Shown in pieces: positions 1 to 64,000 of a DNA stretch of 64,000 bases (positions are counted from its first letter, which is position 1; every line of letters starts with the position of its first letter). Origin of the DNA: Naumannella cuiyingiana (GTDB taxonomy: Bacteria > Actinomycetota > Actinomycetes > Propionibacteriales > Propionibacteriaceae); NCBI RefSeq assembly GCF_013408305.1, contig NZ_JACBZS010000001.1, positions 3,224,001 to 3,288,000 of the forward strand, given 5' to 3'. The position numbers and the translations under genes were made by a program. Under the pieces are notes generated by a model, which saw only the letters and a list, made by a program, of their open reading frames with translations, did no database searches and was not told where the DNA came from.

Positions 1-141
1 GGGATCGGCCAGAAGACGGTCGAGATCGCGGCGAAGGCGATCCGCGGTGAGGCCGTCGAACCGTTCGTCGACACCGGGTTCTACTGGTACGACAAGAACA
101 ACATCGACGATCCGGAGATCGCGGCCAATCTCTACGAGTGA
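1..141 (+). CDS. C-terminal end of sugar-binding protein of an ABC transporter (partial)
   Basis: The window opens inside an open frame that runs 46 codons to a TGA at 139-141. The visible end ([18 protein letters not shown], then a short acidic end) resembles the C-terminus of ribose/xylose-type periplasmic-binding-protein-like lipoproteins of actinobacterial sugar ABC importers, which often end with an aromatic patch of this kind followed by IAANLY-like residues. The rest of the gene lies outside the window, so the family call rests on this tail only. The FadR-type regulator just downstream, on the opposite strand, would suit control of sugar-acid or sugar uptake, but that is inference. Confidence 0.5.
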
Positions 142-187
142 GCCCGGCTCCACGGGTGGATCCGACCGATCCGGCGGCGGGCGGGGC

Positions 188-901
188 TCACTCCCCGTCG
201 CCGGACGGCTCGGCCACCGCGCCGGATTCGTCGAGCACGGCGCGCCGGATCCAGTTCTCCACCCCACCGATGTGCACGATCATCGCCGACTCGGCGAGCC
301 GCGGGTCGCCGATCGCGAGGGCATCGACGATGCTGCGGTGCTCGTTCAGCGTCCGCTCGACCGACCGCTTCTGGGTGATCCCGCGCCACAACCGGGCCCG
401 CACGGTCGAGGACGCCAGACCATCGAGCAGGCCGGTCAGGTAGCCGTTGCCGCCGACCTCCGCGATCAGGTGATGGAACGCCATGTCGTGGCCCACCACG
501 TCCTCGACATCGTCGGGGTCCACGTCGTCGACATTGGCCCGCAGTTCGGCAACCTGCGCCTCGGTGATCCGGGGCGCCGCCAGCGCGGCCGCCGACGCCT
601 CCAGCACCCGGCGTACCGCCATCAGATCGAGGATCGACGAATCGCGCTGCAACTCGACCATGAACGAGACGGCATCGCGCAGCATCGCGGGCTGCAGGCT
701 GGTCACATAGGTGCCGTCACCGCGTCGCACGCTCAACACGTTGATCATCTCGAGCGCCTTCACCGCCTCGCGCAGCGAACCGCGCGACAGCCCCAACTGT
801 TCGCTCAGCTCCTTCTCCGGAGGCAGGCGATCACCGGAGCCGAGCTCGCCGGAAGCGATCATCTGCCTGATCTTCGCGACGGCCTCATCGGTCAGACTCA
901 T
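188..901 (-). CDS. FadR-subfamily GntR transcriptional regulator
   Basis: A 237-residue DNA-binding repressor or activator. The N-terminal ~70 residues form a GntR winged helix-turn-helix ([20 protein letters not shown], then [10 protein letters not shown]). The rest is an all-helical FCD ligand domain with the usual Asp/His positions ([21 protein letters not shown]), which in the family bind a metal and a small carboxylate. It starts at an ATG with a TACACT box 6 nt upstream, suggesting a leaderless mRNA. It is divergent from hisF with only 33 bp between them. Effector unknown; sugar acids or dicarboxylates are common for FadR members. The upstream sugar-binding protein is the likeliest target by position. 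Confidence 0.85.
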
Positions 902-934
902 GCGCGCAGTGTAGGCCGACGTAGACTCACGTCC
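902..934. promoter_or_regulatory. Overlapping divergent leaderless promoters of the GntR gene and hisF
   Basis: The 33-bp gap holds TAGACT at 922-927 (7 nt before the hisF ATG) and, on the minus strand, TACACT (908-913) 6 nt before the GntR ATG. Both fit TANNNT -10 boxes whose start sites would fall at the start codons. No good -35 boxes were seen. Confidence 0.5.
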
Positions 935-1711
935 ATGGCGTTGGCTCTTCGCGTGATCGCGTGTCTCGACGTCCACGACGGCCGGGTCGTCAAGGGCGTG
1001 AACTTCGCGAACCTGGCCGACGCGGGGGATCCGGTCGACCTGGCTGCCGGCTACGGGGCCGCGGGCGCGGACGAGATCGTCTTCCTCGACATCTCGGCCT
1101 CCGCGCAGGAGCGGGCGACCACCCGCGAGACGGTGCGGGCGACCGCCGAGCGGGTCTTCATCCCGCTCACGGTCGGTGGCGGCGTGCGCAGCGTCGACGA
1201 TGTCGATCAGTTGTTGCGCAGCGGTGCCGACAAGGTGGGCATCAACACCGCCGCGCTGGCGCGGCCCGACCTGATCGGCGAGGTCGGCCAGCGATTCGGT
1301 GATCAGGTGCTGGTGTTGTCGGTCGACGCTCGGCGCGAGCCCGGTCAGCCGTCGGGATTCGGTGTGACCACCCACGGCGGGCGGCGGTCCGCGGGCCGGG
1401 ATGCGATCGCCTGGGCGCGTGAGGCCGCGGAGCGCGGCGCGGGGGAGATCTTGTTGAACTCGATGGACGCCGATGGCACCACCGACGGCTTTGACACCGA
1501 GCTGATCGCGGCCGTGCGCGAGGTGGTGGACATTCCGGTGATCGCCTCCGGCGGTGCCGGCCGGGTCGAGGACTTCGTCGCGGCGGCACGGGCCGGCGCC
1601 GACGCCGTGCTGGCCGCGAGCGTCTTCCACTACGGGGTTCTCTCGATCGACGAGGTGAAGCGCGCGCTGGCCGACGCCGGGGTCGAGGTGCGGATCGGGA
1701 GCAAGGCATGA
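935..1711 (+). CDS. hisF: Imidazole glycerol phosphate synthase, cyclase subunit
   Basis: HisF, 258 residues, uses ammonia from the HisH glutaminase to convert PRFAR into imidazole glycerol phosphate and AICAR in histidine synthesis. It is a (beta/alpha)8 barrel with the expected landmarks: [16 protein letters not shown] at the N-terminus with the catalytic Asp of ACLD, VGGGVRS at the phosphate site, NSMDADGT with the second catalytic Asp, and IASGGAG near the C-terminus. Length is normal. No other his gene lies in the window, so hisH must be elsewhere or upstream. The stop overlaps the next start (ATGA), implying translational coupling. Confidence 0.96.
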
Positions 1712-2625
1712 GGGCCTGGCTGCCGTATGCCTCGATGGAGGAGGCCGAGCGGCTGGCCGGACCGCTGCCCGACGGGGTCGAGATCGACCTCTTCCGCGGG
1801 CCCGCCCGCGGCTGGCCGGACAGCATCGGCGAGGTCGAGTTCTACGTGCTGCCCTACATGTTGGGCACGACGGCGCTCGACCGGGTCGGCGAGATGGCGT
1901 CGCTGCGCGTGGTGCAGGCCCAGACCGCGGGTTATGAGAACATCGCGCCCCTGATTCCCGAGGGTGTCACCTTGTGCAATGCGGCCGGGGTGCACGACAC
2001 GGCGACCGCCGAGCTGGCCATCGCGCTGGCTCTGGCCAGCGGGCGGCGGATCGGTGAGTACGCCCGGGACCAGGCGAGCGGGACCTGGGATCCGCAGTGG
2101 GGCCGCTCGATCGCCGATCAGCGGATCCTGATCGTCGGCCACGGTCGCATCGGCAAGGCGATCGAGGCCCGGCTCGCCGGGTTCGAGACCGCGTCGATCA
2201 CCCGGGTGGCGAGCCGCGCGCGCCCGGGCGTACACGGTGTCGACGAGCTGGACGAGCTGTTGCCCGACGCCGATGTGGTGTTCCTGATCGCCCCGCACAC
2301 CCCGCAGACCGATCGGCTCTTCGACGCCGCCCGGCTGGCCCGGATGCCCGACGGGGCCCTGCTGGTGAATGTCTCACGCGGGCCGCTGGTCGACACCGCG
2401 GCCCTGACGGCAGAGACCGCATCGGGGCGGCTGCGGGCCGCGCTCGATGTCGTCGATCCCGAGCCGCTGCCGAGCGAGCACCCGCTGTGGCGTACCGATG
2501 GCGTACTGCTCACCCCTCACGTCGGCGGGGCCGCGTCATCGTTCCCGCCCCGGATCGGGCGGCTGATCGGTACCCAGTTGCGTGCCTTCGCCGCCGGCGA
2601 GCCGCTGCTCAATGTCGTGAACTGA
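1708..2625 (+). CDS. D-isomer-specific 2-hydroxyacid dehydrogenase
   Basis: A 305-residue NAD(P)-dependent oxidoreductase of the D-2-hydroxyacid dehydrogenase family, probably reducing a 2-oxoacid or glyoxylate-like substrate. The Rossmann motif G144-x-G-xx-G (VGHGRIGKA) is clear, and the catalytic triad is visible: Arg in [10 protein letters not shown], Glu in DVVDPEPLP and His in LTPHVGG. It overlaps hisF by 4 bp, so the two are co-translated, although no histidine step needs it. A 19-bp tandem duplication covers its stop codon. Substrate cannot be told from sequence; glyoxylate/hydroxypyruvate or phosphoglycerate-like acids are possibilities. Confidence 0.88.
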
Positions 2626-2652
2626 CTCCTGCGTCGTGAACTGACTCCTGCG
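2615..2652 (+). repeat. 19-bp perfect tandem duplication across a stop codon
   Basis: The unit tcgtgaactgactcctgcg occurs twice head to tail (2615-2633 and 2634-2652). The first copy contains the TGA of the dehydrogenase gene, so the second is a downstream echo of the gene end. Similar end-of-gene duplications occur elsewhere in the window. Confidence 0.9.
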
Positions 2653-2686
2653 GGTCGGCTCCGGCGGCGTTGTGGTCGAATGGGGC

Positions 2687-3103
2687 ATGGCCACCCAGGA
2701 TCCCGACTGCCTGTTCTGCAAGATCATCGCGGGGGAGATCCCTTCGCGGCAGGTGTATGCCGACGACGCGGCGATCGCCTTCCTCGACATCAACCCGTTC
2801 CATCGCGGACACACCCTGGTGGTGCCCCGGGAGCACGCGCCGGACCTGCTGGCCGGCGATGCCGGGCTGGGGGAGATCGCACCGGCCGTCGATGCCACGG
2901 CACGGCTGCTGCGCGACCGGCTGCAGCCCGCCGGGATGAACATCTTCTCCTCGGCCGGTCCGGTCGCCGGCCAGGAGATCTTCCACACCCACGTGCACCT
3001 GATCCCGCGCTATGCCGAGCGCCCCGGCCTGCGCGGCCTGTTCGACCGCGATCTCGCCGCCGGCGACGATCTCGACATCGTGCACGCCGAGCTCACGGCC
3101 TGA
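2687..3103 (+). CDS. HIT-family nucleotide hydrolase/transferase
   Basis: A 138-residue histidine-triad protein. The N-terminal CLFCKIIAGEIP is the usual start of the Hint/HinT-like group, and the active site HTHVHLIP gives the HxHxHxxP motif (H100, H102, H104) that binds and cleaves nucleotide alpha-phosphates, for example AMP-lysine or adenylylated intermediates. The ATG at 2687 is preferred over an in-frame GTG at 2672 because homologs begin just before the first Cys pair. Probably cytosolic; the in vivo substrate is unknown. Confidence 0.92.
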   Translation: MATQDPDCLFCKIIAGEIPSRQVYADDAAIAFLDINPFHRGHTLVVPREHAPDLLAGDAGLGEIAPAVDATARLLRDRLQPAGMNIFSSAGPVAGQEIFHTHVHLIPRYAERPGLRGLFDRDLAAGDDLDIVHAELTA

Positions 3104-3161
3104 CCCGCCCGGATGCGGGGTCACCCTGCGGGCGCGGGAGCCGGAACGCCTCGCACGGGTC

Positions 3162-3173
3162 TAGGGTGGTGCC
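3162..3173 (+). promoter_or_regulatory. Putative leaderless promoter of ilvD
   Basis: TAGGGT at 3162-3167 ends 6 nt before the ilvD ATG (3174), and there is no Shine-Dalgarno sequence, so transcription probably begins at the start codon. Confidence 0.5.
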
Positions 3174-4904
3174 ATGTCCGTTGATCTGCCCGACGCAGCC
3201 GTCGATTCCCCAGGCAACGCCGTCGGCGTGGACCCCAAGCCCCGCTCCCGTACCGTCACCGACGGGCTCGAGGCCACCGCCGCGCGCGGCATGTTGCGGG
3301 CGGTCGGGATGGACGACGACGACTTCGCCAAGCCGCAGGTCGGGGTGGCATCGAGCTGGAACGAGATCACGCCCTGCAACCTCTCCCTGGACCGGCTCGC
3401 CAAGGCGGTCAAGGACGGCGTCCACGCCGCGGGCGGCTATCCGCTGGAGTTCGGGACGATCAGCGTCTCCGACGGCATCTCGATGGGCCACGAGGGGATG
3501 CACTACTCGCTGGTCAGCCGCGAGGTGATCGCCGATTCGGTGGAGACGGTGATGGCGGCCGAGCGGATGGACGGCAGCGTGCTGCTCGCCGGCTGCGACA
3601 AATCGCTGCCCGGCATGCTGATGGCCGCGGCCCGCCTCGACCTCGCCTCGGTCTTCGTCTACGCCGGATCGATCCTGCCCGGTCGCCTCGGCGACAAGGA
3701 CGTGACGATCATCGACGCCTTCGAGGCGGTCGGTGCCTGCGTCAAGGGCCTGATCACGCGCGAGCAGGTCACCGAGGTGGAGAAGGCGATCTGCCCGGGC
3801 GAGGGCGCTTGCGGCGGCATGTACACGGCCAACACGATGGCCAGCGCCGCCGAGGCGCTCGGCATGGCGCTGCCGGGTTCGGCGGCGCCGCCCGCGGTCG
3901 ATCGGCGCCGCGACGGCATCGCCCGCCGGTCGGGCGAGGCCGTTGTCGAGCTGCTTCGCCGCGGGATCACCGCGCGCGACATCTTGACCAAGCCGGCCTT
4001 CGAGAACGCGATCGCCGTGACGATGGCCTTCGGCGGCTCGACCAATGCCGTCCTGCACCTGCTGGCGATCGCCAACGAGGCGGGCGTCGAGCTGACCATC
4101 GACGACTTCGCCCGGATCGGCCGCCGGGTCCCGCACCTGGGCGACCTGAAGCCGTTCGGCCGCTATGTGATGTCCGATGTCGACCGGGTCGGCGGCGTAC
4201 CCGTCGTGATGAAGGCCCTGCTGGACGCCGACCTGATCAACGGCGACTGCCTGACCGTCACGGGCAGGACGGTGGCCGAGAACCTGGCCGACATCGCCCC
4301 GCCGGACATCGACGGAACGATCATCCGGGCGATGGATGCGCCGATCCATCCCTCCGGTGGAATCACCATCCTGACGGGCAATCTCGCGCCCGAGGGAGCG
4401 GTGGTGAAGAGCGCCGGCTTCGACGAGTCGGTGATCAACGGCACGGCGCGGGTCTTCGATGGCGAGCGCGCGGCGATGGATGCGTTGGAAGACGGCACGA
4501 TCGCGGCCGGCGACGTCGTGGTGATCAGGTACGAGGGCCCGAAGGGCGGCCCGGGGATGCGCGAGATGTTGGCGATCACCGGCGCGATCAAGGGCGCCGG
4601 GCTCGGCAAGGACGTCATGTTGATCACCGACGGCCGGTTCTCCGGTGGCACGACCGGCCTGTGTGTCGGGCACATCGCGCCGGAGGCCGCCGACGGGGGC
4701 CCGATCGCGCTGCTGCGCGACGGTGATGCCATCACCCTCGATGTCGCGAACGGATCGCTCACCGTCGACGTCTCCGAGGAGGAGCTGGACCGGCGCCGCG
4801 CGGCCTGGACCGCTCCCGAGCCGCCGGAGCGAGCGCGCCGCGGTGTGCTGCGCAAGTACGCCGCCACGGTGCAGTCCGCCAGCCGGGGAGCCGTCTGTGG
4901 CTGA
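3174..4904 (+). CDS. ilvD: Dihydroxy-acid dehydratase
   Basis: IlvD, 576 residues, dehydrates 2,3-dihydroxy-isovalerate and -3-methylvalerate to the keto acids of valine and isoleucine. It is an Fe-S and Mg enzyme. Cys ligands appear in [22 protein letters not shown] and [15 protein letters not shown]; the C-terminal signature [19 protein letters not shown] and the end SRGAVCG are typical. Length is normal. It sits just upstream of ilvBNC but is separated from it by an attenuator leader, so it can be expressed independently. Confidence 0.97.
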
Positions 4905-4977
4905 CCGCATGACGACGCGCGCGTCTCGGCATGTGGAAAATCCGTCCCGATGATTGACACGAGGGGGATGCCGCGGG

Positions 4978-5031
4978 TTGAGTGTCCTCGTGCGCAGCAT
5001 CCTCCTCGTAATCGTCAGGCGTGTCGGCTGA
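4978..5031 (+). CDS. Putative ilvB attenuator leader peptide (Val/Leu/Ile-rich)
   Basis: A 17-codon frame starting TTG reads [17 protein letters not shown] and stops at 5029-5031. Eleven of 17 residues are Val, Leu or Ile, the three end products of the pathway whose genes follow. A purine-rich stretch (gaggggg, 4961-4967) lies 10 nt before the TTG. An in-frame TTG at 4954 and a GTG at 4990 are alternative starts. With the hairpin over its last codons and the terminator downstream, this fits ribosome-mediated attenuation as known for ilvB of Corynebacterium. Function is inferred from position and composition. Confidence 0.7.
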
Positions 5032-5086
5032 GACCACCAGCTCTCCGACGCGCCACCCCGTATGCCCACCGGCAGCGGGGTTTTTT
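5020..5086 (+). terminator. ilvBNC attenuator: pause hairpin and intrinsic terminator
   Basis: An 8-bp stem (cgtgtcgg 5020-5027 with ccgacgcg 5045-5052, one G-U) covers the last codons and stop of the leader frame. Next comes a terminator hairpin, ccccg/cgggg (5056-5060, 5076-5080) with an inner tgcc/ggca pair, followed by T6 at 5081-5086. The arrangement matches the leader before cimA at 19.85-19.91 kb. Confidence 0.75.
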
Positions 5087-5187
5087 GTTGGGATCACGAG
5101 TCCCGGCGAAGCACCTGATGATCACCGAGGAGGGTGCCGGCACCGCAGCACCCCGAGCCAACAGCGAAACGGTCAGAAAGGCCCACG

Positions 5188-6978
5188 ATGTCCGACACCC
5201 GAGCGAGCGAAGCAGCTCCGAAGCCCGAACGCCCCGCCCGGCCCCGCCCGACGCGGCTCACCGGCTCCCAGGCCCTGGTACGGGCGCTCGAACTCGTCGG
5301 CGCGGACACCGTCTTCGGCATTCCCGGCGGCGCGATCCTGCCGGCCTATGACCCCCTGTACGACTCCGAGGCCGTCCGGCACATCCTGGTCCGGCACGAA
5401 CAGGGCGCCGGCCACGCCGCCCAGGGGTACGCCATGGCGACCGGCAAGGTCGGGGTGTGCATGGCCACCTCCGGGCCGGGCGCGACCAACCTCGTCACCC
5501 CGCTGGCCGATGCCTACATGGACTCCGTGCCGATCGTCGCGATCACCGGCCAGGTGAACAGCGCCGCCATCGGCACCGATGCCTTCCAGGAGGCCGACAT
5601 CCGCGGCATCACGATGCCGATCACCAAGCACAACTTCCTCGTCACCGATCCGGTGGAGATCCCGCACGCCATCGCCGCGGCGTTCCACCTGGCGGCCACC
5701 GGCCGGCCCGGCCCGGTGCTGGTCGACATCTCCAAGGACGCGCTGCAGGCCGAGGCGGAGTTCGCCTGGCCCGAGGAGCTGGATCTGCCCGGCTACCGGC
5801 CGGTCACGCAGCCCCATGCCAAGCAGGTGCGCGAGGCCGCCCGGCTGGTCCGCGAGTCCTCGCGCCCGGTGCTCTATGTCGGCGGCGGGGTGGTCAAGGC
5901 CGCGGCCTATGCCGAGCTGGCCGAGCTGGTCGAGCTGACCGGCATCCCGGTGGTGACCACCCTGATGGCCCGCGGCGCCCTGCCGGACAGCCACCCGCTG
6001 AACTTCGGCATGCCGGGCATGCACGGTGCGGTGCCCGCGGTCGGCGCGCTGCAGCGCAGCGACCTGCTGATCTCCCTCGGGGCGCGCTTCGATGACCGGG
6101 TCACCGGCGACCTGGCCACCTTCGCCACCGAGGCCAAGGTGGTGCACGCCGACATCGATCCGGCCGAGATCTCCAAGAACCGGGTCGCCGACGTCCCGAT
6201 CGTCGGTGACGTCAAGGTGATGATGCGCCAGTTGATCGACGAGCTGGCCGGGACCGAGCTGCCCGACCTGGCGCCGTGGCAGGAGCGGCTGCGCGGGATG
6301 AAGGAGCGCTATCCGACCGGCTGGGACGAGCCGGCCGACGGCACGCTGTCGCCGCAGCAGGTGATCCAGCGGATCGGGGAGCTGGCCGGGCCGGAGGCCT
6401 ATTTCGCGACCGGTGTGGGCCAGCACCAGATGTGGGCGGCGCATTTCCTGCCCCACGAGCTGCCCGGCCGTTGGCTGAACTCCGGTGGACTCGGCACCAT
6501 GGGCTACTGCGTGCCCGCCGCGATGGGGGCCAAGGCCGGGCAGCCGGATGCGGTGGTCTGGGGGATCGACGGCGACGGCTGCTTCCAGATGACCAACCAG
6601 GAGCTGGCCACCTGTGCGGTCGAAGGGATTCCGATCAAGATCGCCGTGATCAACAACCAGTCGCTCGGCATGGTCCGGCAGTGGCAGACCCTGTTCTACG
6701 AAGGTCGCTACTCCAATACGGATCTGAAGACCAACCAGATCCCGGACTTCGTCAAGCTGGCCGAGGCGCTCGGCTGCGTCGGGCTGCGCGCCGTGGCGCC
6801 CGAGCAGGTCGACGAGGTGATCAACCAGGCGATGTCGATCAACGACCGTCCGGTGGTCGTGGAGTTCGTGGTGCACAAGGACGCGATGGTCTGGCCGATG
6901 GTCGCAGCCGGCACCAGCAACGACGCCATCAAGATCGCCAGGGACATGGCGCCGGAGTGGGAGGACGAGGCACTGTGA
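5188..6978 (+). CDS. ilvB: Acetolactate synthase, large (catalytic) subunit
   Basis: The 596-residue catalytic subunit condenses two pyruvates to acetolactate, or pyruvate with 2-oxobutanoate, using thiamine diphosphate, Mg and FAD. The ThDP-activating Glu is E71 in [15 protein letters not shown]. The [12 protein letters not shown] segment near residue 461 is the ThDP/Mg motif, and SLGMVRQWQ is typical. The start at 5188 is supported by agaaagg 6-12 nt upstream and by homologs with a variable Pro-rich leader before [12 protein letters not shown]. It ends overlapping ilvN by 4 bp. Expression is probably set by the attenuator upstream. Confidence 0.97.
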
Positions 6979-7526
6979 CCGAACCGACGAGTGCACCGAA
7001 CAGCCGGACACTGAGCGTGCTGGTGCTGAACCAGCCCGGCGTCCTTGCCAGGATCTCCGCGCTGTTCTCCCGGCGCGGGTTCAACATCGACTCGCTCGCG
7101 GTCGGCCAGACCGAGGACCCGGCGATCTCCCGGATCACCGTCGCCACCAGCGTCGACGACCGCGTGCTGGAGCAGCTCACCAAGCAGCTCAACAAGCTCG
7201 TCGAGGTGCTCAAGATCGTCGAGCTGGAGTCCGGGGCGGTACGCCGGGAGCTGATCCTGGTCAAGGTCAGGGCCACCCCGGAGGCGCGCGGGCAGATCCT
7301 CGAGGTCGTGCAGCTCTTCCGCGCCAAGGCGGTCGACGTGACCATCGACACGATCACCATCGAGGCCACCGGGTCCCCGGAGAAGCTGGACGCGCTGCTG
7401 CGGATGCTCGAACCGCACGGCATCCGCGAGCTGGTGCAGTCCGGACTGGTGGCCCTCGGCCGCGGCGCGCGTTCGATCACCGACCGGACCGGACGCAGCG
7501 AACGGCTGCGCCCGGCGAGCGCGTAG
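6975..7526 (+). CDS. ilvN: Acetolactate synthase, small (regulatory) subunit
   Basis: IlvN, 183 residues, stimulates IlvB and gives valine feedback inhibition. It has an N-terminal ACT domain ([33 protein letters not shown]) and a C-terminal ALS_ss_C domain ([21 protein letters not shown]). The GTG start overlaps the ilvB TGA (GTGA), a normal coupling that helps keep subunits in balance. Length and domain order are as expected. Confidence 0.97.
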
Positions 7527-7562
7527 GGTCGCCTCGGCGACACCACAAGTTTCAGCAACTAG

Positions 7563-8624
<1,062 letters not shown>

Positions 8625-8637
8625 GCGAAGCCGATCA

Positions 8638-8671
8638 CGGGGCCCGGAGACCACCGGTCGTCCGGGCCCCG
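8638..8671. terminator. Bidirectional terminator hairpin after ilvC
   Basis: A perfect 11-bp stem, cggggcccgga (8638-8648) with tccgggccccg (8661-8671) and a 12-nt loop, lies between ilvC and the converging gene that ends at 8673. There is no T tract, common for high-GC actinobacteria. Confidence 0.7.
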
Positions 8672-8672
8672 C

Positions 8673-9308
8673 TCACGTCGTCCAGACCTCGAGGCTGATC
8701 ACCAGCGCGCCGTCCGGGCGTACCCCGCTGAAGACATGGTGCATGCTCCGGACGGGATCGCCGTCGGCCCCAAAGGACTGGGTGGCCGAGCGGCGACAGG
8801 TATCGGTGTACTCGTCGGCGGGCAGCGCGTCGGCCGGCAGATCGCCGTCGCACTTGCCGAAGCGTTCGGTGAGCATCGCGTCGGTCGACGCGGCGTCGGC
8901 GGCCGGCACCACCACGACCGCCGACAACCCCCAGTCCTGGGCCTCGGAATAGCTGCTCTGCAGCACCTCGGTCTGCTCGGGCAAGGTCGTCTCGGCGCGC
9001 GCGTTGATCTCGGCGACGCTGACCTGGTCGCACGTGTGGCCGAGGATCTTGTTCGTGCACCGCGAACCGAGATCGTTGGTGTAGGAGAATCCCGGTACGC
9101 CCCAGCGTCCGGCCATGGTCAGCACCGCGATGATCGCGCCCGCCGCCAGCGCCATGATCACCCCGAGCGTGATCAGGTTGCGCCGGGTCCTCCGCCGCCG
9201 CTCGTCGCGGCGCTGGGCCAGGTGGCTGTGCGCTCCGACGTGGTGCCACTGCGGATCCGGCGTACCGTGCTGACCAGCGACATTGCCCGTCGACCCCTGC
9301 TCGCTCAT
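8673..9308 (-). CDS. Hypothetical single-pass membrane protein
   Basis: A 211-residue protein I do not recognise. The first ~45 residues are hydrophilic with a basic run (RRDERRRRTRRN), followed by one membrane helix (LITLGVIMALAAGAIIAVLTMAG, about residues 48-70). The remaining ~140 residues should be extracytoplasmic (positive-inside rule) and hold four Cys (RCTNKILGHTC, GKCDGDL, DTCRRS) that could form two disulfides. The ATG at 9308 is preferred to two upstream Mets in the same frame. It converges on ilvC. A cell-surface role is likely, but nothing more specific can be said. Confidence 0.7.
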   Translation of the reverse strand: MSEQGSTGNVAGQHGTPDPQWHHVGAHSHLAQRRDERRRRTRRNLITLGVIMALAAGAIIAVLTMAGRWGVPGFSYTNDLGSRCTNKILGHTCDQVSVAEINARAETTLPEQTEVLQSSYSEAQDWGLSAVVVVPAADAASTDAMLTERFGKCDGDLPADALPADEYTDTCRRSATQSFGADGDPVRSMHHVFSGVRPDGALVISLEVWTT

Positions 9309-9411
9309 GCCGCCCATCATGCCCGCCCGCCGGGCCGCCACGTCCTCGGCCCGGGGGTGCCCACATCACGGACCCGGGCCGCTGCGCCGCGCCGGATGAT
9401 TGACTCGCGTC

Positions 9412-9975
9412 GTGAGCTATGACCCGGAAGTTCCCGAGCTCGTCCGCCGGGCGTTGCGGGCCTCGCTGCACCAGGGCTACGTGCATGCGACGCGCACCGA
9501 GACCGGGCGGCTGCTGGCGACCCTGGCGGCGACCCGGTCCGGCACGATCGCCGAATGCGGGACCGGGTGCGGGGTGGGCGCGGCATGGCTGCGCAGTGGC
9601 GCCCCGAAGGGCACCAGGGTGGTGACGGCCGAGCTGGATCCGACGCTGGCGCAGATCGCCACCTCGACCTTCGCCGACGATGACATCGACGTGCTGCAGA
9701 CCGACTGGACCGAGCTCGCCGATCATGCGCCGTTCTCGCTGCTGTTCGTCGATGCGGCCTCGGCCAAGCAGGCCGACCGGGAACAACTGATCGAGCTGGT
9801 CGACGCGTGTGGGCTGATCGTGCTCGACGACCTGCAGCCGGCGCCGGAATGGCCGCCGATGGTCGATGGCCGCCTCGACGTGGTGCGGCAGGAGTGGCTG
9901 ACCGATCCGCGGGTCGCCGCGGTCGACGTGCTGGTCGCCGACGACACCTCGGTGCTGATCGCCGCCCGCCGCTGA
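9412..9975 (+). CDS. O-methyltransferase-like SAM-dependent methyltransferase
   Basis: A 187-residue class I methyltransferase. The SAM-binding motif I is IAECGTGCGVGAAWL, the acidic residue after beta2 is in VVTAELDPTLAQIA, and LLFVDAASAKQ is motif II. The layout resembles the caffeoyl-CoA O-methyltransferase-like family, though it is shorter and the metal ligands are not obvious. The GTG at 9412 (MSYDPEVPEL) is chosen; a TTG at 9400 is possible. Substrate unknown. The divergent neighbour is a membrane protein 103 bp away, with no clear functional link. Confidence 0.75.
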   Translation: MSYDPEVPELVRRALRASLHQGYVHATRTETGRLLATLAATRSGTIAECGTGCGVGAAWLRSGAPKGTRVVTAELDPTLAQIATSTFADDDIDVLQTDWTELADHAPFSLLFVDAASAKQADREQLIELVDACGLIVLDDLQPAPEWPPMVDGRLDVVRQEWLTDPRVAAVDVLVADDTSVLIAARR

Positions 9976-10086
9976 GGGCAGGAACCGAGACGTGGCGGGT
10001 CTCGACACCGTGCAATCGGAACCCGCGCGGGCGATGCCGGACTCGTGCAGAGCGGGACCGGACGGATGTCCCGTTCGGTCGACACC

Positions 10087-10110
10087 GACGAAGGAATCGA
10101 CGAAGGAGTT
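10087..10110 (+). repeat. 12-bp duplication containing the Shine-Dalgarno sequence
   Basis: gacgaaggaatc (10087-10098) is followed by gacgaaggagtt (10099-10110). The second copy supplies the ribosome site (aaggag) for the ATG at 10114, so the duplication doubles the ribosome-binding sequence. Confidence 0.7.
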
Positions 10111-10113
10111 GAC

Positions 10114-10437
10114 ATGATCTCGGAACTGCGGCGAACGGTCGGACTGACGGCGGCTGCCACACTCCTGGGACTCGGCGCCCTCGCGGCCGCCGCAGAGCCC
10201 GCCGCCGCGCGGCCGGCGCCCGAGCCGCCGCGGACCGGTAACGGCGTGTGCAGCAAGATCAAGGAGCCCCGCGCGCGGTTTGCCTGTCAGGCCGGGGTGT
10301 CGTTGTCGAAGGTCCGCTACCGGTGCACCAAGAAGGAATGGCGGCTGGGTGAGATCAAGGTCAATCCGTCCACCGGCGGGACCTATCGACAGGGCACGTG
10401 GCACTGCGTGGCCGGCTATTTCTACGTGAAGCCCTAG
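10114..10437 (+). CDS. Small secreted cysteine-containing protein
   Basis: A 107-residue protein not recognised as a named family. It begins with a Sec signal peptide: basic n-region MISELRR, hydrophobic core LTAAATLLGLGALAAAA, and a likely cleavage after an Ala-rich AAA motif near residue 34. The mature ~70-residue domain has four Cys (VCSK, FACQ, YRCTK, WHCV), enough for two disulfides, and is rich in Lys/Arg and aromatic residues, ending WHCVAGYFYVKP. The ATG at 10114 has a strong aaggag. The fold could be a small cationic extracellular protein; antimicrobial, inhibitor or wall-binding roles are only possibilities. Confidence 0.75.
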   Translation: MISELRRTVGLTAAATLLGLGALAAAAEPAAARPAPEPPRTGNGVCSKIKEPRARFACQAGVSLSKVRYRCTKKEWRLGEIKVNPSTGGTYRQGTWHCVAGYFYVKP

Positions 10438-10504
10438 CGGCCCCGTTCCGGCACGATCGCCGATGCCGCGCGCCGTTGAGCGCGAACCGTGGCAGGATGC
10501 CCGG

Positions 10505-10960
10505 GTGAGCTCGCCAGCGGTCGTCGATCTGGTCGCGCTGCGCCGGGCGCGCGACCGGATCGACCGGCACTTCGCCCAGCCGCTCGATGTCGACGCGCTC
10601 GCCGCCGGCGCGCACATGTCGCCCGGTCACTTCAGCCGGCTGTTCCGTGCCGCGTACGGCGAGTCGCCCTATGCGTACCTGATCACCCGCCGCGTCGAAC
10701 GGGCGATGGCGCTGCTACGGCGAGGCGATGTCAGCGTGACCGATGCGTGCTTCGCCGTCGGGTTCTCCTCCCTCGGCACGTTCAGTACGCGCTTTCGCGA
10801 GCTGGTCGGCGTACCGCCGAGCGTCTATCGCGCCGCGCCGGACGTGCCGCCCGGGTTGTTGCCGTGCGTGACCCGGCGCGTCACCCGTCCGACGCCGACC
10901 CGCTCGGCCCATGATCAATCGATCAGGAATCGAGAAGCCGCCGCGGCCGCGCCGAACTAG
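10505..10960 (+). CDS. AraC-family transcriptional regulator (HTH-only type)
   Basis: A 151-residue regulator made mostly of the AraC double helix-turn-helix at its N-terminus: RRARDRIDRHFAQPLDVDAL, HMSPGHFSRLFRAAYG, then the second helix VTDACFAVGFSSLGTFSTRF and GVPPSVYR. There is no N-terminal sensor domain; the ~40 C-terminal residues are basic and low-complexity. GTG at 10505 preferred over ATG at 10463. The TAG stop forms part of the TAGCGT box just ahead of the VOC gene. AraC genes of this type are commonly found next to glyoxalase-like genes and likely regulate them. Confidence 0.85.
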   Translation: MSSPAVVDLVALRRARDRIDRHFAQPLDVDALAAGAHMSPGHFSRLFRAAYGESPYAYLITRRVERAMALLRRGDVSVTDACFAVGFSSLGTFSTRFRELVGVPPSVYRAAPDVPPGLLPCVTRRVTRPTPTRSAHDQSIRNREAAAAAPN

Positions 10961-10970
10961 CGTCTCCGGC

Positions 10971-11375
10971 ATGGACATCAGCATTTATTCAAGCTTCCTT
11001 CCGCAGACCGACCCGGACGCCGCGATCGCGTTCTACCGTGACCTGCTCGGCTTCGAGGTACGCGTCGACGTCGGCTGGGAGAACACGCGCTGGATCACGG
11101 TCGGCCCGGCCGATCAGCCCGACACCGCGATCGTTCTGCAGCCGGTGGGACCCGGGCTTCCCGAGGAGGACGCCAAGGCGATCCTCGCGCTCGTCTCCAA
11201 GGGCGCCTGGTTCGCGGTGAATCTCGCCGCGGCCGATGTCGACGCCACCTTCGCCCGGCTCGAGGCCGCCGGCGCCGACGTGGTCCAGGAGCCGGTCGAT
11301 CAGGAGTACGGGGTGCGCGACTGCGCGTTCCGCGACCCGTCGGGGAACCTGGTCCGGATCCAGCAGCGCGCCTGA
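10971..11375 (+). CDS. VOC (glyoxalase/bleomycin-resistance) family protein
   Basis: A 134-residue vicinal-oxygen-chelate fold protein: two beta-alpha-beta-beta-beta modules, with DPDAAIAFYRDLLGFEVR at the start and CAFRDPSGNLVRIQ at the end. It starts SSFLPQTDP and carries a Glu-rich insertion, similar to small extradiol-dioxygenase-like or antibiotic-resistance VOC proteins. It could be a metal-dependent isomerase or a binding protein. TAGCGT (10958-10963) lies 7 nt before the ATG, suggesting a leaderless transcript. It pairs with the AraC regulator upstream. Confidence 0.85.
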   Translation: MDISIYSSFLPQTDPDAAIAFYRDLLGFEVRVDVGWENTRWITVGPADQPDTAIVLQPVGPGLPEEDAKAILALVSKGAWFAVNLAAADVDATFARLEAAGADVVQEPVDQEYGVRDCAFRDPSGNLVRIQQRA

Positions 11376-11422
11376 CCGACCGGATGTTGGTACGCCGTTC
11401 TCACCATGTGAGCCTCGGCGGC

Positions 11423-11434
11423 TAGGGTGACGCC
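11423..11434 (+). promoter_or_regulatory. Putative leaderless promoter of leuB
   Basis: TAGGGT at 11423-11428 ends 6 nt before the leuB ATG at 11435, with no ribosome site between them. Confidence 0.5.
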
Positions 11435-12475
11435 ATGGCGAAGGCGACATTGGCGGTGGTCGGCGGCGACGGCATCGGCCCGGAGGTGACGGCCGAGGCG
11501 GTCAAGGTGATCGAGGCGGTCAGCCCCGGCGCGTTCGACCGGGTGGACTACGACCTGGGCGCGGCGCGCTGGCAGCGTACCGGCGAGGTGCTGCCGGACT
11601 CGGTGCTCGCCGAGCTGGACGCGGCGGACGCGATCCTGCTCGGCGCGGTCGGCGCGGCGCCCGGCGCCACGGACGTGCCGAGCGGGCTGCTCGAGCGCGG
11701 GCTGTTGCTCAAGATCAGGTTCGCATTCGATCACTACGTGAACCTGCGGCCGAGCAGGCTCTATCCCGGCAGCGTGAGCCCGCTCGCCGACCCCGGTGAC
11801 GTCGATTTCGTGGTCATCCGGGAGGGCACCGAGGGGCTGTACTGCGGCAACGGCGGCGTGGTCCGCGAGGGTACGCCGCACGAGATCGGCACCGAGGTGA
11901 GCGTGAACACCGCCTTCGGCGTCGAGCGAGTGGTGCGCGATGCATACGCCCGGGCCGCGGCGCGGCGCGGCAAGCTGACGCTGGTGCACAAGCACAACGT
12001 GCTGGTCAACGCGGGCAAGCTGTGGCGCCGGGTGTTCGAGGAGGTCGGGCAGGAGTTCGGCGGCGTCGAGACCGACTACCTGCACGTCGACGCGGCGACG
12101 ATCTTCCTGGCCACCGATCCGGCGCGCTTCGACGTGATCGTCACCGACAACCTGTTCGGCGACATCATCACCGACCTGGCCGCGGCCGTCACCGGCGGCA
12201 TCGGGCTCGCCGCCAGCGGCAACATCAACCCGGACCGGACCCACCCGTCGATGTTCGAGCCGGTGCACGGCTCCGCGCCCGACATCGCCGGCCAGCAGCT
12301 CGCCGACCCGACCGCCGCGATCCTGTCCGGCGCGCTGCTGCTGGAACACCTCGGCCACGCCGCCGAGGCCGAGCGGGTGAACAAGGCCGTGATCGCCGAC
12401 CTCGCCGCGCGCAAGCCGGGGGAGCGGCGCTCCACCGCGCAGATCGGCGACGCCATCGCCGAGTCCGTCGCCTGA
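11435..12475 (+). CDS. leuB: 3-isopropylmalate dehydrogenase
   Basis: LeuB, 346 residues, oxidises and decarboxylates 3-isopropylmalate to 2-oxoisocaproate with NAD and a divalent metal. In a citramalate route the same enzyme acts on beta-methylmalate to give 2-oxobutanoate. Visible landmarks are [17 protein letters not shown], the substrate Arg loop [30 protein letters not shown], the catalytic Lys in VHKHNVLV, the metal Asp in [17 protein letters not shown], and the NAD loop [13 protein letters not shown]. Length is normal. It converges on ilvE. Confidence 0.96.
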
Positions 12476-12498
12476 CCCCGGTCGGACGGGAGCGCTGG

Positions 12499-12536
12499 TC
12501 TCGCGGGCTCCGTCTCGTCTCGCGGGCTTCGTCTCG
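12499..12536 (+). repeat. 19-bp tandem duplication (one mismatch)
   Basis: tctcgcgggctccgtctcg (12499-12517) is followed by the same sequence with one C-to-T change (12518-12536). It fills most of the 62-bp gap between the converging leuB and ilvE genes. Confidence 0.85.
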
Positions 12537-12537
12537 T

Positions 12538-13623
12538 TCAGGCGATCTTGGTCATCCAGCCGTAGCGGTCCTCGGCCCGCCCGTACTGGATGTCGAGCAG
12601 CTCCCGGCGTACCTTCTGCGTCACCTCGCCGACCGCACCGTCGCCGACCGGATACTCGCCGTCGATGTCCTTGAACGCCCCGATCGGCGTGACCACCGCT
12701 GCGGTGCCGCACGCGAAGACCTCGCGGATCGCGCCGTCGGCGATCCCGCGCAGCAGCTCCTCGACCGACACCTTGCGCTCGACGGGGGTGAGCCCCTCGT
12801 CGGTGGCGAGCTTGAGGATCGAGTCGCGCGTGACGCCCTCCAGGATGCTGCCGGTCAGCTCGGGCGTGACCAGCTCGCCGGCGTTGGTGACGAGGTAGAC
12901 GTTCATCCCGCCCAGCTCCTCGACCCACTTGCCCTCGGCGGAGTCGGGGAACAGCACCTGTTCGCAGCCCTGCTCGGCGGCCTCGCTCTGGGCGAGCAGG
13001 CTGGAGGCGTAGTTGCCGCCGCACTTGGCCGCGCCCGTGCCGCCGCGGCCGGCGCGGCTGTAGGACTCGGTGATCCAGATGTTGACCGGCTTCACGCCCT
13101 GGGCGAAGTACGCGCCGGCCGGGCTCGCGATCAGCACGTAGCTGACCCGCTGCGCGGGGCGTACCCCGAGGAACGGCTCGGAGGCGAACATGAACGGGCG
13201 CAGGTACAGGCTGGTCTCCCCGCCCGAGGGCACCCAGTCCGCGTCGGTGCCGACGAGGGTGGTGATGCTGGACAAGAAGTCCTCGGCGGGCAGCTCGGGC
13301 AGCGCCAGCCGGCGGGCCGAGCGCTGCATCCGGGCGGCGTTCTGGTCCGGCCGGAACAGCCAGATCGACCCGTCGTCGTGGCGGTACGCCTTGAGGCCCT
13401 CGAAGATCTCCTGCGCATAGTGCAGCACCGCCGCGGCCGGGTCCAGGCGGATCGGCCCGTAGGGCACCACCGCGGAGTCGTGCCAGCCGTCCGCCGCGGT
13501 CCACGTGGCCACGGCCATGTGATCGGTGAAGTGCTGGCCGAACCCGGGGTTGGCGAGAATCTCCTCGCGCCGGCGCGCGGGCATCGGGTCCGAGGTGGGA
13601 TGCACATCGAAGATCAGGCTCAT
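12538..13623 (-). CDS. ilvE: Branched-chain amino acid aminotransferase
   Basis: IlvE, 361 residues, is a fold-type IV PLP enzyme that transaminates the last keto acids to Val, Leu and Ile with glutamate. Motifs are YGPIRLDPAAAVLHYAQEIFEGLKAY at the N-terminal domain, the PLP-Lys in GAAKCGGNYASSLLAQ, and the C-terminal FACGTAAVVTPIG loop that binds the cofactor phosphate. Length fits the longer BCAT group. TAGGTT lies 6 nt before the ATG (minus strand, 13630-13635), again leaderless-looking. Confidence 0.96.
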   Translation of the reverse strand: MSLIFDVHPTSDPMPARRREEILANPGFGQHFTDHMAVATWTAADGWHDSAVVPYGPIRLDPAAAVLHYAQEIFEGLKAYRHDDGSIWLFRPDQNAARMQRSARRLALPELPAEDFLSSITTLVGTDADWVPSGGETSLYLRPFMFASEPFLGVRPAQRVSYVLIASPAGAYFAQGVKPVNIWITESYSRAGRGGTGAAKCGGNYASSLLAQSEAAEQGCEQVLFPDSAEGKWVEELGGMNVYLVTNAGELVTPELTGSILEGVTRDSILKLATDEGLTPVERKVSVEELLRGIADGAIREVFACGTAAVVTPIGAFKDIDGEYPVGDGAVGEVTQKVRRELLDIQYGRAEDRYGWMTKIA

Positions 13624-13705
13624 GGGGGCAACCTATCCGAGCCGCCCCGGCCCGTGGGTCGAGCCCGTCTCGACCGGCCCCGACGGACCGCCCGGCGTCG
13701 GCGGG

Positions 13706-14773
13706 TCAGGCGCGCGAGCGGGCGGCCGCGTCGGTCCCGGAGGAGACCAGCGGCCACACGGCGTCGGTGCCGGCGGCGGCCACGGCGGTGCCGAGCCGGC
13801 GCGACCAGTGCTGCGCCGTGCCGCCCTCGTCGCGCCAGGACCACAGCCGGCGGCTGAGCTGGCCGAGCTCGTACTCCTTGGTCATCCCGATCGCGCCGTG
13901 CGCCTGGTGGCTGTGCGCGCTGGAGATGGTGGCCGCCTGGCTCGCGACGATCTTGGCCGAGGCCGCGGCCGGCAGGTCGAGCTCCTCGCGCTCGCCGTGG
14001 GCGGCAGCCTCGACGGCCATCGTCGCCAGGCTGGTCTGCTCGGCGGTCTTCACGACGTGCCGCTGGACCGCCTGGAAGCGACCGATCGGCCGGCCGAACT
14101 GCACCCGCTCGCCGGTGTAGCGCACGGTCAGTTCCAGCACCCGGGCCAGGGCGCCGGCGATCAGGGCGGCGCGCGCGAACGCCGTGCGCAGGCGTACCTG
14201 CTCCAACCCGTCGGCGTCGATCCGCCACGACTCGACCGGCGCGACACCGTCGAGATCCACCCGGTCGCGGGCCTCGTCGGCGAAGTTGCGCCCCGGGGTG
14301 ATGGCGACGGAGTCGCCTGCCAGCACCGCGACCGACGCCCCGTCGTCGTCGGGAATGATCACCATGATCCGGTCGGCGCTGCGCGCCCACGGCACCCGCT
14401 GCACGGTTCCGCGAAGGGTCTCGTCGGCGGCCACGCTCAGCCCGGGCGCGACCGCGGCGGTCGCGACCTGCGCGTCGAGCTGCTTGCCGGCCCGCGTCGC
14501 CAACCAGCCGGCGATCAGCGCGTGCTCGGCGTAGGGCACCGACGCGCTGGCGCGACCGAGCTCGCCCAGCACGACCGCCGCCTCGGTCAGGGTGCCGCCG
14601 GAGCCGCCCGCGGACTCGGGTACGCCGATGCCGGCGAACCCGGTCTCGCGCAGCACCCGCCACGCGCCCTCGTTCCAGCCGGCGCTCTCGGCCGCGACCA
14701 CATGCTCCGGCGTGGAGGTGTCGCCGAGCATCGCGCGCAGCGCGGAGCGGATCTCGTCGATGTCGTTGCTCAT
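13706..14773 (-). CDS. Acyl-CoA dehydrogenase, partner (beta-like) subunit
   Basis: A 355-residue acyl-CoA dehydrogenase-fold protein. The N-terminal helical domain (GFAGIGVPESAGGSGGTLTEAAVVLGELGRA) and the C-terminal domain (QFGRPIGRFQAVQRHVV, HQAHGAIGMTKEYELGQLSRRLWSWRDEGG) match the smaller member of the two-gene FadE pairs of actinobacteria, whose products form heterotetramers. The middle FAD/substrate domain is weakly conserved. Its ATG overlaps the stop of the other dehydrogenase (ATGA), as expected for paired subunits. Substrate unknown. Confidence 0.85.
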   Translation of the reverse strand: MSNDIDEIRSALRAMLGDTSTPEHVVAAESAGWNEGAWRVLRETGFAGIGVPESAGGSGGTLTEAAVVLGELGRASASVPYAEHALIAGWLATRAGKQLDAQVATAAVAPGLSVAADETLRGTVQRVPWARSADRIMVIIPDDDGASVAVLAGDSVAITPGRNFADEARDRVDLDGVAPVESWRIDADGLEQVRLRTAFARAALIAGALARVLELTVRYTGERVQFGRPIGRFQAVQRHVVKTAEQTSLATMAVEAAAHGEREELDLPAAASAKIVASQAATISSAHSHQAHGAIGMTKEYELGQLSRRLWSWRDEGGTAQHWSRRLGTAVAAAGTDAVWPLVSSGTDAAARSRA

Positions 14774-15903
14774 GCTCGCAGTCCCTTCGACGCGACGGAG
14801 CGGAGGATCTCGGTGGTACCCCCGCGGAGGGTGAACGCCGGCCCGCTGACGATGGCCCTGGCGAGCAGGGTCTCCAGCAGCGTCTCGCCGTCGGGGTCGA
14901 CCTCGCCGTCCACGCCGTCGCGGATCAGCTCGATCACGTCCTGCTCGAACTTCGTGCCGATGTCCTTCACCAGCGCGGATTCGACGGCGGGCGCACCGCC
15001 CGCGTCGATGATCCGCGCGACCGCGAGGGAGAGCTGCCGGACCGTCCAGTAGCGGGCGGTGACCTCGCCGACGATCCGCGCCTGCTGGGCGTCCAGCTCG
15101 TCGCGGTAGGTGTCGACGAAGTACTTCAGCAGCCCGAACGTGCTCATGAACCGGTCCGGCCCGGATCGCTCGTACGCCAGCTCCGAGGTCACCTGCTGCC
15201 AGCCGGAGCCGGGCTCGCCGAGCACCATGTCGTCGGGCACGAAGACGTCGTCGAGGTGCACCTCGTTGAAGTGGTGGGTGCCGTCGAGGAACGGGATCGG
15301 CCGGATCTCGACGTTCTCGTCGTGCAGGTCGACCAGGAGCTGGCTGAGCCCCTGGTGCCGGTCCTCGCCGAGCGGGGAGGTGCGGCACAGCACGGCGAAG
15401 TAGTGGTTGCGGTGGGCGTTGCTGGTCCAGATCTTGGTGCCGTTCAGCAGCCAGCCACCGTCGACCTTCTTGGCGGCGGTACGCACCGAGGACAGGTCGG
15501 AGCCGGAGTCCGGCTCGCTCATGCCGAGCGAGAACCACAACTCGCCCGCGACGATCTTGGGGATGAACCGCCGGCGCTGTTCCTCGGACCCGAAGCGCAG
15601 GATGGTGGGCGCCGATTGCCGGTCCGCGGCGAAGTGCGCGCCGAGCGGGGCGCCGCGCGCGAGCAGTTCCTCGGTCACGATGAACCGGTCGACGGCGGTC
15701 CGGTCGTGGCCGCCGTACTCGCGCGGGATGGCCATCCCGAGCCAGCCGCGCGCGGCGAGCTTCCTGGAGAACTCGGGGTCGTGTCCGGCGGCCATGCCCA
15801 GGCCGGGCACGTGATCATCGGGGAGCTCGGCGTCGAGGAACTCGCGCACGTCGTCGCGCAGTTGTTGCTCGCTCGCGCTGAGCTCGGTCGGGGCGAACTG
15901 CAT
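14770..15903 (-). CDS. Acyl-CoA dehydrogenase, main (alpha-like) subunit
   Basis: A 377-residue flavoenzyme that introduces a 2,3 double bond into an acyl-CoA. It shows GLGMAIPREYGGHDR in the N-terminal domain, the FAD/substrate signature WFSLGMSEPDSGSDLSSVRTAAKKV, WTSNAHRNHYFAVLCR, and the C-terminal RGGTTEILRSVASKGLRA. The SEPDSGSD and TTEI sites indicate FAD binding. It lies second-last in a four-gene operon and overlaps its partner dehydrogenase by 4 bp. Chain-length or ring specificity cannot be read from sequence. Confidence 0.9.
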   Translation of the reverse strand: MQFAPTELSASEQQLRDDVREFLDAELPDDHVPGLGMAAGHDPEFSRKLAARGWLGMAIPREYGGHDRTAVDRFIVTEELLARGAPLGAHFAADRQSAPTILRFGSEEQRRRFIPKIVAGELWFSLGMSEPDSGSDLSSVRTAAKKVDGGWLLNGTKIWTSNAHRNHYFAVLCRTSPLGEDRHQGLSQLLVDLHDENVEIRPIPFLDGTHHFNEVHLDDVFVPDDMVLGEPGSGWQQVTSELAYERSGPDRFMSTFGLLKYFVDTYRDELDAQQARIVGEVTARYWTVRQLSLAVARIIDAGGAPAVESALVKDIGTKFEQDVIELIRDGVDGEVDPDGETLLETLLARAIVSGPAFTLRGGTTEILRSVASKGLRA

Positions 15904-15931
15904 CGGGGGAGACTCCTTCTCGGGTGGCGGG

Positions 15932-16669
15932 TCAGTAGCTGTTGCGGCGGTACTGCGACCACATCTGGATCGCCCGCTCGAACTGCAGGGCGGCGTCCCA
16001 GTCGAGCGCATCGTTGGCGGTCTCGACCCGGAACGAACGGGTCGCCTCGCGCGACAGCTCGGGATCCTTCGCCGGCCGGGCCGCGAGCTCCATCGCCCGC
16101 TGCTCGACCAGCTCGTCGTCGACGGCTTGCCAGGCGAGGCCGATCTCGGCGGCCCGGGCACCGTCGATCTCCTCCTGGAACAGGCCCATCGCCGCAGTCG
16201 CCTCCCGGCCCGCGGCGCGGTGGGAGATGGTGAAGTAGCCGCCACCGGGGTGCAGGTTGATCTTGAGGAAACCGGAGATCAGGCGGGCGTTCGTCGCGAC
16301 GATGCGCAGATCGGTGGCGAGCACGAGGTTCATCCCGGCGCCGACGGCGGCGCCGCGGACGGCCGCGATCGTCGGGACCAACAGATCACCGACGCGCCGG
16401 AAACCGCCGTAGACGGCACCGGTGTCCTTGTAGGTCTTGTCCTCCAGTTGGACGCGGTTGGGGTCCCAGGCCCGTCGGTCCGCGCCCGAGGAGAACGTGC
16501 CGTTCGCGCCGCGGATCACGGCGGCGCCGATCGAGGCGTCGGCGTCGATCTCGTCGCAGACGTTCTGCAACTGCCGGCCCATGTCCGCGGTGAGCGCGTT
16601 CTTCACGTCGGGGGAGTTGACGGTGATCAGCGCGATGCCGTCGGTCTTGTCCAGGTCGATCTGTCCCAT
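15932..16669 (-). CDS. Crotonase-fold (enoyl-CoA hydratase/isomerase family) protein lacking both usual catalytic Glu
   Basis: A 245-residue crotonase-superfamily protein. The fold is clear: ALITVNSPDVKNALTADM, the oxyanion-hole segments GTFSSGADRRA and AAVRGAAVGAGMNLVLATDLRI, then HPGGGYFTISHRAAGREA. By eye-alignment with enoyl-CoA hydratase, the two catalytic glutamates (in PExxLGxxPG and AxEMxLTG) fall on Phe/Leu (SGFLKINLHPG) and Ala (ATAAMGLFQ). It may therefore not be a hydratase; other crotonase chemistry or a non-catalytic role is possible. It lies between the CoA ligase and the dehydrogenases. Confidence 0.85.
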   Translation of the reverse strand: MGQIDLDKTDGIALITVNSPDVKNALTADMGRQLQNVCDEIDADASIGAAVIRGANGTFSSGADRRAWDPNRVQLEDKTYKDTGAVYGGFRRVGDLLVPTIAAVRGAAVGAGMNLVLATDLRIVATNARLISGFLKINLHPGGGYFTISHRAAGREATAAMGLFQEEIDGARAAEIGLAWQAVDDELVEQRAMELAARPAKDPELSREATRSFRVETANDALDWDAALQFERAIQMWSQYRRNSY

Positions 16670-16702
16670 GGCTGCCCTCTCGGTTGGCTGTCCGCTCGGT
16701 GG

Positions 16703-18838
16703 TCAGGAGTCACGCTCGTCGGGCGCGGGCGCGGTGTGCACGAGCACGTCGGCCGCCGTCGCGCCCTCGCCCGCCGCATGCACGATGAGCGGGTTGATCT
16801 CGAACTCGAACCGGTGCCCGCTCGCCGCGGCGGCCATCCTGCTCACGGCGCTGACCGCGTGCGTCACGGCGGCGACGTCGGCCGGCGGCCGGCCCCGGAA
16901 ACCGTCCAGCAGCGGCCAGGACTTCAGGCGGCGGAGCAGGTCGGTCGCCTGCGCGGCGTCGATCGGCGCCGCGGTCGCCGCCACGTCGGCCAATACCTCG
17001 GTCGCGGTGCCGCCGAGGCCGACGGACACGATCGCCGGATAGCCGTCGCCGCTGGAGGTCGCGCCGACGATCAGCTCGAGTCCCGGGCGCGCCATCGGCT
17101 CGATGTCGACGCCGGCGAAGTCGGTGATCCCGTGCTGGTCAGCGATCGCGGCCAGCTCGGCGAACACGGTCTCGGCCTGCTCGGGGGCGACGTCGAGGCG
17201 TACGCCGCCGATGTCGGACTTGTGCGTCAGGCTCGGCGCGTTGATCTTCATCGCGAACGGGCCCGGCCGGCCGGAAACGATCGCGGCGACGTCGGCACCC
17301 CGTGCGGCCAACACCGGGCTCGCCCGGTCGACCGCGAGCGCGGAGAAGATCTTGTCCAGCCGGTCCGGGGTGTCGGCCAGCAGCGCGGCGGCCGCCTCGG
17401 GGTCGTCGGCGACATCGGCGACGGCGCGGGTCGGGCCGGGCACGACGCGCGCGAGGGTACGCGCCAGGTCGCCGACGGAGGCGAAGACCGGGATCCCGGC
17501 CTCGCGGAGCACCGCCCGAGCGTCCGCGGTCTGCTCGCGGCTGGCCAACCAGACGATCCACAGCGGTTTGTCGAGGCCGTCGCGGGCGAGTGCGGCGAGC
17601 ATCTGCGCGACGTCCAGCGCGCGCTGGCCGATCACCATGGTCAGGATGAACGCGACGCTGTCGACTGCCTCGTCCGCGGCGGTGAGCCGGCAGATCTCGG
17701 CGAGATCCTGCATGGCGGTCGGCGTACTGAACGCCTGCGCGGTGATGTCGACCGGGTTGGCGACCGCCCCGAACGCCGGCACCAGTGCCGCGAGCTGCGT
17801 GGTCGTCCCCTCGCCCAGCGGCGGCACCTCGAGGCCGTTGTCCTCGGCGTGGTCGGTGAGCAGGATGCCCGCGCCACCGGAGGCCGTGATGACGCCGAGG
17901 CGACTGCCGCGCAGCGGCGCCGGGGCGGCCAGCGCCGCGCCGACGCTGAGCAGTTCGTTGACGTCGCCGACCAGGATCACGCCGTAGCGTTCGGCCGCCG
18001 CGACCAGCGCAAGGTCGTCGCCGAGCATCGCGCCGGTGTGCGAGGCGGCGGCCAGCTTGCCGGTGCTGGATCGCCCCGAGCGCAACAGCACCAGCCGCTT
18101 GCCCGCCTGCGCGGCGCGGCGGGCGAGGCGGACGAAGCGCGCCCCGTCGGCGATTCCCTCGGCATACATCAGCACGACCTTGATCTGGTCGTCGGTGATC
18201 ATCGCCTCCGCGACCTCGACCAGGTCGAGGTTCGCCTGGTTCCCGGTCGAGGCCCAGGCGGTCAGGCTCAACCCCATCTCGGCGGCGAGGTCGAGCATCG
18301 AGCCGCCGACGGCACCGCTCTGGCCGACATAGGCGACGCCGCTGGTGCCGTGCATCTCGCGATCGGCCGCATTGGTGAAGGTGCCGAAGAACTGGTTGCG
18401 CACGTGGATCAGGCCCTGGCAGTTCGGGCCCACGATGCGTACGCCGGTGCGCCGCGCGATCGCGTCGAGCTCGGCCTGCATCCGCCGCCCCTCCTCGCCG
18501 ACCTCGGCGAAACCCGAGGCGAAGACGACGACGACCCGCGCGCCGACGGCGGCCGCCTCCTGCACGATCTGCGCGGTCTGCGCGGCGGGGACGAGCGACA
18601 AGACGGTGTCGACCCCGTCGGGGATCGAGGCCAGGTCGGGGAAGCAGGGGATGCCGTCGATCTCGTCGTAGCGTGGGTTCACCGGGTGGATGCGCCCGGC
18701 GAACCGGTGCTGGCGCAGGAAGCGCAGGGGGCGGGCGGTGACGCCGACGCCGCGGCCCGAGGCCCCGACGATCGCCACCGATTCGGGGCGGAACAGCGCG
18801 CGGTAGAGCGAGGCCGGTTCATCATCATTGAGTGACAT
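16703..18838 (-). CDS. ADP-forming acyl-CoA synthetase (acetate-CoA ligase family)
   Basis: A 711-residue fusion of the alpha and beta parts of NDP-forming acyl-CoA synthetases. It has an N-terminal CoA-binding domain (VAIVGASGRGVGVTARPL), succinyl-CoA-ligase-like domains with the catalytic His in AAASHTGAML, and a C-terminal ATP-grasp region (GPFAMKINAPSLTHKSDIGGV, then DIEPMARPGLELIVG). It activates a carboxylic acid to its CoA thioester. The ATG at 18838 is chosen over a TTG 9 nt upstream. First gene of the acyl-CoA operon and divergent from the TetR gene; substrate unknown. Confidence 0.9.
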   Translation of the reverse strand: MSLNDDEPASLYRALFRPESVAIVGASGRGVGVTARPLRFLRQHRFAGRIHPVNPRYDEIDGIPCFPDLASIPDGVDTVLSLVPAAQTAQIVQEAAAVGARVVVVFASGFAEVGEEGRRMQAELDAIARRTGVRIVGPNCQGLIHVRNQFFGTFTNAADREMHGTSGVAYVGQSGAVGGSMLDLAAEMGLSLTAWASTGNQANLDLVEVAEAMITDDQIKVVLMYAEGIADGARFVRLARRAAQAGKRLVLLRSGRSSTGKLAAASHTGAMLGDDLALVAAAERYGVILVGDVNELLSVGAALAAPAPLRGSRLGVITASGGAGILLTDHAEDNGLEVPPLGEGTTTQLAALVPAFGAVANPVDITAQAFSTPTAMQDLAEICRLTAADEAVDSVAFILTMVIGQRALDVAQMLAALARDGLDKPLWIVWLASREQTADARAVLREAGIPVFASVGDLARTLARVVPGPTRAVADVADDPEAAAALLADTPDRLDKIFSALAVDRASPVLAARGADVAAIVSGRPGPFAMKINAPSLTHKSDIGGVRLDVAPEQAETVFAELAAIADQHGITDFAGVDIEPMARPGLELIVGATSSGDGYPAIVSVGLGGTATEVLADVAATAAPIDAAQATDLLRRLKSWPLLDGFRGRPPADVAAVTHAVSAVSRMAAAASGHRFEFEINPLIVHAAGEGATAADVLVHTAPAPDERDS

Positions 18839-18857
18839 CGCAGCCAACCTCGGCTAG

Positions 18858-18877
18858 AACTGACGTGCGTGTCAATA
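18858..18877. promoter_or_regulatory. Candidate TetR operator
   Basis: TGAC (18861-18864) and GTCA (18871-18874), separated by 6 bp, form an imperfect inverted repeat in the 137-bp divergent gap, close to the CoA-ligase start. It is the best palindrome I see there and a plausible site for the TetR protein. Confidence 0.35.
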
Positions 18878-18975
18878 CTGCCGTTCCATCGCCCGTCGCC
18901 GGCCCCGCTCGGCTCGGATCGGACCAGCTCGGAGCGGCTCGGCTCGGCAGCGCACGGCAGAGGGAGGGGGTGCCG

Positions 18976-19683
18976 GTGAGCGAGGAGTCGGGGATCGGAC
19001 AGGACCCGGCCGGTCGTCACGCGGCCGCGCGCCTCGAACAGCTCACCCCGAAGGCGCGGCGGACCCGCGAGCGGCTGCTGCGCGCGGCCCGCACCGTGTT
19101 CGAGCGCGACGGCTTCCTGAACGCCCGGGTGATGGATGTCGCCGAGGAGGCCCGGGTCGCCCACGGCACGTTCTACACCTACTTCGACTCCAAGACCGAC
19201 ATTTTCCGCGTGCTGTGCCTGGACCTGATGCCCGGCATCTACGAGCACGGGCCGGCGGAGAGATCGCTGACCCGGGTGCAGCGCATCGAGCGCGGCAACC
19301 TGCGGTTCTACCGGGTCTACAAGGAACACCGCCGGCTGATCGGGCTGCTGGAGCAGGTGACGACATTCGACGATGAGGTGCACGCCCTGCGGATCCACCT
19401 GCGGCACACCGCGGAGCGGCGCGTGCTCGGCATGATCAAGCGGCAGCAGGCGTGCGGCGCGCTGAAGCCCACGCTCGACCCGGAGGTGGTGGCGAGCGCG
19501 CTGATCGCGATGACGACGCACAGCTTCTACACCTGGCACGTCACCGAGGACCGCGACTACGACCTCACCGAGGCCAACCGCACGCTGACCTACCTGTGGG
19601 CGAGCGCGCTGGGCGTGCGGGCCGATCCGGCGGACGAGGAGTTCTACCAATCGCTCGGCCGCGCCGAACCGGGCGAGGACTGA
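18976..19683 (+). CDS. TetR/AcrR-family transcriptional regulator
   Basis: A 235-residue regulator. The N-terminal helix-turn-helix is RRTRERLLRAARTVFERDGF...VMDVAEEARVAHGTFYTYFDSK, and the C-terminal ~150 residues form a helical ligand domain. The GTG at 18976 is preferred because agggaggg lies 7 nt upstream; in-frame starts farther upstream would add a low-complexity stretch. It is divergent from the acyl-CoA operon, so it very likely represses it and responds to an acyl-CoA or free acid, as FadR/KstR-like TetR proteins do. The ligand is not predictable. Confidence 0.9.
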   Translation: MSEESGIGQDPAGRHAAARLEQLTPKARRTRERLLRAARTVFERDGFLNARVMDVAEEARVAHGTFYTYFDSKTDIFRVLCLDLMPGIYEHGPAERSLTRVQRIERGNLRFYRVYKEHRRLIGLLEQVTTFDDEVHALRIHLRHTAERRVLGMIKRQQACGALKPTLDPEVVASALIAMTTHSFYTWHVTEDRDYDLTEANRTLTYLWASALGVRADPADEEFYQSLGRAEPGED

Positions 19684-19819
19684 CCGCTCCGAGCGGTACG
19701 CGATGCGCCCCCTCAGGTGCACGGGCCGGGGATGATCGCGGCCCGCTCGCCGCGGCCCTGCGTACCGTATGTCGAGACAGGGGTTCCGCGTCCGGCAATC
19801 CGCGCCACACAATGGCGGG

Positions 19820-19858
19820 GTGCATCGCCTGAGCATCATCATTGCGCAGCGCGTCTGA
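19820..19858 (+). CDS. Putative cimA attenuator leader peptide (Ile-rich)
   Basis: A 12-codon GTG-start frame reads MHRLSIIIAQRV with three consecutive Ile codons plus Leu and Val. Its stop (19856-19858) sits inside a 10-bp hairpin, and a terminator follows 23 nt later, 61 bp before cimA ends its leader. The product of the gene downstream commits carbon to isoleucine, so an Ile-run sensor is what attenuation would need. The call is from composition and position; translation has not been shown. Confidence 0.7.
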   Translation: MHRLSIIIAQRV

Positions 19859-19907
19859 CCAGCGGATCGTCGGACGCGCAACCTCTCGTTCCCACGGGAG
19901 GTTTTTT
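19849..19907 (+). terminator. cimA attenuator: pause hairpin and intrinsic terminator
   Basis: gcgcgtctga (19849-19858) pairs with tcggacgcgc (19870-19879), one G-U, over the leader-peptide stop. Then acctctcgt (19881-19889) pairs with acgggaggt (19894-19902) across a tccc loop, followed by T6 (19902-19907). It is the same order as the ilvB leader: peptide, hairpin, terminator, SD and gene. Confidence 0.78.
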
Positions 19908-19945
19908 CTTTGCCCGGCGAGTGCACCCCAGCAACGAGGACGATC

Positions 19946-21568
19946 ATGACCACAGCCCCCAGCCTGAACGGCCAGGCGACGGCGCCGCGTCAGCCCGGCA
20001 CCTTCCACGTCTACGACACGACCCTGCGCGACGGCGCGCAGCAGGAGGCGATGCGCCTCACCGTCGCGGACAAGCTGCGAATCGCGGGCTACCTGGACGA
20101 GCTGGGCGTGGGCTGGATCGAGGGCGGCTGGCCCGGCGCGAATCCGAACGACACCGCGTTCTTCGCCGCCGCCGCCGACGACCTGAAACTGAAGAACGCG
20201 ACGCTGGTCGCGTTCGGCGCCACCCGCCGCCCCAACGGCCGGGCCGCCGACGACCCGCTGGTCGCCGCGCTGCGCGACTCGCTCGCCTCGACGGTCTGCC
20301 TGGTCGCCAAGAGCCACGTCGGTCACGTCGAGCGCGCGCTGCGCACGACCCGCGAGGAGAACCTCGCGATGATCACCGACACCGTCTCCCACCTGGTCGG
20401 GGAGGGCCGCCGGGTCTTCCTCGACTGCGAGCACTTCTTCGACGGCTTCCGCCTCGACCCGGGCTATGCCACCGAGGTGGTACGCACCGCAGCCCAAGTC
20501 GGGGCCGAGGTGGTCGTGCTCTGCGACACCAACGGCGGCATGCTCCCGCCCTGGGTGGGCGAGATCGTGGAACAGGTGGCGGGGCTCGGCGTACCGCTCG
20601 GCATCCATGCCCACAACGACACCGGCTGCGCGGTGGCCAACACCCTGGCCGCGGTCGACGCGGGCGCCATGCACGTGCAGGGCACGATCAACGGCTACGG
20701 CGAGCGGACCGGCAATGCCGACCTGATCCCGGTGATCGCGAACCTGGAGCTGAAGTACGGCTGGGACCTGCTGCCCGAGGGGCGGCTCGCCGAGGCGACG
20801 CGCATCTCGCACGCCATCGCGGCGGTGACCAATGTCGCCGGCTCGGGCCGCCAGCCCTATGTCGGCGCCTCGGCCTTCGCCCACAAGGCCGGTTTGCACG
20901 CCAGCGCGATCAAGGTCGACCCGAATCTCTACCAGCACATCGATCCCGGGCTGGTCGGCAACGACATGCGGATGCTGGTCTCCGACATGGCCGGCCGCGC
21001 GAACATCCAGATCAAGGGTGAGGAGCTGGGCTTCGACCTGTCCGATCGTGATCTTGCCGCCCGGGTGACCGATGCGGTGAAGGAGCGCGAGGCGCGCGGC
21101 TATTCCTACGAGGCGGCGGATGCGAGCTTCGAGCTGCTGCTGCGCGATCACACCGGCGGCACCGGCTCGCTGCCCGGCGACCCGTTCGCGATCGAGCACT
21201 GGCGGGTGCACTCCCAGGCCAGTTCTGATCATGCGACCGTCACCGAGGCGACGGTGAAGCTGTCCGCCGAGGGCGAGACCCACCTGGTGGTGGGGGAGGG
21301 CAACGGCCCGGTGAACGCCCTCGACCAGGCGCTGCGCGACGCGCTGATCAAGGCGTACCCGCAGATCGCCGGCTATGAGTTGATCGACTACAAGGTCCGG
21401 ATCCTCGATTCCGGGCATGGCACGGATGCGGTCACCCGCGTGCTGATCGACACCACCGACGGCGAGCACGTGTGGACCACGGTCGGCGTCGGCGCCAACA
21501 TCATCGACGCCTCCTGGGAGGCGCTCACCGATGCCTACCGGTTCGGTCTCATCCGGGGCCGCGGCTGA
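19946..21568 (+). CDS. cimA: (R)-citramalate synthase
   Basis: CimA, 540 residues, condenses pyruvate and acetyl-CoA to citramalate, the first step of the threonine-independent isoleucine route. The TIM-barrel catalytic part has YDTTLRDGAQQEAM at the N-terminus, metal-binding HxH in LGIHAHNDTGCAVAN, and NGYGERTGNADLIPVIANL. The KAGLHASAIKVDP segment typical of the cimA/LeuA superfamily follows, and a C-terminal LeuA-dimer-type regulatory domain covers the last ~120 residues. DTTLRDGAQ with this length favours the CimA type over LeuA. SD is acgagga. The Ile-rich leader upstream supports the role. Confidence 0.92.
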   Translation: MTTAPSLNGQATAPRQPGTFHVYDTTLRDGAQQEAMRLTVADKLRIAGYLDELGVGWIEGGWPGANPNDTAFFAAAADDLKLKNATLVAFGATRRPNGRAADDPLVAALRDSLASTVCLVAKSHVGHVERALRTTREENLAMITDTVSHLVGEGRRVFLDCEHFFDGFRLDPGYATEVVRTAAQVGAEVVVLCDTNGGMLPPWVGEIVEQVAGLGVPLGIHAHNDTGCAVANTLAAVDAGAMHVQGTINGYGERTGNADLIPVIANLELKYGWDLLPEGRLAEATRISHAIAAVTNVAGSGRQPYVGASAFAHKAGLHASAIKVDPNLYQHIDPGLVGNDMRMLVSDMAGRANIQIKGEELGFDLSDRDLAARVTDAVKEREARGYSYEAADASFELLLRDHTGGTGSLPGDPFAIEHWRVHSQASSDHATVTEATVKLSAEGETHLVVGEGNGPVNALDQALRDALIKAYPQIAGYELIDYKVRILDSGHGTDAVTRVLIDTTDGEHVWTTVGVGANIIDASWEALTDAYRFGLIRGRG

Positions 21569-21653
21569 GCCTGCGGAAGGCCGGATGGCTCATCGGCCGC
21601 AGCTCGAACCGTCTGCACCGGATAGCGGGCGGCCGGGTGGCGCCAAGGTTGAC

Positions 21654-21665
21654 TAGGCTGCGCCC
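21654..21665 (+). promoter_or_regulatory. Putative leaderless promoter of DUF1707 gene
   Basis: TAGGCT at 21654-21659 ends 6 nt before the ATG at 21666; no ribosome site is present. Confidence 0.45.
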
Positions 21666-22310
21666 ATGAGTGGGGCCGGTGGGATGCGGATCGGGCACGC
21701 CGAACGTGAGGCAGTCGTGGCGATCCTGCGCGACGCAGCCGCGGAGGGGCGGATCGATCTCGACGAGTTGGAGGAGCGGATCGAGGCGGCACTGGCCGCC
21801 AAGACCTTCGGCGACCTCGATCCGCTGGTCGCCGACCTGCCGGTCGAACCACCGTCGCGGGCGGGTCGGGCCGGCACCGCGCTCGCCCCTCGCGCCGCCA
21901 CCCTGCCGGACGGCCTGCCGCACGCGCCGGGGATGAGCGAGCAGGACCCGTTGCGCCTCGACGGTGGTTGGTCGACGGTACGCCGTGGGGGCGCGTGGGA
22001 GTTGCCGCCCTTCCTGCGCATCGACGGCGGCCTCGGCTCGGTGATCCTGAACTGTCTGGAGGCCCGGCCGCTGGCCGAGGTGATCATGATCGAATCGCTG
22101 CCCGGCGCCGGTTCGATCAAGGTCATCGTGCCCGAGGGGTGGGCCGCGAACCTCGATCGGCTGTCCTCGTCCTGGGGGAGCGCGAAGTCCAAGATTCCGA
22201 CGACCCCGGCGCCGGGCTCGCCGCTGCTGTTCTTCCACGGCGGCCTCGGGATGGGCTCGCTGGTCGTCCGGACACCCAACTGGTTCGACCGGCACACCGG
22301 CGCGGCCTAG
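21666..22310 (+). CDS. DUF1707 (SHOCT-like) domain protein
   Basis: A 214-residue soluble protein. Residues ~7-58 form the DUF1707 domain (MRIGHAEREAVVAILRDAAAEGRIDLDELEERIEAALAAKTFGDLDPLVADLP), a short helical module common at the N-termini of actinobacterial regulatory and membrane proteins. The remainder is a beta-rich region with a possible DUF2154-like cell-wall-stress fold (GGLGSVILNCLEARPLAEVIMIESLPGAGSIKVIVPEGW), as seen in LiaF-type proteins. No membrane segment. Exact role unknown; envelope-stress sensing is a guess from the C-terminal domain. Confidence 0.8.
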   Translation: MSGAGGMRIGHAEREAVVAILRDAAAEGRIDLDELEERIEAALAAKTFGDLDPLVADLPVEPPSRAGRAGTALAPRAATLPDGLPHAPGMSEQDPLRLDGGWSTVRRGGAWELPPFLRIDGGLGSVILNCLEARPLAEVIMIESLPGAGSIKVIVPEGWAANLDRLSSSWGSAKSKIPTTPAPGSPLLFFHGGLGMGSLVVRTPNWFDRHTGAA

Positions 22311-22320
22311 TTGTTGCGGG

Positions 22321-22677
22321 TCAGGGCGTTCGTGACAGGGCTCGCGTGGTTGCGAGCAGGCCGTCGAGCAGTGACCGGGTGTGGGCGAGTTGATCGATGT
22401 CGCCGGTGATCCGGCGGCGCTCTGCTTCGAGTCGTTCGCGGCAGTCGTCCAGCAGCAGGGACTCGCCGGACAAGCAGGACAGGATCTCGCCGATGAGATC
22501 CATGCCGAGCCCCGCGGCGAGGAGCGTCTGGATGTGTGCCACCGTGCGGATGTCTGACTCGGCGAAGATCCGGTACCCGCTGGGAGTGCGTTCCGGCGTC
22601 AGTACGCCCTTTTCCTCGTAGTAGCGCAACGCTCGCACGCTGACCCCGGTCCGGTCTGCCAGCTCTCCGATCTTCAC
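22321..22677 (-). CDS. MerR-family transcriptional regulator
   Basis: A 118-residue regulator with a MerR winged helix at the N-terminus (KIGELADRTGVSVRALRYYEEKGVLTPERTPSGYRIF) and a dimerising coiled coil after it (LDDCRERLEAERRRITGDIDQL). There is no ligand-binding extension, only two Cys (LSCLSG, LDDCRE) near the coil that might bind a metal or sense redox. GTG start with SD gaagga. It is divergent from the MFS gene, whose promoter has an over-long spacer with a palindrome, the hallmark of MerR control. Confidence 0.88.
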   Translation of the reverse strand: MKIGELADRTGVSVRALRYYEEKGVLTPERTPSGYRIFAESDIRTVAHIQTLLAAGLGMDLIGEILSCLSGESLLLDDCRERLEAERRRITGDIDQLAHTRSLLDGLLATTRALSRTP

Positions 22678-22698
22678 CCGGATTCCTTCGGTGTCGAC

Positions 22699-22730
22699 TT
22701 GACTCTCACGTCGACGTGAGAGTTTAGCGT
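22699..22730 (+). promoter_or_regulatory. MerR-type promoter with 22-bp palindromic operator
   Basis: TTGACT (22699-22704) and TAGCGT (22725-22730) are 20 bp apart, too long for normal sigma-70 but usual for MerR-activated promoters. The spacer region holds a perfect 22-bp palindrome, 22702-22723 (half site actctcacgtc). The start site would fall near the MFS ATG (22738), 7 nt past the -10. Confidence 0.8.
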
Positions 22731-22737
22731 GCGGGGC

Positions 22738-23979
22738 ATGCTTCGGCTCGTCATCCTCATGTTTTGCGTCTTCAGCATCACCACCGGGGAGTTCGTGGTG
22801 GCCGGGATCCTGCCCGAGGTCGCCTCCGACCTCGGGGTCACCGTCGGCACCGCGGGGTTGTTGGTCACCGCGTACGCCGTCGGCATGATCATCGGTGGCC
22901 CGCTGCTCACCGCGGTGACTGCCGGGGTCGATCGGAAGCGGCTGATGCTGGTCCTGCTGGCCGTCGCCGGGGTGGGGAACGCGGCCTCCGCCCTGGCTCC
23001 CGAGTTCTCCCTCCTGCTGGCGGCTCGGGTGGTCACCGCGCTGGTGACCTCGACCTTCTTCGCTCAGGCAATCGTGATCGCGGTGACCTCCTCGCCACCT
23101 GAGCGAGCCGGGACCATGGTTGCCCGGCTGGCGTTCGGGATGAACCTGGCCATGATCCTCGGGGCGCCCATCGGCACCCAGATCGGCAGTCAGTGGGGCT
23201 GGCGCGCCACCTTCGCTGCGATTGCCGTGGCGTGCCTGCTCGGGCTCGGTCTGGTGTTCTGGCAGCTCACGTCGCCAGGTGAGGAGGGTCGGACCTCGGC
23301 GGTCTCGGAGCTGCGGGTGCTTCGACGTGCCCCGGTGCTGGCGGCGCTGGCCATCACCGCGGTCGGCAACGTCGGGGTGCTCATGGTGTTCAGCTACCTT
23401 GCCCCGCTGCTCACGGATCTGGGCGGACATCCCAGCACCCGGCTGCCGATCCTGCTCCTTGCCTATGGCGTCGGCGCGACGATCGGCAACCTCGTCGGCG
23501 GCGCGCTCTACGACCGCAACCCGCGACTGTTCCAACCCGTTCTCCTCGGCCTGCTGGCCGCAACCCTTGTCGGCACCTGGTTCGTCGCGACCTCCACGAC
23601 GCTCACCGTGGCGGCGGTTGTGGTGATCGGCCTCCTCGGCTTCGCGATCATCCCCGGCATGCAGGCTCGCGTGATGATGACCGCCGGCGACGCGCCGACG
23701 CTGGCGATGGCCGTCAACGCCTCCGGATACCAGGTCGCAGCCGCCTGCGCCGGTCTGATCGGCGGGCTGATCGCCGACTCGACCGCTGGTCCCAGGCCCA
23801 TCTACCTGGTAGCAGCGGGCCTGACCACGTGCGGCCTGCTGATGACGGTCATGGCTGCCCGTGCCTGGCGAGGGAGCCACCGGCCCGGGCGGAACCGACA
23901 GTCGTCGATGGGTTCTCCCGGCTCGCCTGCACCGAGCCACTCGCCGACGAGAAGGGCGCCACGGCTGCGGCGTTCCTGA
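22738..23979 (+). CDS. MFS efflux transporter (AraJ-like), altered C-terminus
   Basis: A 413-residue major facilitator of the drug/arabinose-efflux type, about 12 membrane helices. It opens LRLVILMFCVFSITTGEFVVAGILPEVASDLGV, and the motif-A-like loop DRKRLMLVLLAVAG follows helix 2. The N-terminal ~380 residues look complete. The last ~30 (from GSHRPGRNRQSS on) are hydrophilic, low-complexity and overlap an IS481 transposase remnant in another frame, so the natural end was probably replaced. It is under MerR-type control, so it probably exports a toxic compound that the MerR protein senses. Confidence 0.88.
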   Translation: MLRLVILMFCVFSITTGEFVVAGILPEVASDLGVTVGTAGLLVTAYAVGMIIGGPLLTAVTAGVDRKRLMLVLLAVAGVGNAASALAPEFSLLLAARVVTALVTSTFFAQAIVIAVTSSPPERAGTMVARLAFGMNLAMILGAPIGTQIGSQWGWRATFAAIAVACLLGLGLVFWQLTSPGEEGRTSAVSELRVLRRAPVLAALAITAVGNVGVLMVFSYLAPLLTDLGGHPSTRLPILLLAYGVGATIGNLVGGALYDRNPRLFQPVLLGLLAATLVGTWFVATSTTLTVAAVVVIGLLGFAIIPGMQARVMMTAGDAPTLAMAVNASGYQVAAACAGLIGGLIADSTAGPRPIYLVAAGLTTCGLLMTVMAARAWRGSHRPGRNRQSSMGSPGSPAPSHSPTRRAPRLRRS

Positions 23980-24095
23980 CCCGCGGAGCCTGCCACATCC
24001 ACCACACCTACCACCGTCCACACAGCGGGGCAGGAGGTCGACCACCGGCGTCGCGCCTTCGCGACGTCGTCACCAACGTTCACCCTCGAACGCCT
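23892..24095 (+). pseudogene. IS481-family transposase remnant, internally deleted
   Basis: A frame different from the MFS gene reads VVDGFSRLACTEPL then DEKGATAAAFLTRG, the start of the integrase core (its catalytic Asp is in VVDG). It continues directly into HIHHTYHRPHSGAGGRPP and ASRLRDVVTNVHP, the C-terminus of IS481 transposases. About 130 residues of core between the two, with the other two catalytic acids, are missing. No terminal inverted repeats or target duplication were seen. It is inactive and marks past insertion next to the efflux pair. Confidence 0.8.
24049..24066. terminator. Hairpin between converging MFS gene and deoA
   Basis: cgtcgcg (24049-24055) pairs with cgcgacg (24060-24066) across cctt. 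A plausible shared terminator, although it lies inside the transposase remnant; no T tract. Confidence 0.35.
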
Positions 24096-24097
24096 GG

Positions 24098-25387
24098 TCA
24101 GCCGATCCGGTCGATCACCACCGGCCGCGGGTGCGGTGCGGCGTCGCCGATCGCGATCGCGCCGGAAAGGTCGGCCAACGCGGGCGCGAATCGTTCCGGG
24201 GTGTCGGTGTGCAGGGTGAGCACGGGATCGCCCGCGGCGACGCGGTCGCCGGGCCGGGCGTGGATCTCGATCCCCGCGCCGGCCTGGACCGGGTCCTCCT
24301 TGCGGGTACGCCCGGCGCCGAGCCGCCAGGCCGCCACGCCGACGCCGAGAGCGTCCAGGCCGGTGACGACGCCGTCGCGGTCCGCGCGTACCTGCTCGGT
24401 CTCGCGCGCCCGCGGCAGCGCCGCATCAGGGTCGCCGCCCTGTGCGCTGATCATGGACCGCCAGACATCCATCGCCGCGCCGGAGGCGAGGGCGTGCTCC
24501 GGATCGGCCGCCACGCCGGCCGCCGCCAGCATCTCCCGAGCCAGCGCGAGCGTCAGCTCGACCACGTCCGCCGGGCCGCCCCCGGCCAGCACCTCGACCG
24601 ATTCGGCGACCTCCAGCGCATTGCCCACGGAACGTCCCAGCGGGGTGGCCATGTCCGTCAGCAGGGCGACGGTGTTCACGCCGGCCGCGCGGCCCAACTC
24701 GACCATCGTGGACGCCAGCTCACGCGCGCTCGCCTCGTCCTTCATGAACGCGCCCGAGCCGACCTTGACGTCCAGCACCAGCGCGCCCGTGCCCTCGGCG
24801 ATCTTCTTGCTCATGATCGAACTCGCGATCAGCGGGATCGACTCGACGGTGCCGGTGACATCGCGCAGCGCGTACAGCTTCTTGTCCGCGGGTGCCAGGC
24901 CCGCGCCCGCGGCGCTGATCACCGCACCGACGTCCTCGAGCTGGGCGAACAGCTCCGCATTCGACAGCGACGCCCGCCAGCCTCCGATCGCCTCCAGCTT
25001 GTCCAGGGTGCCGCCCGTGTGCCCGAGCCCGCGACCCGACAACTGCGGAACGGCGACGCCGCAGGCGGCCACCAGCGGCGCGAGCGGCAAAGTGATCTTG
25101 TCGCCGACGCCGCCGGTGGAGTGCTTGTCCGCCGTCGGCCGGGACAGCCCGGAGAAGTCCATCCGCTCGCCGGTGTCGATCATGGCCCGGGTCCAGGTGG
25201 CGAGTTCGGCCGGCGTCAGGCCGTTGAAGAAGATCGCCATCGCCAGTGCCGACATCTGTTCCTCGGCGACCGCGCCGTCGGTGTAGGCGCGGATCAGCCA
25301 GCGGATCTGGTCATCGTTCAGTGGCGTACCGTCGCGCTTGGCCCGGATCAGGTCGACGACGGCGAAGGACGACTGCTCGGTGCTCAC
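24098..25387 (-). CDS. deoA: Thymidine phosphorylase
   Basis: DeoA, 429 residues, splits thymidine or uridine-type nucleosides with phosphate to base and deoxyribose-1-phosphate. The phosphate site is DKHSTGGVGDK, and SGRGLGHTGGTLDKLE is the pyrimidine-nucleoside phosphorylase signature. The C-terminal ~90 residues form the PYNP_C domain (RTRKEDPVQAGAGIEIHARPGDRV). Starts at GTG 25387, which abuts a 17-bp palindrome. Cytosolic, in nucleoside salvage. No cdd or deoC neighbour is present. Confidence 0.95.
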   Translation of the reverse strand: MSTEQSSFAVVDLIRAKRDGTPLNDDQIRWLIRAYTDGAVAEEQMSALAMAIFFNGLTPAELATWTRAMIDTGERMDFSGLSRPTADKHSTGGVGDKITLPLAPLVAACGVAVPQLSGRGLGHTGGTLDKLEAIGGWRASLSNAELFAQLEDVGAVISAAGAGLAPADKKLYALRDVTGTVESIPLIASSIMSKKIAEGTGALVLDVKVGSGAFMKDEASARELASTMVELGRAAGVNTVALLTDMATPLGRSVGNALEVAESVEVLAGGGPADVVELTLALAREMLAAAGVAADPEHALASGAAMDVWRSMISAQGGDPDAALPRARETEQVRADRDGVVTGLDALGVGVAAWRLGAGRTRKEDPVQAGAGIEIHARPGDRVAAGDPVLTLHTDTPERFAPALADLSGAIAIGDAAPHPRPVVIDRIG

Positions 25388-25404
25388 CCGGGCAGTATGC
25401 CCGG
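25388..25404. promoter_or_regulatory. 17-bp palindrome at the deoA start (candidate operator)
   Basis: ccgggca (25388-25394), gta, tgcccgg (25398-25404): a perfect 7-bp inverted repeat touching the deoA GTG. On the deoA strand it contains CATACT 6 nt before the start codon, so a protein bound here would cover the likely -10. Confidence 0.4.
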
Positions 25405-25440
25405 CGGGCTCCGCGTTCGCGGCGCGGCGGCACGGCTGGC

Positions 25441-25452
25441 TAGGCTGAGGAA
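25441..25452 (+). promoter_or_regulatory. Putative promoter of FAH-family gene
   Basis: TAGGCT at 25441-25446 lies 6 nt before the ATG at 25453. The gap also holds gagga, so a leadered form is possible if transcription starts farther upstream. Confidence 0.4.
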
Positions 25453-26316
25453 ATGCGCGTTGCACGATTCTCCACCGGCGGTGAGCCACGCTACGGGCTG
25501 GTCGAACTGGCCCGCGACAACGGCGAACACCCCGACACCGTGGCCGTCCTGAACGGCGATCCGCTGGCCATGCCGGTCCAGTTGACCGGCGAGCGGCTGG
25601 CGCTCGACGCGGTACGCCTGCTCGCCCCCGTGATCCCGCGCTCGAAGGTGATCGGCGTCGGCCGCAACTACGCCGACCACGCCAAGGAGATGGGCAACGA
25701 GGTGCCCGCCACCCCGTTGACCTTCTTCAAGCCGAACACCGCCGTGATCGGCCCGGACGACCGGATCATCGCCCCGGCGGCGGCGAAGGAACTGCACTTC
25801 GAGGGCGAGCTGGCCGTGGTGATCGGCCGGATCGGCTCGCAGGTGCCGGCCGATCGCGCCCAGGACCTGATCTTCGGCTACACCGTCGCCAACGACGCCA
25901 CGCTGCGCGACCTGCAACGCACCGACGGGCAGTGGGCCCGGGCCAAGGGCTTCGACACCTCCTGCCCGCTCGGCCCCTGGATCGTCACCCACCTGACGAT
26001 CGAGGAGGCGGGCGAGCTGGAGCTCTCGACCTCGGTCGACGGCGAGCAGCGCCAGGCCGGCAACACCCGCGACCTGGTCCACCCGATCGCCGACCTGGTT
26101 GCCTACATCTCCTCCTACACCACCTTGTTGCCCGGCGATGTGATCCTGACCGGTACGCCCGCCGGGGTCGGCGAGATGCGCCCGGGACAGACCGTCAGCG
26201 TCCACATCGAGGGGATCGGCACCCTGACCAATACGGTCGGCGAACCCGGCTCGAGCGCGATCAGCAGCGGGCGGAAGACCGAACAGCCGGACGAGCAGGA
26301 GAAGGAAGCGAAATGA
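25453..26316 (+). CDS. Fumarylacetoacetate hydrolase-family protein
   Basis: A 287-residue FAH-fold enzyme, which usually hydrolyses or isomerises a beta-diketo acid with Mg. A short N-terminal domain precedes the catalytic core beginning VIGVGRNYADHAKEMG. Metal-binding Glu/Glu/Asp are in HFEGELAVVIG and GYTVANDATLRDLQ, and ILTGTPAGVGEMRPGQTV is the typical end. The stop overlaps gltX (ATGA), an arrangement seen in many actinobacteria although no link to tRNA charging is known. Exact substrate unknown; 2-hydroxyhepta-2,4-diene-1,7-dioate-type or oxaloacetate decarboxylase-type activities are possible. Confidence 0.88.
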   Translation: MRVARFSTGGEPRYGLVELARDNGEHPDTVAVLNGDPLAMPVQLTGERLALDAVRLLAPVIPRSKVIGVGRNYADHAKEMGNEVPATPLTFFKPNTAVIGPDDRIIAPAAAKELHFEGELAVVIGRIGSQVPADRAQDLIFGYTVANDATLRDLQRTDGQWARAKGFDTSCPLGPWIVTHLTIEEAGELELSTSVDGEQRQAGNTRDLVHPIADLVAYISSYTTLLPGDVILTGTPAGVGEMRPGQTVSVHIEGIGTLTNTVGEPGSSAISSGRKTEQPDEQEKEAK

Positions 26317-27833
26317 GCGATCCGGTCCTCGGCGACCTCGCCCCGCAGCAGGTGCGCGTCCGCTTCCCGCCCTCGCCGACCGGCAACCTGCACGTGGGCA
26401 ACGTCCGCAGCGCACTGTTCAACTGGGCCTTCGCGCGCCACCACGGCGGCACGCTGGTGCTGCGGATCGAGGACACCGACACCGAGCGTTCCACCGCGGA
26501 GTCGATGCGCGGCACCATCGAGGCGCTGCGCTGGCTCGGCATCGACTGGGACGAGGGGCCCGAGGTCGACGGCCCCTACGCGCCCTACCTGCAGTCCGAG
26601 CGCGGCGAGATCTATCGCGATGTCGTCGCGAAACTGCTCGCGGGCGGGCAGGCGTACGAATGTTTCTGCACCCCGGCCGAGATCGAGGAGCGCGCGAAGG
26701 CGCGACCCAAGGGGGCGCCGTCCGGTTACGACGGGCACTGCCGCGACCTGACCGAGGACCAGCGCGCCGCGTACCGGGCCGAGGGCCGCTCGCCGGTGAT
26801 CCGGATGCGGGTGCCCGACGGCGAGCTCGGCTTCGACGATCTGGTCCGCGGGCCCGTGTCGTTCTCCTCCGAGCACGTGCCGGACTATGCGATCGTCCGG
26901 GCCAACGGCCACCCGCTCTACACGCTGGTCAATCCGGTCGACGACGCGCTGATGAAGATCACCCATGTGCTGCGCGGGGAGGACCTGTTGTCCTCCACCC
27001 CGCGCCAGTTGGTGATGTATCGCGCGCTGGGCGAGGTCGGCGTGACCGACGGCGCGGTGCCGCGCTTCGGGCATCTGCCGTTCGTGATGGGGGAGGGCAA
27101 CAAGAAGCTGTCCAAGCGCGATCCCGGCGGCGGCCTGGCCGACTATCGGGAGGCGGGCTATCTGCCCGAGGGGCTGCTCAACTATCTGGCGCTGCTCGGC
27201 TGGGCGATCGCCGACGACCGCGATGTGTTCACCATGCGCGAGATGATCGAGGCCTTCGACATCCGACGGGTGAACGCCAACGCGGCCCGGTTCGACCCGA
27301 AGAAGGCGCTCGCGATCAATGCCGCGCACATCCGGATGCTCGACCATGATCAACTCGCCGCCGCCGTGACGCCCTTCCTCGCCGAGGCCGGCCTGATCGC
27401 CGACCCGCCGACCGATGACCAGGCCCGACTGCTGGCCGGCGTCGTGCCGCTGATCGCGGAGCGGATCAACACGCTGTCCGAGGCCGTCGGCATGGCGGGC
27501 TTCCTGTTCCGCGCCGACGATCAGATCACCATCGGCAGCGACGCGGCGCTCAAGCCAGGCGATGCCGACACCCTGCAGGCGGCGCGCGACGCGCTGGCCG
27601 GGCTGCCCGATTTCGATCATGCGTCGATCGAGGAGGCGCTGCGCACCGCGCTCGTCGACGATCTGGGGCTGAAGCCGCGGCACGCCTTCGGGCCGGTACG
27701 CACGGCCGTCACCGGTTCCCGGATCTCGCCGCCGCTGTTCGAGTCGCTGGAGCTGCTCGGTCGCGACTCGGCGCTGGCCCGGATCGACCGGGCGTTGGAC
27801 GGGCTCGCCGCCGATGCCGAATCCGCCGGCTGA
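26313..27833 (+). CDS. gltX: Glutamate-tRNA ligase
   Basis: GltX, 506 residues, charges tRNA-Glu and, in bacteria without glutaminyl-tRNA synthetase, also tRNA-Gln before amidation. The HIGH-like motif is VRFPPSPTGNLHVGNVRS, the KMSKS-like motif is KKLSKRDPG, and YECFCTPAEIEERA holds a Cys pair of the kind that may bind zinc. The C-terminal anticodon-binding domain is all helical. It overlaps the FAH gene (4 bp) and the CPBP gene (20 bp), so the three form a tight operon. tRNA-Gln and tRNA-Glu genes lie ~1 kb downstream. Confidence 0.97.
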   Translation: MSDPVLGDLAPQQVRVRFPPSPTGNLHVGNVRSALFNWAFARHHGGTLVLRIEDTDTERSTAESMRGTIEALRWLGIDWDEGPEVDGPYAPYLQSERGEIYRDVVAKLLAGGQAYECFCTPAEIEERAKARPKGAPSGYDGHCRDLTEDQRAAYRAEGRSPVIRMRVPDGELGFDDLVRGPVSFSSEHVPDYAIVRANGHPLYTLVNPVDDALMKITHVLRGEDLLSSTPRQLVMYRALGEVGVTDGAVPRFGHLPFVMGEGNKKLSKRDPGGGLADYREAGYLPEGLLNYLALLGWAIADDRDVFTMREMIEAFDIRRVNANAARFDPKKALAINAAHIRMLDHDQLAAAVTPFLAEAGLIADPPTDDQARLLAGVVPLIAERINTLSEAVGMAGFLFRADDQITIGSDAALKPGDADTLQAARDALAGLPDFDHASIEEALRTALVDDLGLKPRHAFGPVRTAVTGSRISPPLFESLELLGRDSALARIDRALDGLAADAESAG

Positions 27834-28749
27834 GCCGGTAGCCCGCCCGGTGGCGCCCGCCGCGGCGTACCCCCAACTGCTGCGCACCGGCGCCCATCCG
27901 GCGCGGCTGTTGATCTTCTGTGCCCTGTTCACCGTCGCCGGGTTCGTGCTGGTGGTCTCGCTGCTGGCACAGGGGATCCTGGCGCTGGGCTGGCTGGCCG
28001 CCGGGCGCCCCGGGGAGCTTGCGGCAGCCCTGGCCGCCGGGCTCGCCTTCGAGACGCCGCTCGGCCTGTTCGCCACGAATGTCGCGATCGCGGCCACGGC
28101 GCTGATCCCGGTCCTGCTGGCCGTCACCGTGCTGCGGGTGCGGCCGGGCTGGCTGGTCTCGGTCCGCGGTCGGGTACGCGGGCGCTGGCTGGTCGCCTCG
28201 ACCGTCCTGGCCGCCGTGGTCCTCGCACCGGTCGTGGCCGTGACCCTGCTGGCGCGCCCGCAGCCGGCACCGCCGGCCGACTTCGCCTGGTTCGCGGTGA
28301 TCATCGTCGCCACCTCCCCGCTGCAGGCCGCCGCCGAGGAGCTCGTCTTCCGCGGGTTTCTCGCCCAGACCCTCGGGGCGTTGGTGTCCGGGCCCTGGCT
28401 GGGCGTGGTGGGTCCGGCGCTGATCTTCGCGGCCCTGCACGGCGCCCAGGACCCGTGGCTGTTCGCCAACCGGTTCGGTTTCGGTGTGGTGATGGGGATC
28501 CTGGTCTGGCTGACCGGTGGGCTCGAGGCGGCGATCGCCGCCCACGTGCTGAACAATCTCGCTGCGCTCGGGCTGGCCGCGGTCACCGCCACGTTGCCCG
28601 CCGCGCGAACCATGACCGCGATGGCGCCGGCCGAGGCGCTGCTCGGCCTGGTGGGCTATGCCGTCTTCGCGGTGCTCGCGGTGCTCGCCGCGCGGGTGCT
28701 CGGCGTACCGGTCCGCAGCGATTTGGCCGCTCCGCGCGGAATCGAGTAA
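27814..28749 (+). CDS. CPBP-family intramembrane protease
   Basis: A 311-residue membrane protein with about seven hydrophobic helices. It carries the CPBP/Abi (CAAX-protease-like) motifs: EELVFRGFLAQTL (motif 1, EExxxR), a following FAALHGA (His motif 2) and the last HVLNNLAA (HxxxN, motif 3). These place putative metal or catalytic residues in the membrane. Members cleave prenylated or signal-type substrates or act in bacteriocin immunity; which applies here is unknown. It starts 20 bp inside gltX in another frame. Confidence 0.85.
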   Translation: MPNPPAEPVARPVAPAAAYPQLLRTGAHPARLLIFCALFTVAGFVLVVSLLAQGILALGWLAAGRPGELAAALAAGLAFETPLGLFATNVAIAATALIPVLLAVTVLRVRPGWLVSVRGRVRGRWLVASTVLAAVVLAPVVAVTLLARPQPAPPADFAWFAVIIVATSPLQAAAEELVFRGFLAQTLGALVSGPWLGVVGPALIFAALHGAQDPWLFANRFGFGVVMGILVWLTGGLEAAIAAHVLNNLAALGLAAVTATLPAARTMTAMAPAEALLGLVGYAVFAVLAVLAARVLGVPVRSDLAAPRGIE

Positions 28750-28764
28750 CGTTAGCCGTCGTTG

Positions 28765-28783
28765 CCGGACCCCCAGGGGCCGG
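28765..28783 (+). terminator. Hairpin after CPBP gene
   Basis: ccgg-a-cccc (28765-28773) pairs with gggg-ccgg (28776-28783), giving an 8-bp stem with one bulge and a 2-nt loop just before tRNA-Gln. No T tract. Confidence 0.4.
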
Positions 28784-28816
28784 TGATCGCCTGCCTCGGC
28801 AGTGATGTCAGGCAGA

Positions 28817-28888
28817 TGGGGTATGGGGTAATTGGCAGCCCGACTGATTCTGGTTCAGTTAGTCTAGGTTCGAGTCCTAGTACCCCAG
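28817..28888 (+). tRNA. tRNA-Gln (anticodon CTG)
   Basis: A 72-nt cloverleaf. Acceptor tggggta (28817-28823) pairs with tacccca (28881-28887); the anticodon stem gactga/tcagtt holds loop ttctggt with anticodon CTG; the T arm is taggttcgagtccta. The discriminator is G and no CCA is encoded, so CCA must be added by a nucleotidyltransferase. Confidence 0.95.
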
Positions 28889-28901
28889 CGAACAGCGCGA
28901 A

Positions 28902-28931
28902 TTGGCGGCGGGAGACCGCGTCCGGTACGCT
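28902..28931 (+). promoter_or_regulatory. Promoter of tRNA-Glu
   Basis: TTGGCG (28902-28907), 18-bp spacer, TACGCT (28926-28931). The expected start is near 28938, about 19 nt before the tRNA 5' end. Confidence 0.55.
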
Positions 28932-28956
28932 CTGTCGGTCGCCTCGAGCGACATCT

Positions 28957-29032
28957 GGCCCCGTTGTGTAGCGGCCTAGCACGCCGCCCTCTCAAGGCGG
29001 TAGCGCGGGTTCGAATCCCGTCGGGGCTACCA
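28957..29032 (+). tRNA. tRNA-Glu (anticodon CTC)
   Basis: Acceptor ggccccg (28957-28963) pairs with cggggct (29022-29028), including a terminal G-U. The anticodon stem ccgcc/ggcgg holds the loop ctctcaa, anticodon CTC. T arm gcgggttcgaatcccgt. The discriminator A (29029) is followed by an encoded CCA (29030-29032). Confidence 0.96.
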
Positions 29033-29034
29033 GA

Positions 29035-29071
29035 TCACCAGGGTCCCAGCGAACCGCTGGGGCCCTGGTGA
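29035..29071 (+). terminator. Strong terminator after tRNA-Glu
   Basis: A 17-bp stem (29035-29051 with 29055-29071, one G-U, 3-nt loop) starting tcaccaggg directly follows the tRNA. No T run, but the stem is among the strongest in the window. Confidence 0.8.
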
Positions 29072-29187
29072 CGTCTTCGGGGTTGCGCGGCTCCGTCCCG
29101 CACCCGCAATCCCTGCTGGTTCGCGCCGCGGCGCACGGCACTAGGGTGGTGCCTCACCCACGCCGACGTCGCCGAGGGGAGCGCATC

Positions 29188-30798
29188 GTGTCCGAACACA
29201 CCGACCGCTACGGGGAACAGACCGAGTTCACCGAGACCGAACGGCAGGGGCGATCCCCGGGCGAGCAGGAGCCGGCCGACCAGCGTCGGCGCATCCGCTG
29301 GATCGGCCTCGGGGTCGGCGTGGGCGTTGCCGTGTTGATCTACTTCGTGCTGCCCGCCGATCTCGGACCTGCCGGCCGGCTGACGGCCGCGACCGCTGCG
29401 CTGATGGCGGTGTGGTGGATGACCGAGGCGATCCCGATCCCGGCGACCGCGCTGGTGCCGTTGGTGATCTTCCCCGCGTTCACCGAGGTCAAGTTCGACG
29501 ATGTCGGCGCGTCCTACGGCAACAACATCATCTTCTTGTTCATGGGCGGTTTCCTGCTCGCCCTGGCCATGCAGCGCTGGAACCTGCACCGGCGGATCGC
29601 GCTGACGACCGTGCGCCTGATGGGCACCAGGCCGCCGATGGTCGTCGCCGGCTTCATGCTCGCCACCGGCTTCTTGTCCATGTGGGTGTCGAACACCGCG
29701 ACCGCGGTGATGATGCTGCCGATCGGGGTCTCCGTGCTGATGCTCGCGACGGGGCTCGCGCGGCGGGTCGACCGGGGTGCCGGTCGGGAGGAAAGCCAGG
29801 GGTCGTCGGCCGTCGAGGATCCGGATCCGACCTCACCGGCGGTCAAGGAGGAGGTCGTCCGCTCCAATTTCGGCACCGCGCTGATGCTCGGTATCGCCTA
29901 CGCCGCGTCGATCGGCTCCCTCGCGACCATCATCGGCACGCCGCCGAATGCCTTCCTGGTCGGCTTCTTGTCCAGCAACTACGACATCCAGATCGGCTTC
30001 GGGCAGTGGATGCTGGTCGGCCTGCCGATCGCGCTGATCATGCTCGTGGTGACCTGGTTGTTGTTGACCAAGGTGTTGTTCCGGCCCGAGATCTCCGAGA
30101 TCCCCGGCGGTCGGGAGCTGATGAGTGAGGAACTGCGCAAGCTCGGTCCGATGTCGTCGGGGGAGAAGCGGGTCCTGGCGATCTTCGTGCTCGCCGTGAT
30201 CGCCTGGGTTGCATTGCCGCTGATCTTCGACAGCCCGCCGCTGTCGGATGCCGGCATCGCGATGGCCGTCGGCGTGCTGTTGTTCATCCTCCCGGCGGGT
30301 GCGGCGAAGGGGGTCCGGTTGCTGGACTGGCACAGCGCCGTGCAATTGCCGTGGGGCGTGCTGCTGCTCTTCGGCGGGGGCCTGGCGCTGTCGTCCCAGT
30401 TCACCGACAGCGGCCTCACGGCCTGGGTCGGTGAGCGTGCCCAGGGACTCGGCTTCCTGCCGACGATCGCGCTCGTCGCCGTCCTGGTCGCCGGTGTCAT
30501 CTTCCTGACCGAGCTGACCTCGAACACGGCGACCGCGGCCTCGGTGCTGCCGTTGGTGGCCGGGCTCGCCATCGGCCTCGACCAGCCGCTGCTGATGCTC
30601 ACCGTGCCGGTCGCGCTCGCGGCCACCTGCGCGTTCATGCTGCCGGTCGCGACGCCGCCGAATGCCATCGCCTACGGCTCCGGTTATGTGACCGTGGGGC
30701 AGATGGTGAAGGGCGGCCTGTGGCTGAACGTGATCGGCATCGTCGTGATCACGCTGCTCGGCATGGCGCTCATCCCGCTCGCCTTCCTCGGCGGTTGA
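29188..30798 (+). CDS. SLC13/DASS-family anion:sodium symporter
   Basis: A 536-residue transporter with ~11-12 membrane segments. The first ~40 residues are a hydrophilic cytosolic leader; a cytoplasmic loop with acidic and Ser residues lies near residues 195-225. Two motifs typical of the divalent-anion:Na+ symporters are SNTATAVMMLPIG in the first half and SNTATAASVLPLVAGLAIG in the second half, the SNT pairs that bind sodium and dicarboxylate. Likely substrates are succinate, malate, citrate or sulfate. GTG with gagggga upstream; TAGGGT at 29142-29147 is a likely -10. It abuts the converging IclR gene with no gap. Confidence 0.9.
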   Translation: MSEHTDRYGEQTEFTETERQGRSPGEQEPADQRRRIRWIGLGVGVGVAVLIYFVLPADLGPAGRLTAATAALMAVWWMTEAIPIPATALVPLVIFPAFTEVKFDDVGASYGNNIIFLFMGGFLLALAMQRWNLHRRIALTTVRLMGTRPPMVVAGFMLATGFLSMWVSNTATAVMMLPIGVSVLMLATGLARRVDRGAGREESQGSSAVEDPDPTSPAVKEEVVRSNFGTALMLGIAYAASIGSLATIIGTPPNAFLVGFLSSNYDIQIGFGQWMLVGLPIALIMLVVTWLLLTKVLFRPEISEIPGGRELMSEELRKLGPMSSGEKRVLAIFVLAVIAWVALPLIFDSPPLSDAGIAMAVGVLLFILPAGAAKGVRLLDWHSAVQLPWGVLLLFGGGLALSSQFTDSGLTAWVGERAQGLGFLPTIALVAVLVAGVIFLTELTSNTATAASVLPLVAGLAIGLDQPLLMLTVPVALAATCAFMLPVATPPNAIAYGSGYVTVGQMVKGGLWLNVIGIVVITLLGMALIPLAFLGG

Positions 30799-31518
30799 TC
30801 ATTCGCCGGACCGGCGCAACACCTCGCTGAGCCGGTCGGCGGCCGCGATCACCGCCGGCGCGTGCATCCGGCCGGGCTGACGGGTCAGTCGCTCGACCGG
30901 GCCCGACACGCTGACCGCGGCGATCACCTTGCCGCTGGGGGAGCGTACCGGCGCCGAGACCGAGGCCACCCCGGACTCGCGCTCGGCAACCGACTGGGCC
31001 CAGCCGCGCCGCCGGACATTGGACAGTGCGGCCGCGGAGAAGCGGGCATCGCGCAGCCCGCGCTGCATCCGGTCGGGCTCCTCCCAGGCAAGCAGCACCT
31101 GGGCGGCCGAGCCCGCCTGCATGGTGAGCTGGGAGCCGATCGGCACCGTGTCGCGCAGCCCGGAGCTTCGCTCGGCGGCGGCCACGCACACCCGGAACTC
31201 GTTCTGCCGGCGGAACAGTTGGGCCGACTCGCCCGTGATGTCGCGCAATCGCGCGAGCACCGGCCCGGCGGTGGCCAGCAGACGATCCTCACCGGCCGCC
31301 GAGGCCAGTTCGGCCAGCCGCGGCCCGAGGACGAACCGGCCCTGCAGGTCGCGGCCGACGAGCCGGTGGTGCTCCAGCGCCACCGCGAGGCGGTGCGCGG
31401 TGGGGCGGGCCAGCCCCGTCGCGCTGACCAGCCCGGCGAGGGTGGTCGGCCCACCCTCCAGAGCCGTCAAGACGACGGCCGCTTTGTCGAGAACGCCGAC
31501 GCCGCTAGTGTTGTCCAT
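30799..31518 (-). CDS. IclR-family regulator (NdgR/LtbR-like)
   Basis: A 239-residue regulator. It has a winged helix ([41 protein letters not shown]) and a C-terminal IclR ligand domain ending [20 protein letters not shown]. It is divergent from leuCD with ~119 bp between, exactly the arrangement of NdgR in Streptomyces and LtbR in Corynebacterium, which control leuCD and branched-chain or amino acid metabolism. So it probably binds that gap. The ligand is not visible from sequence. The stop abuts the symporter stop. Confidence 0.88.
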
Positions 31519-31637
31519 GTGATGATACTGCCGTCTCGGATGCTGGAATGCAACTGGCGGCACCGACGGACGAGCAGGATTGCGATGAGCCGGAACGGCA
31601 CCGGGTGCCGCAGGATCGGGGACGAGGAGAGGAAGCG

Positions 31638-33053
31638 ATGGGCAAGACGCTGAGCGACAAGCTGTGGGAGGACCATGTGGTGCGGTCCGCGCCGGGGGAG
31701 CCCGACCTGCTCTTCATCGACCTCCATCTCGTGCACGAGGTGACCAGCCCGCAGGCCTTCGACGGCCTGCGGCAGGCCGGCCGGACGGTACGCCGACCCG
31801 ATCTCACCCTGGCCACGGAGGATCACAACACTCCGACGCTGGACATCGACAAGCCGATCGCCGACCCGACCTCGCGTACCCAGGTCGACACCCTGCGCCG
31901 CAATGCCGCCGAGTTCGGCGTCCGGATCCACAGCTTGGGCGACCCCGACCAGGGCGTCGTGCACATCATCGGGCCCTGGCTCGGGCTGACCCAGCCGGGG
32001 ATGACCGTGGTCTGTGGTGATTCGCACACCTCCACCCACGGGGCGTTCGGCGCGCTGGCGTTCGGTATCGGGACCTCGGAGGTCGAGCATGTGTTGGCCA
32101 CCCAGACCCTGCCGCAGGCGCGTCCGAAGACGATGGCGGTCAACGTCACCGGGGAGCTGGCCGAAGGGGTGACCGCCAAGGACGTCGTGTTGGCGTTGAT
32201 CGCCAAGGTCGGGACCGGCGGCGGCGCGGGCTATGTGGTGGAGTATCGCGGCCCGGTGATCGAGCGGCTCTCGATGGAGGGCCGGATGACGATCTGCAAC
32301 ATGAGCATCGAATGGGGGGCGAAGGCCGGCATGATCGCCCCGGACGAGACGACCTTCGCCTATCTCGAGGGTCGCCCGCATGCCCCCGAGGGCAAGCAGT
32401 GGGAGGCCGCAAAGGCCTACTGGCGAACGCTTCGTACCGATGATGACGCCTCCTTCGACGTCGAGGTCGATCTCGACGTCAGCGATCTCTCGCCGTTCGT
32501 CACCTGGGGCACCAATCCCGGCCAGGGCGTCGCACTCGGCGAGGCCGTGCCCGATCCCACGAGCTTCACCGACGAGGTGGAGCGCCACGCCGCCGAGCGT
32601 GCGCTGGAGTACATGGGCCTGGCCGCGGGTACGCCGATGCGCGAGATCGGTGTCGACACCGTCTTCGTCGGCTCGTGCACCAACGGACGGATGGAGGATC
32701 TGCGGCTGGCCGCGCAGGTGATCGACGGGCACCGCGTCGCCGACGGGGTGCGCATGCTGGTCGTTCCCGGCTCCGCCCGGGTCCGGCTGCAGGCCGAGGC
32801 CGAGGGCCTGGACAAGATCTTCCTCGCTGCCGGTGCGGAGTGGCGGGCCGCCGGATGTTCCATGTGTCTGGGGATGAATCCGGACCAGCTCGCGCCCGGT
32901 GAGCGGGCCGCCTCCACCTCGAATCGCAATTTCGAGGGCCGGCAGGGCAAGGGCGGCCGGACCCATCTGGTCTCGCCGGCCGTTGCGGCGGCGACCGCGG
33001 TGGTCGGCCGGCTCGCCTCGCCCGCCGATCTTGCCCAACCGTCGCTCGTCTGA
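31638..33053 (+). CDS. leuC: 3-isopropylmalate/citramalate dehydratase, large subunit
   Basis: LeuC, 471 residues, isomerises 2- to 3-isopropylmalate with a 4Fe-4S cluster. With a citramalate route it also acts on (R)-citramalate to beta-methylmalate. Aconitase-family features are [27 protein letters not shown], a Cys in [14 protein letters not shown] and the pair in [13 protein letters not shown], the cluster ligands. ATG at 31638 with gaggag about 8 nt upstream. It is followed 20 bp later by leuD. Confidence 0.97.
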
Positions 33054-33073
33054 AGAATCGCGAGGAATTGATC

Positions 33074-33679
33074 ATGGAAGCAATCACCACGCACACCGGG
33101 ACCGCTGTGCCGCTGCGCCGCAGCAATGTCGACACCGACCAGATCATCCCGGCCGTGTACCTCAAGCGGGTCACGCGTACCGGATTCGCCGACGGTCTGT
33201 TCTCGGCCTGGCGCAACGACCCGTCGTTCGTGCTGAACGACCCGGCCCACGAAGGTGCGACGATCCTGATCCCGGGCCCGGACTTCGGCACGGGCTCCTC
33301 GCGCGAACACGCGGTGTGGGCCCTGATGGACCACGGCTTCCGGGTGGTGATCGGATCCCGCTTCGGCGACATCTTCCGCAACAACTCGGGCAAGGCCGGA
33401 CTCGTGATCGCGGTGATCGACGAATCCGATGTGCACAAGCTCCAGGAACTGGTGGCGGGCGACCCGTCGCTCGAGATCACTGTTGATCTTGAGCACCGGA
33501 CGATCACGGTCGCCGGTTGGACGATCGACTTCGAGATCGACGACTACACCCGGTGGCGGCTGATGGAGGGACTGGACGATGTCGCGCTGACCCTGCGCAA
33601 CGAGTCCGACATCACTGCCTACGAAGGAAGACGCCTGCCGTTCAAGCCGAGCACGCTGCCGGCGGCCAGCGGTTCCTGA
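33074..33679 (+). CDS. leuD: 3-isopropylmalate/citramalate dehydratase, small subunit
   Basis: LeuD, 201 residues, supplies the swivelling substrate-binding domain of isopropylmalate isomerase. Key features are [19 protein letters not shown] and the [17 protein letters not shown] loop, then [17 protein letters not shown], typical of the aconitase C-terminal-like fold. Start ATG (33074) has gagga 8 nt upstream; TTG at 33068 is a weaker alternative. It forms a co-transcribed pair with leuC. Confidence 0.97.
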
Positions 33680-33745
33680 GGCCGCGGCGCCGGCGATCAT
33701 CACCGCTGACCCCGCCGACATGATCGCGACTCGGCATGTCGGTAT

Positions 33746-33774
33746 TTGTCATGTGCGATTGCACTGTTTAGCGT
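33746..33774 (+). promoter_or_regulatory. hupB promoter
   Basis: TTGTCA (33746-33751), 17-bp spacer, TAGCGT (33769-33774), near-consensus in both boxes. The start near 33781 gives a ~64-nt 5' leader. Confidence 0.65.
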
Positions 33775-33781
33775 GAGTGCC

Positions 33782-33837
33782 AGCATTCGGGCCGAATGCT
33801 CCGCAACCCTGACCAGCAGGGTGCCTTAGGACTAAGA
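33782..33837 (+). promoter_or_regulatory. Structured 5' leader of hupB
   Basis: Three adjacent inverted repeats lie between the presumed start site and the GTG: agcattcgg/ccgaatgct (33782-33790, 33792-33800, perfect, 1-nt centre), accctg/cagggt (33806-33811, 33817-33822), and cttag/ctaag, whose 3' arm touches the agagga ribosome site. A candidate for post-transcriptional control of HU. Confidence 0.45.
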
Positions 33838-33844
33838 GGAAACC

Positions 33845-34486
33845 GTGAACAAGGCTGAACTGATCGAAGCACTGGCGCCGCAATTCGACGGCAACAAGGC
33901 CGAGGCGGGGCGCGCGCTCAATGCCGTCGTCGAGACGATCATCTTCTCGACGGCCAAGGATGGCCGCGTATCGATCACCGGCTTCGGCGTGTTCGAGAAG
34001 GTGCGCCGTCCCTCCCGGATGGTGCGCAACCCGCGGACCGGCGAGCGCAAGCGCGCCAAGGCGACCAACGTTCCGCGGTTCCGGGCGGGCACCGAGCTGA
34101 AGGCCTATGTGTCGGGGGAGAAGAAGGCCCCGCGCGCGACTGCGGCGAAGACGGCGACCGCCACCAGGTCCACGGCGAAGGCAACCGCGAGCAAGACGGC
34201 CGCGAGCAAGACGGCCGCGAGCAAGACGGCCGCGAGCAAGGCGAGCGCGAGCAAGACGGCGACGAAGAAGGCCACCCCGGCCAAGAAGACCGCCAGCAAG
34301 GCGACCGCCAAGAAGGCGACCACGGCCCGCGCCACCGCCAAGAAGACGACGGCGAGCAAGACGACCGCCAAGAAGGCGACTGCGAAGAAGGCGACTCCGG
34401 CCAAGAAGACCAGCGCCGCCCGCGCGACCACGCGCGCCACCGCGACCCGGAAGGCGCCCGCGCGCAAGAGCGCGCGTCGTTCCTGA
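33845..34486 (+). CDS. hupB: Histone-like DNA-binding protein HU with Lys/Ala-rich tail
   Basis: HU, 213 residues. The N-terminal ~95 residues form the HU fold (MNKAELIEALAPQFDGNKAEA, GFGVFEKVRRPSRMVRNPRTGE, FRAGTELKAYV). The ~115-residue tail is Lys, Ala, Thr and Ser, with ASKTA and KKA repeats like mycobacterial HupB and eukaryotic H1. It compacts DNA in the nucleoid. GTG start with agagga upstream. It sits downstream of leuCD as in mycobacteria. A 15-bp tandem repeat in the tail can make length vary. Confidence 0.96.
   Translation: MNKAELIEALAPQFDGNKAEAGRALNAVVETIIFSTAKDGRVSITGFGVFEKVRRPSRMVRNPRTGERKRAKATNVPRFRAGTELKAYVSGEKKAPRATAAKTATATRSTAKATASKTAASKTAASKTAASKASASKTATKKATPAKKTASKATAKKATTARATAKKTTASKTTAKKATAKKATPAKKTSAARATTRATATRKAPARKSARRS
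34187..34261 (+). repeat. 15-bp tandem repeats encoding ASKTA in the hupB tail
   Basis: gcgagcaagacggcc occurs three times exactly (34187-34201, 34202-34216, 34217-34231), then two degenerate copies to 34261. The 15-bp period keeps frame, so copy changes would lengthen or shorten the tail by five residues. Confidence 0.85.
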
Positions 34487-34507
34487 TCGCAGCACCATCT
34501 CCGCCGC

Positions 34508-34532
34508 GGCGGCCCGGATGATCCGGGCCGCC
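34508..34532. terminator. Bidirectional terminator between hupB and cofC
   Basis: ggcggcccggat (34508-34519), g, atccgggccgcc (34521-34532): a perfect 12-bp inverted repeat between converging genes, with no T tract. Confidence 0.65.
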
Positions 34533-34593
34533 GCCGGCATCTCCGAGACATCGATCATCCTCGGACCGGCGTCTGCCCGGCGGATCGACGCCG

Positions 34594-35232
34594 TCAGCCG
34601 GTTCCGGTGATCATCTCCAACAGGGGGCGGGTCGCCGGCCCCAGTCCGAGGTCGGCGGCCCGGCGGAGGTCGGCGATCGTGTCGACATCCAGCCGCGCAT
34701 CCGGCCACGCACCCCCCGGATCGAGCGCGCCGGATCGCAGATGCCGCAGCGCCGAGGCGCCCTCGAAGCCCGGTTGAAGATCGTTTCCGGTACGCAACGC
34801 CCGCCCGAACAGCATGGTCGAGCCCGTACCCGCGGCATCGCGAAGGAACGTCCGGGACCGGTCCGGCGCGGCGCCGACGAATGCGGCGACGCTGCTCGGC
34901 CGCAGGGCCGGCAGGTCGGCGACACAGGCCAGGACATTGCCCGATCCCTGCCTGAGCAGGCGATCCGCGCCGACGATCAGGGCGGCATTCAGATCCTGGC
35001 CCGGATCCTCGACCACTTCGACGGGTACCTCGGCGGTGACCGGTGCGAGGCCGACCCCGACGACGACGATCCGTTCGGCGACGCGCTGGAGGGCGCCGAC
35101 CGTGTCCAGCAACATTGCCATCGCGAGCCGTTCCCGCAGCCGTGGATCGCCACCGATCCTCGTCTTCGCCCGGCCGAGGGCCTTCAACGCGACGACCGCG
35201 CCGAACGGGTGATTGTCGGTCGCACTGGGCAC
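34594..35232 (-). CDS. cofC: 2-phospho-L-lactate/phosphoenolpyruvate guanylyltransferase
   Basis: A 212-residue CofC/FbiD-type enzyme that activates phosphoenolpyruvate or 2-phospholactate with GTP for coenzyme F420 synthesis. The nucleotidyltransferase fold opens AVVALKALGRAKTRIGGDPRLRERLAMAMLLDTV; the metal-binding Asp lies in LACVADLPAL; a Ser/Thr-rich GTGSTMLFGRAL binds phosphate. Its place between hupB and gpsA-ddl matches Rv2983 in M. tuberculosis. It implies that the organism makes F420. GTG start, divergent from plsC. Confidence 0.87.
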   Translation of the reverse strand: MPSATDNHPFGAVVALKALGRAKTRIGGDPRLRERLAMAMLLDTVGALQRVAERIVVVGVGLAPVTAEVPVEVVEDPGQDLNAALIVGADRLLRQGSGNVLACVADLPALRPSSVAAFVGAAPDRSRTFLRDAAGTGSTMLFGRALRTGNDLQPGFEGASALRHLRSGALDPGGAWPDARLDVDTIADLRRAADLGLGPATRPLLEMITGTG

Positions 35233-35301
35233 CGGACGATCTTGCCATGTGGCGAAGAACCGGATCTCCTACAGTGGAGCCGACCGCAGCCGAAGGAGAA
35301 C

Positions 35302-36093
35302 ATGCCGCATCGCTCACCGGTCGGGCCGGACCCGGCCGCCGCCCCGCTGGATCGCGTGAACACCGAGCCGGCCGAGCCAGGCCTGCGCCGGACGGTCGGC
35401 ATTCTCGCCGCGCTGCTGCGCCGGATCACCCGGCGCGACTGGCGTGCGCAGGACAAGATCCCGCGCTCGGGGCCGGCGATCTTCGTGGTCAACCACATCT
35501 CCAACTTCGATCCGCTCGCCTATGGCCACTACCTGGCGTGGTCCGGTCGCTGGCCACGCTTCCTCGCCAAGGACGCGATCTTCCGGACCCCGGTGCTGGG
35601 CGCGATCGCCCGCGCCTGCGGCCAGATCCGCGTGCAGCGGGGGGCCGCCGACGGGGGCACCGCGCTGGCGGAGGCGGCGGCCGCGCTCGGCGAGGGGAAG
35701 TCGGTGACGATCTATCCCGAAGGCACCATCACCGCCGATCCGGAGGGCTGGCCGATGACCGGCCGCACCGGGGCGGCGCGCCTGGCGCTCGAGACCGGGG
35801 CGCCCGTGATTCCCGTCGGCCAGTGGGGAGCCCAGGAGGTGCTGCCCGGCAAGCGCCTGACCTGGCCGCGGCTGTGGCCGCGCAGGACGATGCGCCTGAT
35901 CGCCGGCGACCCGGTCCCGCTCGACGATCTTCGGGAACGCCCGTTGGACGCCGGCACCCTGATCACCGCCACCGAGCGGATCACCGACGCGATCACCGGC
36001 CTGGTGGCGCAGTTGCGCGAGACCGAGCCGCCGGCCGGTCGGTGGGACCTGCGGCTCGGCCGGCGGGTGGGCCCCAGGGCGGCCGGCAGATGA
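35302..36093 (+). CDS. plsC: 1-acyl-sn-glycerol-3-phosphate acyltransferase family (PlsC)
   Basis: A 263-residue acyltransferase of phospholipid synthesis. The HX4D motif is NHISNFD (His and Asp catalytic), block II is FLAKDAIFRTPVLGAIARACGQIRVQRG, and block III is IYPEGT. No clear membrane helix, so probably membrane-associated through an amphipathic or basic N-terminus (RRTVGILAALLRRITRR). ATG with aaggag. It overlaps gpsA by 4 bp, so two early steps of phospholipid assembly are coupled. Symbol is by family. Confidence 0.9.
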   Translation: MPHRSPVGPDPAAAPLDRVNTEPAEPGLRRTVGILAALLRRITRRDWRAQDKIPRSGPAIFVVNHISNFDPLAYGHYLAWSGRWPRFLAKDAIFRTPVLGAIARACGQIRVQRGAADGGTALAEAAAALGEGKSVTIYPEGTITADPEGWPMTGRTGAARLALETGAPVIPVGQWGAQEVLPGKRLTWPRLWPRRTMRLIAGDPVPLDDLRERPLDAGTLITATERITDAITGLVAQLRETEPPAGRWDLRLGRRVGPRAAGR

Positions 36094-37079
36094 CCCGCGC
36101 CGCAGTCCTCGGTGCCGGCGCCTTCGGAACCGCGCTCGCGATCGTGCTCAGCGATGCCGGGCACACGGTGGTGCTGCAGGGGCGGCGGCCCGACCAGGTC
36201 GCCGAGATCAACCAGCGGCACACCAACGAGCGTTACCTGCCGGGCATCACGCTGCCCGACCGGGTGCGGGCGACCACCTCCGCCGACGACGCCTGCGAGT
36301 CCGCCGACCTGGTCGTGCTCGCGGTACCGGCCCAGGCTCTGCGGTCCAGCCTCGCCCGGTGGTCGCTGCCGACCGAGGCGGTCATCGTCTCCGCGGCGAA
36401 GGGCCTGGAGGCCGGCACCGGCGCCCGGATGAGCGAGGTGATCATCGAGTCCGGGGTGGCGGCCGAACGCCTCGCCGTGATCGCCGGCCCGAACCTGGCC
36501 CGGGAGATTGCGGCCCGCCTGCCCACCGGGGCGGTCGTCGCCGGTTTCGATCCCGAGATCACGCTGCGGGTGCAGCATGCCCTGCGCAGCCCGTCGTTCC
36601 GCCCTTACACCAACGACGATGTGGTCGGCTGCGAGCTGGCCGGTGCCGCCAAGAACCCGATCGCGATGGCGGTCGGGATGATCATCGGCCGAGGCCTCGG
36701 CGACAACCTGGTCGGTACGACGATGACGCGCGGACTGGCCGAGGCCACCCGGCTCGGTGAGGCGCTCGGCGCGGATCCGCACACCTTCGCCGGCCTGGCC
36801 GGGGTCGGTGATCTGGTCGCCACCTGTTACTCGCCGCTGTCGCGCAACCGCGGCTTCGGCGAGCGGCTCGGCCGCGGCATGTCGGTGGCTGACGCGCTCG
36901 CCGCCAGCTCCGGCGTGATCGAGGGCATTCCCACCTCGGGTTCGCTGGCCGCGCTGGCCGATGAACTCGGTGTCGAACTGCCGATCGTGTCGCGGGTGGC
37001 GCCCGTCGTCGAGGGCGAACTGACCGCGGACGAGGTCATCGACGCGCTGATGGCGCGCAGCGTCAAGCCCGAGCGATGA
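36090..37079 (+). CDS. gpsA: Glycerol-3-phosphate dehydrogenase [NAD(P)+]
   Basis: GpsA, 329 residues, reduces dihydroxyacetone phosphate to sn-glycerol-3-phosphate, the backbone for phospholipids. GAGAFGTALAIVLSDAGH is the dinucleotide-binding motif; VIAGPNLAREIA and CELAGAAKNPIAMAVGMI hold the catalytic Lys and substrate-binding sites; AGVGDLVATCYSPLSRN ends the C-terminal domain. Start overlaps the plsC stop. This order, acyltransferase then GpsA then Ddl, matches mycobacteria. Confidence 0.96.
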   Translation: MTRAAVLGAGAFGTALAIVLSDAGHTVVLQGRRPDQVAEINQRHTNERYLPGITLPDRVRATTSADDACESADLVVLAVPAQALRSSLARWSLPTEAVIVSAAKGLEAGTGARMSEVIIESGVAAERLAVIAGPNLAREIAARLPTGAVVAGFDPEITLRVQHALRSPSFRPYTNDDVVGCELAGAAKNPIAMAVGMIIGRGLGDNLVGTTMTRGLAEATRLGEALGADPHTFAGLAGVGDLVATCYSPLSRNRGFGERLGRGMSVADALAASSGVIEGIPTSGSLAALADELGVELPIVSRVAPVVEGELTADEVIDALMARSVKPER

Positions 37080-37105
37080 CGCCAGAACGCGGCTTCGGCA
37101 TCGGC

Positions 37106-37118
37106 TAGGGTCGCCCTC
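37106..37118 (+). promoter_or_regulatory. Putative leaderless promoter of ddl
   Basis: TAGGGT at 37106-37111 ends 7 nt before the ddl GTG at 37119. Confidence 0.45.
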
Positions 37119-38237
37119 GTGACGAACCAGCAGCGACCCGACCGACCGATCCGGGTAGGGCTGATCTTCGGCGGCGCGAGCAGCGAGCACGGCGTCTCCT
37201 GCCTGGGCGCCGCCGGGGTTGTCCGGGCGATCGACACCGACCGCTACCAGGTGACCGGGATCGGGGTCGCGACCGACGGCCGTTGGACCCGGGTCGCTCC
37301 CGCCGACATCGAGCGGCTGCGGATCGTCGACGGCAGGCTGCCCGAGCTCGACGGCACGGGGCCGGAGGTTGCCCTGGTGCCGACAGCCAACGGGCCGGTG
37401 CTGGCGATGACCGACGGCTCGGGCAGTGAGCCGCTGGACGTGGCGATGATCATCATGCACGGGCCGGGCGGCGAGGACGGGACCGTCCAGGGGGTCTGCG
37501 AGACCGCCGGGCTGCGCTACACCGGATCGGGAGTCGCCGCGAGCGCCGTCTGCATGGACAAGCATCTGATGAAGTTGATGTTGAAGGCGGCCGGCGTACC
37601 CGTGGGACCGTTCGTGGTGATCACGCCCGAGGAATGGACCACCGACCGGGCCGCGGCGCTGGATGCCGTCGGCGCGCTCACCCTTCCGGTGTTCGTCAAG
37701 CCCGCTCGCGCCGGCTCGAGCCGGGGGATCAGCCGGGTCGCGACCGCCGGGGAGCTGCCGGCCGCGATCGAGGAGGCCCGGCGGCACGATCCGAAGGTGA
37801 TCATCGAGGAGGGCTTCGTCGACGCCCGCGAGCTCGAGTGCGGGGTGCTGCAGGGGCCCGACGGTCCGCCGCGGGTCTCGGTGGTCGGCGAGGTGATCAT
37901 GCACGGCAAGGACGGCTTCTACGACTACGAGTCCAAGTACACCCCGGGCGACGAGGTCTCCATCCAGGTGCCGGCCGAGGTGCCCGATGACGTCACCGAA
38001 CGTCTGCAACAGCAGGCCCTGCGGGTGTTCGAACTGCTCGGTTGCGAGGGGCTGGCGCGCGTGGACTCGTTCCTCACCCGCGAGGGCCGGGTGATGATCA
38101 ACGAGATCAACACGCTGCCCGGCTTCACCCCCACCTCGATGTTCCCGAAGGTGTTCGAGGCCGGAGCCATCGACTTCGCCGAGCAGATCGACACCTTGGT
38201 GTCCCAGGCGCTCGGGCGCCCGGCCGGCCTGCGCTGA
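37119..38237 (+). CDS. ddl: D-alanine-D-alanine ligase
   Basis: Ddl, 372 residues, joins two D-Ala with ATP for peptidoglycan. The N-terminal GLIFGGASSEHGVSCLGA is the D-Ala site; GPGGEDGTVQG, the ATP-grasp FVKPARAGSSRGISRV, and the C-terminal RVDSFLTREGRVMINEINTLPGFTPTSMFP with metal-binding Glu/Asn follow. The Y/F choice at the specificity loop was not resolved, so D-Ala-D-Lac is not excluded, but a normal Ddl is expected. GTG start. Confidence 0.95.
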   Translation: MTNQQRPDRPIRVGLIFGGASSEHGVSCLGAAGVVRAIDTDRYQVTGIGVATDGRWTRVAPADIERLRIVDGRLPELDGTGPEVALVPTANGPVLAMTDGSGSEPLDVAMIIMHGPGGEDGTVQGVCETAGLRYTGSGVAASAVCMDKHLMKLMLKAAGVPVGPFVVITPEEWTTDRAAALDAVGALTLPVFVKPARAGSSRGISRVATAGELPAAIEEARRHDPKVIIEEGFVDARELECGVLQGPDGPPRVSVVGEVIMHGKDGFYDYESKYTPGDEVSIQVPAEVPDDVTERLQQQALRVFELLGCEGLARVDSFLTREGRVMINEINTLPGFTPTSMFPKVFEAGAIDFAEQIDTLVSQALGRPAGLR

Positions 38238-38241
38238 GACG

Positions 38242-38727
38242 TCAGACGCAGGGGCGCTCCTGCGGCACATGGTCGGTGATCGGCCGGGCGAGATCGACCA
38301 GCACATTGGCCTCCGGCGCGTACTCCGGGGGCACCGTCACCTGGACCGGGGTGAGCCGCCCGAGGGTGGTGAACGTCCACCCCTGCTCGGACTCCTCGGC
38401 GTACCAGCCGACCTGGTTCACCTCGAAACACTGAGCGTCGGGGCCGGCCCCGGCCGGCAGTTCGCCACCGCAGGTCAGCACGATCGCCGGGTTTCCCCAG
38501 GCCGCACCGGTCCGGCCGGGCCGCGCCTCGCGACGGTCCTGGCCGCCCACGGTCGGCGGCAGGTCCGCGATCATCTTCGCGCAGGCCTGCGCCGCGGCCG
38601 CTTTCGGTTGTGGCTCGGCGATGTCCACCGGTCCGGCACATCCGGCCAGGATCGGCAGCGCGGCCAGGGCCGACAGCACGGTCGGTAGGGCGCCACCGCC
38701 CGTGCGGTGCCGCCCGTGTGGATTCAT
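38242..38727 (-). CDS. DUF3515 lipoprotein
   Basis: A 161-residue secreted protein of the DUF3515 family, found beside ddl/thiL in many actinobacteria (Rv2980-like). Signal peptide LPTVLSALAALPILAGC ends in a lipobox (LAGC) so the Cys is probably lipidated. The mature part has Cys at CAKMIADLPP, VLTCGG, QCFEV and the final PCV. ATG at 38727. Role unknown; its converging end is only 4 bp from the end of ddl. Confidence 0.85.
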   Translation of the reverse strand: MNPHGRHRTGGGALPTVLSALAALPILAGCAGPVDIAEPQPKAAAAQACAKMIADLPPTVGGQDRREARPGRTGAAWGNPAIVLTCGGELPAGAGPDAQCFEVNQVGWYAEESEQGWTFTTLGRLTPVQVTVPPEYAPEANVLVDLARPITDHVPQERPCV

Positions 38728-38755
38728 CGGTGTGCGGTCCCGCACCGGTAGCGGG

Positions 38756-38992
38756 TCAGATGTTGACGACCGGGCAGGTCACCGTGCGGGTGATCCCGGG
38801 CACCACCTGGACCTTGGCCACCACGAGCGAACCGAGGTCGTCGACATTGGGCGCCTCGACGCGGACGATCACGTCGTACGGGCCCGTCACGTCGTCGGCC
38901 TGGGTGACACCGGAGATCTGCCGGATCGCCTCCGCGACCTCGGCCGCCTTGCCAACCGCCGTCTGGACCAGAACGTAGGCCTGCACCACCAT
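38756..38992 (-). CDS. Lrp/AsnC ligand-binding (RAM) domain protein
   Basis: A 78-residue stand-alone RAM domain with no DNA-binding part (VVQAYVLVQTAVGKAAEVAEAIRQISGVTQADDVTGPYDVIVRVEA). In the family this fold binds amino acids and oligomerises. The ATG at 38992 is preferred to one at 39004 because ggaggt lies 5 nt before it. It is divergent from thiL with a 63-bp gap. Possible amino-acid sensor or subunit of a larger regulator; target unknown. Confidence 0.9.
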   Translation of the reverse strand: MVVQAYVLVQTAVGKAAEVAEAIRQISGVTQADDVTGPYDVIVRVEAPNVDDLGSLVVAKVQVVPGITRTVTCPVVNI

Positions 38993-39042
38993 CGGAACCT
39001 CCATGTCTCAACGCGCCCGGACCCGCCGGGCTGCCGCCACGC

Positions 39043-39055
39043 TACCGTGTGGCCG
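39043..39055 (+). promoter_or_regulatory. Putative leaderless promoter of thiL
   Basis: TACCGT (39043-39048) ends 7 nt before the GTG at 39056, which also helps decide between the two GTG starts (39047 and 39056). Confidence 0.45.
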
Positions 39056-40054
39056 GTGAGCTCCGACAGCGCAGGACCGACCATCGCCGAGATCGGGGAA
39101 TTCGGGCTGATCGACCAGGTGCTCGCCGGGTTGCCGACCCAAGAGGCAGTGCGCGTCGGACCGGGCGACGAAGACGCGGTGCGCGTCGGCCCGGGCGACG
39201 ACGGCGCGGTGATCGACTTCTCCGGACCCGTCGTGTGCAGCACCGACACGATGGTCGAGGGCGTGCACTTTCGCCGCGACTGGTCGTGGGCGCACGAGGT
39301 CGGGCGCAAGGCGGCCGCCGTGAACCTGGCCGACATCGAGGCGATGGGCGCGCGACCGGTCGCCCTGCTGGTGGCATTCTCGGCGCCGCCCGAGCTGCCC
39401 GCGAGCTGGGCCCGGCAGTGTTCCCAGGGCCTGGCCGAGGAGGCGGCGGCCGCGGGAGCGGTACTCGTCGGCGGGGACATGACCCGCTCCGGTGAGGTCA
39501 CCATCGCCGTCACCGCGCTGGGTACGCCGGCCGCCGGCGGCCCCGTGTTGCGCTCCGGGGCCCGCCCCGGTCAGGTGATCGCCCTCCGCGGCCGGGTCGG
39601 CTGGGCGGCCGCGGGGCTGGTGGTGCTCAGCCGCGGGTTCCGATCGCCGCGCGCCGTGGTGGAGGCGCAGAAGGTGCCGCAGGTGCCCTACGGCGCAGGC
39701 GCGGAGGCCGCCGCCGCCGGCGCGGGTGCGCTGATCGACGTCTCGGACGGCCTGCTGGCCGATCTCGGTCACATCGCCGACGCATCGGACGTGACCTGCG
39801 ATGTCGATACCGGCGCCTTCGAGGTTCCCGACCCGCTGCGGGCCGTGGCCGCCGCCACCGGGAGCGATCCGCTTGCCCTGATGCTCACCGGGGGCGAGGA
39901 CCATGCGCTGGCCGCCACCTTCGACGAGGGTCGGGTTCCGGAGGGCTGGCTCGTCATCGGCCGGGTCCGCGACGCCGGGCCGGACGGGCCCGGCGTGCTC
40001 GTGGACGGCGCGCCGTGGGAGGAGGCAAGCGGCTATGAGCACTTCCGGCGGTGA
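39056..40054 (+). CDS. thiL: Thiamine-monophosphate kinase
   Basis: ThiL, 332 residues, phosphorylates thiamine monophosphate to thiamine diphosphate, the cofactor that IlvB needs. Family marks are [44 protein letters not shown] and [13 protein letters not shown]. In the N-terminal metal/ATP motif the expected GPGDDxAV appears twice in a row ([10 protein letters not shown] then [10 protein letters not shown], residues ~32-51), from a 30-bp tandem duplication. The reading frame stays intact. It is 20 bp overlapped by thiD. No TPP riboswitch was seen upstream. Confidence 0.94.
39149..39208 (+). repeat. 30-bp tandem duplication inside thiL
   Basis: Two 30-bp units (39149-39178, 39179-39208), 27/30 identical, starting gtgcgcgtcgg. 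It duplicates ten codons of the GPGDDxAV motif, which in ThiL binds Mg-nucleotide, and keeps the frame. Confidence 0.9.
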
Positions 40055-40856
40055 GCTGCCCACGGCCCGGGTGCTGACGATCGCGGGCTCGGACTCCGGC
40101 GGGGGAGCCGGCATCCAGGCCGACCTGAAGACGATGCTCGCGCACGGCGTACACGGAATGAGCGTGCTGGCCGCGCTGACCGCGCAGAACTCCGTCGGGG
40201 TGCAGGACTTCTGGCCGGTGCCCGCGGACCTGGTCACCGCGCAGTTCCGCAGCGTCGTCGACGACATCGGCGTCGACGCGATCAAGACCGGCATGCTCGC
40301 CGACGCCGAACTGGTCGGCCTGGTCGCCGACCTGCTGGGTACGCTGCCCGCGCCGGTCCCGGTCGTCGTCGACCCCGTCTGCGCATCGAAGCACGGGGAC
40401 CCGCTGATCGCCCCCGACGCGGTGGTCGCCCTGCGCGAGCGGCTGTTCGCGCGGGCCGATGTGATCACCCCGAATCTGGGTGAGGCGGCGCTGCTGAGCG
40501 GCCTGACCGTGCAGACCCCGCCCGACGAGCTCGCGGCGGCCCTGGCCGGATCCGGCCAGACCTGGACCCTGATCAAGGGCGGCCACGCCGAGGGCGAGCC
40601 GATCGACCGGCTCTACCGCGGTGCCGAACCGGTCCGCAGCTACCCCGGCCCGCGCCTGAGCAACCGGCACACCCACGGCACCGGCTGCACGCTGGCATCG
40701 GCACTGGCCTGCCAGCTCGCGCTGGGCAAGGAGATGCCGGAGGCGGTCGGGGCGGCCAAGCGCTACGTCACCGGCGCGATCGCCGGCGGGTTTGCGCTCG
40801 GGTCGGGCATCGGGCCGGTCGATCACCTGTGGGAGCTGCGCGGCCGGATCGACTGA
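40035..40856 (+). CDS. thiD: Hydroxymethylpyrimidine/phosphomethylpyrimidine kinase
   Basis: ThiD, 273 residues, makes HMP-pyrophosphate for thiamine by two phosphorylations. [41 protein letters not shown] is the ribokinase-like N-terminus; [20 protein letters not shown] and the C-terminal [18 protein letters not shown] (anion hole and base) follow. ATG start 20 bp inside thiL, so coupled. The two thiamine steps form a mini-operon ahead of ftsK. Confidence 0.95.
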
Positions 40857-40922
40857 GCGGCCCGGAGCGGGATCCTGCTCGCCCGCCCGGCGTGGTGGCG
40901 CGCCAGCGGACGAGGAGTTGAC

Positions 40923-40935
40923 TAGTCTCGCCCGC
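40923..40935 (+). promoter_or_regulatory. Putative leaderless promoter of ftsK
   Basis: TAGTCT at 40923-40928 ends 7 nt before the ATG at 40936; no ribosome site. Confidence 0.45.
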
Positions 40936-43608
40936 ATGGCGACCCGCGCGTCTTCCCCACCGCGGTCGGCAGCCTCGAGCAGCGCCAGATCGCGGTCGTC
41001 CGGAAGCAAGAAGTCCACGTCCACCCGCACCGGTGGAAGCAGTCCGCGTACCCGCACGCCGGCCAAGGGCGCTCCGACCCGCCAGCCGGCTGCGCGCAGC
41101 GGCGCCGCGGCCAAGCGGCGGCCGGCGAAGAAGAAGCAGGGCCGCGGGTTCTTCGGCACGATCGGGTACGCCACCGTGCAGGTGTGGCGCGGCATCGCGC
41201 TCGCCACCGGATCCGGCGCCCGGGCGATCGGCGGCAGCGCCCGCGATCTCGACCCGGAGCTGCGCCGCGACGGGATCGGACTGTTCCTGCTCGGCTGCGC
41301 GATCGTGCTGGCGGCCGCGCTGTGGTTCGGCCTGCCCGAGCCGGTCGGGCCCGCCATCGTGACCGGCACCACCACGGTGATCGGTCAGTTCATGGCCTAC
41401 GCCGCGCCCGTCCTGTTCGCGGTGATGGCCTGGCGTACCCTGCGCCACCCCGACCGCAACGGGCCGCTCGGCCGGCAACTGATCGGCTGGGGCGCGCTGG
41501 CCTTCGGCGTGCTCGGGCTGATCAGCGTCTCCCGCAACATCCCGCCGCCCAGCGAGCCGGCCGCGATGCGCGAGGCGGGCGGCGTGCTCGGCTACATCTC
41601 CTCGTCGATGCTGGCCGACCTGCTGACCACCTGGGTGGCGACGCCGCTGCTGGTGCTGCTGGCGGTCTTCGGTCTGGTCGTGGTCGTCGGCGTCGCCATC
41701 CACGAGATTCCCGCCCGGCTGCAGGCCTTGCGCGAGGCGATCCCGCAGCGCCGGCCGGCGGGGACCGATGAGGACGAGCCGGAATACGGCGTGGACGAGG
41801 CCTATGACACCCCGATCGTCGGCGGCCGACAGGTGGCGGGCGACGAGCAGGAGGACCACGACGAGGCCGAGAGCGCGGACCTGCCGCCCGCACCGAGCCG
41901 TCCGCGTCAGCCGCAGGTCGCCACCGTGCACCTCGACCCGCCGACGGACGAGCCGGAGGACGTACTGCCCGTCGAGGACCACGACCGGGTGTTCGACTAT
42001 GCCGAGCTGGAGCCGGACGAGCCGCCGCGGCCGAAGCCCGGGGCCCGGCCCGCGGACACGCGCAGCGAGCCGCGGCCCGAGCCCGCCCCGCCGGAGCACT
42101 CGCCGGCGCCGGCCCGTGCCGAGCAACAGGTGCTCTCCGGCGATGTGCAGTACGTCCTGCCGGACCCCGGCCGGTTGAAGCCCGGCAGCGTGCACAAGGA
42201 GCGGACCAAGGCATCCGACGACGTGGTGCAACGGCTGACCGGCGTGCTGGACCAGTTCAACATCGACGCCACGGTCACCGGCTACACCCGCGGGCCGACC
42301 GTGACCCGCTACGAGGTGGAACTCGGCCCCGCGGTGAAGGTCGAGAAGGTCACCGCGCTGAGCAAGAACATCTCCTACTCCGTCGCCAGCGCCGACGTGC
42401 GGATCCTGTCGCCGATCCCGGGGAAGTCGGCGATCGGCATCGAGATCCCGAACACCGACAAGGAGATCGTCTCGCTCGGTGACGTGCTCCGCTCGCCGAA
42501 GGCCCGCAATGATCATCACCCGATGACGATGGGCCTGGGCAAGGACGTCGAGGGCGGCTTCGTGATCGCCAACCTCGCGAAGATGCCGCACCTGCTGGTG
42601 GCCGGCGCGACCGGTTCGGGCAAGTCGAGCTTCGTCAACTCCATGATCACCTCGCTGCTGATGCGGGCCACGCCCGACGAGGTGCGGATGCTGATGGTCG
42701 ACCCGAAGCGGGTGGAGCTCACCGCCTATGAGGGGATCCCGCACCTGGTCACGCCGATCATCACCAATCCGAAGAAGGCCGCCGAGGCGCTGCAGTGGGT
42801 GGTCAAGGAGATGGACACCCGCTACGACGACCTCGCCGCGTTCGGCTTCAAGCACGTCGACGACTTCAACAAGGCGGTACGCGCGGGTCAGGTCAAGCTG
42901 CCCGAGGGCTCCGAGCGACGGCTGGAGCCCTACCCGTACCTGCTCGTCGTGGTCGACGAGCTGGCCGACCTGATGATGGTCGCCCCGCGCGATGTCGAGG
43001 ACTCGATCGTCCGGATCACCCAGCTCGCCCGCGCCGCCGGTATCCACCTGGTGCTCGCGACACAGCGACCGTCGACCGACGTGGTGACCGGCCTGATCAA
43101 GGCCAATGTGCCGTCCCGGCTGGCCTTCGCCACCTCGTCGATGACCGACTCGCGCGTCATCCTGGACCAGCCCGGCGCGGAGAAGCTGGTCGGGCAGGGA
43201 GACGCGTTGTTCGTGCCGATGGGGGCCTCGCGGGCGATCCGCGTGCAGGGTGCCTGGGTCAGCGAGGCCGAGGTACGCGGGGTGGTGAAGCACGTCAGCG
43301 AGCAGCTCAGCCCGCAGTACCGGGAGGACGTGGCCGCCGCGACCGAGGCGAAGAAGGAGGTCGCCGAGGACATCGGCGACGACCTGGAGCTCGTGCTGGA
43401 GGCCACCAAGCTGGTGGTCACCCTGCAGCTCGGGTCGACCTCGATGCTGCAACGCAAGCTGCGGGTCGGGTTCGCCAAGGCCGGCCGGCTGATGGACATC
43501 CTGGAGACCCGGGGCATCGTCGGGCCGTCGGAGGGCTCCAAGCCGCGCGACGTACTGGTCAAACCCGACGAACTGGACGAGGTGCTGGCCACTCTGGCCG
43601 AGGGCTGA
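40936..43608 (+). CDS. ftsK: DNA translocase FtsK/SpoIIIE
   Basis: FtsK, 890 residues, a septal hexameric motor that clears and segregates chromosome DNA at division. The first ~110 residues are basic, Ser/Thr-rich. Four membrane helices follow (~115-258), then a Pro/Glu-rich linker to ~410, the alpha domain, the RecA-like beta motor with Walker [10 protein letters not shown] (~557-565) and Walker [14 protein letters not shown], and a C-terminal gamma winged helix ([20 protein letters not shown]) that reads polar DNA sites. Length and order are typical. It lies upstream of rimO-pgsA as in mycobacteria. Confidence 0.96.
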
Positions 43609-43647
43609 CGTCGGCCTGCGGCTGCGCCGACCCGGCCGGGCTCGTCG

Positions 43648-43722
43648 ATGACCGTCGAGTTCGCGCTGGTCAAACCCGCGGGCCGGGACAAGTGGTTGAT
43701 CGAGAGCATGTCCAGCAACTGA
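43648..43722 (+). other. Small open frame between ftsK and rimO (possible remnant)
   Basis: A 24-codon ATG frame (MTVEFALVKPAGRDKWLIES, then four more) lies in the ftsK frame after its stop. The peptide looks like a structured-protein fragment, with tryptophan and alternating charge, rather than random high-GC sequence, but I cannot assign it. No clear ribosome site. It could be a gene fragment or a genuine microprotein. Confidence 0.3.
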
Positions 43723-43794
43723 CCGGGCGCGGTGCGGATCGGCGTACAGTTGGGCGCCGACCCCGCAACCGATCCCGCAGCGAGGAGTGTCCGC

Positions 43795-45222
43795 GTGCCC
43801 GAACCCACGACCGTCCACCTGGTGTCGCTGGGCTGCGCGCGCAACGAGGTCGACTCCGAGGAACTGGCGGCACGGCTGGAGACCGGCGGCTTCCGGTTGG
43901 TGGACTCCGCCGACGACGCCGAGGCCGTGATGGTGAACACCTGCGGCTTCATCGAGGCGGCGAAGAAGGATTCGATCGACACGATCATGGCCGCCGCCGA
44001 TCTGAAGGATGCCGGCTCGGCGCGCGCCGTCGTGGCGGTCGGCTGCATGGCCGAGCGCTACGGCAACGAGCTCGCCGAGGCGCTGCCCGAGGCCGATGCG
44101 GTGCTCGGCTTCGACGACTACGGGTCCATCGCGGACCGGCTGCGCGGGATCCTGGCCGGCGAGCGGCACGCCCCGCACGTGCCGCGCGACCGGCGTACCC
44201 TGCTGCCGATCACACCGATCGACCGGCCGGCGGCCCGCGGCTTCACGCCCGGCCACGGCGACCGGCCGGATCTTCCGTCCGGGATCGCGCCGTCCTCCGG
44301 GCCGCGGGCGGCGGTACGCCGTCGCCTGACCGCGGGCCCGATGGCGCCGCTCAAGCTGGCCTCGGGATGCGACCGGCGCTGCACCTTCTGCGCGATACCG
44401 GCCTTCCGCGGCTCCTATGTCTCCCGGCCGCCGGACGACGTGCTGGCCGAGGCGCGCTGGCTGGCCGAGCAGGGCGTGCGCGAGGTCTTCCTGGTCAGCG
44501 AGAACACGAGTTCCTACGGCAAGGACCTCGGCGACATCCGCGCCCTGGAGAACTTGTTGGGACGGCTCGCCGGCGTCGACGGGATCGAGCGGATCCGGGT
44601 GTCCTACCTGCAGCCGGCCGAGACCCGGCCAGCGCTGGTCGAGGCGATCTGCGGCATCGACAAGGTCGCGCCGTACTTCGACCTTTCCTTCCAGCACGCG
44701 TCGGGGCCGGTGCTGCGGGCGATGCGCCGGTTCGGCGATGCCGAGTCCTTCCTGGGCCTGATCGATTCCGTGCGGGCGCTCGCGCCGGAGGCCGGCATCC
44801 GGTCCAACTTCATCGTCGGCTTCCCCGGCGAGAGCGCCGATGATGTTGCCGTGTTGCGCGACTTCCTGATCGCGGCGCGGCTGGACGCGATCGGCGTGTT
44901 CGGCTATTCCGACGAGGAGGGCACCGCGGCCGTCGACCTGCCGGGCCACCTCGATGCCGAGGAGATCGACGCCCGCCGCGGCGAGTTGGTTGATCTTGCT
45001 GATGCGCTGATCGAGCAGCGCGCCGAGGACCGGATCGGCAGCCGGCTCAGCGTGCTGGTCGAGGAACTGGGCGAGGACGGGCCGGTCGGCCGCGCCGCGC
45101 ACCAGGGCCCGGAGGTGGACGGCCAGACCGCGCTCGTCCGCGGCAGTGCCGAGGTGGGCGAGCTGGTCTGCTGCCGGGTGCTGGCCAGCGAGGGTGCCGA
45201 CCTTGCCGCGGAGGTGATCTGA
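43795..45222 (+). CDS. rimO: Ribosomal protein uS12 methylthiotransferase RimO
   Basis: RimO, 475 residues, a radical-SAM enzyme that thiomethylates an aspartate of ribosomal protein S12. N-terminal MTTase Cys are in [25 protein letters not shown] and [10 protein letters not shown]; the radical-SAM cluster CDRRCTFC is C192, C196, C199. A Pro-rich insertion of ~45 residues sits between them; the C-terminal TRAM domain ends the protein. GTG with gaggag upstream. pgsA begins at the next base. Confidence 0.94.
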
Positions 45223-45825
45223 GTGGCGGACGAGGGCCGGGTGTCGCCGTGGAACGTGCCGAACGCCCTGACGGTGCTGCGGATCCTGCTGGTGCCGCTG
45301 CTCGGCTGGATGTTGATCGCCCACCCCGCCGATCCCGGCTGGCGGATCGCCTCGACCGCGCTCTTCGTGGTGGCGATGATCACCGACCTGATCGACGGCC
45401 ATCTCGCCCGCAAGCACAACCTGGTGACCAGTTTCGGCAAACTGATGGATCCGATCGCCGACAAGGCGATGACGGGGATGGCGCTGATCGGTCTGAGCGT
45501 GATCGGCGAGCTGCCCTGGTGGATCACGATCATCATCTTGGTGCGGGAATGGGGAATCACGATCATGCGGTTCGCGGTGATCAGGTACGGGGTGATCTCG
45601 GCCAATCGCGGCGGCAAGACCAAGACCGCCCTGCAGACGGCCGCGATCGTGCTCTTCCTGCTGCCGCTGCCATCGGTGGGCGAACCCTTCTCGGTGATCA
45701 TGATCCCCGATGTCATCGGCTGGGTGGCGATGATCGGCGCCCTCGTGCTGACGGTGCTGACCGGCCTGGACTACCTGCGCGCGGCATGGCGGCTGGTCCG
45801 CGGGACGCCCCGTGATCTTGCCTGA
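45223..45825 (+). CDS. pgsA: CDP-alcohol phosphatidyltransferase (PgsA-like)
   Basis: A 200-residue integral membrane enzyme with ~5-6 hydrophobic segments, most likely CDP-diacylglycerol-glycerol-3-phosphate 3-phosphatidyltransferase for phosphatidylglycerol. The signature DGx2ARx8Gx3Dx3D is complete (DGHLARKHNLVTSFGKLMDP, then IAD). NVPNALTVLRILLVPLLGWML at the N-terminus is typical of PgsA. Starts right after rimO and overlaps cinA by 14 bp. It corresponds to pgsA3 next to ftsK in mycobacteria. Confidence 0.92.
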   Translation: MADEGRVSPWNVPNALTVLRILLVPLLGWMLIAHPADPGWRIASTALFVVAMITDLIDGHLARKHNLVTSFGKLMDPIADKAMTGMALIGLSVIGELPWWITIIILVREWGITIMRFAVIRYGVISANRGGKTKTALQTAAIVLFLLPLPSVGEPFSVIMIPDVIGWVAMIGALVLTVLTGLDYLRAAWRLVRGTPRDLA

Positions 45826-46315
45826 CGCCGCTGCGGCGGTCGCGGCGCTGCGCGCGGCCGGGCGTACCGCCGCAACCTGTGAGTCGCTGACCGGCGGCCT
45901 GCTCGGCGCGGCGATCACGGCCGTGCCGGGCGCCTCGGTCGTCTATCGCGGCGGGCTGATCACCTATGCGACCGACAGCAAGGAGACCCTGGCCGGCGTA
46001 CCGGCGCGGGTGCTGGCGCGCTACGGCGCGGTGTCGCCCGAGACCGCCGAACTGCTGGCCGACGGCGCGCGGCGGCGGCTCGGCGCGGATGTCGCCGTGG
46101 CGCTCACCGGGGTCGCGGGTCCCGACCCCCAGGAGGGACACCCGGCGGGCACGGTGTGGGTCGGCTGGGCCGACGGGAGGGATCGCGGCGCCGACCGCGT
46201 CACCGTCGCCGCCGCGGCGGTGGCCGCCGGCCGTTCGGAGGTGCGGTACGCCGCCGCGACGGCCGCGCTCGCCCGGCTCGTCGACCTCGGCGCCGCCGCT
46301 TCGGGCGGGGAATGA
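45812..46315 (+). CDS. cinA: CinA C-terminal domain (nicotinamide-nucleotide amidase) protein
   Basis: A 167-residue stand-alone CinA C-terminal domain (PncC-like), which hydrolyses NMN to nicotinate mononucleotide. AATCESLTGGLLGAAITAVPGASVVYRGGLITYATDSKETL is the conserved start with the catalytic Ser/Thr region; VALTGVAGPDPQEGHPAGTVWVGW is the second signature. The N-terminal COG1058 domain of full CinA is absent, as in many bacteria. GTG start overlaps pgsA by 14 bp. Confidence 0.93.
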   Translation: MILPDAAAAVAALRAAGRTAATCESLTGGLLGAAITAVPGASVVYRGGLITYATDSKETLAGVPARVLARYGAVSPETAELLADGARRRLGADVAVALTGVAGPDPQEGHPAGTVWVGWADGRDRGADRVTVAAAAVAAGRSEVRYAAATAALARLVDLGAAASGGE

Positions 46316-46359
46316 ACCCCGCCGCCGAGGCGTTGCAGGAACTGGCGAGTCCGGGATGA
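46312..46359 (+). other. 15-codon frame coupled to cinA (doubtful)
   Basis: An ATG overlapping the cinA stop (ATGA) begins a frame for MNPAAEALQELASPG. The 4-bp overlap is the layout of true coupled genes here, but its size and composition make a gene uncertain. No similarity recognised. Confidence 0.2.
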
Positions 46360-46402
46360 TCAGCCCCCCGGCCCGCCCGTCATCGCGTTGGGAAGGTTTG
46401 GG

Positions 46403-46414
46403 TAGAGTCGACAC
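46403..46414 (+). promoter_or_regulatory. Putative leaderless promoter of clgR
   Basis: TAGAGT at 46403-46408 ends 6 nt before the ATG at 46415. Confidence 0.45.
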
Positions 46415-46729
46415 ATGGTGGAGGTGGACGTGAGGCCGGTGCTGCTGCGCGAGGCCGTGGGGGAGTCGCTGCGCGAGGCCCGCACGGATCAGGGGCGTAC
46501 CCTGCGCGAGGTCTCCGCCGATGCCCGGGTCAGCCTGGGCTATCTCTCCGAGGTCGAGCGTGGCCAGAAGGAGGCCTCCTCGGAGCTGCTGGCCTCGATC
46601 TGCGAATCCCTCGGCGTGCCGATGTCGGTGCTGCTGCGGACGGTCAGCGACAAGGTCGCGCGGACCGAGTCGCTGAAGTCGCTGCCGATCCCGCCGAAGC
46701 GGATCGAGCCCCCCGTCTACGCCGCCTGA
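46415..46729 (+). CDS. clgR: XRE-family regulator, ClgR-like
   Basis: A 104-residue helix-turn-helix protein. The XRE HTH is [46 protein letters not shown], close to ClgR, the activator of Clp protease, DNA-repair and envelope-stress genes in Actinobacteria. Its position after ftsK-pgsA and before recA is that of ClgR in M. tuberculosis. The C-terminus ends VYAA; C-terminal Ala-Ala is a known type of Clp degron and ClgR homologs are Clp substrates, so self-limiting proteolysis is likely. The last 22-bp unit is repeated downstream. Confidence 0.85.
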
Positions 46730-46804
46730 GCCCCCCGTCTACGCCGCCTGAGCGCGACGTCTACGCCACCTGAGCGCGACGTCTACGCCACCTGAGCGCG
46801 ACGC
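46706..46804 (+). repeat. 22-bp tandem array at the clgR 3' end
   Basis: Four full copies of a 22-bp unit (46706-46727, 46728-46749, 46750-46771, 46772-46793) and a partial fifth. Copies 1 and 2 are identical, as are 3 and 4; the pairs differ at four bases. Each contains gtctacgcc followed by Ala/Thr codon and TGA. The first copy encodes the natural VYAA-stop of ClgR. A period of 22 moves the copies into all three frames. Confidence 0.92.
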
Positions 46805-46810
46805 GACCGC

Positions 46811-49800
46811 TCAGCCGGCGACGGCCCGCAGCCGCAGACCCTGCGGGGTCAGCCGGAAACCGCTCCCCGTCAGTGCGTCGACCAGCGAGTGCGGCTCGAA
46901 CACCGGTTGCGCGTCGATGCGTTCCACCAGGACCGTGCCGAGCCAGCCGCGGCGTACCCCGTCCGCGAGCGCAGCCGCGGCGGCGTCGAGCGCGTCCGTG
47001 TCGTCGCTGAAGGTGAGCACTGTCCTCGCCCCGCGCTCGACGAAGAGGGCCAGGTTGCCTTCCACGAGCACCACCAGGGCGCCCGGTTTACGACCCGGCC
47101 GGTGCCCGGCACGCTCGGGCCAGGGCAGCGCCGCACCGTAGGGATTCGCCGGGTCGGTCGCGGCGAGCAGCACCGTGCCCGCCGCCTGCTCGGCATCGGC
47201 GCGCAGCCGGTCCACCGCCCCCGGCAGCGCGAACTGCGCCGCGCCGAGCCCGTCGATCACGTAGCCGCGGCGACACTGGCCCTGCTCCTCCAGCACCGAC
47301 AGGCCGCGATAGGCGGCACCGAATCCGCCCGCCGAGTTCTCCGCCTGGACGGCGCCGCGGGTCAGCACGGCGTACCGGTCGAGCTGCGCCAACAGCCCCG
47401 CGGTGAACCGCGAGTCCGGCGTACCCTCCGGCTCCGGCACCACGGACCAGCGCCCGGCCGTGGTCGGCGAACCGGTCCGCGCCACGCGCGCCGCCCGGAC
47501 CGCGCTGAGCGCGGTGCGGCTGCGTGGACGGTTCGGCCGCGCGGGTCGCCCGCGCCGTCTGCCCTGGCTCGCCAGCAGCGCCCGCGCCGGCCCGAAGGAG
47601 TCGCTGCGCACCAGCCCCGCCCAGACCAGCTGCCACAGGGCGGAGGCCCATTGCGTCCGGCTGGCCTCGCCGGGCAGCAGATCGTCGAAGAACCACGCGC
47701 CGCCGCCGGCCAGCCGCCGCAGCAACTCGGTCGCCTCCGGCGATCCCGGGTCGCCCTGCGGCCGCTCCAGCTCGAGGCCACTGACGCCGAACCGGACCCA
47801 GCCGTCGTGCTCGCCGATCGCGCCGTCGCCGACCCAGTCGATCTCGCCCGAGGCGAGCAGTTCGTCCAGCATCGCGGGGGCGTAGTCCGCGACTCGCGAG
47901 GGAAGCAGCGTGGTTTCCACGCTGGACAGCGGGACCGCCGCCCCGGCAAGCTGCTCGATCGCGCTGAGCACCCCGTCCACCCCGTGCAGGCCGGGCCGCG
48001 CGGCGATGCCGTGCCACCGGGGCAGGAAGCGGGCATAGGCGGCCGGCTCGACCGGCTCGATGCCGTCGCGGAGCTTGGCCAGCATTCGGCGACGGATCAG
48101 CCCCAGCACCCGGTGGTGACACCACTGGTCGGCCCCGCTCCCGGCCTCGGTGAACCGGGCCTCGACCAGGGCGCCGGCGGAGGTGAGGGCGCGCAACTGC
48201 CGCAGCACCGCGGGCTGGCCGATCCCGTAACGATCGGCCAGCTCCGCGGCGGTGAACGGTCCGTGGGTCAGCGCCCAGCGCAGCGTCAGCGCGCCGATCG
48301 GGTCGTCGTCGGGCGGGTCCGGCGTGCCGTACCCGGCGGGGGTGGGTACGCCGAGCGCCTCGCGCAACAGGCCGAGATCCTCGGCGGCGGCGATCATCGG
48401 CCGACCGGCGATCCGGACCTCCGCGACCCGGCGCGCGGCGATCAGGTCGGCCAGCCAGCCGCCCGGATCCTGGGTGGATCGCGCCGCCAGTTCGCCCGGC
48501 GCATACGGCCCGGCCGACCGGATCAGGTCGAAGAGTTGCTCGGCGCTGCCCGCCTGCCGCCCCTCGGTGCGCGCCTGCAGCCCGTCCTCGACGCCGGCGA
48601 TCACGTCCGCGTCCAGCAGTTCGGAGACCGCGTCCTTGCCGAGCAGCTCCGCCAGCAGGCCGAGATCGAGGCTGAGCGCGGCGTTGCGGCGCTCGTTCAG
48701 CGGCAGGTCACCGGTGTAGACGTACTCGCCGACATAGCCGAACAGCAGTGATCGCGCATACGGCGAGGGCTGCGGCGTCTCCACCTCGACGACCGCGAGG
48801 TCGCGGCCGGCGGCCCGGCGCTGCACATCGACCAGCCCGGCGAGGTCGAAGACATCGCTCAGGCATTCCCGCATCGTCTCGAGCATGATCGGGAAGTCGG
48901 GATGCCGGGCGGCGATGGTGAGCAACTGGGCGGCCCGCATCCGCTGCTGCCACAGCGGCGAGCGCGAGGTCGGGCTGCGCCGGGGCAGCAGCAGCGCCCG
49001 CGCCGCGCACTCGCGGAAGCGCGCGGCGAACAGGGCCGAGTCGGCGACCTGCTCGGTGACCAGCTCCTCGACCTGCTCGGCGTCGAAGACGATCAGGTCG
49101 GCCGCCGGCGGCGGGGCGTCGGTGTCGGGGATCTGCAGCACGATCCCGTCGTCGCTGGCCCGCGCATGGACCTCGAGCCCGAGGCGGTCGCGGGCGCGGG
49201 CCTCGATCAGCAGCGCCCAGGGCGCGAGCACCGCGGTGCCGAAGGGGGCGTGGACGCAGACCCGCCAGTCACCCAGCTCGTCGCGGAAGCGCTCGAAGAT
49301 CACCTGCCGGTCGGTCGGCAGCGCTCCGGTGGCGGCCCGCTGCTCGGCCAGATAGTCGACCGCGCCCCGGGCCGCGTTGGCGTCCAGCCCCATCGCCGTC
49401 AGCCGCTGCTTCGCCTCCTGCGCCGGAGCCGCCGACAGTTCCCGGGTGAAGGCGCCGAGCGCGCGGCCGAGCTCCAGCGGGCGGCCCTGGGCGTCGCCGC
49501 GCCAGAACGGCAGCTTGCCCGGCTGCCCGGGGGCGGGGGAGACCAGGACCTGGTCGTGGGTGATCTCCTCGATCCGCCAGCTCGTGGTGCCCAGGGTGAA
49601 GACATCGCCGACGCGCGACTCATAGACCATCTCCTCGTCCAGCTCGCCGACGCGGCGGCCGGGCCCGCGTCGGGTGCCCTCGTCGGAGCCCACCAGGAAC
49701 ACGCCGAACAGGCCTCGGTCGGGGATGGTGCCGCCGGAGATGATCGCGAGCCGCTGGCCGCCCGGCCGGCCGGTCAGCGTGCCGGCCTGCCGGTCCCAGA

Positions 49801-51349
49801 CCAGCCGGGGCCGCAGCTCGCGGAACTCCTCGCTGGGGTAGCGCCCGGCGAGCATGTTGAGCACCGACTCGAACACCCCGCGGGTCAGTCGGGCGAACGG
49901 CTGCGCGCGGCGGACCAGGGCATAGAGGTCGTCGACGCCGATCGGGTCCAGCGCGGTGATCGCGACGATCTGCTGGGCGAGCACGTCGAGCGGGTTGTCC
50001 AGGGTCGCCACCTCCTCGATGGCGCCCTCGCGCATCCGCTGCACGACCACGGCGGTCTCCAGCAGGTCGCCGCGGCTGGTCGGGTAGAACGTGCCGCGGC
50101 TGGTCGCTCCGACATCGTGGCCGGCCCGGCCGACGCGCTGCAGCCCCCCGGCCACGGACGGCGGCGCCGAGGCCTGGATCACCTGGTCGACCGCCCCCAT
50201 GTCGATGCCCAGCTCCAGGCTGGAGGTCGCGACCACGCACGGCAGCGTGCCGGCCTTCAGCGCCGACTCGATCTGCTCTCGCTGCTCGCGCGAGACCGAC
50301 CCGTGGTGCGCCCGGGCGATCACGGCGGTGTCAGGTAGCCCGGCCGAGGTGCCCGCCTGCGCGGGAATCTCCGCGGGCTGGTCGCGCTCGACCGCGATCC
50401 CGGACCGCTGGGCGTGCAGCTCGTTGAGCCGGGTGGTCATCCGCTCGGCCTGCCGGCGCGAGTTGGTGAACACGATCGTCGAGCGCGCCTGCCCGATCTG
50501 GTCGAGGATCCGCCGCTCGATGTGCGGCCAGATCGACCGGCTGGTCTCGGCCGGGTCGGCATCGGGCGGCGGGGCCAGGTCGGTCATGTCCTCGACCGGG
50601 ACCACCACGTCGAGATCCCAGCGTTTCTCGCTCGGCGGGGCGACGATGTCGATCGGGCGGGTCGGCGCGCTGCCGGTGAGGAAGGCCGCGACCCGCTCGG
50701 GCGGCCGCACGGTTGCCGACAGCCCGATCCGCTGGATGTCGTTGCCGGACAGGGATGCGAGGCGCTCGAGCCCGAGCGCCAGATGAGCGCCGCGCTTCGT
50801 CCCGGCCAGCGCGTGCACCTCGTCGATGATCACCGTCTCGACCTCGCGCAGGGTCTCGCGGGCGACGCTGGTCAGCATCAGGTGCAGCGACTCCGGCGTG
50901 GTGATCAAGATGTCCGGCGGGTTGCGCACGAGCCGGCGCCGGTCGCCGGTCGAGGTGTCGCCGGAGCGTACCCCGACGCTCAGTTCGCGGAACGGTTCGC
51001 CCATCCGCTGGGCGGCCTGCGCGATGCCCTGCAGCGGGGCGCGCAGGTTGCGGTCGACATCCACCGCGAGCGCCTTCAGCGGGGAGACGTAGAGCACGGA
51101 GGTACGCGGGGAGGCAGGCGCCGGCCGGGACGCGAGCCGGTCGATGGCGGACAGGAACGCCGCGAGCGTCTTGCCCGAACCGGTGGGCGCGACCACGAGG
51201 GTGTGATGACCGCTGCCGATGGCCGCCCACGCCTGCGACTGTGCCTGCGTCGGGGCCCGGAACGCGCCCGCGAACCACGCGCGGGTGGGCGCGGCGAAAC
51301 CCGCGAGCGCGTCGCCACCCGCGATGCCGGTCGTCCGTGCCGTGGTCAT
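46811..51349 (-). CDS. lhr: Lhr-family ATP-dependent DNA helicase (long form)
   Basis: A 1512-residue superfamily-2 helicase. The N-terminal motor has Walker A APTGSGKT (54-61), DEVH box IIDEVHAL (~174-181), and the second RecA-like domain with SSLELGIDMGAVDQVIQ and QRVGRAGHDVGATS. The Lhr core winged-helix and beta-barrel domain (DUF4145-like) follows, then the ~650-residue C-terminal DEAD_assoc/oligomerisation part typical of actinobacterial Lhr. It is a 3'-5' ssDNA translocase implicated in DNA repair. The ATG at 51349 fits homologs. It converges on clgR. Confidence 0.94.
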   Translation of the reverse strand: MTTARTTGIAGGDALAGFAAPTRAWFAGAFRAPTQAQSQAWAAIGSGHHTLVVAPTGSGKTLAAFLSAIDRLASRPAPASPRTSVLYVSPLKALAVDVDRNLRAPLQGIAQAAQRMGEPFRELSVGVRSGDTSTGDRRRLVRNPPDILITTPESLHLMLTSVARETLREVETVIIDEVHALAGTKRGAHLALGLERLASLSGNDIQRIGLSATVRPPERVAAFLTGSAPTRPIDIVAPPSEKRWDLDVVVPVEDMTDLAPPPDADPAETSRSIWPHIERRILDQIGQARSTIVFTNSRRQAERMTTRLNELHAQRSGIAVERDQPAEIPAQAGTSAGLPDTAVIARAHHGSVSREQREQIESALKAGTLPCVVATSSLELGIDMGAVDQVIQASAPPSVAGGLQRVGRAGHDVGATSRGTFYPTSRGDLLETAVVVQRMREGAIEEVATLDNPLDVLAQQIVAITALDPIGVDDLYALVRRAQPFARLTRGVFESVLNMLAGRYPSEEFRELRPRLVWDRQAGTLTGRPGGQRLAIISGGTIPDRGLFGVFLVGSDEGTRRGPGRRVGELDEEMVYESRVGDVFTLGTTSWRIEEITHDQVLVSPAPGQPGKLPFWRGDAQGRPLELGRALGAFTRELSAAPAQEAKQRLTAMGLDANAARGAVDYLAEQRAATGALPTDRQVIFERFRDELGDWRVCVHAPFGTAVLAPWALLIEARARDRLGLEVHARASDDGIVLQIPDTDAPPPAADLIVFDAEQVEELVTEQVADSALFAARFRECAARALLLPRRSPTSRSPLWQQRMRAAQLLTIAARHPDFPIMLETMRECLSDVFDLAGLVDVQRRAAGRDLAVVEVETPQPSPYARSLLFGYVGEYVYTGDLPLNERRNAALSLDLGLLAELLGKDAVSELLDADVIAGVEDGLQARTEGRQAGSAEQLFDLIRSAGPYAPGELAARSTQDPGGWLADLIAARRVAEVRIAGRPMIAAAEDLGLLREALGVPTPAGYGTPDPPDDDPIGALTLRWALTHGPFTAAELADRYGIGQPAVLRQLRALTSAGALVEARFTEAGSGADQWCHHRVLGLIRRRMLAKLRDGIEPVEPAAYARFLPRWHGIAARPGLHGVDGVLSAIEQLAGAAVPLSSVETTLLPSRVADYAPAMLDELLASGEIDWVGDGAIGEHDGWVRFGVSGLELERPQGDPGSPEATELLRRLAGGGAWFFDDLLPGEASRTQWASALWQLVWAGLVRSDSFGPARALLASQGRRRGRPARPNRPRSRTALSAVRAARVARTGSPTTAGRWSVVPEPEGTPDSRFTAGLLAQLDRYAVLTRGAVQAENSAGGFGAAYRGLSVLEEQGQCRRGYVIDGLGAAQFALPGAVDRLRADAEQAAGTVLLAATDPANPYGAALPWPERAGHRPGRKPGALVVLVEGNLALFVERGARTVLTFSDDTDALDAAAAALADGVRRGWLGTVLVERIDAQPVFEPHSLVDALTGSGFRLTPQGLRLRAVAG

Positions 51350-51389
51350 CGCACCGATGCTGCCACGCGGCACCGACAGCCGGTGCGGC

Positions 51390-52400
51390 TCAGCCGAGCT
51401 CGACCGGTTGACCGGAGCGGGCGGACTCGTAGGCGGCGGCGACGATGCGCGCCGTGCGTACTCCCACGTGCCCGTCCGGTTGGGGTGCCGTGCGGTCGCG
51501 GATGCCGGCGAGGAAGGCGTCGAGCAGCACCGCGTCGGCATCCGCGCCGTAGGACAGCCACGTCTGCCGCCCGCCGGCGAACCCGTCCACCCGCTCGCCG
51601 AAGGCGTCCAGGTCGGCGATCCCGGCCTCACCCACGGCCTGCAGGGTGAGCCCGCCCCAGGTCGGATAGTCCGCCGGCTTGGACCAACTGCAGTCGATGG
51701 TCAGCAACAGCCCGTTCGCATAGCGCACCGAGACCAGGCCCGCCGTCTCCACGGCCGCGGTCGGGTGCAGCAGGTTGTTGCTCTGGGCGTAGACGCTCGC
51801 CGCGGGCGTACCGTCGGTCAGGGCATCGACCAGATCGGCGATGTGCACGACGTGGTCGGTGAGCGCGCCCCCGCCGGCGAGTTCGGGATCGGCGAACCAT
51901 CCGCGGCCCGCGGGGAGCTGCCCGTTGTTGGTGCCCGTCAGCGCCCGCAGCTCGCCCACCGCGCCCGCGGCGAGCGCCTCGCGGAGCGCCGCGAAGGCCG
52001 GGGAGAACCGGACGGGGAAGGCCACCATCAGCGGCACGCCGGCTCGTTCGCAGGCCGCCACCATCGCCTCGGCATCGGCGACCGTGGTCGCCAGGGGCTT
52101 CTCGCACAACACGGGTACGCCGGCCGCCGCGGCCTGCTCGACGAAGGGGCGGTGCCGGGCATTCTCGGTGCAGATGATCACCCCGTCCAGACCCTCGGCG
52201 TAGAGCTCGTCGACGGTGTCGACGTAGGGGATGGCCGCGCTCTCGGCGAGTTCTGCGCCGCGATCCTCACCCGGCGCGTAGGGGCCCGGGTCGGTGGCGA
52301 CCAACCGCACGTCCGCCCGCTGCCCGAGCGCTCGCGCATAGCTCAGCGCGTGCGGGTGGGCGAACGAGACGATCCCGATGGTCAACGGATCGGTCGTCAT
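51390..52400 (-). CDS. Gfo/Idh/MocA-family oxidoreductase
   Basis: A 336-residue NAD(P)-dependent oxidoreductase. N-terminal Rossmann: IGIVSFAHPHALSYARALG, where the usual GxGxxG is replaced, but VPVLCEKPLATTVADAEAMVAACE (the conserved EKP) is intact. The C-terminal alpha/beta domain has GGGALTDHVVHIADLVDAL with a metal-free catalytic His/Asp pair. Probably acts on a sugar or inositol derivative. Coupled (ATGA) to the second family member upstream; substrate not predictable. Confidence 0.88.
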   Translation of the reverse strand: MTTDPLTIGIVSFAHPHALSYARALGQRADVRLVATDPGPYAPGEDRGAELAESAAIPYVDTVDELYAEGLDGVIICTENARHRPFVEQAAAAGVPVLCEKPLATTVADAEAMVAACERAGVPLMVAFPVRFSPAFAALREALAAGAVGELRALTGTNNGQLPAGRGWFADPELAGGGALTDHVVHIADLVDALTDGTPAASVYAQSNNLLHPTAAVETAGLVSVRYANGLLLTIDCSWSKPADYPTWGGLTLQAVGEAGIADLDAFGERVDGFAGGRQTWLSYGADADAVLLDAFLAGIRDRTAPQPDGHVGVRTARIVAAAYESARSGQPVELG

Positions 52401-53392
52401 TCCGCCACCTCCCCTGCCGGCCGGAGTTCGACCGCGCGGCCGGTCGCCAGCGATTCGTTCGCCGCCTCGCCGAGGCGTACCGCGGCCACCCCGTCGGCGG
52501 CGTCGACCGGCGGCTCGGGTCCGCCGCGGACCGCCTCGAAGAACGCGCGCAGCTCGGTCAGATAGGGGCTCTCCCCGAACGCGGCCGCGGGCAGCAGGCC
52601 ACGGGAGGCGCCGGCATCGCCGCCGTCGACCCGCAGGGCGGCGCGGGCCGCGGAATCGTGGTGCACCAGACCCGCGGGCCCCGCGATCTCGAAGGTCGTG
52701 CGGAAGGCGGTGCCCGGCGCGGCCCAGGTGCCGGTGACATAGCTCAGCGCGCCGCCGTCGTGGGTCAGCACGATCTGGGCCGAGCTGACCCCTTGCGGGC
52801 CACCGGAGGCGGCGCGGGCGTGCACCCTGACCACCTCGCCGGCCGTCCAGCGGGCGAAGTCGAGGTCGTGGATCATCTGGTCCATCACGATGCCGCCGCT
52901 GCGCGCGGTGTCGTAGAACCACTCGCGGGCCGGCCGCGTACCGGTCCGGGAGAAGCGCTGCACCGCGATCGGGCCGAGCGCACCCGAGGCGACGTGGGCC
53001 CGCATCGCCCGGTACTCGGGGAAGAACCGGACGACATGGCCGGGAAACAGCCGCACTCCGGCCTCGGCACAGATCCGCCGCATCTCGTCGGCCGCCGCCG
53101 CGGTCAGCGCGAGCGGCTTCTCGCAGACCACGTGCACCCCGGCGCCGGCCGCAGCCGCGGCTACCTCGGGATGGGACGGGGTGGGGGTGCAGATGTCGGC
53201 GATCTCCGCACCGTCGAGCGCCGCCTCGAGATCGGGGGCCACCTCGACCCGGGCGGCTCCGGCCGCCAGCCGTTCGGCGCCCTCGACGGAATGGATGCGC
53301 ACGGTGGCGCCGAGCGCGAGCCACGCGGCCAGGTGCGGTGAGGCGATGCCGCCGGCGCCGATCAGGGCGACAACGGGCGGGCGATTGTTCAC
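52397..53392 (-). CDS. Gfo/Idh/MocA-family oxidoreductase
   Basis: A 331-residue paralog-like enzyme with a classical dinucleotide motif (VALIGAGGIASPHLAAWLALG), the EKP site (HVVCEKPLALTAAAADEM), and SGGIVMDQMIHDLDFARWTAGE with the His/Asp site. GTG start with ggag close by. With its coupled neighbour it may perform a two-step oxidation/epimerisation of one sugar. No transporter or sugar kinase is nearby, so the pathway is unknown. A 16-bp triplicate repeat is just upstream. Confidence 0.9.
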   Translation of the reverse strand: MNNRPPVVALIGAGGIASPHLAAWLALGATVRIHSVEGAERLAAGAARVEVAPDLEAALDGAEIADICTPTPSHPEVAAAAAGAGVHVVCEKPLALTAAAADEMRRICAEAGVRLFPGHVVRFFPEYRAMRAHVASGALGPIAVQRFSRTGTRPAREWFYDTARSGGIVMDQMIHDLDFARWTAGEVVRVHARAASGGPQGVSSAQIVLTHDGGALSYVTGTWAAPGTAFRTTFEIAGPAGLVHHDSAARAALRVDGGDAGASRGLLPAAAFGESPYLTELRAFFEAVRGGPEPPVDAADGVAAVRLGEAANESLATGRAVELRPAGEVAE

Positions 53393-53403
53393 GGGACTCC
53401 TTT

Positions 53404-53451
53404 GGCCGGTGTGGGCAGCGGCCGGTGTGGGCAGCGGCCGGTGTGGGCAGC
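53404..53451 (+). repeat. Three tandem copies of a 16-bp repeat
   Basis: ggccggtgtgggcagc occurs three times exactly (53404-53419, 53420-53435, 53436-53451), in the divergent gap between the oxidoreductase and DUF3046 genes. Confidence 0.95.
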
Positions 53452-53482
53452 GCGGGACCGAGTCTTGCAGGCTCGGTCTGGC

Positions 53483-53494
53483 TACGCTGACCGG
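53483..53494 (+). promoter_or_regulatory. Putative leaderless promoter of DUF3046 gene
   Basis: TACGCT at 53483-53488 ends 6 nt before the GTG at 53495. Confidence 0.45.
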
Positions 53495-53686
53495 GTGCGC
53501 GAGACCGAGCTCTGGGAGCGGCTGGACAGGCATCTGGGTGCGGCCTACAGCCATGTCTGGGCGGCGCAGACCGTGTTGCCGGATCTCGGTCGCACCGTGG
53601 AGGAGGCGATCGCGGTGGGCGTACCGTTCAAACGAATCTGGCGCGCCGTCTGGCTGGCGCTGGAACTCCCCGCAAGCGAGCGCTGA
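53495..53686 (+). CDS. DUF3046 protein
   Basis: A 63-residue protein of the DUF3046 family, typically found directly upstream of recA in actinobacteria (Rv2738c). Sequence starts RETELWERLDRHLGAAYSHVWAAQTVLPDLGRTVEEAI and ends with a helix rich in Trp/Arg/Leu. Small and soluble. Function unknown. GTG start, no ribosome site, TACGCT 6 nt before it. About 228 bp separate it from the RecA ATG, containing two recA promoters. Confidence 0.93.
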   Translation: MRETELWERLDRHLGAAYSHVWAAQTVLPDLGRTVEEAIAVGVPFKRIWRAVWLALELPASER

Positions 53687-53709
53687 CCTCCGCGGCGTGT
53701 CGCTTGGGT

Positions 53710-53732
53710 TCGAACACCTGTTCGCCTAGGTT
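53710..53732 (+). promoter_or_regulatory. LexA (SOS) box and upstream recA promoter
   Basis: TCGAAC-acct-GTTCG (53710-53724) matches the actinobacterial LexA site TCGAAC-N4-GTTCGA except the last base. It lies just upstream of TAGGTT (53727-53732), a -10 box, so LexA would block this promoter. It would give a ~175-nt leader before the annotated RecA ATG. Confidence 0.85.
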
Positions 53733-53789
53733 TTCCACTGGGTACGCAAACGGCGGGATTTCTCCACAGATTCCCACCGGCCCACCCGA

Positions 53790-53812
53790 TTGTCAGACCC
53801 CGCTCCTACGGT
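53790..53812 (+). promoter_or_regulatory. PafBC-type (RecA-NDp) damage promoter of recA
   Basis: TTGTCA (53790-53795) then 11 bp then TACGGT (53807-53812). Mycobacterial RecA-NDp promoters read TTGTCRGTG-N8-TANNNT, the same spacing, with GAC here in place of GTG. The start would be near 53819, where a GTG and ATG (53819, 53822) lie in the recA frame. Confidence 0.7.
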
Positions 53813-53860
53813 CTGGAAGTGATGAAGAAGCACAACAGCTCCCGCCCGAGCGGGGCGCGA

Positions 53861-53902
53861 ACGCACAAGCAGCGTGAAGAGACCCACAAGCAGCGTGAAG
53901 AG
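53861..53902 (+). repeat. 21-bp tandem duplication in the recA 5' region
   Basis: Two 21-bp units (53861-53881 and 53882-53902, 19 or 20 of 21 matching) contain cacaagcagcgtgaagag. If translated in the recA frame they read THKQREE twice. The period of 21 keeps that frame. Confidence 0.85.
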
Positions 53903-53914
53903 AAAGGTGCCGGC

Positions 53915-54961
53915 ATGGCCGTCGCAGATCGCGAGAAGGCGCTGGAGACGGCGCTCGCCCAGATCGAGAAGACCCACGGCAAGGGCTCGGTGATGCGGTT
54001 GGGGGAGGAGACCCGTGCGCCGGTCGAGACCATCCCCACCGGATCGATCGCGCTGGATGTCGCCCTCGGCATCGGTGGCCTGCCGCGCGGGCGGGTGGTG
54101 GAGATCTACGGCCCGGAGTCCTCGGGCAAGACGACGGTGGCGCTGCACGCCATCGCCAATGCGCAGGCCGCGGGCGGCATCTGCGGATTCATCGATGCCG
54201 AGCACGCGCTGGATCCGGAGTACGCCAAGAAGCTCGGCGTCGACACCGATGCGCTGCTGGTCTCCCAGCCCGACAACGGCGAGCAGGCCCTGGAGATCGC
54301 CGACATGCTCGTCCGCTCGGGCGCGCTGGACCTGATCGTGATCGACTCGGTCGCCGCGCTGACCCCGCGCGCCGAGATCGAGGGCGAGATGGGCGACAGC
54401 CACGTCGGCCTGCAGGCGCGGCTGATGAGCCAGGCACTGCGCAAGATGACCGGCGCGCTGAGCGGCGCCGGCACGACCGCGATCTTCATCAACCAGTTGC
54501 GGGAGAAGATCGGGGTGATGTTCGGCTCGCCCGAGACGACGACCGGTGGCCGCGCCCTGAAGTTCTACTCCTCGGTGCGGCTGGACGTGCGGCGGATCGA
54601 GACGCTGAAGGACGGCACCGACATGGTCGGCAACCGCACCCGCGTCAAGGTCGTGAAGAACAAGGTGGCCCCGCCGTTCAAGCAGGCCGAGTTCGACATC
54701 CTCTACGGCCAGGGCATCAGCCGCGAGGGCAGCCTGATCGACATGGGCGTCGACAACGGCATCATCCGCAAGGCCGGCGCCTGGTTCACCTACGAGGGCG
54801 ATCAGCTCGGCCAGGGCAAGGAGAATGCCCGCACCTACCTGAAGACCAATCCCGACGTCGCCAACGAGATCGAGAAGCGGATCAAGGAGAAGCTCGGCAT
54901 CGGCCCGCAGGTCGACGTGCCCGCCGGGGTCGACCCGGTGACCGGGGAGGTCGCGTTCTGA
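53915..54961 (+). CDS. recA: Recombinase RecA
   Basis: RecA, 348 residues (from ATG 53915 with gaaagg ~10 nt upstream), the strand-exchange and SOS co-protease. Walker A GPESSGKT is residues 66-73; [10 protein letters not shown] is Walker [19 protein letters not shown] and the C-terminal [18 protein letters not shown] are typical. No intein. A longer form is possible: a GTG/ATG at 53819/53822 is in frame and would add 31-32 Lys/Arg/Glu-rich residues with a THKQREE repeat. It is followed at once by recX. Confidence 0.97.
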
Positions 54962-55521
54962 GCCGTCGCGACACCGGCCCCGGCCCGGGCGACGACCGCG
55001 CCGCGGATCCCGACGCCGATCCCGAGGAGCTGGCGCGCACGATCGTGTTGCGCCAGCTCACCGGGCAGGCCCGCACCCGCGTCGAGCTGGAGCGAATCCT
55101 TGCCCGCAAGGGGATCCCGGAGGACGCCGCGCGGGCGGTGCTGGACCGAATCGGCGAGGTCGGGTTGGTCGATGACCAGGCCTTCGCGCAGGCGTGGGTG
55201 GAGTCGCGCCAGCAGCGCCGGCACCTGTCCCGCAGCGCGCTGAAGCGTGAGCTGGCCGGCAAGGGCGTCGAGCCGGAGGTGATCACCGACGCCGTCGCCG
55301 GGGTGGACAGCGACGACGAGTTGGGCGCGGCGCGCGCCCTCGCGGAGAAGAAGACCAGGTCGATGGGCGGCCTCGACCCCGAGGTTCGCCGGCGTCGCCT
55401 GGCCGGCGCGCTCGCCCGCCGTGGCTTCGGGCCCGGCATCGTCTACCGCGTCCTCGACGAGATGGCGGGCGGCCTCGACGAGTCCGCCGTCGAGGACGCC
55501 ATGCGTACCGGCGACGGCTGA
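54958..55521 (+). CDS. recX: Regulatory protein RecX
   Basis: RecX binds RecA and limits its filament. The three-helix repeats are visible: [63 protein letters not shown], and the last [22 protein letters not shown]. Homologs begin with an acidic [13 protein letters not shown] helix, yet no ATG/GTG/TTG precedes it in frame. The best start is CTG 54958 overlapping the recA TGA (CTGA), giving 187 residues; GTG 55045 would truncate the first helix. Probably coupled to recA. Confidence 0.88.
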
Positions 55522-55569
55522 GCCCCGCGCGGCCCGGCTTCGGCGCCGCGGTCCGCGGCTGTCACGCAC

Positions 55570-55581
55570 TAGGGTCGGGGC
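55570..55581 (+). promoter_or_regulatory. Putative leaderless promoter of the Nudix gene
   Basis: TAGGGT at 55570-55575 ends 6 nt before the GTG at 55582. Confidence 0.45.
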
Positions 55582-56058
55582 GTGCCGACACCGGACTTCA
55601 TCCTCGAACTGCGCGACAAGATCGGCACGGCGCCGCTGTGGCTGACCGGCGTGACCGCGGTGGTGATCAAGGACGAGCCGGGCGCCGGGCGTCAGGTGCT
55701 GTGTGTGCGCCGCGCGGACACGGGGGAGTGGACGCCGGTGACCGGGATCGTGGATCCGGGCGAGCACCCCGCCGATGCCGCGGTTCGCGAGGTCGCCGAG
55801 GAAGCGGCGGTGACCGCATCGCCGACCAGGCTGGCAAAGGTCGGTGTGACGAGCACGATCACCTACGCCAACGGCGACCGGACCCGCTACATCGACCTGA
55901 CCTGGCGGCTGACCTGGTCCGCGGGCGTACCCCACCCGGCCGACGGGGAGAACACCGAGGCGGCCTGGTTCGCCCCGGACGACCTGCCCGCGATGTCTGC
56001 CGAGATGGCCGCCCGCGTCGCGGCGGCGCTGCCCGAGCGCGGTGAGGCGGTGTTCTGA
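55582..56058 (+). CDS. Nudix hydrolase
   Basis: A 158-residue Nudix-fold pyrophosphatase. The Nudix box Gx5Ex7REUxEExxU is complete (GIVDPGEHPADAAVREVAEE, residues ~54-75), giving a Mg-dependent cleavage of nucleoside diphosphate-X substrates. A beta-rich N-terminus (LTGVTAVVIKDEPG, VLCVRRADTGEWTPVTG) precedes it. It lies just after recA-recX; sanitising a damaged nucleotide would fit, but the real substrate could be NADH, an ADP-sugar or another compound. Confidence 0.9.
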   Translation: MPTPDFILELRDKIGTAPLWLTGVTAVVIKDEPGAGRQVLCVRRADTGEWTPVTGIVDPGEHPADAAVREVAEEAAVTASPTRLAKVGVTSTITYANGDRTRYIDLTWRLTWSAGVPHPADGENTEAAWFAPDDLPAMSAEMAARVAAALPERGEAVF

Positions 56059-56148
56059 CCCGGGTCGGGACCGACCGTCGGGGCCCGGCCTCGGCAGCGC
56101 CGGTGGGCCGCGGGCGGGCTGCCGCCCTCCTGTGTGACGATGTTCGCC

Positions 56149-57351
56149 GTGGCGTACCACATCGAACGCATCCGTTCCGAGATCCCGGCGCTGGCCGGTG
56201 GCCCGGCCTTCTTCGACTCTCCGGGGGGTACGCAGCTTCCGGCGCCGGTGATCGAGGCGATGGTGGCGGCGATGTCCGCGCCCTTGTCGAACCGGACGAC
56301 TCTCACCGAGGGTGGACGCAATGCGGAGCGGATCACGATCGAGGCCCGGGCCGCGATGGCGGACCTGCTCGGTGCCGCGCCGGAACGAGTCGTCTTCGGG
56401 CGCTCGGCGACCATGCTGACCTTCGACCTGGCCCGAACCCTCGCCTTCGGCTGGGCGCCCGGCGACGAGGTGGTGGTCACCCGGCTCGATCACGACGGGA
56501 ACATCCGGCCCTGGGTGATCGCGGCCGAGCGGGCCGGGGCCACGGTCCGGTTCTGCGACTTCGATCCCGAATCGGGGGAGCTGACCCCGCAGCATCTGCG
56601 CAAGGTGGTGACCGAGGACACCGTCCTGGTCGCGCTGCCCGGCGCCTCGAACCTGATCGGCACGGTGCCGGACCTGCCCGCCCTGGTCCGGATCGGTCAC
56701 GAGGTGGCCGCGCACGTACACATCGACGCGGTGCACCTGGCGGCGCACCGCCGGGTCGATCTCGCAGCTCTCGGGGCGGACACGCTGACGACCTCGCCCT
56801 ACAAGCTGTGCGGGCCGCACCTCGGGGTCCTGACCGCGGCCCCGGACGCCATCGACGAGCTGCGGCCGGACAAGCTGCTGCCGTCGCCGGACATCGTTCC
56901 CGAGCGGTTCGAGCTGGGTACGCTGCCGTACGAGCTGCTGGCGGGGCTGCCGGCGGTGGCCGACTGGCTGGCCGGTCTGGACGACGCGGCCACGGGAACC
57001 CGGTCGGAGCGGCTGGATGTCTCGCTCGCCGCTGCCGAGCAGCACGAGGACGCGCTCGCCATGCAACTGCTCGAGGCGCTGCCCGACCTGCCGGGCGTCA
57101 CGAATCTGTCGCGTGCGGCCGATCGCACCCCGACCACGCTGCTGATCTTCGACGAGATCTCCGCCGCCGAGGTGGCACAGCAACTCGCCGGCGAACGGAT
57201 CCAGGCGCCCGCGGGCCACTTCTACGCCTGGGAGGCGAGCCACCGGCTCGGACTGCGCGACGCCGGCGGCCTGCGGATCGGCTTCGCGCCCTACAACGAC
57301 GCGGCCGAGGTCGAGCGGCTCGTCCGGGCCCTCGCCACCGCGACGAGCTGA
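56149..57351 (+). CDS. Class V aminotransferase (cysteine-desulfurase-like)
   Basis: A 400-residue PLP enzyme. The pattern FDSPGGTQLP at the N-terminus, RSATMLTFDLARTL, and the PLP-Lys in TTSPYKLCGPHLGVL mark the SufS/CsdA-like aminotransferase V family. The usual active-site Cys loop near the C-terminus is not evident, so desulfurase activity is doubtful; lyase or isopenicillin-epimerase-like reactions are possible. GTG at 56149 gives the AYHIERIRSEIPAL start typical of homologs; starts at 56134 and 56140 are alternatives. Confidence 0.78.
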   Translation: MAYHIERIRSEIPALAGGPAFFDSPGGTQLPAPVIEAMVAAMSAPLSNRTTLTEGGRNAERITIEARAAMADLLGAAPERVVFGRSATMLTFDLARTLAFGWAPGDEVVVTRLDHDGNIRPWVIAAERAGATVRFCDFDPESGELTPQHLRKVVTEDTVLVALPGASNLIGTVPDLPALVRIGHEVAAHVHIDAVHLAAHRRVDLAALGADTLTTSPYKLCGPHLGVLTAAPDAIDELRPDKLLPSPDIVPERFELGTLPYELLAGLPAVADWLAGLDDAATGTRSERLDVSLAAAEQHEDALAMQLLEALPDLPGVTNLSRAADRTPTTLLIFDEISAAEVAQQLAGERIQAPAGHFYAWEASHRLGLRDAGGLRIGFAPYNDAAEVERLVRALATATS

Positions 57352-57396
57352 CGCTGCTCGCGGCGCGGCGCCGCGGCTCGGTCGCCCCCGTGCAGG

Positions 57397-58242
57397 TCAG
57401 ACCTCCTGGGCGACCGCTTCCTGTTTCGGCGCGCGCCCTCGGCGCGACAGCCGCCGCTGCACGGCCGTCGCCAGGCTGGTCAGGCCGAAGTTGAGCACGA
57501 TCACGATGGCGGCTCCGACCAGGAAGGAGACGATCAGGTTGCTGCGGCCGCTGGCGAGCGTCTGCAGGCTACGCAGCAGCTCGGGGTAGGTGATGATGTA
57601 GCCGAGCGCGGTGTCTTTGAGGATGACCACAAGCTGGTTCAGCAGCGACGGCAGCATCGCGGTGATCGCCTGCGGCAACAAGATCGCCCGCAGCGTCTGC
57701 CCCTCGGTCAGGCCGACCGTCAGGCCGGCCTCGCGCTGGCCTCGCGGCAGCGACCCCACCCCCGACCGGACCAGCTCCGCGATCACGGTCGAGTTGTAGA
57801 GCACCAGGCCGCAGACGACGCCCAGCAGCGGCAGCATCGGACCGGACACCAGGCCGCTGAACAGAAAGGTGGTGTAGAAGAAGACCATCAGCACCAGCAC
57901 CGGCACGCTGCGGAAGAACTCCACAAAGACCCCGCAGACGACCCGGATCGCGGGCACCGTGGACACCCGCCCCATGCCGAGCGCGATCCCGAGCAGCAAC
58001 GCCAACACCACGGAGATCAACGCTGCCTGCAGCGTGTTGATCAGACCCGGAATCACGTAGTACAGCCAGGTGCTCGGCTCGGTGAAGGGCTGCCACATCT
58101 CCGGGCCGAGCTGGGCGCGCATCAACCAGATCACCCAGCCGACCGCGCCGGCGGCGAGCGCCACGGCCACCACGCCGAGGACAACATTGAGGCGCCGGCC
58201 CCGTGGACCGGGAACATCGAACAGCACGGGTACATCGCTCAT
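57397..58242 (-). CDS. gluD: Glutamate ABC transporter permease (GluD-like)
   Basis: A 281-residue inner-membrane permease with an N-terminal hydrophobic anchor and ~5 HisM-type helices. The amino-acid-permease EAA region is seen at GLTVGLTEGQTLRAILLPQAITAMLPSLLNQ. It ends in a basic tail. It overlaps the other permease by 4 bp, as usual for heterodimeric amino acid permeases. In order with GluA, GluB, GluC it matches gluABCD of Corynebacterium, located by recX and miaB as here. Confidence 0.9.
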   Translation of the reverse strand: MSDVPVLFDVPGPRGRRLNVVLGVVAVALAAGAVGWVIWLMRAQLGPEMWQPFTEPSTWLYYVIPGLINTLQAALISVVLALLLGIALGMGRVSTVPAIRVVCGVFVEFFRSVPVLVLMVFFYTTFLFSGLVSGPMLPLLGVVCGLVLYNSTVIAELVRSGVGSLPRGQREAGLTVGLTEGQTLRAILLPQAITAMLPSLLNQLVVILKDTALGYIITYPELLRSLQTLASGRSNLIVSFLVGAAIVIVLNFGLTSLATAVQRRLSRRGRAPKQEAVAQEV

Positions 58243-58922
58243 CGCTGCACCGCCAGCCTGCGGGACAACCAGGTGAACAACGCGCCGACGGGCAGCGTCA
58301 GGATGACGAAGCCGATCGCGACGATCAGGAAGATCCACAACCCCAGGTCAGGCCGGAACTCGATCATCTGCTGCATCACGACCGACGGGCCGACGACGCC
58401 GATCGCGGCCGCCACCGTGGTGTTCTTGATCAGCGCCACCAAGGTGTTGCCGAGCGGCGCCAGGGCGCCGCGCAGCGCCTGCGGCAAGATCACCAGGCCC
58501 AGTGCCGCAAAGAAGCCCAGCCCGATGGTCCGGGCGGCCTCCGCCTGACCGGGCGGCACGGTGTTGATGCCGGAGCGCAACGCCTCGCACACATAGGCCG
58601 CGTGGTACAGCGACAGGCCGATGGTCGCCCAGAAGAACGTCTGGGCGGTGAAGTCGGCCCCCGGGCCGAGCGGCTGCAACCCCAGGGTGACCGCGAAGCC
58701 GATGTAGAGCAGCGTGATCAGGTAGGTCAGCGGGGTGTTGCGAAAGATGAAGACGTACGCTCCGCCGATCGCCCGCATCACCGACGACGGGGCCACCCGC
58801 ATCACGGCGATCACCAGCCCGATGATGCCGGCACCGACGATGGTCGCGGCGGACAGTTTGATGGTGAGCCAGAACGCTCCCAGCACATCGAACTGAGCGA
58901 TCGCCTCGGCCAGTCCCTCCAC
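58239..58922 (-). CDS. gluC: Glutamate ABC transporter permease (GluC-like)
   Basis: A 227-residue permease with ~5 membrane helices. The EAA loop is GQAEAARTIGLGFFAALGLVILPQALRGALAPLGN, which contacts GluA. The GTG at 58922 is preferred because ggaggt lies 4 nt before it; an upstream GTG at 58979 would add a non-conserved stretch. Forms a heterodimer with GluD in the membrane. Confidence 0.9.
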   Translation of the reverse strand: MEGLAEAIAQFDVLGAFWLTIKLSAATIVGAGIIGLVIAVMRVAPSSVMRAIGGAYVFIFRNTPLTYLITLLYIGFAVTLGLQPLGPGADFTAQTFFWATIGLSLYHAAYVCEALRSGINTVPPGQAEAARTIGLGFFAALGLVILPQALRGALAPLGNTLVALIKNTTVAAAIGVVGPSVVMQQMIEFRPDLGLWIFLIVAIGFVILTLPVGALFTWLSRRLAVQR

Positions 58923-59002
58923 GTCACCTCCCGTGACTGGTGCCGCGCCGGATGCCCGCGAACGAGTTGCCGCGGGCACCGGCGTGGCGCTGTGTCATCT
59001 GA

Positions 59003-59845
59003 TCAGGAACAGGCGTCCATCTGCTTCGGCGGGTTGTACTCGGCGTTCGGCTTGAAGCCCGAGGTGCCGACCGTCTTGTCCAGCGCGGTCTGCCACCCAC
59101 CGGAGTCGACCATCTTGGTGATCGCGGAATTGATCTTGTTGCAGAGCTCGACATCGCCCTTCTTGATGCCGACGCCGTAGCGCTCCTCGCTGAACGGCTT
59201 GCCGACCACCTTGATCTTGCCCTCGTACTGCGGCTGGGCGGCGAAGCCGGCGAGAATCACGTCGTCGGTGGTGACGGCATCCACGCCGCCGTTCACCAAC
59301 TGCGTGACGCAGGTCGCGTAGTCGGGGAACTCCTGCAGGTCCACCTGGTCGGCGTACTCGTCCTTGATCTTCTGCGCCGGCGTCGAGCCGGTGACCGAGC
59401 ACAGCTTCTTGCCGTTCAGCGAATCCGGACCCGTGATGTCGGTATTGTCCGAGCGCACCAGCAGATCCTGGCCGGCCACGAAGTACGGCCCGCCGAAGGA
59501 GACCTTCTCCTTACGGGTATCGGTGATCGAGTAGGTGGCGAAGATCATCTGCACCTGCCCGCCCTGCAGCATCGTCTCGCGCTGGGCCGAGGGCGACTCG
59601 ACGAAGTTCACATTGCTGTAGCCGAGCTCCTTGGCGACATAGCGCGCGACCTCGACATCGAACCCGGAGAAGTCGTTGCCCTCCTTCAACCCGAGGCCGG
59701 GCTGGTTGAACTTGATGCCGATCGTGACGGACTCGCCGCCACTCGCCCCGCCCGGGGCGGCGCCCGGCTGGCTGACACAGCCGGCGGCGGCGAGGGCGAC
59801 CGCGGCGGTCGCGGCGGCCGCGGCCAACAACTTTTTCGTCTTCAT
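59003..59845 (-). CDS. gluB: Glutamate-binding lipoprotein (GluB-like)
   Basis: A 280-residue solute-binding protein. Signal peptide MKTKKLLAAAAATAAVALAAAGC has a lipobox (AAGC), so it is membrane-tethered. The SBP_bac_3 fold follows: TIGIKFNQPGLGLK, FSGFDVEVARYVAKELG, ATYSITDTRKEKVSFGGPY, and GVGIKKGDVELCNKINSAI near the C-terminus. ATG with ggagg upstream. Captures glutamate (or related dicarboxylic amino acid) for GluCD. Confidence 0.92.
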   Translation of the reverse strand: MKTKKLLAAAAATAAVALAAAGCVSQPGAAPGGASGGESVTIGIKFNQPGLGLKEGNDFSGFDVEVARYVAKELGYSNVNFVESPSAQRETMLQGGQVQMIFATYSITDTRKEKVSFGGPYFVAGQDLLVRSDNTDITGPDSLNGKKLCSVTGSTPAQKIKDEYADQVDLQEFPDYATCVTQLVNGGVDAVTTDDVILAGFAAQPQYEGKIKVVGKPFSEERYGVGIKKGDVELCNKINSAITKMVDSGGWQTALDKTVGTSGFKPNAEYNPPKQMDACS

Positions 59846-59891
59846 TGGTTTCCTCCGGTTGCTCGACACGGGTCGGTAGGGGGTTCGGCGG

Positions 59892-60656
59892 TCAGTGGGT
59901 GAGGATCTTGCCGAGGAAGTCCTTGGCGCGGGTGGACTGCGGATTGGTGAAGAACTCCTCGGGGGTGTTCTCCTCGACGATCTGGCCGTCGGCCATGAAC
60001 ACGACACGATTGGCGGCCTTGCGCGCGAAGCCCATCTCGTGGGTCACCACGACCATGGTCATCCCGGCCTTCGCCAGATCGATCATCACGTCGAGCACCT
60101 CGTTGACCATCTCGGGGTCCAGCGCCGAGGTCGGCTCGTCGAACAGGATCACCTTCGGCTCCATCGCCAGCGCCCGCGCGATCGCGACGCGCTGTTGCTG
60201 GCCGCCGGACAACTGGGCCGGCAGCTTCTGCGCCTGGTTGGCGACGCCGACGCGATCCAGCAGCTCCATGGCGCGCTTGTTGGCCTCGCTCGTGCTCTTG
60301 CGGCGTACCTTGGTCGGTCCGAGCGTCACATTGTCGAGCACGCTCTTGTGGGCGAACAGGTTGAACTGCTGGAACACCATCCCGACGTCGGCGCGCAGCC
60401 GGGCGAGCGCCTTGCCCTCCGCGGGCAGCGCCTTGCCGTCCAGCGTGATCGTCCCGCTGTCGATCGTCTCCAGGCGGTTGATCGTGCGGCACAGCGTGGA
60501 CTTGCCCGAGCCCGATGGCCCGATCACGACGACCACCTCGCCGCGATTGACGGTGAGATCGATGTCCTGCAGCACGTGCAGCGAACCGAAATGCTTGTTC
60601 ACCTGATCGAGCACGACCAAGGGCTCGCCGGTCGGCGCGGTGGGCTCGGAGGTCAT
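59892..60656 (-). CDS. gluA: Glutamate ABC transporter ATP-binding protein (GluA-like)
   Basis: A 254-residue ABC ATPase. Walker [11 protein letters not shown]-loop [12 protein letters not shown], signature LSGGQQQR, Walker B VILFDEP, and the His switch VVTHEM are all present, with the polar-amino-acid type composition. First gene of the operon. A TAGGGT box 6 nt before the ATG (minus strand, 60663-60668) suggests a leaderless mRNA. Divergent from miaB with 92 bp between. Confidence 0.93.
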
Positions 60657-60662
60657 GGGGTG

Positions 60663-60668
60663 ACCCTA
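60663..60668 (-). promoter_or_regulatory. Putative leaderless promoter of gluABCD
   Basis: TAGGGT on the minus strand at 60668-60663 ends 6 nt before the gluA ATG at 60656. Confidence 0.5.
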
Positions 60669-60748
60669 GGGCAGCGGGGCCGCCGATTGCGCCCGGTAAT
60701 GGTTGAGATTCGATTACGTTCGGCGCCGCTCGTAGGATCTGTGCTGCC

Positions 60749-62242
60749 ATGACGACCACCATCACGCCGCGCACCTACCAGGTCCGCACCTACGGCTGCC
60801 AGATGAATGTGCACGACTCCGAGCGGATCGGCGGACTGCTCGAGGACGCCGGGTACGCCCGCGCCGCCGACGGCGAGGACGCGGACGTGGTGGTCTTCAA
60901 CACCTGCGCGGTCCGGGAGAACGCCGACAACCGGCTGTATGGCAATCTCGGCCATCTGCTGCCGACCAAGCAGGCGCGACCGGGCATGCAGATCGCCGTC
61001 GGCGGCTGCCTCGCACAGAAGGACCGCGACACCATCACCGATCGCGCACCCTGGGTCGATGTCGTCTTCGGCACCCACAATGTGGGTGCGCTGCCGGTGC
61101 TGCTGGAGCGGGCGAGGGTGCAGCAGGAGTCCCAGGTCGAGATCGTCGAGGCGCTGCAGACGTTTCCCTCCGACCTGCCGACCCGGCGCGATTCGGCCTA
61201 CGCCGCGTGGGTGTCGATCAGCGTGGGCTGCAACAACACCTGCACCTTCTGCATCGTGCCGGCGCTGCGCGGCAAGGAGACCGACCGGCGGCCCGGCGAG
61301 ATCCTCGCCGAGATCGAGGCGCTGGTCGCCGAGGGGGTGCAGGAGATCACGCTGCTCGGCCAGAACGTCAACGCCTACGGCGTGGAGTTCGGTGACCGGC
61401 AGGCGTTCGCCAAGCTGCTGCGGGCCTGCGGCGAGATCGACGGCCTGGAGCGGGTCCGGTTCACCAGCCCGCATCCGAAGGACTTCACCTCCGACGTGAT
61501 CGCCGCGATGGCGCAGACCCCGAACGTGATGCCGCAGTTGCACATGCCGCTGCAGTCGGGGTCGTCGGCGGTGCTGAAGGCGATGCGGCGCTCCTACCGG
61601 CAGGAGCGCTACCTGGCGATCATCGACGAGGTGCGCGAGGCCATCCCGCATGCCGCGATCACCACCGACATCATCGTCGGCTTTCCCGGCGAGACCGAGG
61701 CCGACTTCGCCGAGACCCTGCGGGTGGCAGAGCGCGCGCGGTTCGCCGCGGCGTTCACCTTCCAGTACTCCAAGCGGCCCGGTACGCCCGCCGCGACGAT
61801 GCCGGACCAGGTCGAGAAGGCGGTCGTCCAGGAGCGCTACGAGCGGCTGGTGGCCCTGGTCGACGACATCGCGTGGTCGGAGAACAAGGCGTTGGTCGGC
61901 GAGACCGTCGAGGTGATGTTCGCCGACGGGGAGGGGCGCAAGGACGCCGCGACCGCGCGGATGTCGGGGCGCGCCCGCGACAATCGGCTGGTGCATGTGG
62001 CGGTGCCCGAGGATCCGGCGCTGCGGCCCCGCCCGGGCGACATCGCGCACGCGCGGATCAGCCGTGCTGCGCCCCATCACCTGACCGCCGACGCCGGGAT
62101 CAGCGGGCTGCGGCGGACCCGTGGCGGCGACGCCTGGGCCGCCCGCACCGCCGAGCCGACGCGCGCGGTCGGGCTGGGCATGCCGGGGATCGGCCGCCCA
62201 GCGCCCGAGCCGGCGTCCGGGCCGGCCTGCGGCGCGCTCTGA
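60749..62242 (+). CDS. miaB: tRNA-2-methylthio-N6-dimethylallyladenosine synthase
   Basis: MiaB, 497 residues, adds the methylthio group to i6A37 of tRNAs reading U-codons. N-terminal MTTase Cys are in [25 protein letters not shown] and [10 protein letters not shown]; the radical-SAM cluster CNNTCTFC is C161, C165, C168; a C-terminal TRAM domain follows. The last ~60 residues (from [15 protein letters not shown] on) are a low-complexity Pro/Ala-rich extension beyond the usual end. Position after recX and by gluABCD matches Corynebacterium. The miaA partner is outside the window. Confidence 0.95.
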
Positions 62243-62296
62243 CAGCCGCGGGCCGCGGCTGCCCGATCGCCCCCTTGGTCGGTCAGGATGTCGCCC

Positions 62297-63868
62297 ATGT
62301 CCAATGACTGGAACTGGTGGTTCGCGAGCGAATACGGGCGCGACCAGATCTTGCGCGAGGGCCTGGAGAACGCGGCGGTCGAGGCCGCGGCGGCGGAGCG
62401 GCGTACCAGCCGGCTGCGCAGCGAGCTGACCGCACTGCAGGGCAGTCTCGAACAACGCATCGCCGCGCTCAGCCGCGCCTTCGACGCCTACGTCGAACTC
62501 GGCGATGTGCGCGAACAACTCGCCGCCTTTCCCGACACCTCACGCGCGCGGCTGGATGCGCTGCGCGCGATCGACGCGCTCGGCTCCGGGCGCAGCGCCC
62601 CGCCGCTGGCCGTCGGCGACGGCGGCTACTGGCTGGTCCACGGCTGCAATGCGGTGATCGCGCGCTCCGGCGGTACGCCCGATGCCGCCGTCGAGGCGGA
62701 GGCCGCGCGGCTCGGCGGCGGCGACTTCGAACTGTTCTGGGTGGCGACCCTCGGCGCGCTCGGCCGCGGCGCCGAGACCGCCGACAGGCTCGGCGCGGTG
62801 CTGGCCAGCGACGGCACGCTCAGCCCGCACCAGGCGGCCGTGCTGGACGCTGTCGCCCTCGGCGATTTCGGCCCGCGACCCGACCTGACGGCGCTGCGCG
62901 ATGCCGTCGAGGCCGACCCGGCGGAGAACTGGGACGCCTGGCTCGGGGGGTTCGGGCGGACCGACCCCGACCAGATCACGGCGTTGGTCCGCCTGATCGA
63001 TGCCGACACCGCCGCTGCGCCGGACGCGCCGGGCCGTGCCGACCCGTCCCCGGGGCAGGCGGGCTCGGGGCAGGCGGCCTCGGACCCGGACGCCGAACGC
63101 TCCGACGCCGTCCGCGCTCGGCTGCGCGGCGCGGTCGCCGAGATCGTCGGCCGCGGGCACGGTGAGGAGGCGCCGCTGCTGGCGCGGGCCCGTGAGCTGC
63201 GCGGGATCGTGGAGCATCCGGCGGCGCAGGCGATTCCCGAGCCGGAACGGGTGTCGGCGGCCGAGGCCGTCCGCTCGGCGATCGCCGATCCGAACACCGA
63301 TCCGCAGGTACGCCGCGTCCTGGTCGGGGTGGCTGCTCGCCCGCTCGCTGCCTGGCTCGATCGCGCCGGGCCGGCGGATCCGGAGCCGACCGCGGTCGTG
63401 CTGCGCAGCTACGGAACCTCGATCACGATCACCGCCGACAGTGTCGACGAGGAGCAGGTCGCGCAGGCCCGGTCGCGGATGGCGGCCGACGTGGCTCCGG
63501 CGCGGGTCGTCCCGCTCCTCGCCGCAGCCGCGGCGGCGCTGGTGTTCGCGATCGTCTTGTTCGTCCTCCGGCAGCCGTTCGGTGGGGTGCTCGCGGTTCT
63601 CGCGGCGCTCGGGCTGGCGGGCTGGGCCGCGGTGCGCCGGAATCGCCGGCGGATCGCGCTGGACTCGGCGAGCGAGGAACGCCGGCGACTCGATCGTGAG
63701 GTGGACGAGGCGCGGGGGCAGGCGGCCGCCGCCGATCAGGCGGCGCGCCGCCGCGCGGTCGCGACCGCCGCCGCCGCCGGCGAACTGCGATCCCGCCTGA
63801 CGCCGCCCGCGACCGCATCGGCGACCGCCGGATCGGCGGGTGCGTCGGCGTACTGGCCGACCGCCTGA
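62297..63868 (+). CDS. Uncharacterised membrane protein with N-terminal coiled coil
   Basis: A 523-residue protein I do not recognise. It starts SNDWNWWFASEYGRDQIL, then a coiled coil (RRTSRLRSELTALQGSLEQRIAALSRAF, ~40-70). The centre (80-400) is a helical repeat-like region rich in Ala, Asp, Arg with no catalytic motif. Two adjacent membrane helices lie near residues 411-450 (VVPLLAAAAAALVFAIVLFVL, LAVLAALGLAGWAAV), then a second coiled coil and an Ala-rich tail. It resembles other actinobacterial membrane-scaffold proteins only in shape. ATG at 62297 preferred to 62288. Confidence 0.75.
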   Translation: MSNDWNWWFASEYGRDQILREGLENAAVEAAAAERRTSRLRSELTALQGSLEQRIAALSRAFDAYVELGDVREQLAAFPDTSRARLDALRAIDALGSGRSAPPLAVGDGGYWLVHGCNAVIARSGGTPDAAVEAEAARLGGGDFELFWVATLGALGRGAETADRLGAVLASDGTLSPHQAAVLDAVALGDFGPRPDLTALRDAVEADPAENWDAWLGGFGRTDPDQITALVRLIDADTAAAPDAPGRADPSPGQAGSGQAASDPDAERSDAVRARLRGAVAEIVGRGHGEEAPLLARARELRGIVEHPAAQAIPEPERVSAAEAVRSAIADPNTDPQVRRVLVGVAARPLAAWLDRAGPADPEPTAVVLRSYGTSITITADSVDEEQVAQARSRMAADVAPARVVPLLAAAAAALVFAIVLFVLRQPFGGVLAVLAALGLAGWAAVRRNRRRIALDSASEERRRLDREVDEARGQAAAADQAARRRAVATAAAAGELRSRLTPPATASATAGSAGASAYWPTA

Positions 63869-63905
63869 TCGCCGCCCGGGCGCGCACCGGGCCGAGAACG
63901 TGGAA

Positions 63906-63931
63906 GGGGTCCCACCGTTCGGTGGGACCCC
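63906..63931. terminator. Terminator hairpin
   Basis: ggggtcccacc (63906-63916), gttc, ggtgggacccc (63921-63931): perfect 11-bp stem with a 4-nt loop. It lies after the 523-residue gene and before a possible converging gene, so it may serve both. Confidence 0.75.
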
Positions 63932-63964
63932 GCGAGCTGTCGCGCCGACGCGTGTCCGAACGCG

Positions 63965-64000
63965 TCAGGCGGCCGTCACTGCTGTGGCGGGTCCGCCGGC
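63965..64000 (-). CDS. Possible C-terminal end of a gene continuing beyond the window (partial)
   Basis: On the minus strand an open frame enters from the window edge and stops at a TGA (63967-63965) after AGGPATAVTAA. Its placement 34 bp from a symmetric terminator fits a converging gene, but 11 codons are not enough to assign a family. Confidence 0.3.
   Translation of the reverse strand, partial: AGGPATAVTAA

Follow-up and report, generated by a model that had tools for sequence, protein, structure and literature searches.

A short leader element lies upstream of cimA, the gene for citramalate synthase, in Naumannella cuiyingiana. By sequence comparison it is real and present in very many actinobacterial relatives, reaching far beyond the window (the whole 64,000-nucleotide stretch of DNA that was analysed), and a chance origin is excluded above all because the element is conserved in other families. 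It consists of a leader frame with a run of Ile codons, a hairpin (P1) and a terminator hairpin (T), and these parts, together with their conservation and covariation, are supported by the aligned sequences. CimA catalyses the step with which the pyruvate route to isoleucine begins. We consider it likely that the element acts by ribosome-mediated transcription attenuation, in which charged tRNA-Ile would control cimA.

Parts of the leader upstream of cimA

The features of the leader are collected in Table 1. The initial annotation had described an Ile-rich frame of 12 codons ahead of cimA, and this frame could be read directly from GTG 19820 (codons GTG CAT CGC CTG AGC ATC ATC ATT GCG CAG CGC GTC TGA, 19820-19858). 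It had further placed the stop codon in a 10-bp hairpin and given the terminator 9 bp and a T6 tract; the UGA does sit within the 5' arm of P1 and the T6 is present, but the stems comprise 11 and 10 bp, respectively. The Shine-Dalgarno sequence and cimA were found to follow as described. P1 and T are separated by 0 nt.

Table 1. Positions of the cimA leader features and of the sister ilvB leader in the window
Feature	Position	Strand	Basis
-35 hexamer candidate TTCCGC, 18 nt 5' of the -10	19784..19789	+	Read by eye, weak
-10-like hexamer CACAAT, 6 nt 5' of GTG	19808..19813	+	NANNNT recurrent in leaders
Leader frame MHRLSIIIAQRV, 12 codons, stop UGA	19820..19858	+	Read from sequence
Control codons ATC ATC ATT (Ile x3)	19835..19843	+	Read from sequence; Ile run conserved
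Hairpin P1, 11 bp, 19849-19859 with 19869-19879; proposed antiterminating element	19849..19879	+	Fold, covariation
Terminator hairpin T, 10 bp, loop 4	19880..19903	+	Fold, covariation
U tract of T (T6)	19902..19907	+	Read from sequence
Shine-Dalgarno-like GAGGA 5' of cimA ATG 19946	19936..19940	+	Read from sequence
cimA, citramalate synthase, 540 aa	19946..21568	+	TIGR00977 601.4 bits, cut-off 450
Sister attenuator 5' of ilvB (5257): leader frame, 13 residues	4990-5031		
Sister ilvB attenuator: P1 5018-5054, T 5055-5081 with T run, gap 0	4990-5086		

The predicted fold of positions 19849-19907 had an energy of -34.4 kcal/mol versus -17.96 (sd 2.95; z -5.57), and 0/200 dinucleotide shuffles were as good. 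A strict scan of both strands for terminators, defined as a perfect stem of at least 8 bp followed by a T-rich stretch, returned a single site in the whole 64-kb window, namely T of the cimA leader. The fewest predicted intrinsic terminators have been reported in Actinobacteria, with 30 for one Nocardioides (PMC2965389). A sigma-70 scan around the leader found no promoter-like site. Rfam gave two matches in the window stretch, the better of them at E 0.15 and 21.4 bits, where the gathering score is 70, and at eight loci of relatives tRNA genes alone were found at E <= 0.05; the leader shows no membership of the T-box or any other described Rfam family.

The gene downstream is the sole match to TIGR00977 above the cut-off in the N. 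cuiyingiana genome. In the same genome no threonine deaminase of the THD1 type, the only type searched for, scored over the cut-off. Within positions 19896-19948, the 3' arm of T contains a strong Shine-Dalgarno-like GGGAGGT located 8 nt before an in-frame TTG (19910), from which translation would add 12 residues to CimA. This TTG was rejected as a second cimA start, being in frame in only some relatives by eye.

Conservation and distribution of the element

A covariance model, R1, was constructed from 13 distinct Propionibacteriaceae leaders, including that of the window. R1 includes Ile columns, so its matches are biased towards Ile codons and the Ile counts below are partly built in. In the N. 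cuiyingiana genome only the cimA site matched strongly (62.7 bits), the runner-up reaching 17.3 bits. Among 198 genomes of the family, 50 matched at E <= 0.01, and cimA was downstream at all 33 places scoring at least 48 bits. Matches were found in 237/391 genomes of the order of the source organism and, at E <= 1e-3, in 180/394 genomes of its class, distributed over 90 of 138 genera, with both totals including sites that are not 5' of cimA. The 34 best-scoring loci newly found in the order and in the class (L186-L219) all had cimA just 3' of the match, while 20 hand-picked further places, mostly second matches in a genome, had cimA at 12 and none at 8. L184 and L185 also contained no cimA.

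Among the matches listed, R1 matched 32-175 nt 5' of the cimA match in 61/61 genomes compared; 66 matches had been taken, 63 of them in genomes with a noted cimA place, with 61 lying before cimA and 2 being second matches elsewhere. For named cimA loci, R1 matched 73 of 80; three of these were training loci, and the other 70 came almost entirely from Streptomyces and kin. The seven named loci without a match were six from Propionibacteriaceae or close kin (L007-L012) and one on a contig that starts inside cimA (L051).

The element is not universal, and its absences count against the attenuation reading. The initial annotation had held that loss of the frame and stems in close relatives would speak against its proposal; in Propionibacteriaceae the element was kept at 12/49 cimA loci and absent from 37/49. 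For the class, 304/394 genomes carried cimA over the cut-off compared with the 180 with any R1 match, and a sizeable share of the class cimA genes is without an R1 match under the stricter filters used.

Pairing was assessed in 63 non-training leaders, which together with the 13 training leaders make up the set of 76 used below. L155 and the near copies L199 and L214 were left out of the covariation alignment, and the duplicates L090 and L103 and loci repeating training leaders were also set aside. Standard pairs in P1 and T amounted to 94.3%, compared with 87.1% in shuffles (0/500), and slid controls gave 34-53%; changes on both sides were seen at 11 of the 18 pairs. The alignment was fitted to R1 and the pair counts therefore lean towards the model; shuffles equalled the observed values in 0/500 cases for all five measures. 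Over 62 distinct leaders the T helix was 99.8% paired. The P1 helix was 90.0% paired, and the failure of its outermost modelled pair in 43/62 distinct leaders counts against the attenuation reading. As judged from this alignment, P1 and T covary, with compensatory changes kept in several families. The comparison of relatives that had been proposed from the single sequence gave the expected result, with the frame, its Ile codons, the two hairpin stems and the compensatory changes all retained in non-training leaders of several families.

A frame containing Ile was present in all 76 leaders, with one Ile codon in 4, two in 31, three in 40 and four in 1; at least two were thus found in 72/76, a count partly built in through the Ile columns of R1. 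The four one-Ile leaders, three of them with Ile-Thr, count against the attenuation reading. The three are L086, L087 and L089, all members of the family, with ITT or ITG in place of the Ile run, and they might sense threonine too. Among 70 further leaders from Streptomyces and kin, 64 had two to three Ile codons and 6 had one, the latter again counting against this reading, and the commonest peptide of these non-Propionibacteriaceae leaders was MLSFAMIIGSRRAGPQ (23/70).

A NANNNT hexamer was located 6-8 nt 5' of the leader start in 72/76 leaders, versus 312 of 4148 ATG/GTG codons in the background (7.5%), the former figure being inflated by a preference for NANNNT in choosing the leader starts. 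This spacing points to transcripts that would be leaderless, starting on the start codon or beside it; leaderless transcripts have been reported for other leaders of actinobacteria (PMC8079986; PMC11857589). Around the other end of the frame, UAG was the stop codon of 53/76 leaders, and in 36/76 predicted folds the first base of P1 was the final base of the stop codon; these features may influence the time for which a ribosome keeps P1 open. The motif GAGAC/GTCTC occurred within 250 nt of cimA in 39/56 loci versus 20.9 expected from mononucleotide shuffles, with the window copy at 19774-19778. It was also found near cimA genes without the attenuator, a few copies lie inside T, and it is possibly a regulator site near the promoter.

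The linker between P1 and T in the predicted folds was 0 nt in 38 of the 76 leaders, 1 nt in 30, 2 nt in 6 and 3 nt in 2, and in the 70 further leaders it was 0-1 nt throughout (0 nt in 69/70). Two observations count against the weight of this abutment: an abutting hairpin was also predicted in 457/1520 shuffled leaders (30%), the sequence being GC-rich, and a predicted upstream stem ended 3 nt or less from T in 4/7 Escherichia coli attenuator leaders. Shuffles served as the control because the control based on ordinary terminators failed. In about 0.78 Mb of cimA-flanking loci the strict scan returned 71 + 13 sites, of which 55 + 12 had an abutting hairpin and all read as cimA leaders, with 17 others.

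Related leaders upstream of other genes

R1 places without cimA were read singly, 23 in all. Ten preceded an acetolactate synthase-like frame, four leucyl-tRNA synthetase, one 2-isopropylmalate synthase and one 2-dehydropantoate 2-reductase; of the remaining seven, two lacked a confirmed gene (L223, L232) and five (L175, L176, L179, L181, L183) were rejected as leaders, their matches looking like chance. Leaders upstream of acetolactate synthase-like frames, such as MSQLVLVIS, MTTRHLVII and MQHHILVLRRRVD, carry Leu/Val/Ile codons, and those upstream of leucyl-tRNA synthetase, such as MQHRRALLS, MYRKELLR and MHAAGLLRR, carry Leu codons, with weaker R1 scores than at cimA in both groups. In a profile scan of seven downstream genes, L170 and L182 were identified as ilvB and L173 and L178 as leuS, all over curated cut-offs. 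The frames at L226 (ilvB) and L224 (leuA) were cut by the edge of the stretch, and their best match was to the right family but below the cut-off.

Several of these places are of individual note. The leader at L224, MKHLLLIESARH, shows the same design 5' of 2-isopropylmalate synthase (leuA), in G464, a genome for which no cimA match was obtained. At L174 the leader MRQTSLATGELIS, read by eye, stands 5' of 2-dehydropantoate 2-reductase, which the scan confirmed as a reductase, and this leader may be due to chance. L223 has a Leu/Val/Ile leader with a candidate gene only, and for L232/L260 (leader MTTHVIAVIT) no convincing gene was found among the frames listed.

N. cuiyingiana itself carries sister leaders, one upstream of ilvB in the same window (Table 1) and one, MEHTLLLTGPR with two hairpins, upstream of leuS (L245, contig C1 near 652,000, minus strand). 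Unlike in cimA, P1 of this leuS leader appears by eye to be extendable into the 5' arm of T. In the cimA (III), ilvB and leuS leaders of this genome, the control codons match the target gene. In our judgement, nothing argues more strongly for the codons being the signal than this exchange with the target gene.

Leaders with Ile/Leu/Val codons 5' of ilvB and with Leu codons 5' of leuS have been described in actinobacteria (PMC1262725, PMC8079986). The ilvB leaders, such as Streptomyces ilvL and Mycobacterium tuberculosis ilvB1, resemble the cimA leader in that branched-chain codons in a short frame are followed by hairpins and a terminator rich in U (PMC8079986, PMC1262725), and ilvL is leaderless in Streptomyces lividans (PMC8079986, PMC1262725). 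The cimA leader differs from them in its target and in its Ile control codons. The leuS attenuator leuL2 of S. lividans (MRAVRLLLSEPR) is likewise leaderless, with a run of a single amino acid, a hairpin and a U stretch (PMC8079986), and R1, built from cimA leaders, also matched leuS leaders. The leuS attenuators differ in their Leu codons, in an aminoacyl-tRNA synthetase gene as target and in having a described antiterminator hairpin (PMC1262725). Similar to what is predicted for cimA, the ilvBNC attenuator of Corynebacterium glutamicum (ilvB-II motif) has a leader frame 1 nt from the transcription start and a terminator, but it forms three hairpins, with overlapping antiterminator and terminator (PMC11857589, PMC10272879).

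The initial annotation knew of no description of such control for cimA, and no relevant report linking cimA or citramalate with a leader peptide or attenuation was found in the open-licence literature. The S. lividans study names eight leaders, none of them for cimA, and its main text contains neither cimA nor citramalate (PMC8079986); in the main text of PMC11109978 the words cimA, citramalate and isopropylmalate are all absent. Attenuators of this kind are known, and cimA as a target and the spread of the element appear to be unreported in the open-licence literature.

Proposed mechanism and alternatives

Three features expected of an attenuator were found: a predicted frame with codons for the end product, a predicted intrinsic terminator between this frame and cimA, and a predicted leader structure that changes with ribosome position, the last computed with an assumed footprint. 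The leading edge of the ribosome was assumed to lie 13 nt downstream of the first base in the A-site codon. With this footprint P1 retained on average 85% of its energy when the ribosome stood at the first codon of the Ile run, 29% at its last codon and 5% at the stop codon. The base of P1 was 9-16 nt after the first Ile codon in 75/76 leaders and 13-14 nt after it in 67/70 further leaders. Together, these distances and energy shares support a placing of the Ile run such that, in the model, P1 largely survives a stall at the first Ile and is lost once the ribosome reaches the stop codon.

Under the attenuation reading, transcription probably begins at the GTG and the ribosome would load at the 5' end of the RNA. 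With plentiful Ile-tRNA, the ribosome would reach the stop codon and cover the 5' arm of P1, so that P1 stays open, T closes and the transcript would end after about 88 nt. With scarce Ile-tRNA, it would stall at the first Ile codon with its leading edge close to the P1 base; P1 would then stand, T would fail and cimA would be transcribed. The most speculative step is that P1, flush against T, would hold the base of T open inside the exit channel of RNA polymerase. We infer the leaderless start, the termination and the direction of this response. The same polarity has been proposed by the authors for M. tuberculosis ilvB1, in which a stall lets the antiterminator form and a ribosome at the stop codon masks it (PMC13236596). 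Changing LVVI to AAAA in that leader gave low, uninducible expression (PMC13236596). Codon changes in the Streptomyces coelicolor ilvB leader were without effect (Seliverstov 2005, PMC1262725), which counts against the attenuation reading.

In E. coli, the thr, leu, trp, his, phe, ilvGM and ivb attenuators combine control codons, a stop codon and a terminator with the ribosome as sensor, and a competing hairpin takes the 5' arm of the terminator. No such competitor was found for cimA. Folding of 13 leaders with ribosome footprints revealed no shared partner for either arm of T, which folded in every state tried. In duplex tests against shuffles over the 76 leaders, pairing of the T 5' arm with the upstream leader was slightly worse than in shuffles (mean z +0.41, se 0.09) and that of the T 3' arm no better (mean z -0.15, se 0.13). 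In a comparison run alongside the E. coli attenuators, the 76 cimA leaders gave a mean z of +0.45 with 0/76 at or below -2, versus a mean of -2.49 with 4/7 at or below -2 for E. coli (thr -5.52, phe -5.0, ilvGM -2.59, leu -2.09, trp -1.18, his -0.56, ivb -0.47). The ilvB leader of N. cuiyingiana scored -1.07.

An antiterminator sharing an arm of T, as in the trp and thr type, was therefore not found in the 76 leaders by a test that misses 3/7 known cases. The overlapping antiterminator and terminator of the C. glutamicum ilvBNC type were also not found, with predicted P1 and T being separate in 76/76 and 70/70 leaders. Similarly, the M. tuberculosis ilvB1 structures are mutually exclusive according to their authors (PMC13236596), in contrast to the cimA leader with no pairing competitor of T found. 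P1 as a pause hairpin, positioned 10-11 nt before a Y-G step, was considered and rejected, the spacing being 8 nt in the window and variable by eye.

In the modelled folds, ribosome position decides only whether P1 stands. P1 and T have no bases in common, and the searches gave T no other partner, so any effect of P1 on T would be positional rather than through pairing. The cimA device would thus be a variant of known attenuators, the antiterminator not having been found. The initial reading of the Ile codons as an attenuation signal is partly supported: the conserved codons and stems, and codons that follow the gene at cimA, ilvB and leuS, speak in its favour, but the antiterminator competing for a T arm was not found.

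A serious but rather unlikely alternative is classical attenuation with an antiterminator invisible to the test, being short, pseudoknotted or protein-aided, with P1 serving for no more than pausing or protection, as the equivalent hairpin does in trp or his. The leader, the stop position and the terminator look classical, the test overlooks trp, his and ivb, and the leuS leader of N. cuiyingiana offers the extendable P1 described above. Against this stand the 0/76 cimA leaders at or below -2, the positive mean and the absence of a signal for the T 3' arm; an antiterminator mechanism common to 76 leaders should have shown despite the missed E. coli cases.

It is improbable that P1 and T instead form one tandem terminator whose basal termination is tuned by the frame, with a ribosome at the stop codon removing P1 and lowering termination, so that the cimA level would depend on translation and not on isoleucine, or the response would have the opposite sign. 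The two hairpins abut and could stack, and clusters of hairpins in termination are the subject of PMC8355165. However, conservation extends to the Ile codons and to their spacing from P1, the sister leaders have other codons before other genes, and a reversed sign would make no sense for end-product feedback. That T is the ordinary terminator of a TetR-like gene (frame 18832-19683, matching TetR-type families, on the same strand and ending about 200 nt before T) and the short frame due to chance can practically be dismissed, since frame, P1 and T are kept together 5' of cimA in many genomes and a promoter-like hexamer stands just 5' of the leader start in 72/76 leaders.

Returning to positional action of P1, we tentatively propose, at somewhat less than even confidence, a class-wide actinobacterial type of attenuator in which a ribosome-gated hairpin flush with T brings about antitermination without competing pairing, with cimA, ilvB, leuS and perhaps leuA on one chassis with exchangeable codons. 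If this is true, the gene would be ON without translation of the leader, which is the reverse of how classical attenuators behave. According to Seliverstov et al. (PMC1262725), it was not clear exactly how the actinobacterial ilvB leaders regulate, and a ribosome-gated abutting hairpin would be a concrete and falsifiable answer. If attenuation is true for cimA, the citramalate route to isoleucine would be under end-product control at the RNA level. The element also lies 5' of cimA in ordinary Streptomyces, so this control could be tested there.
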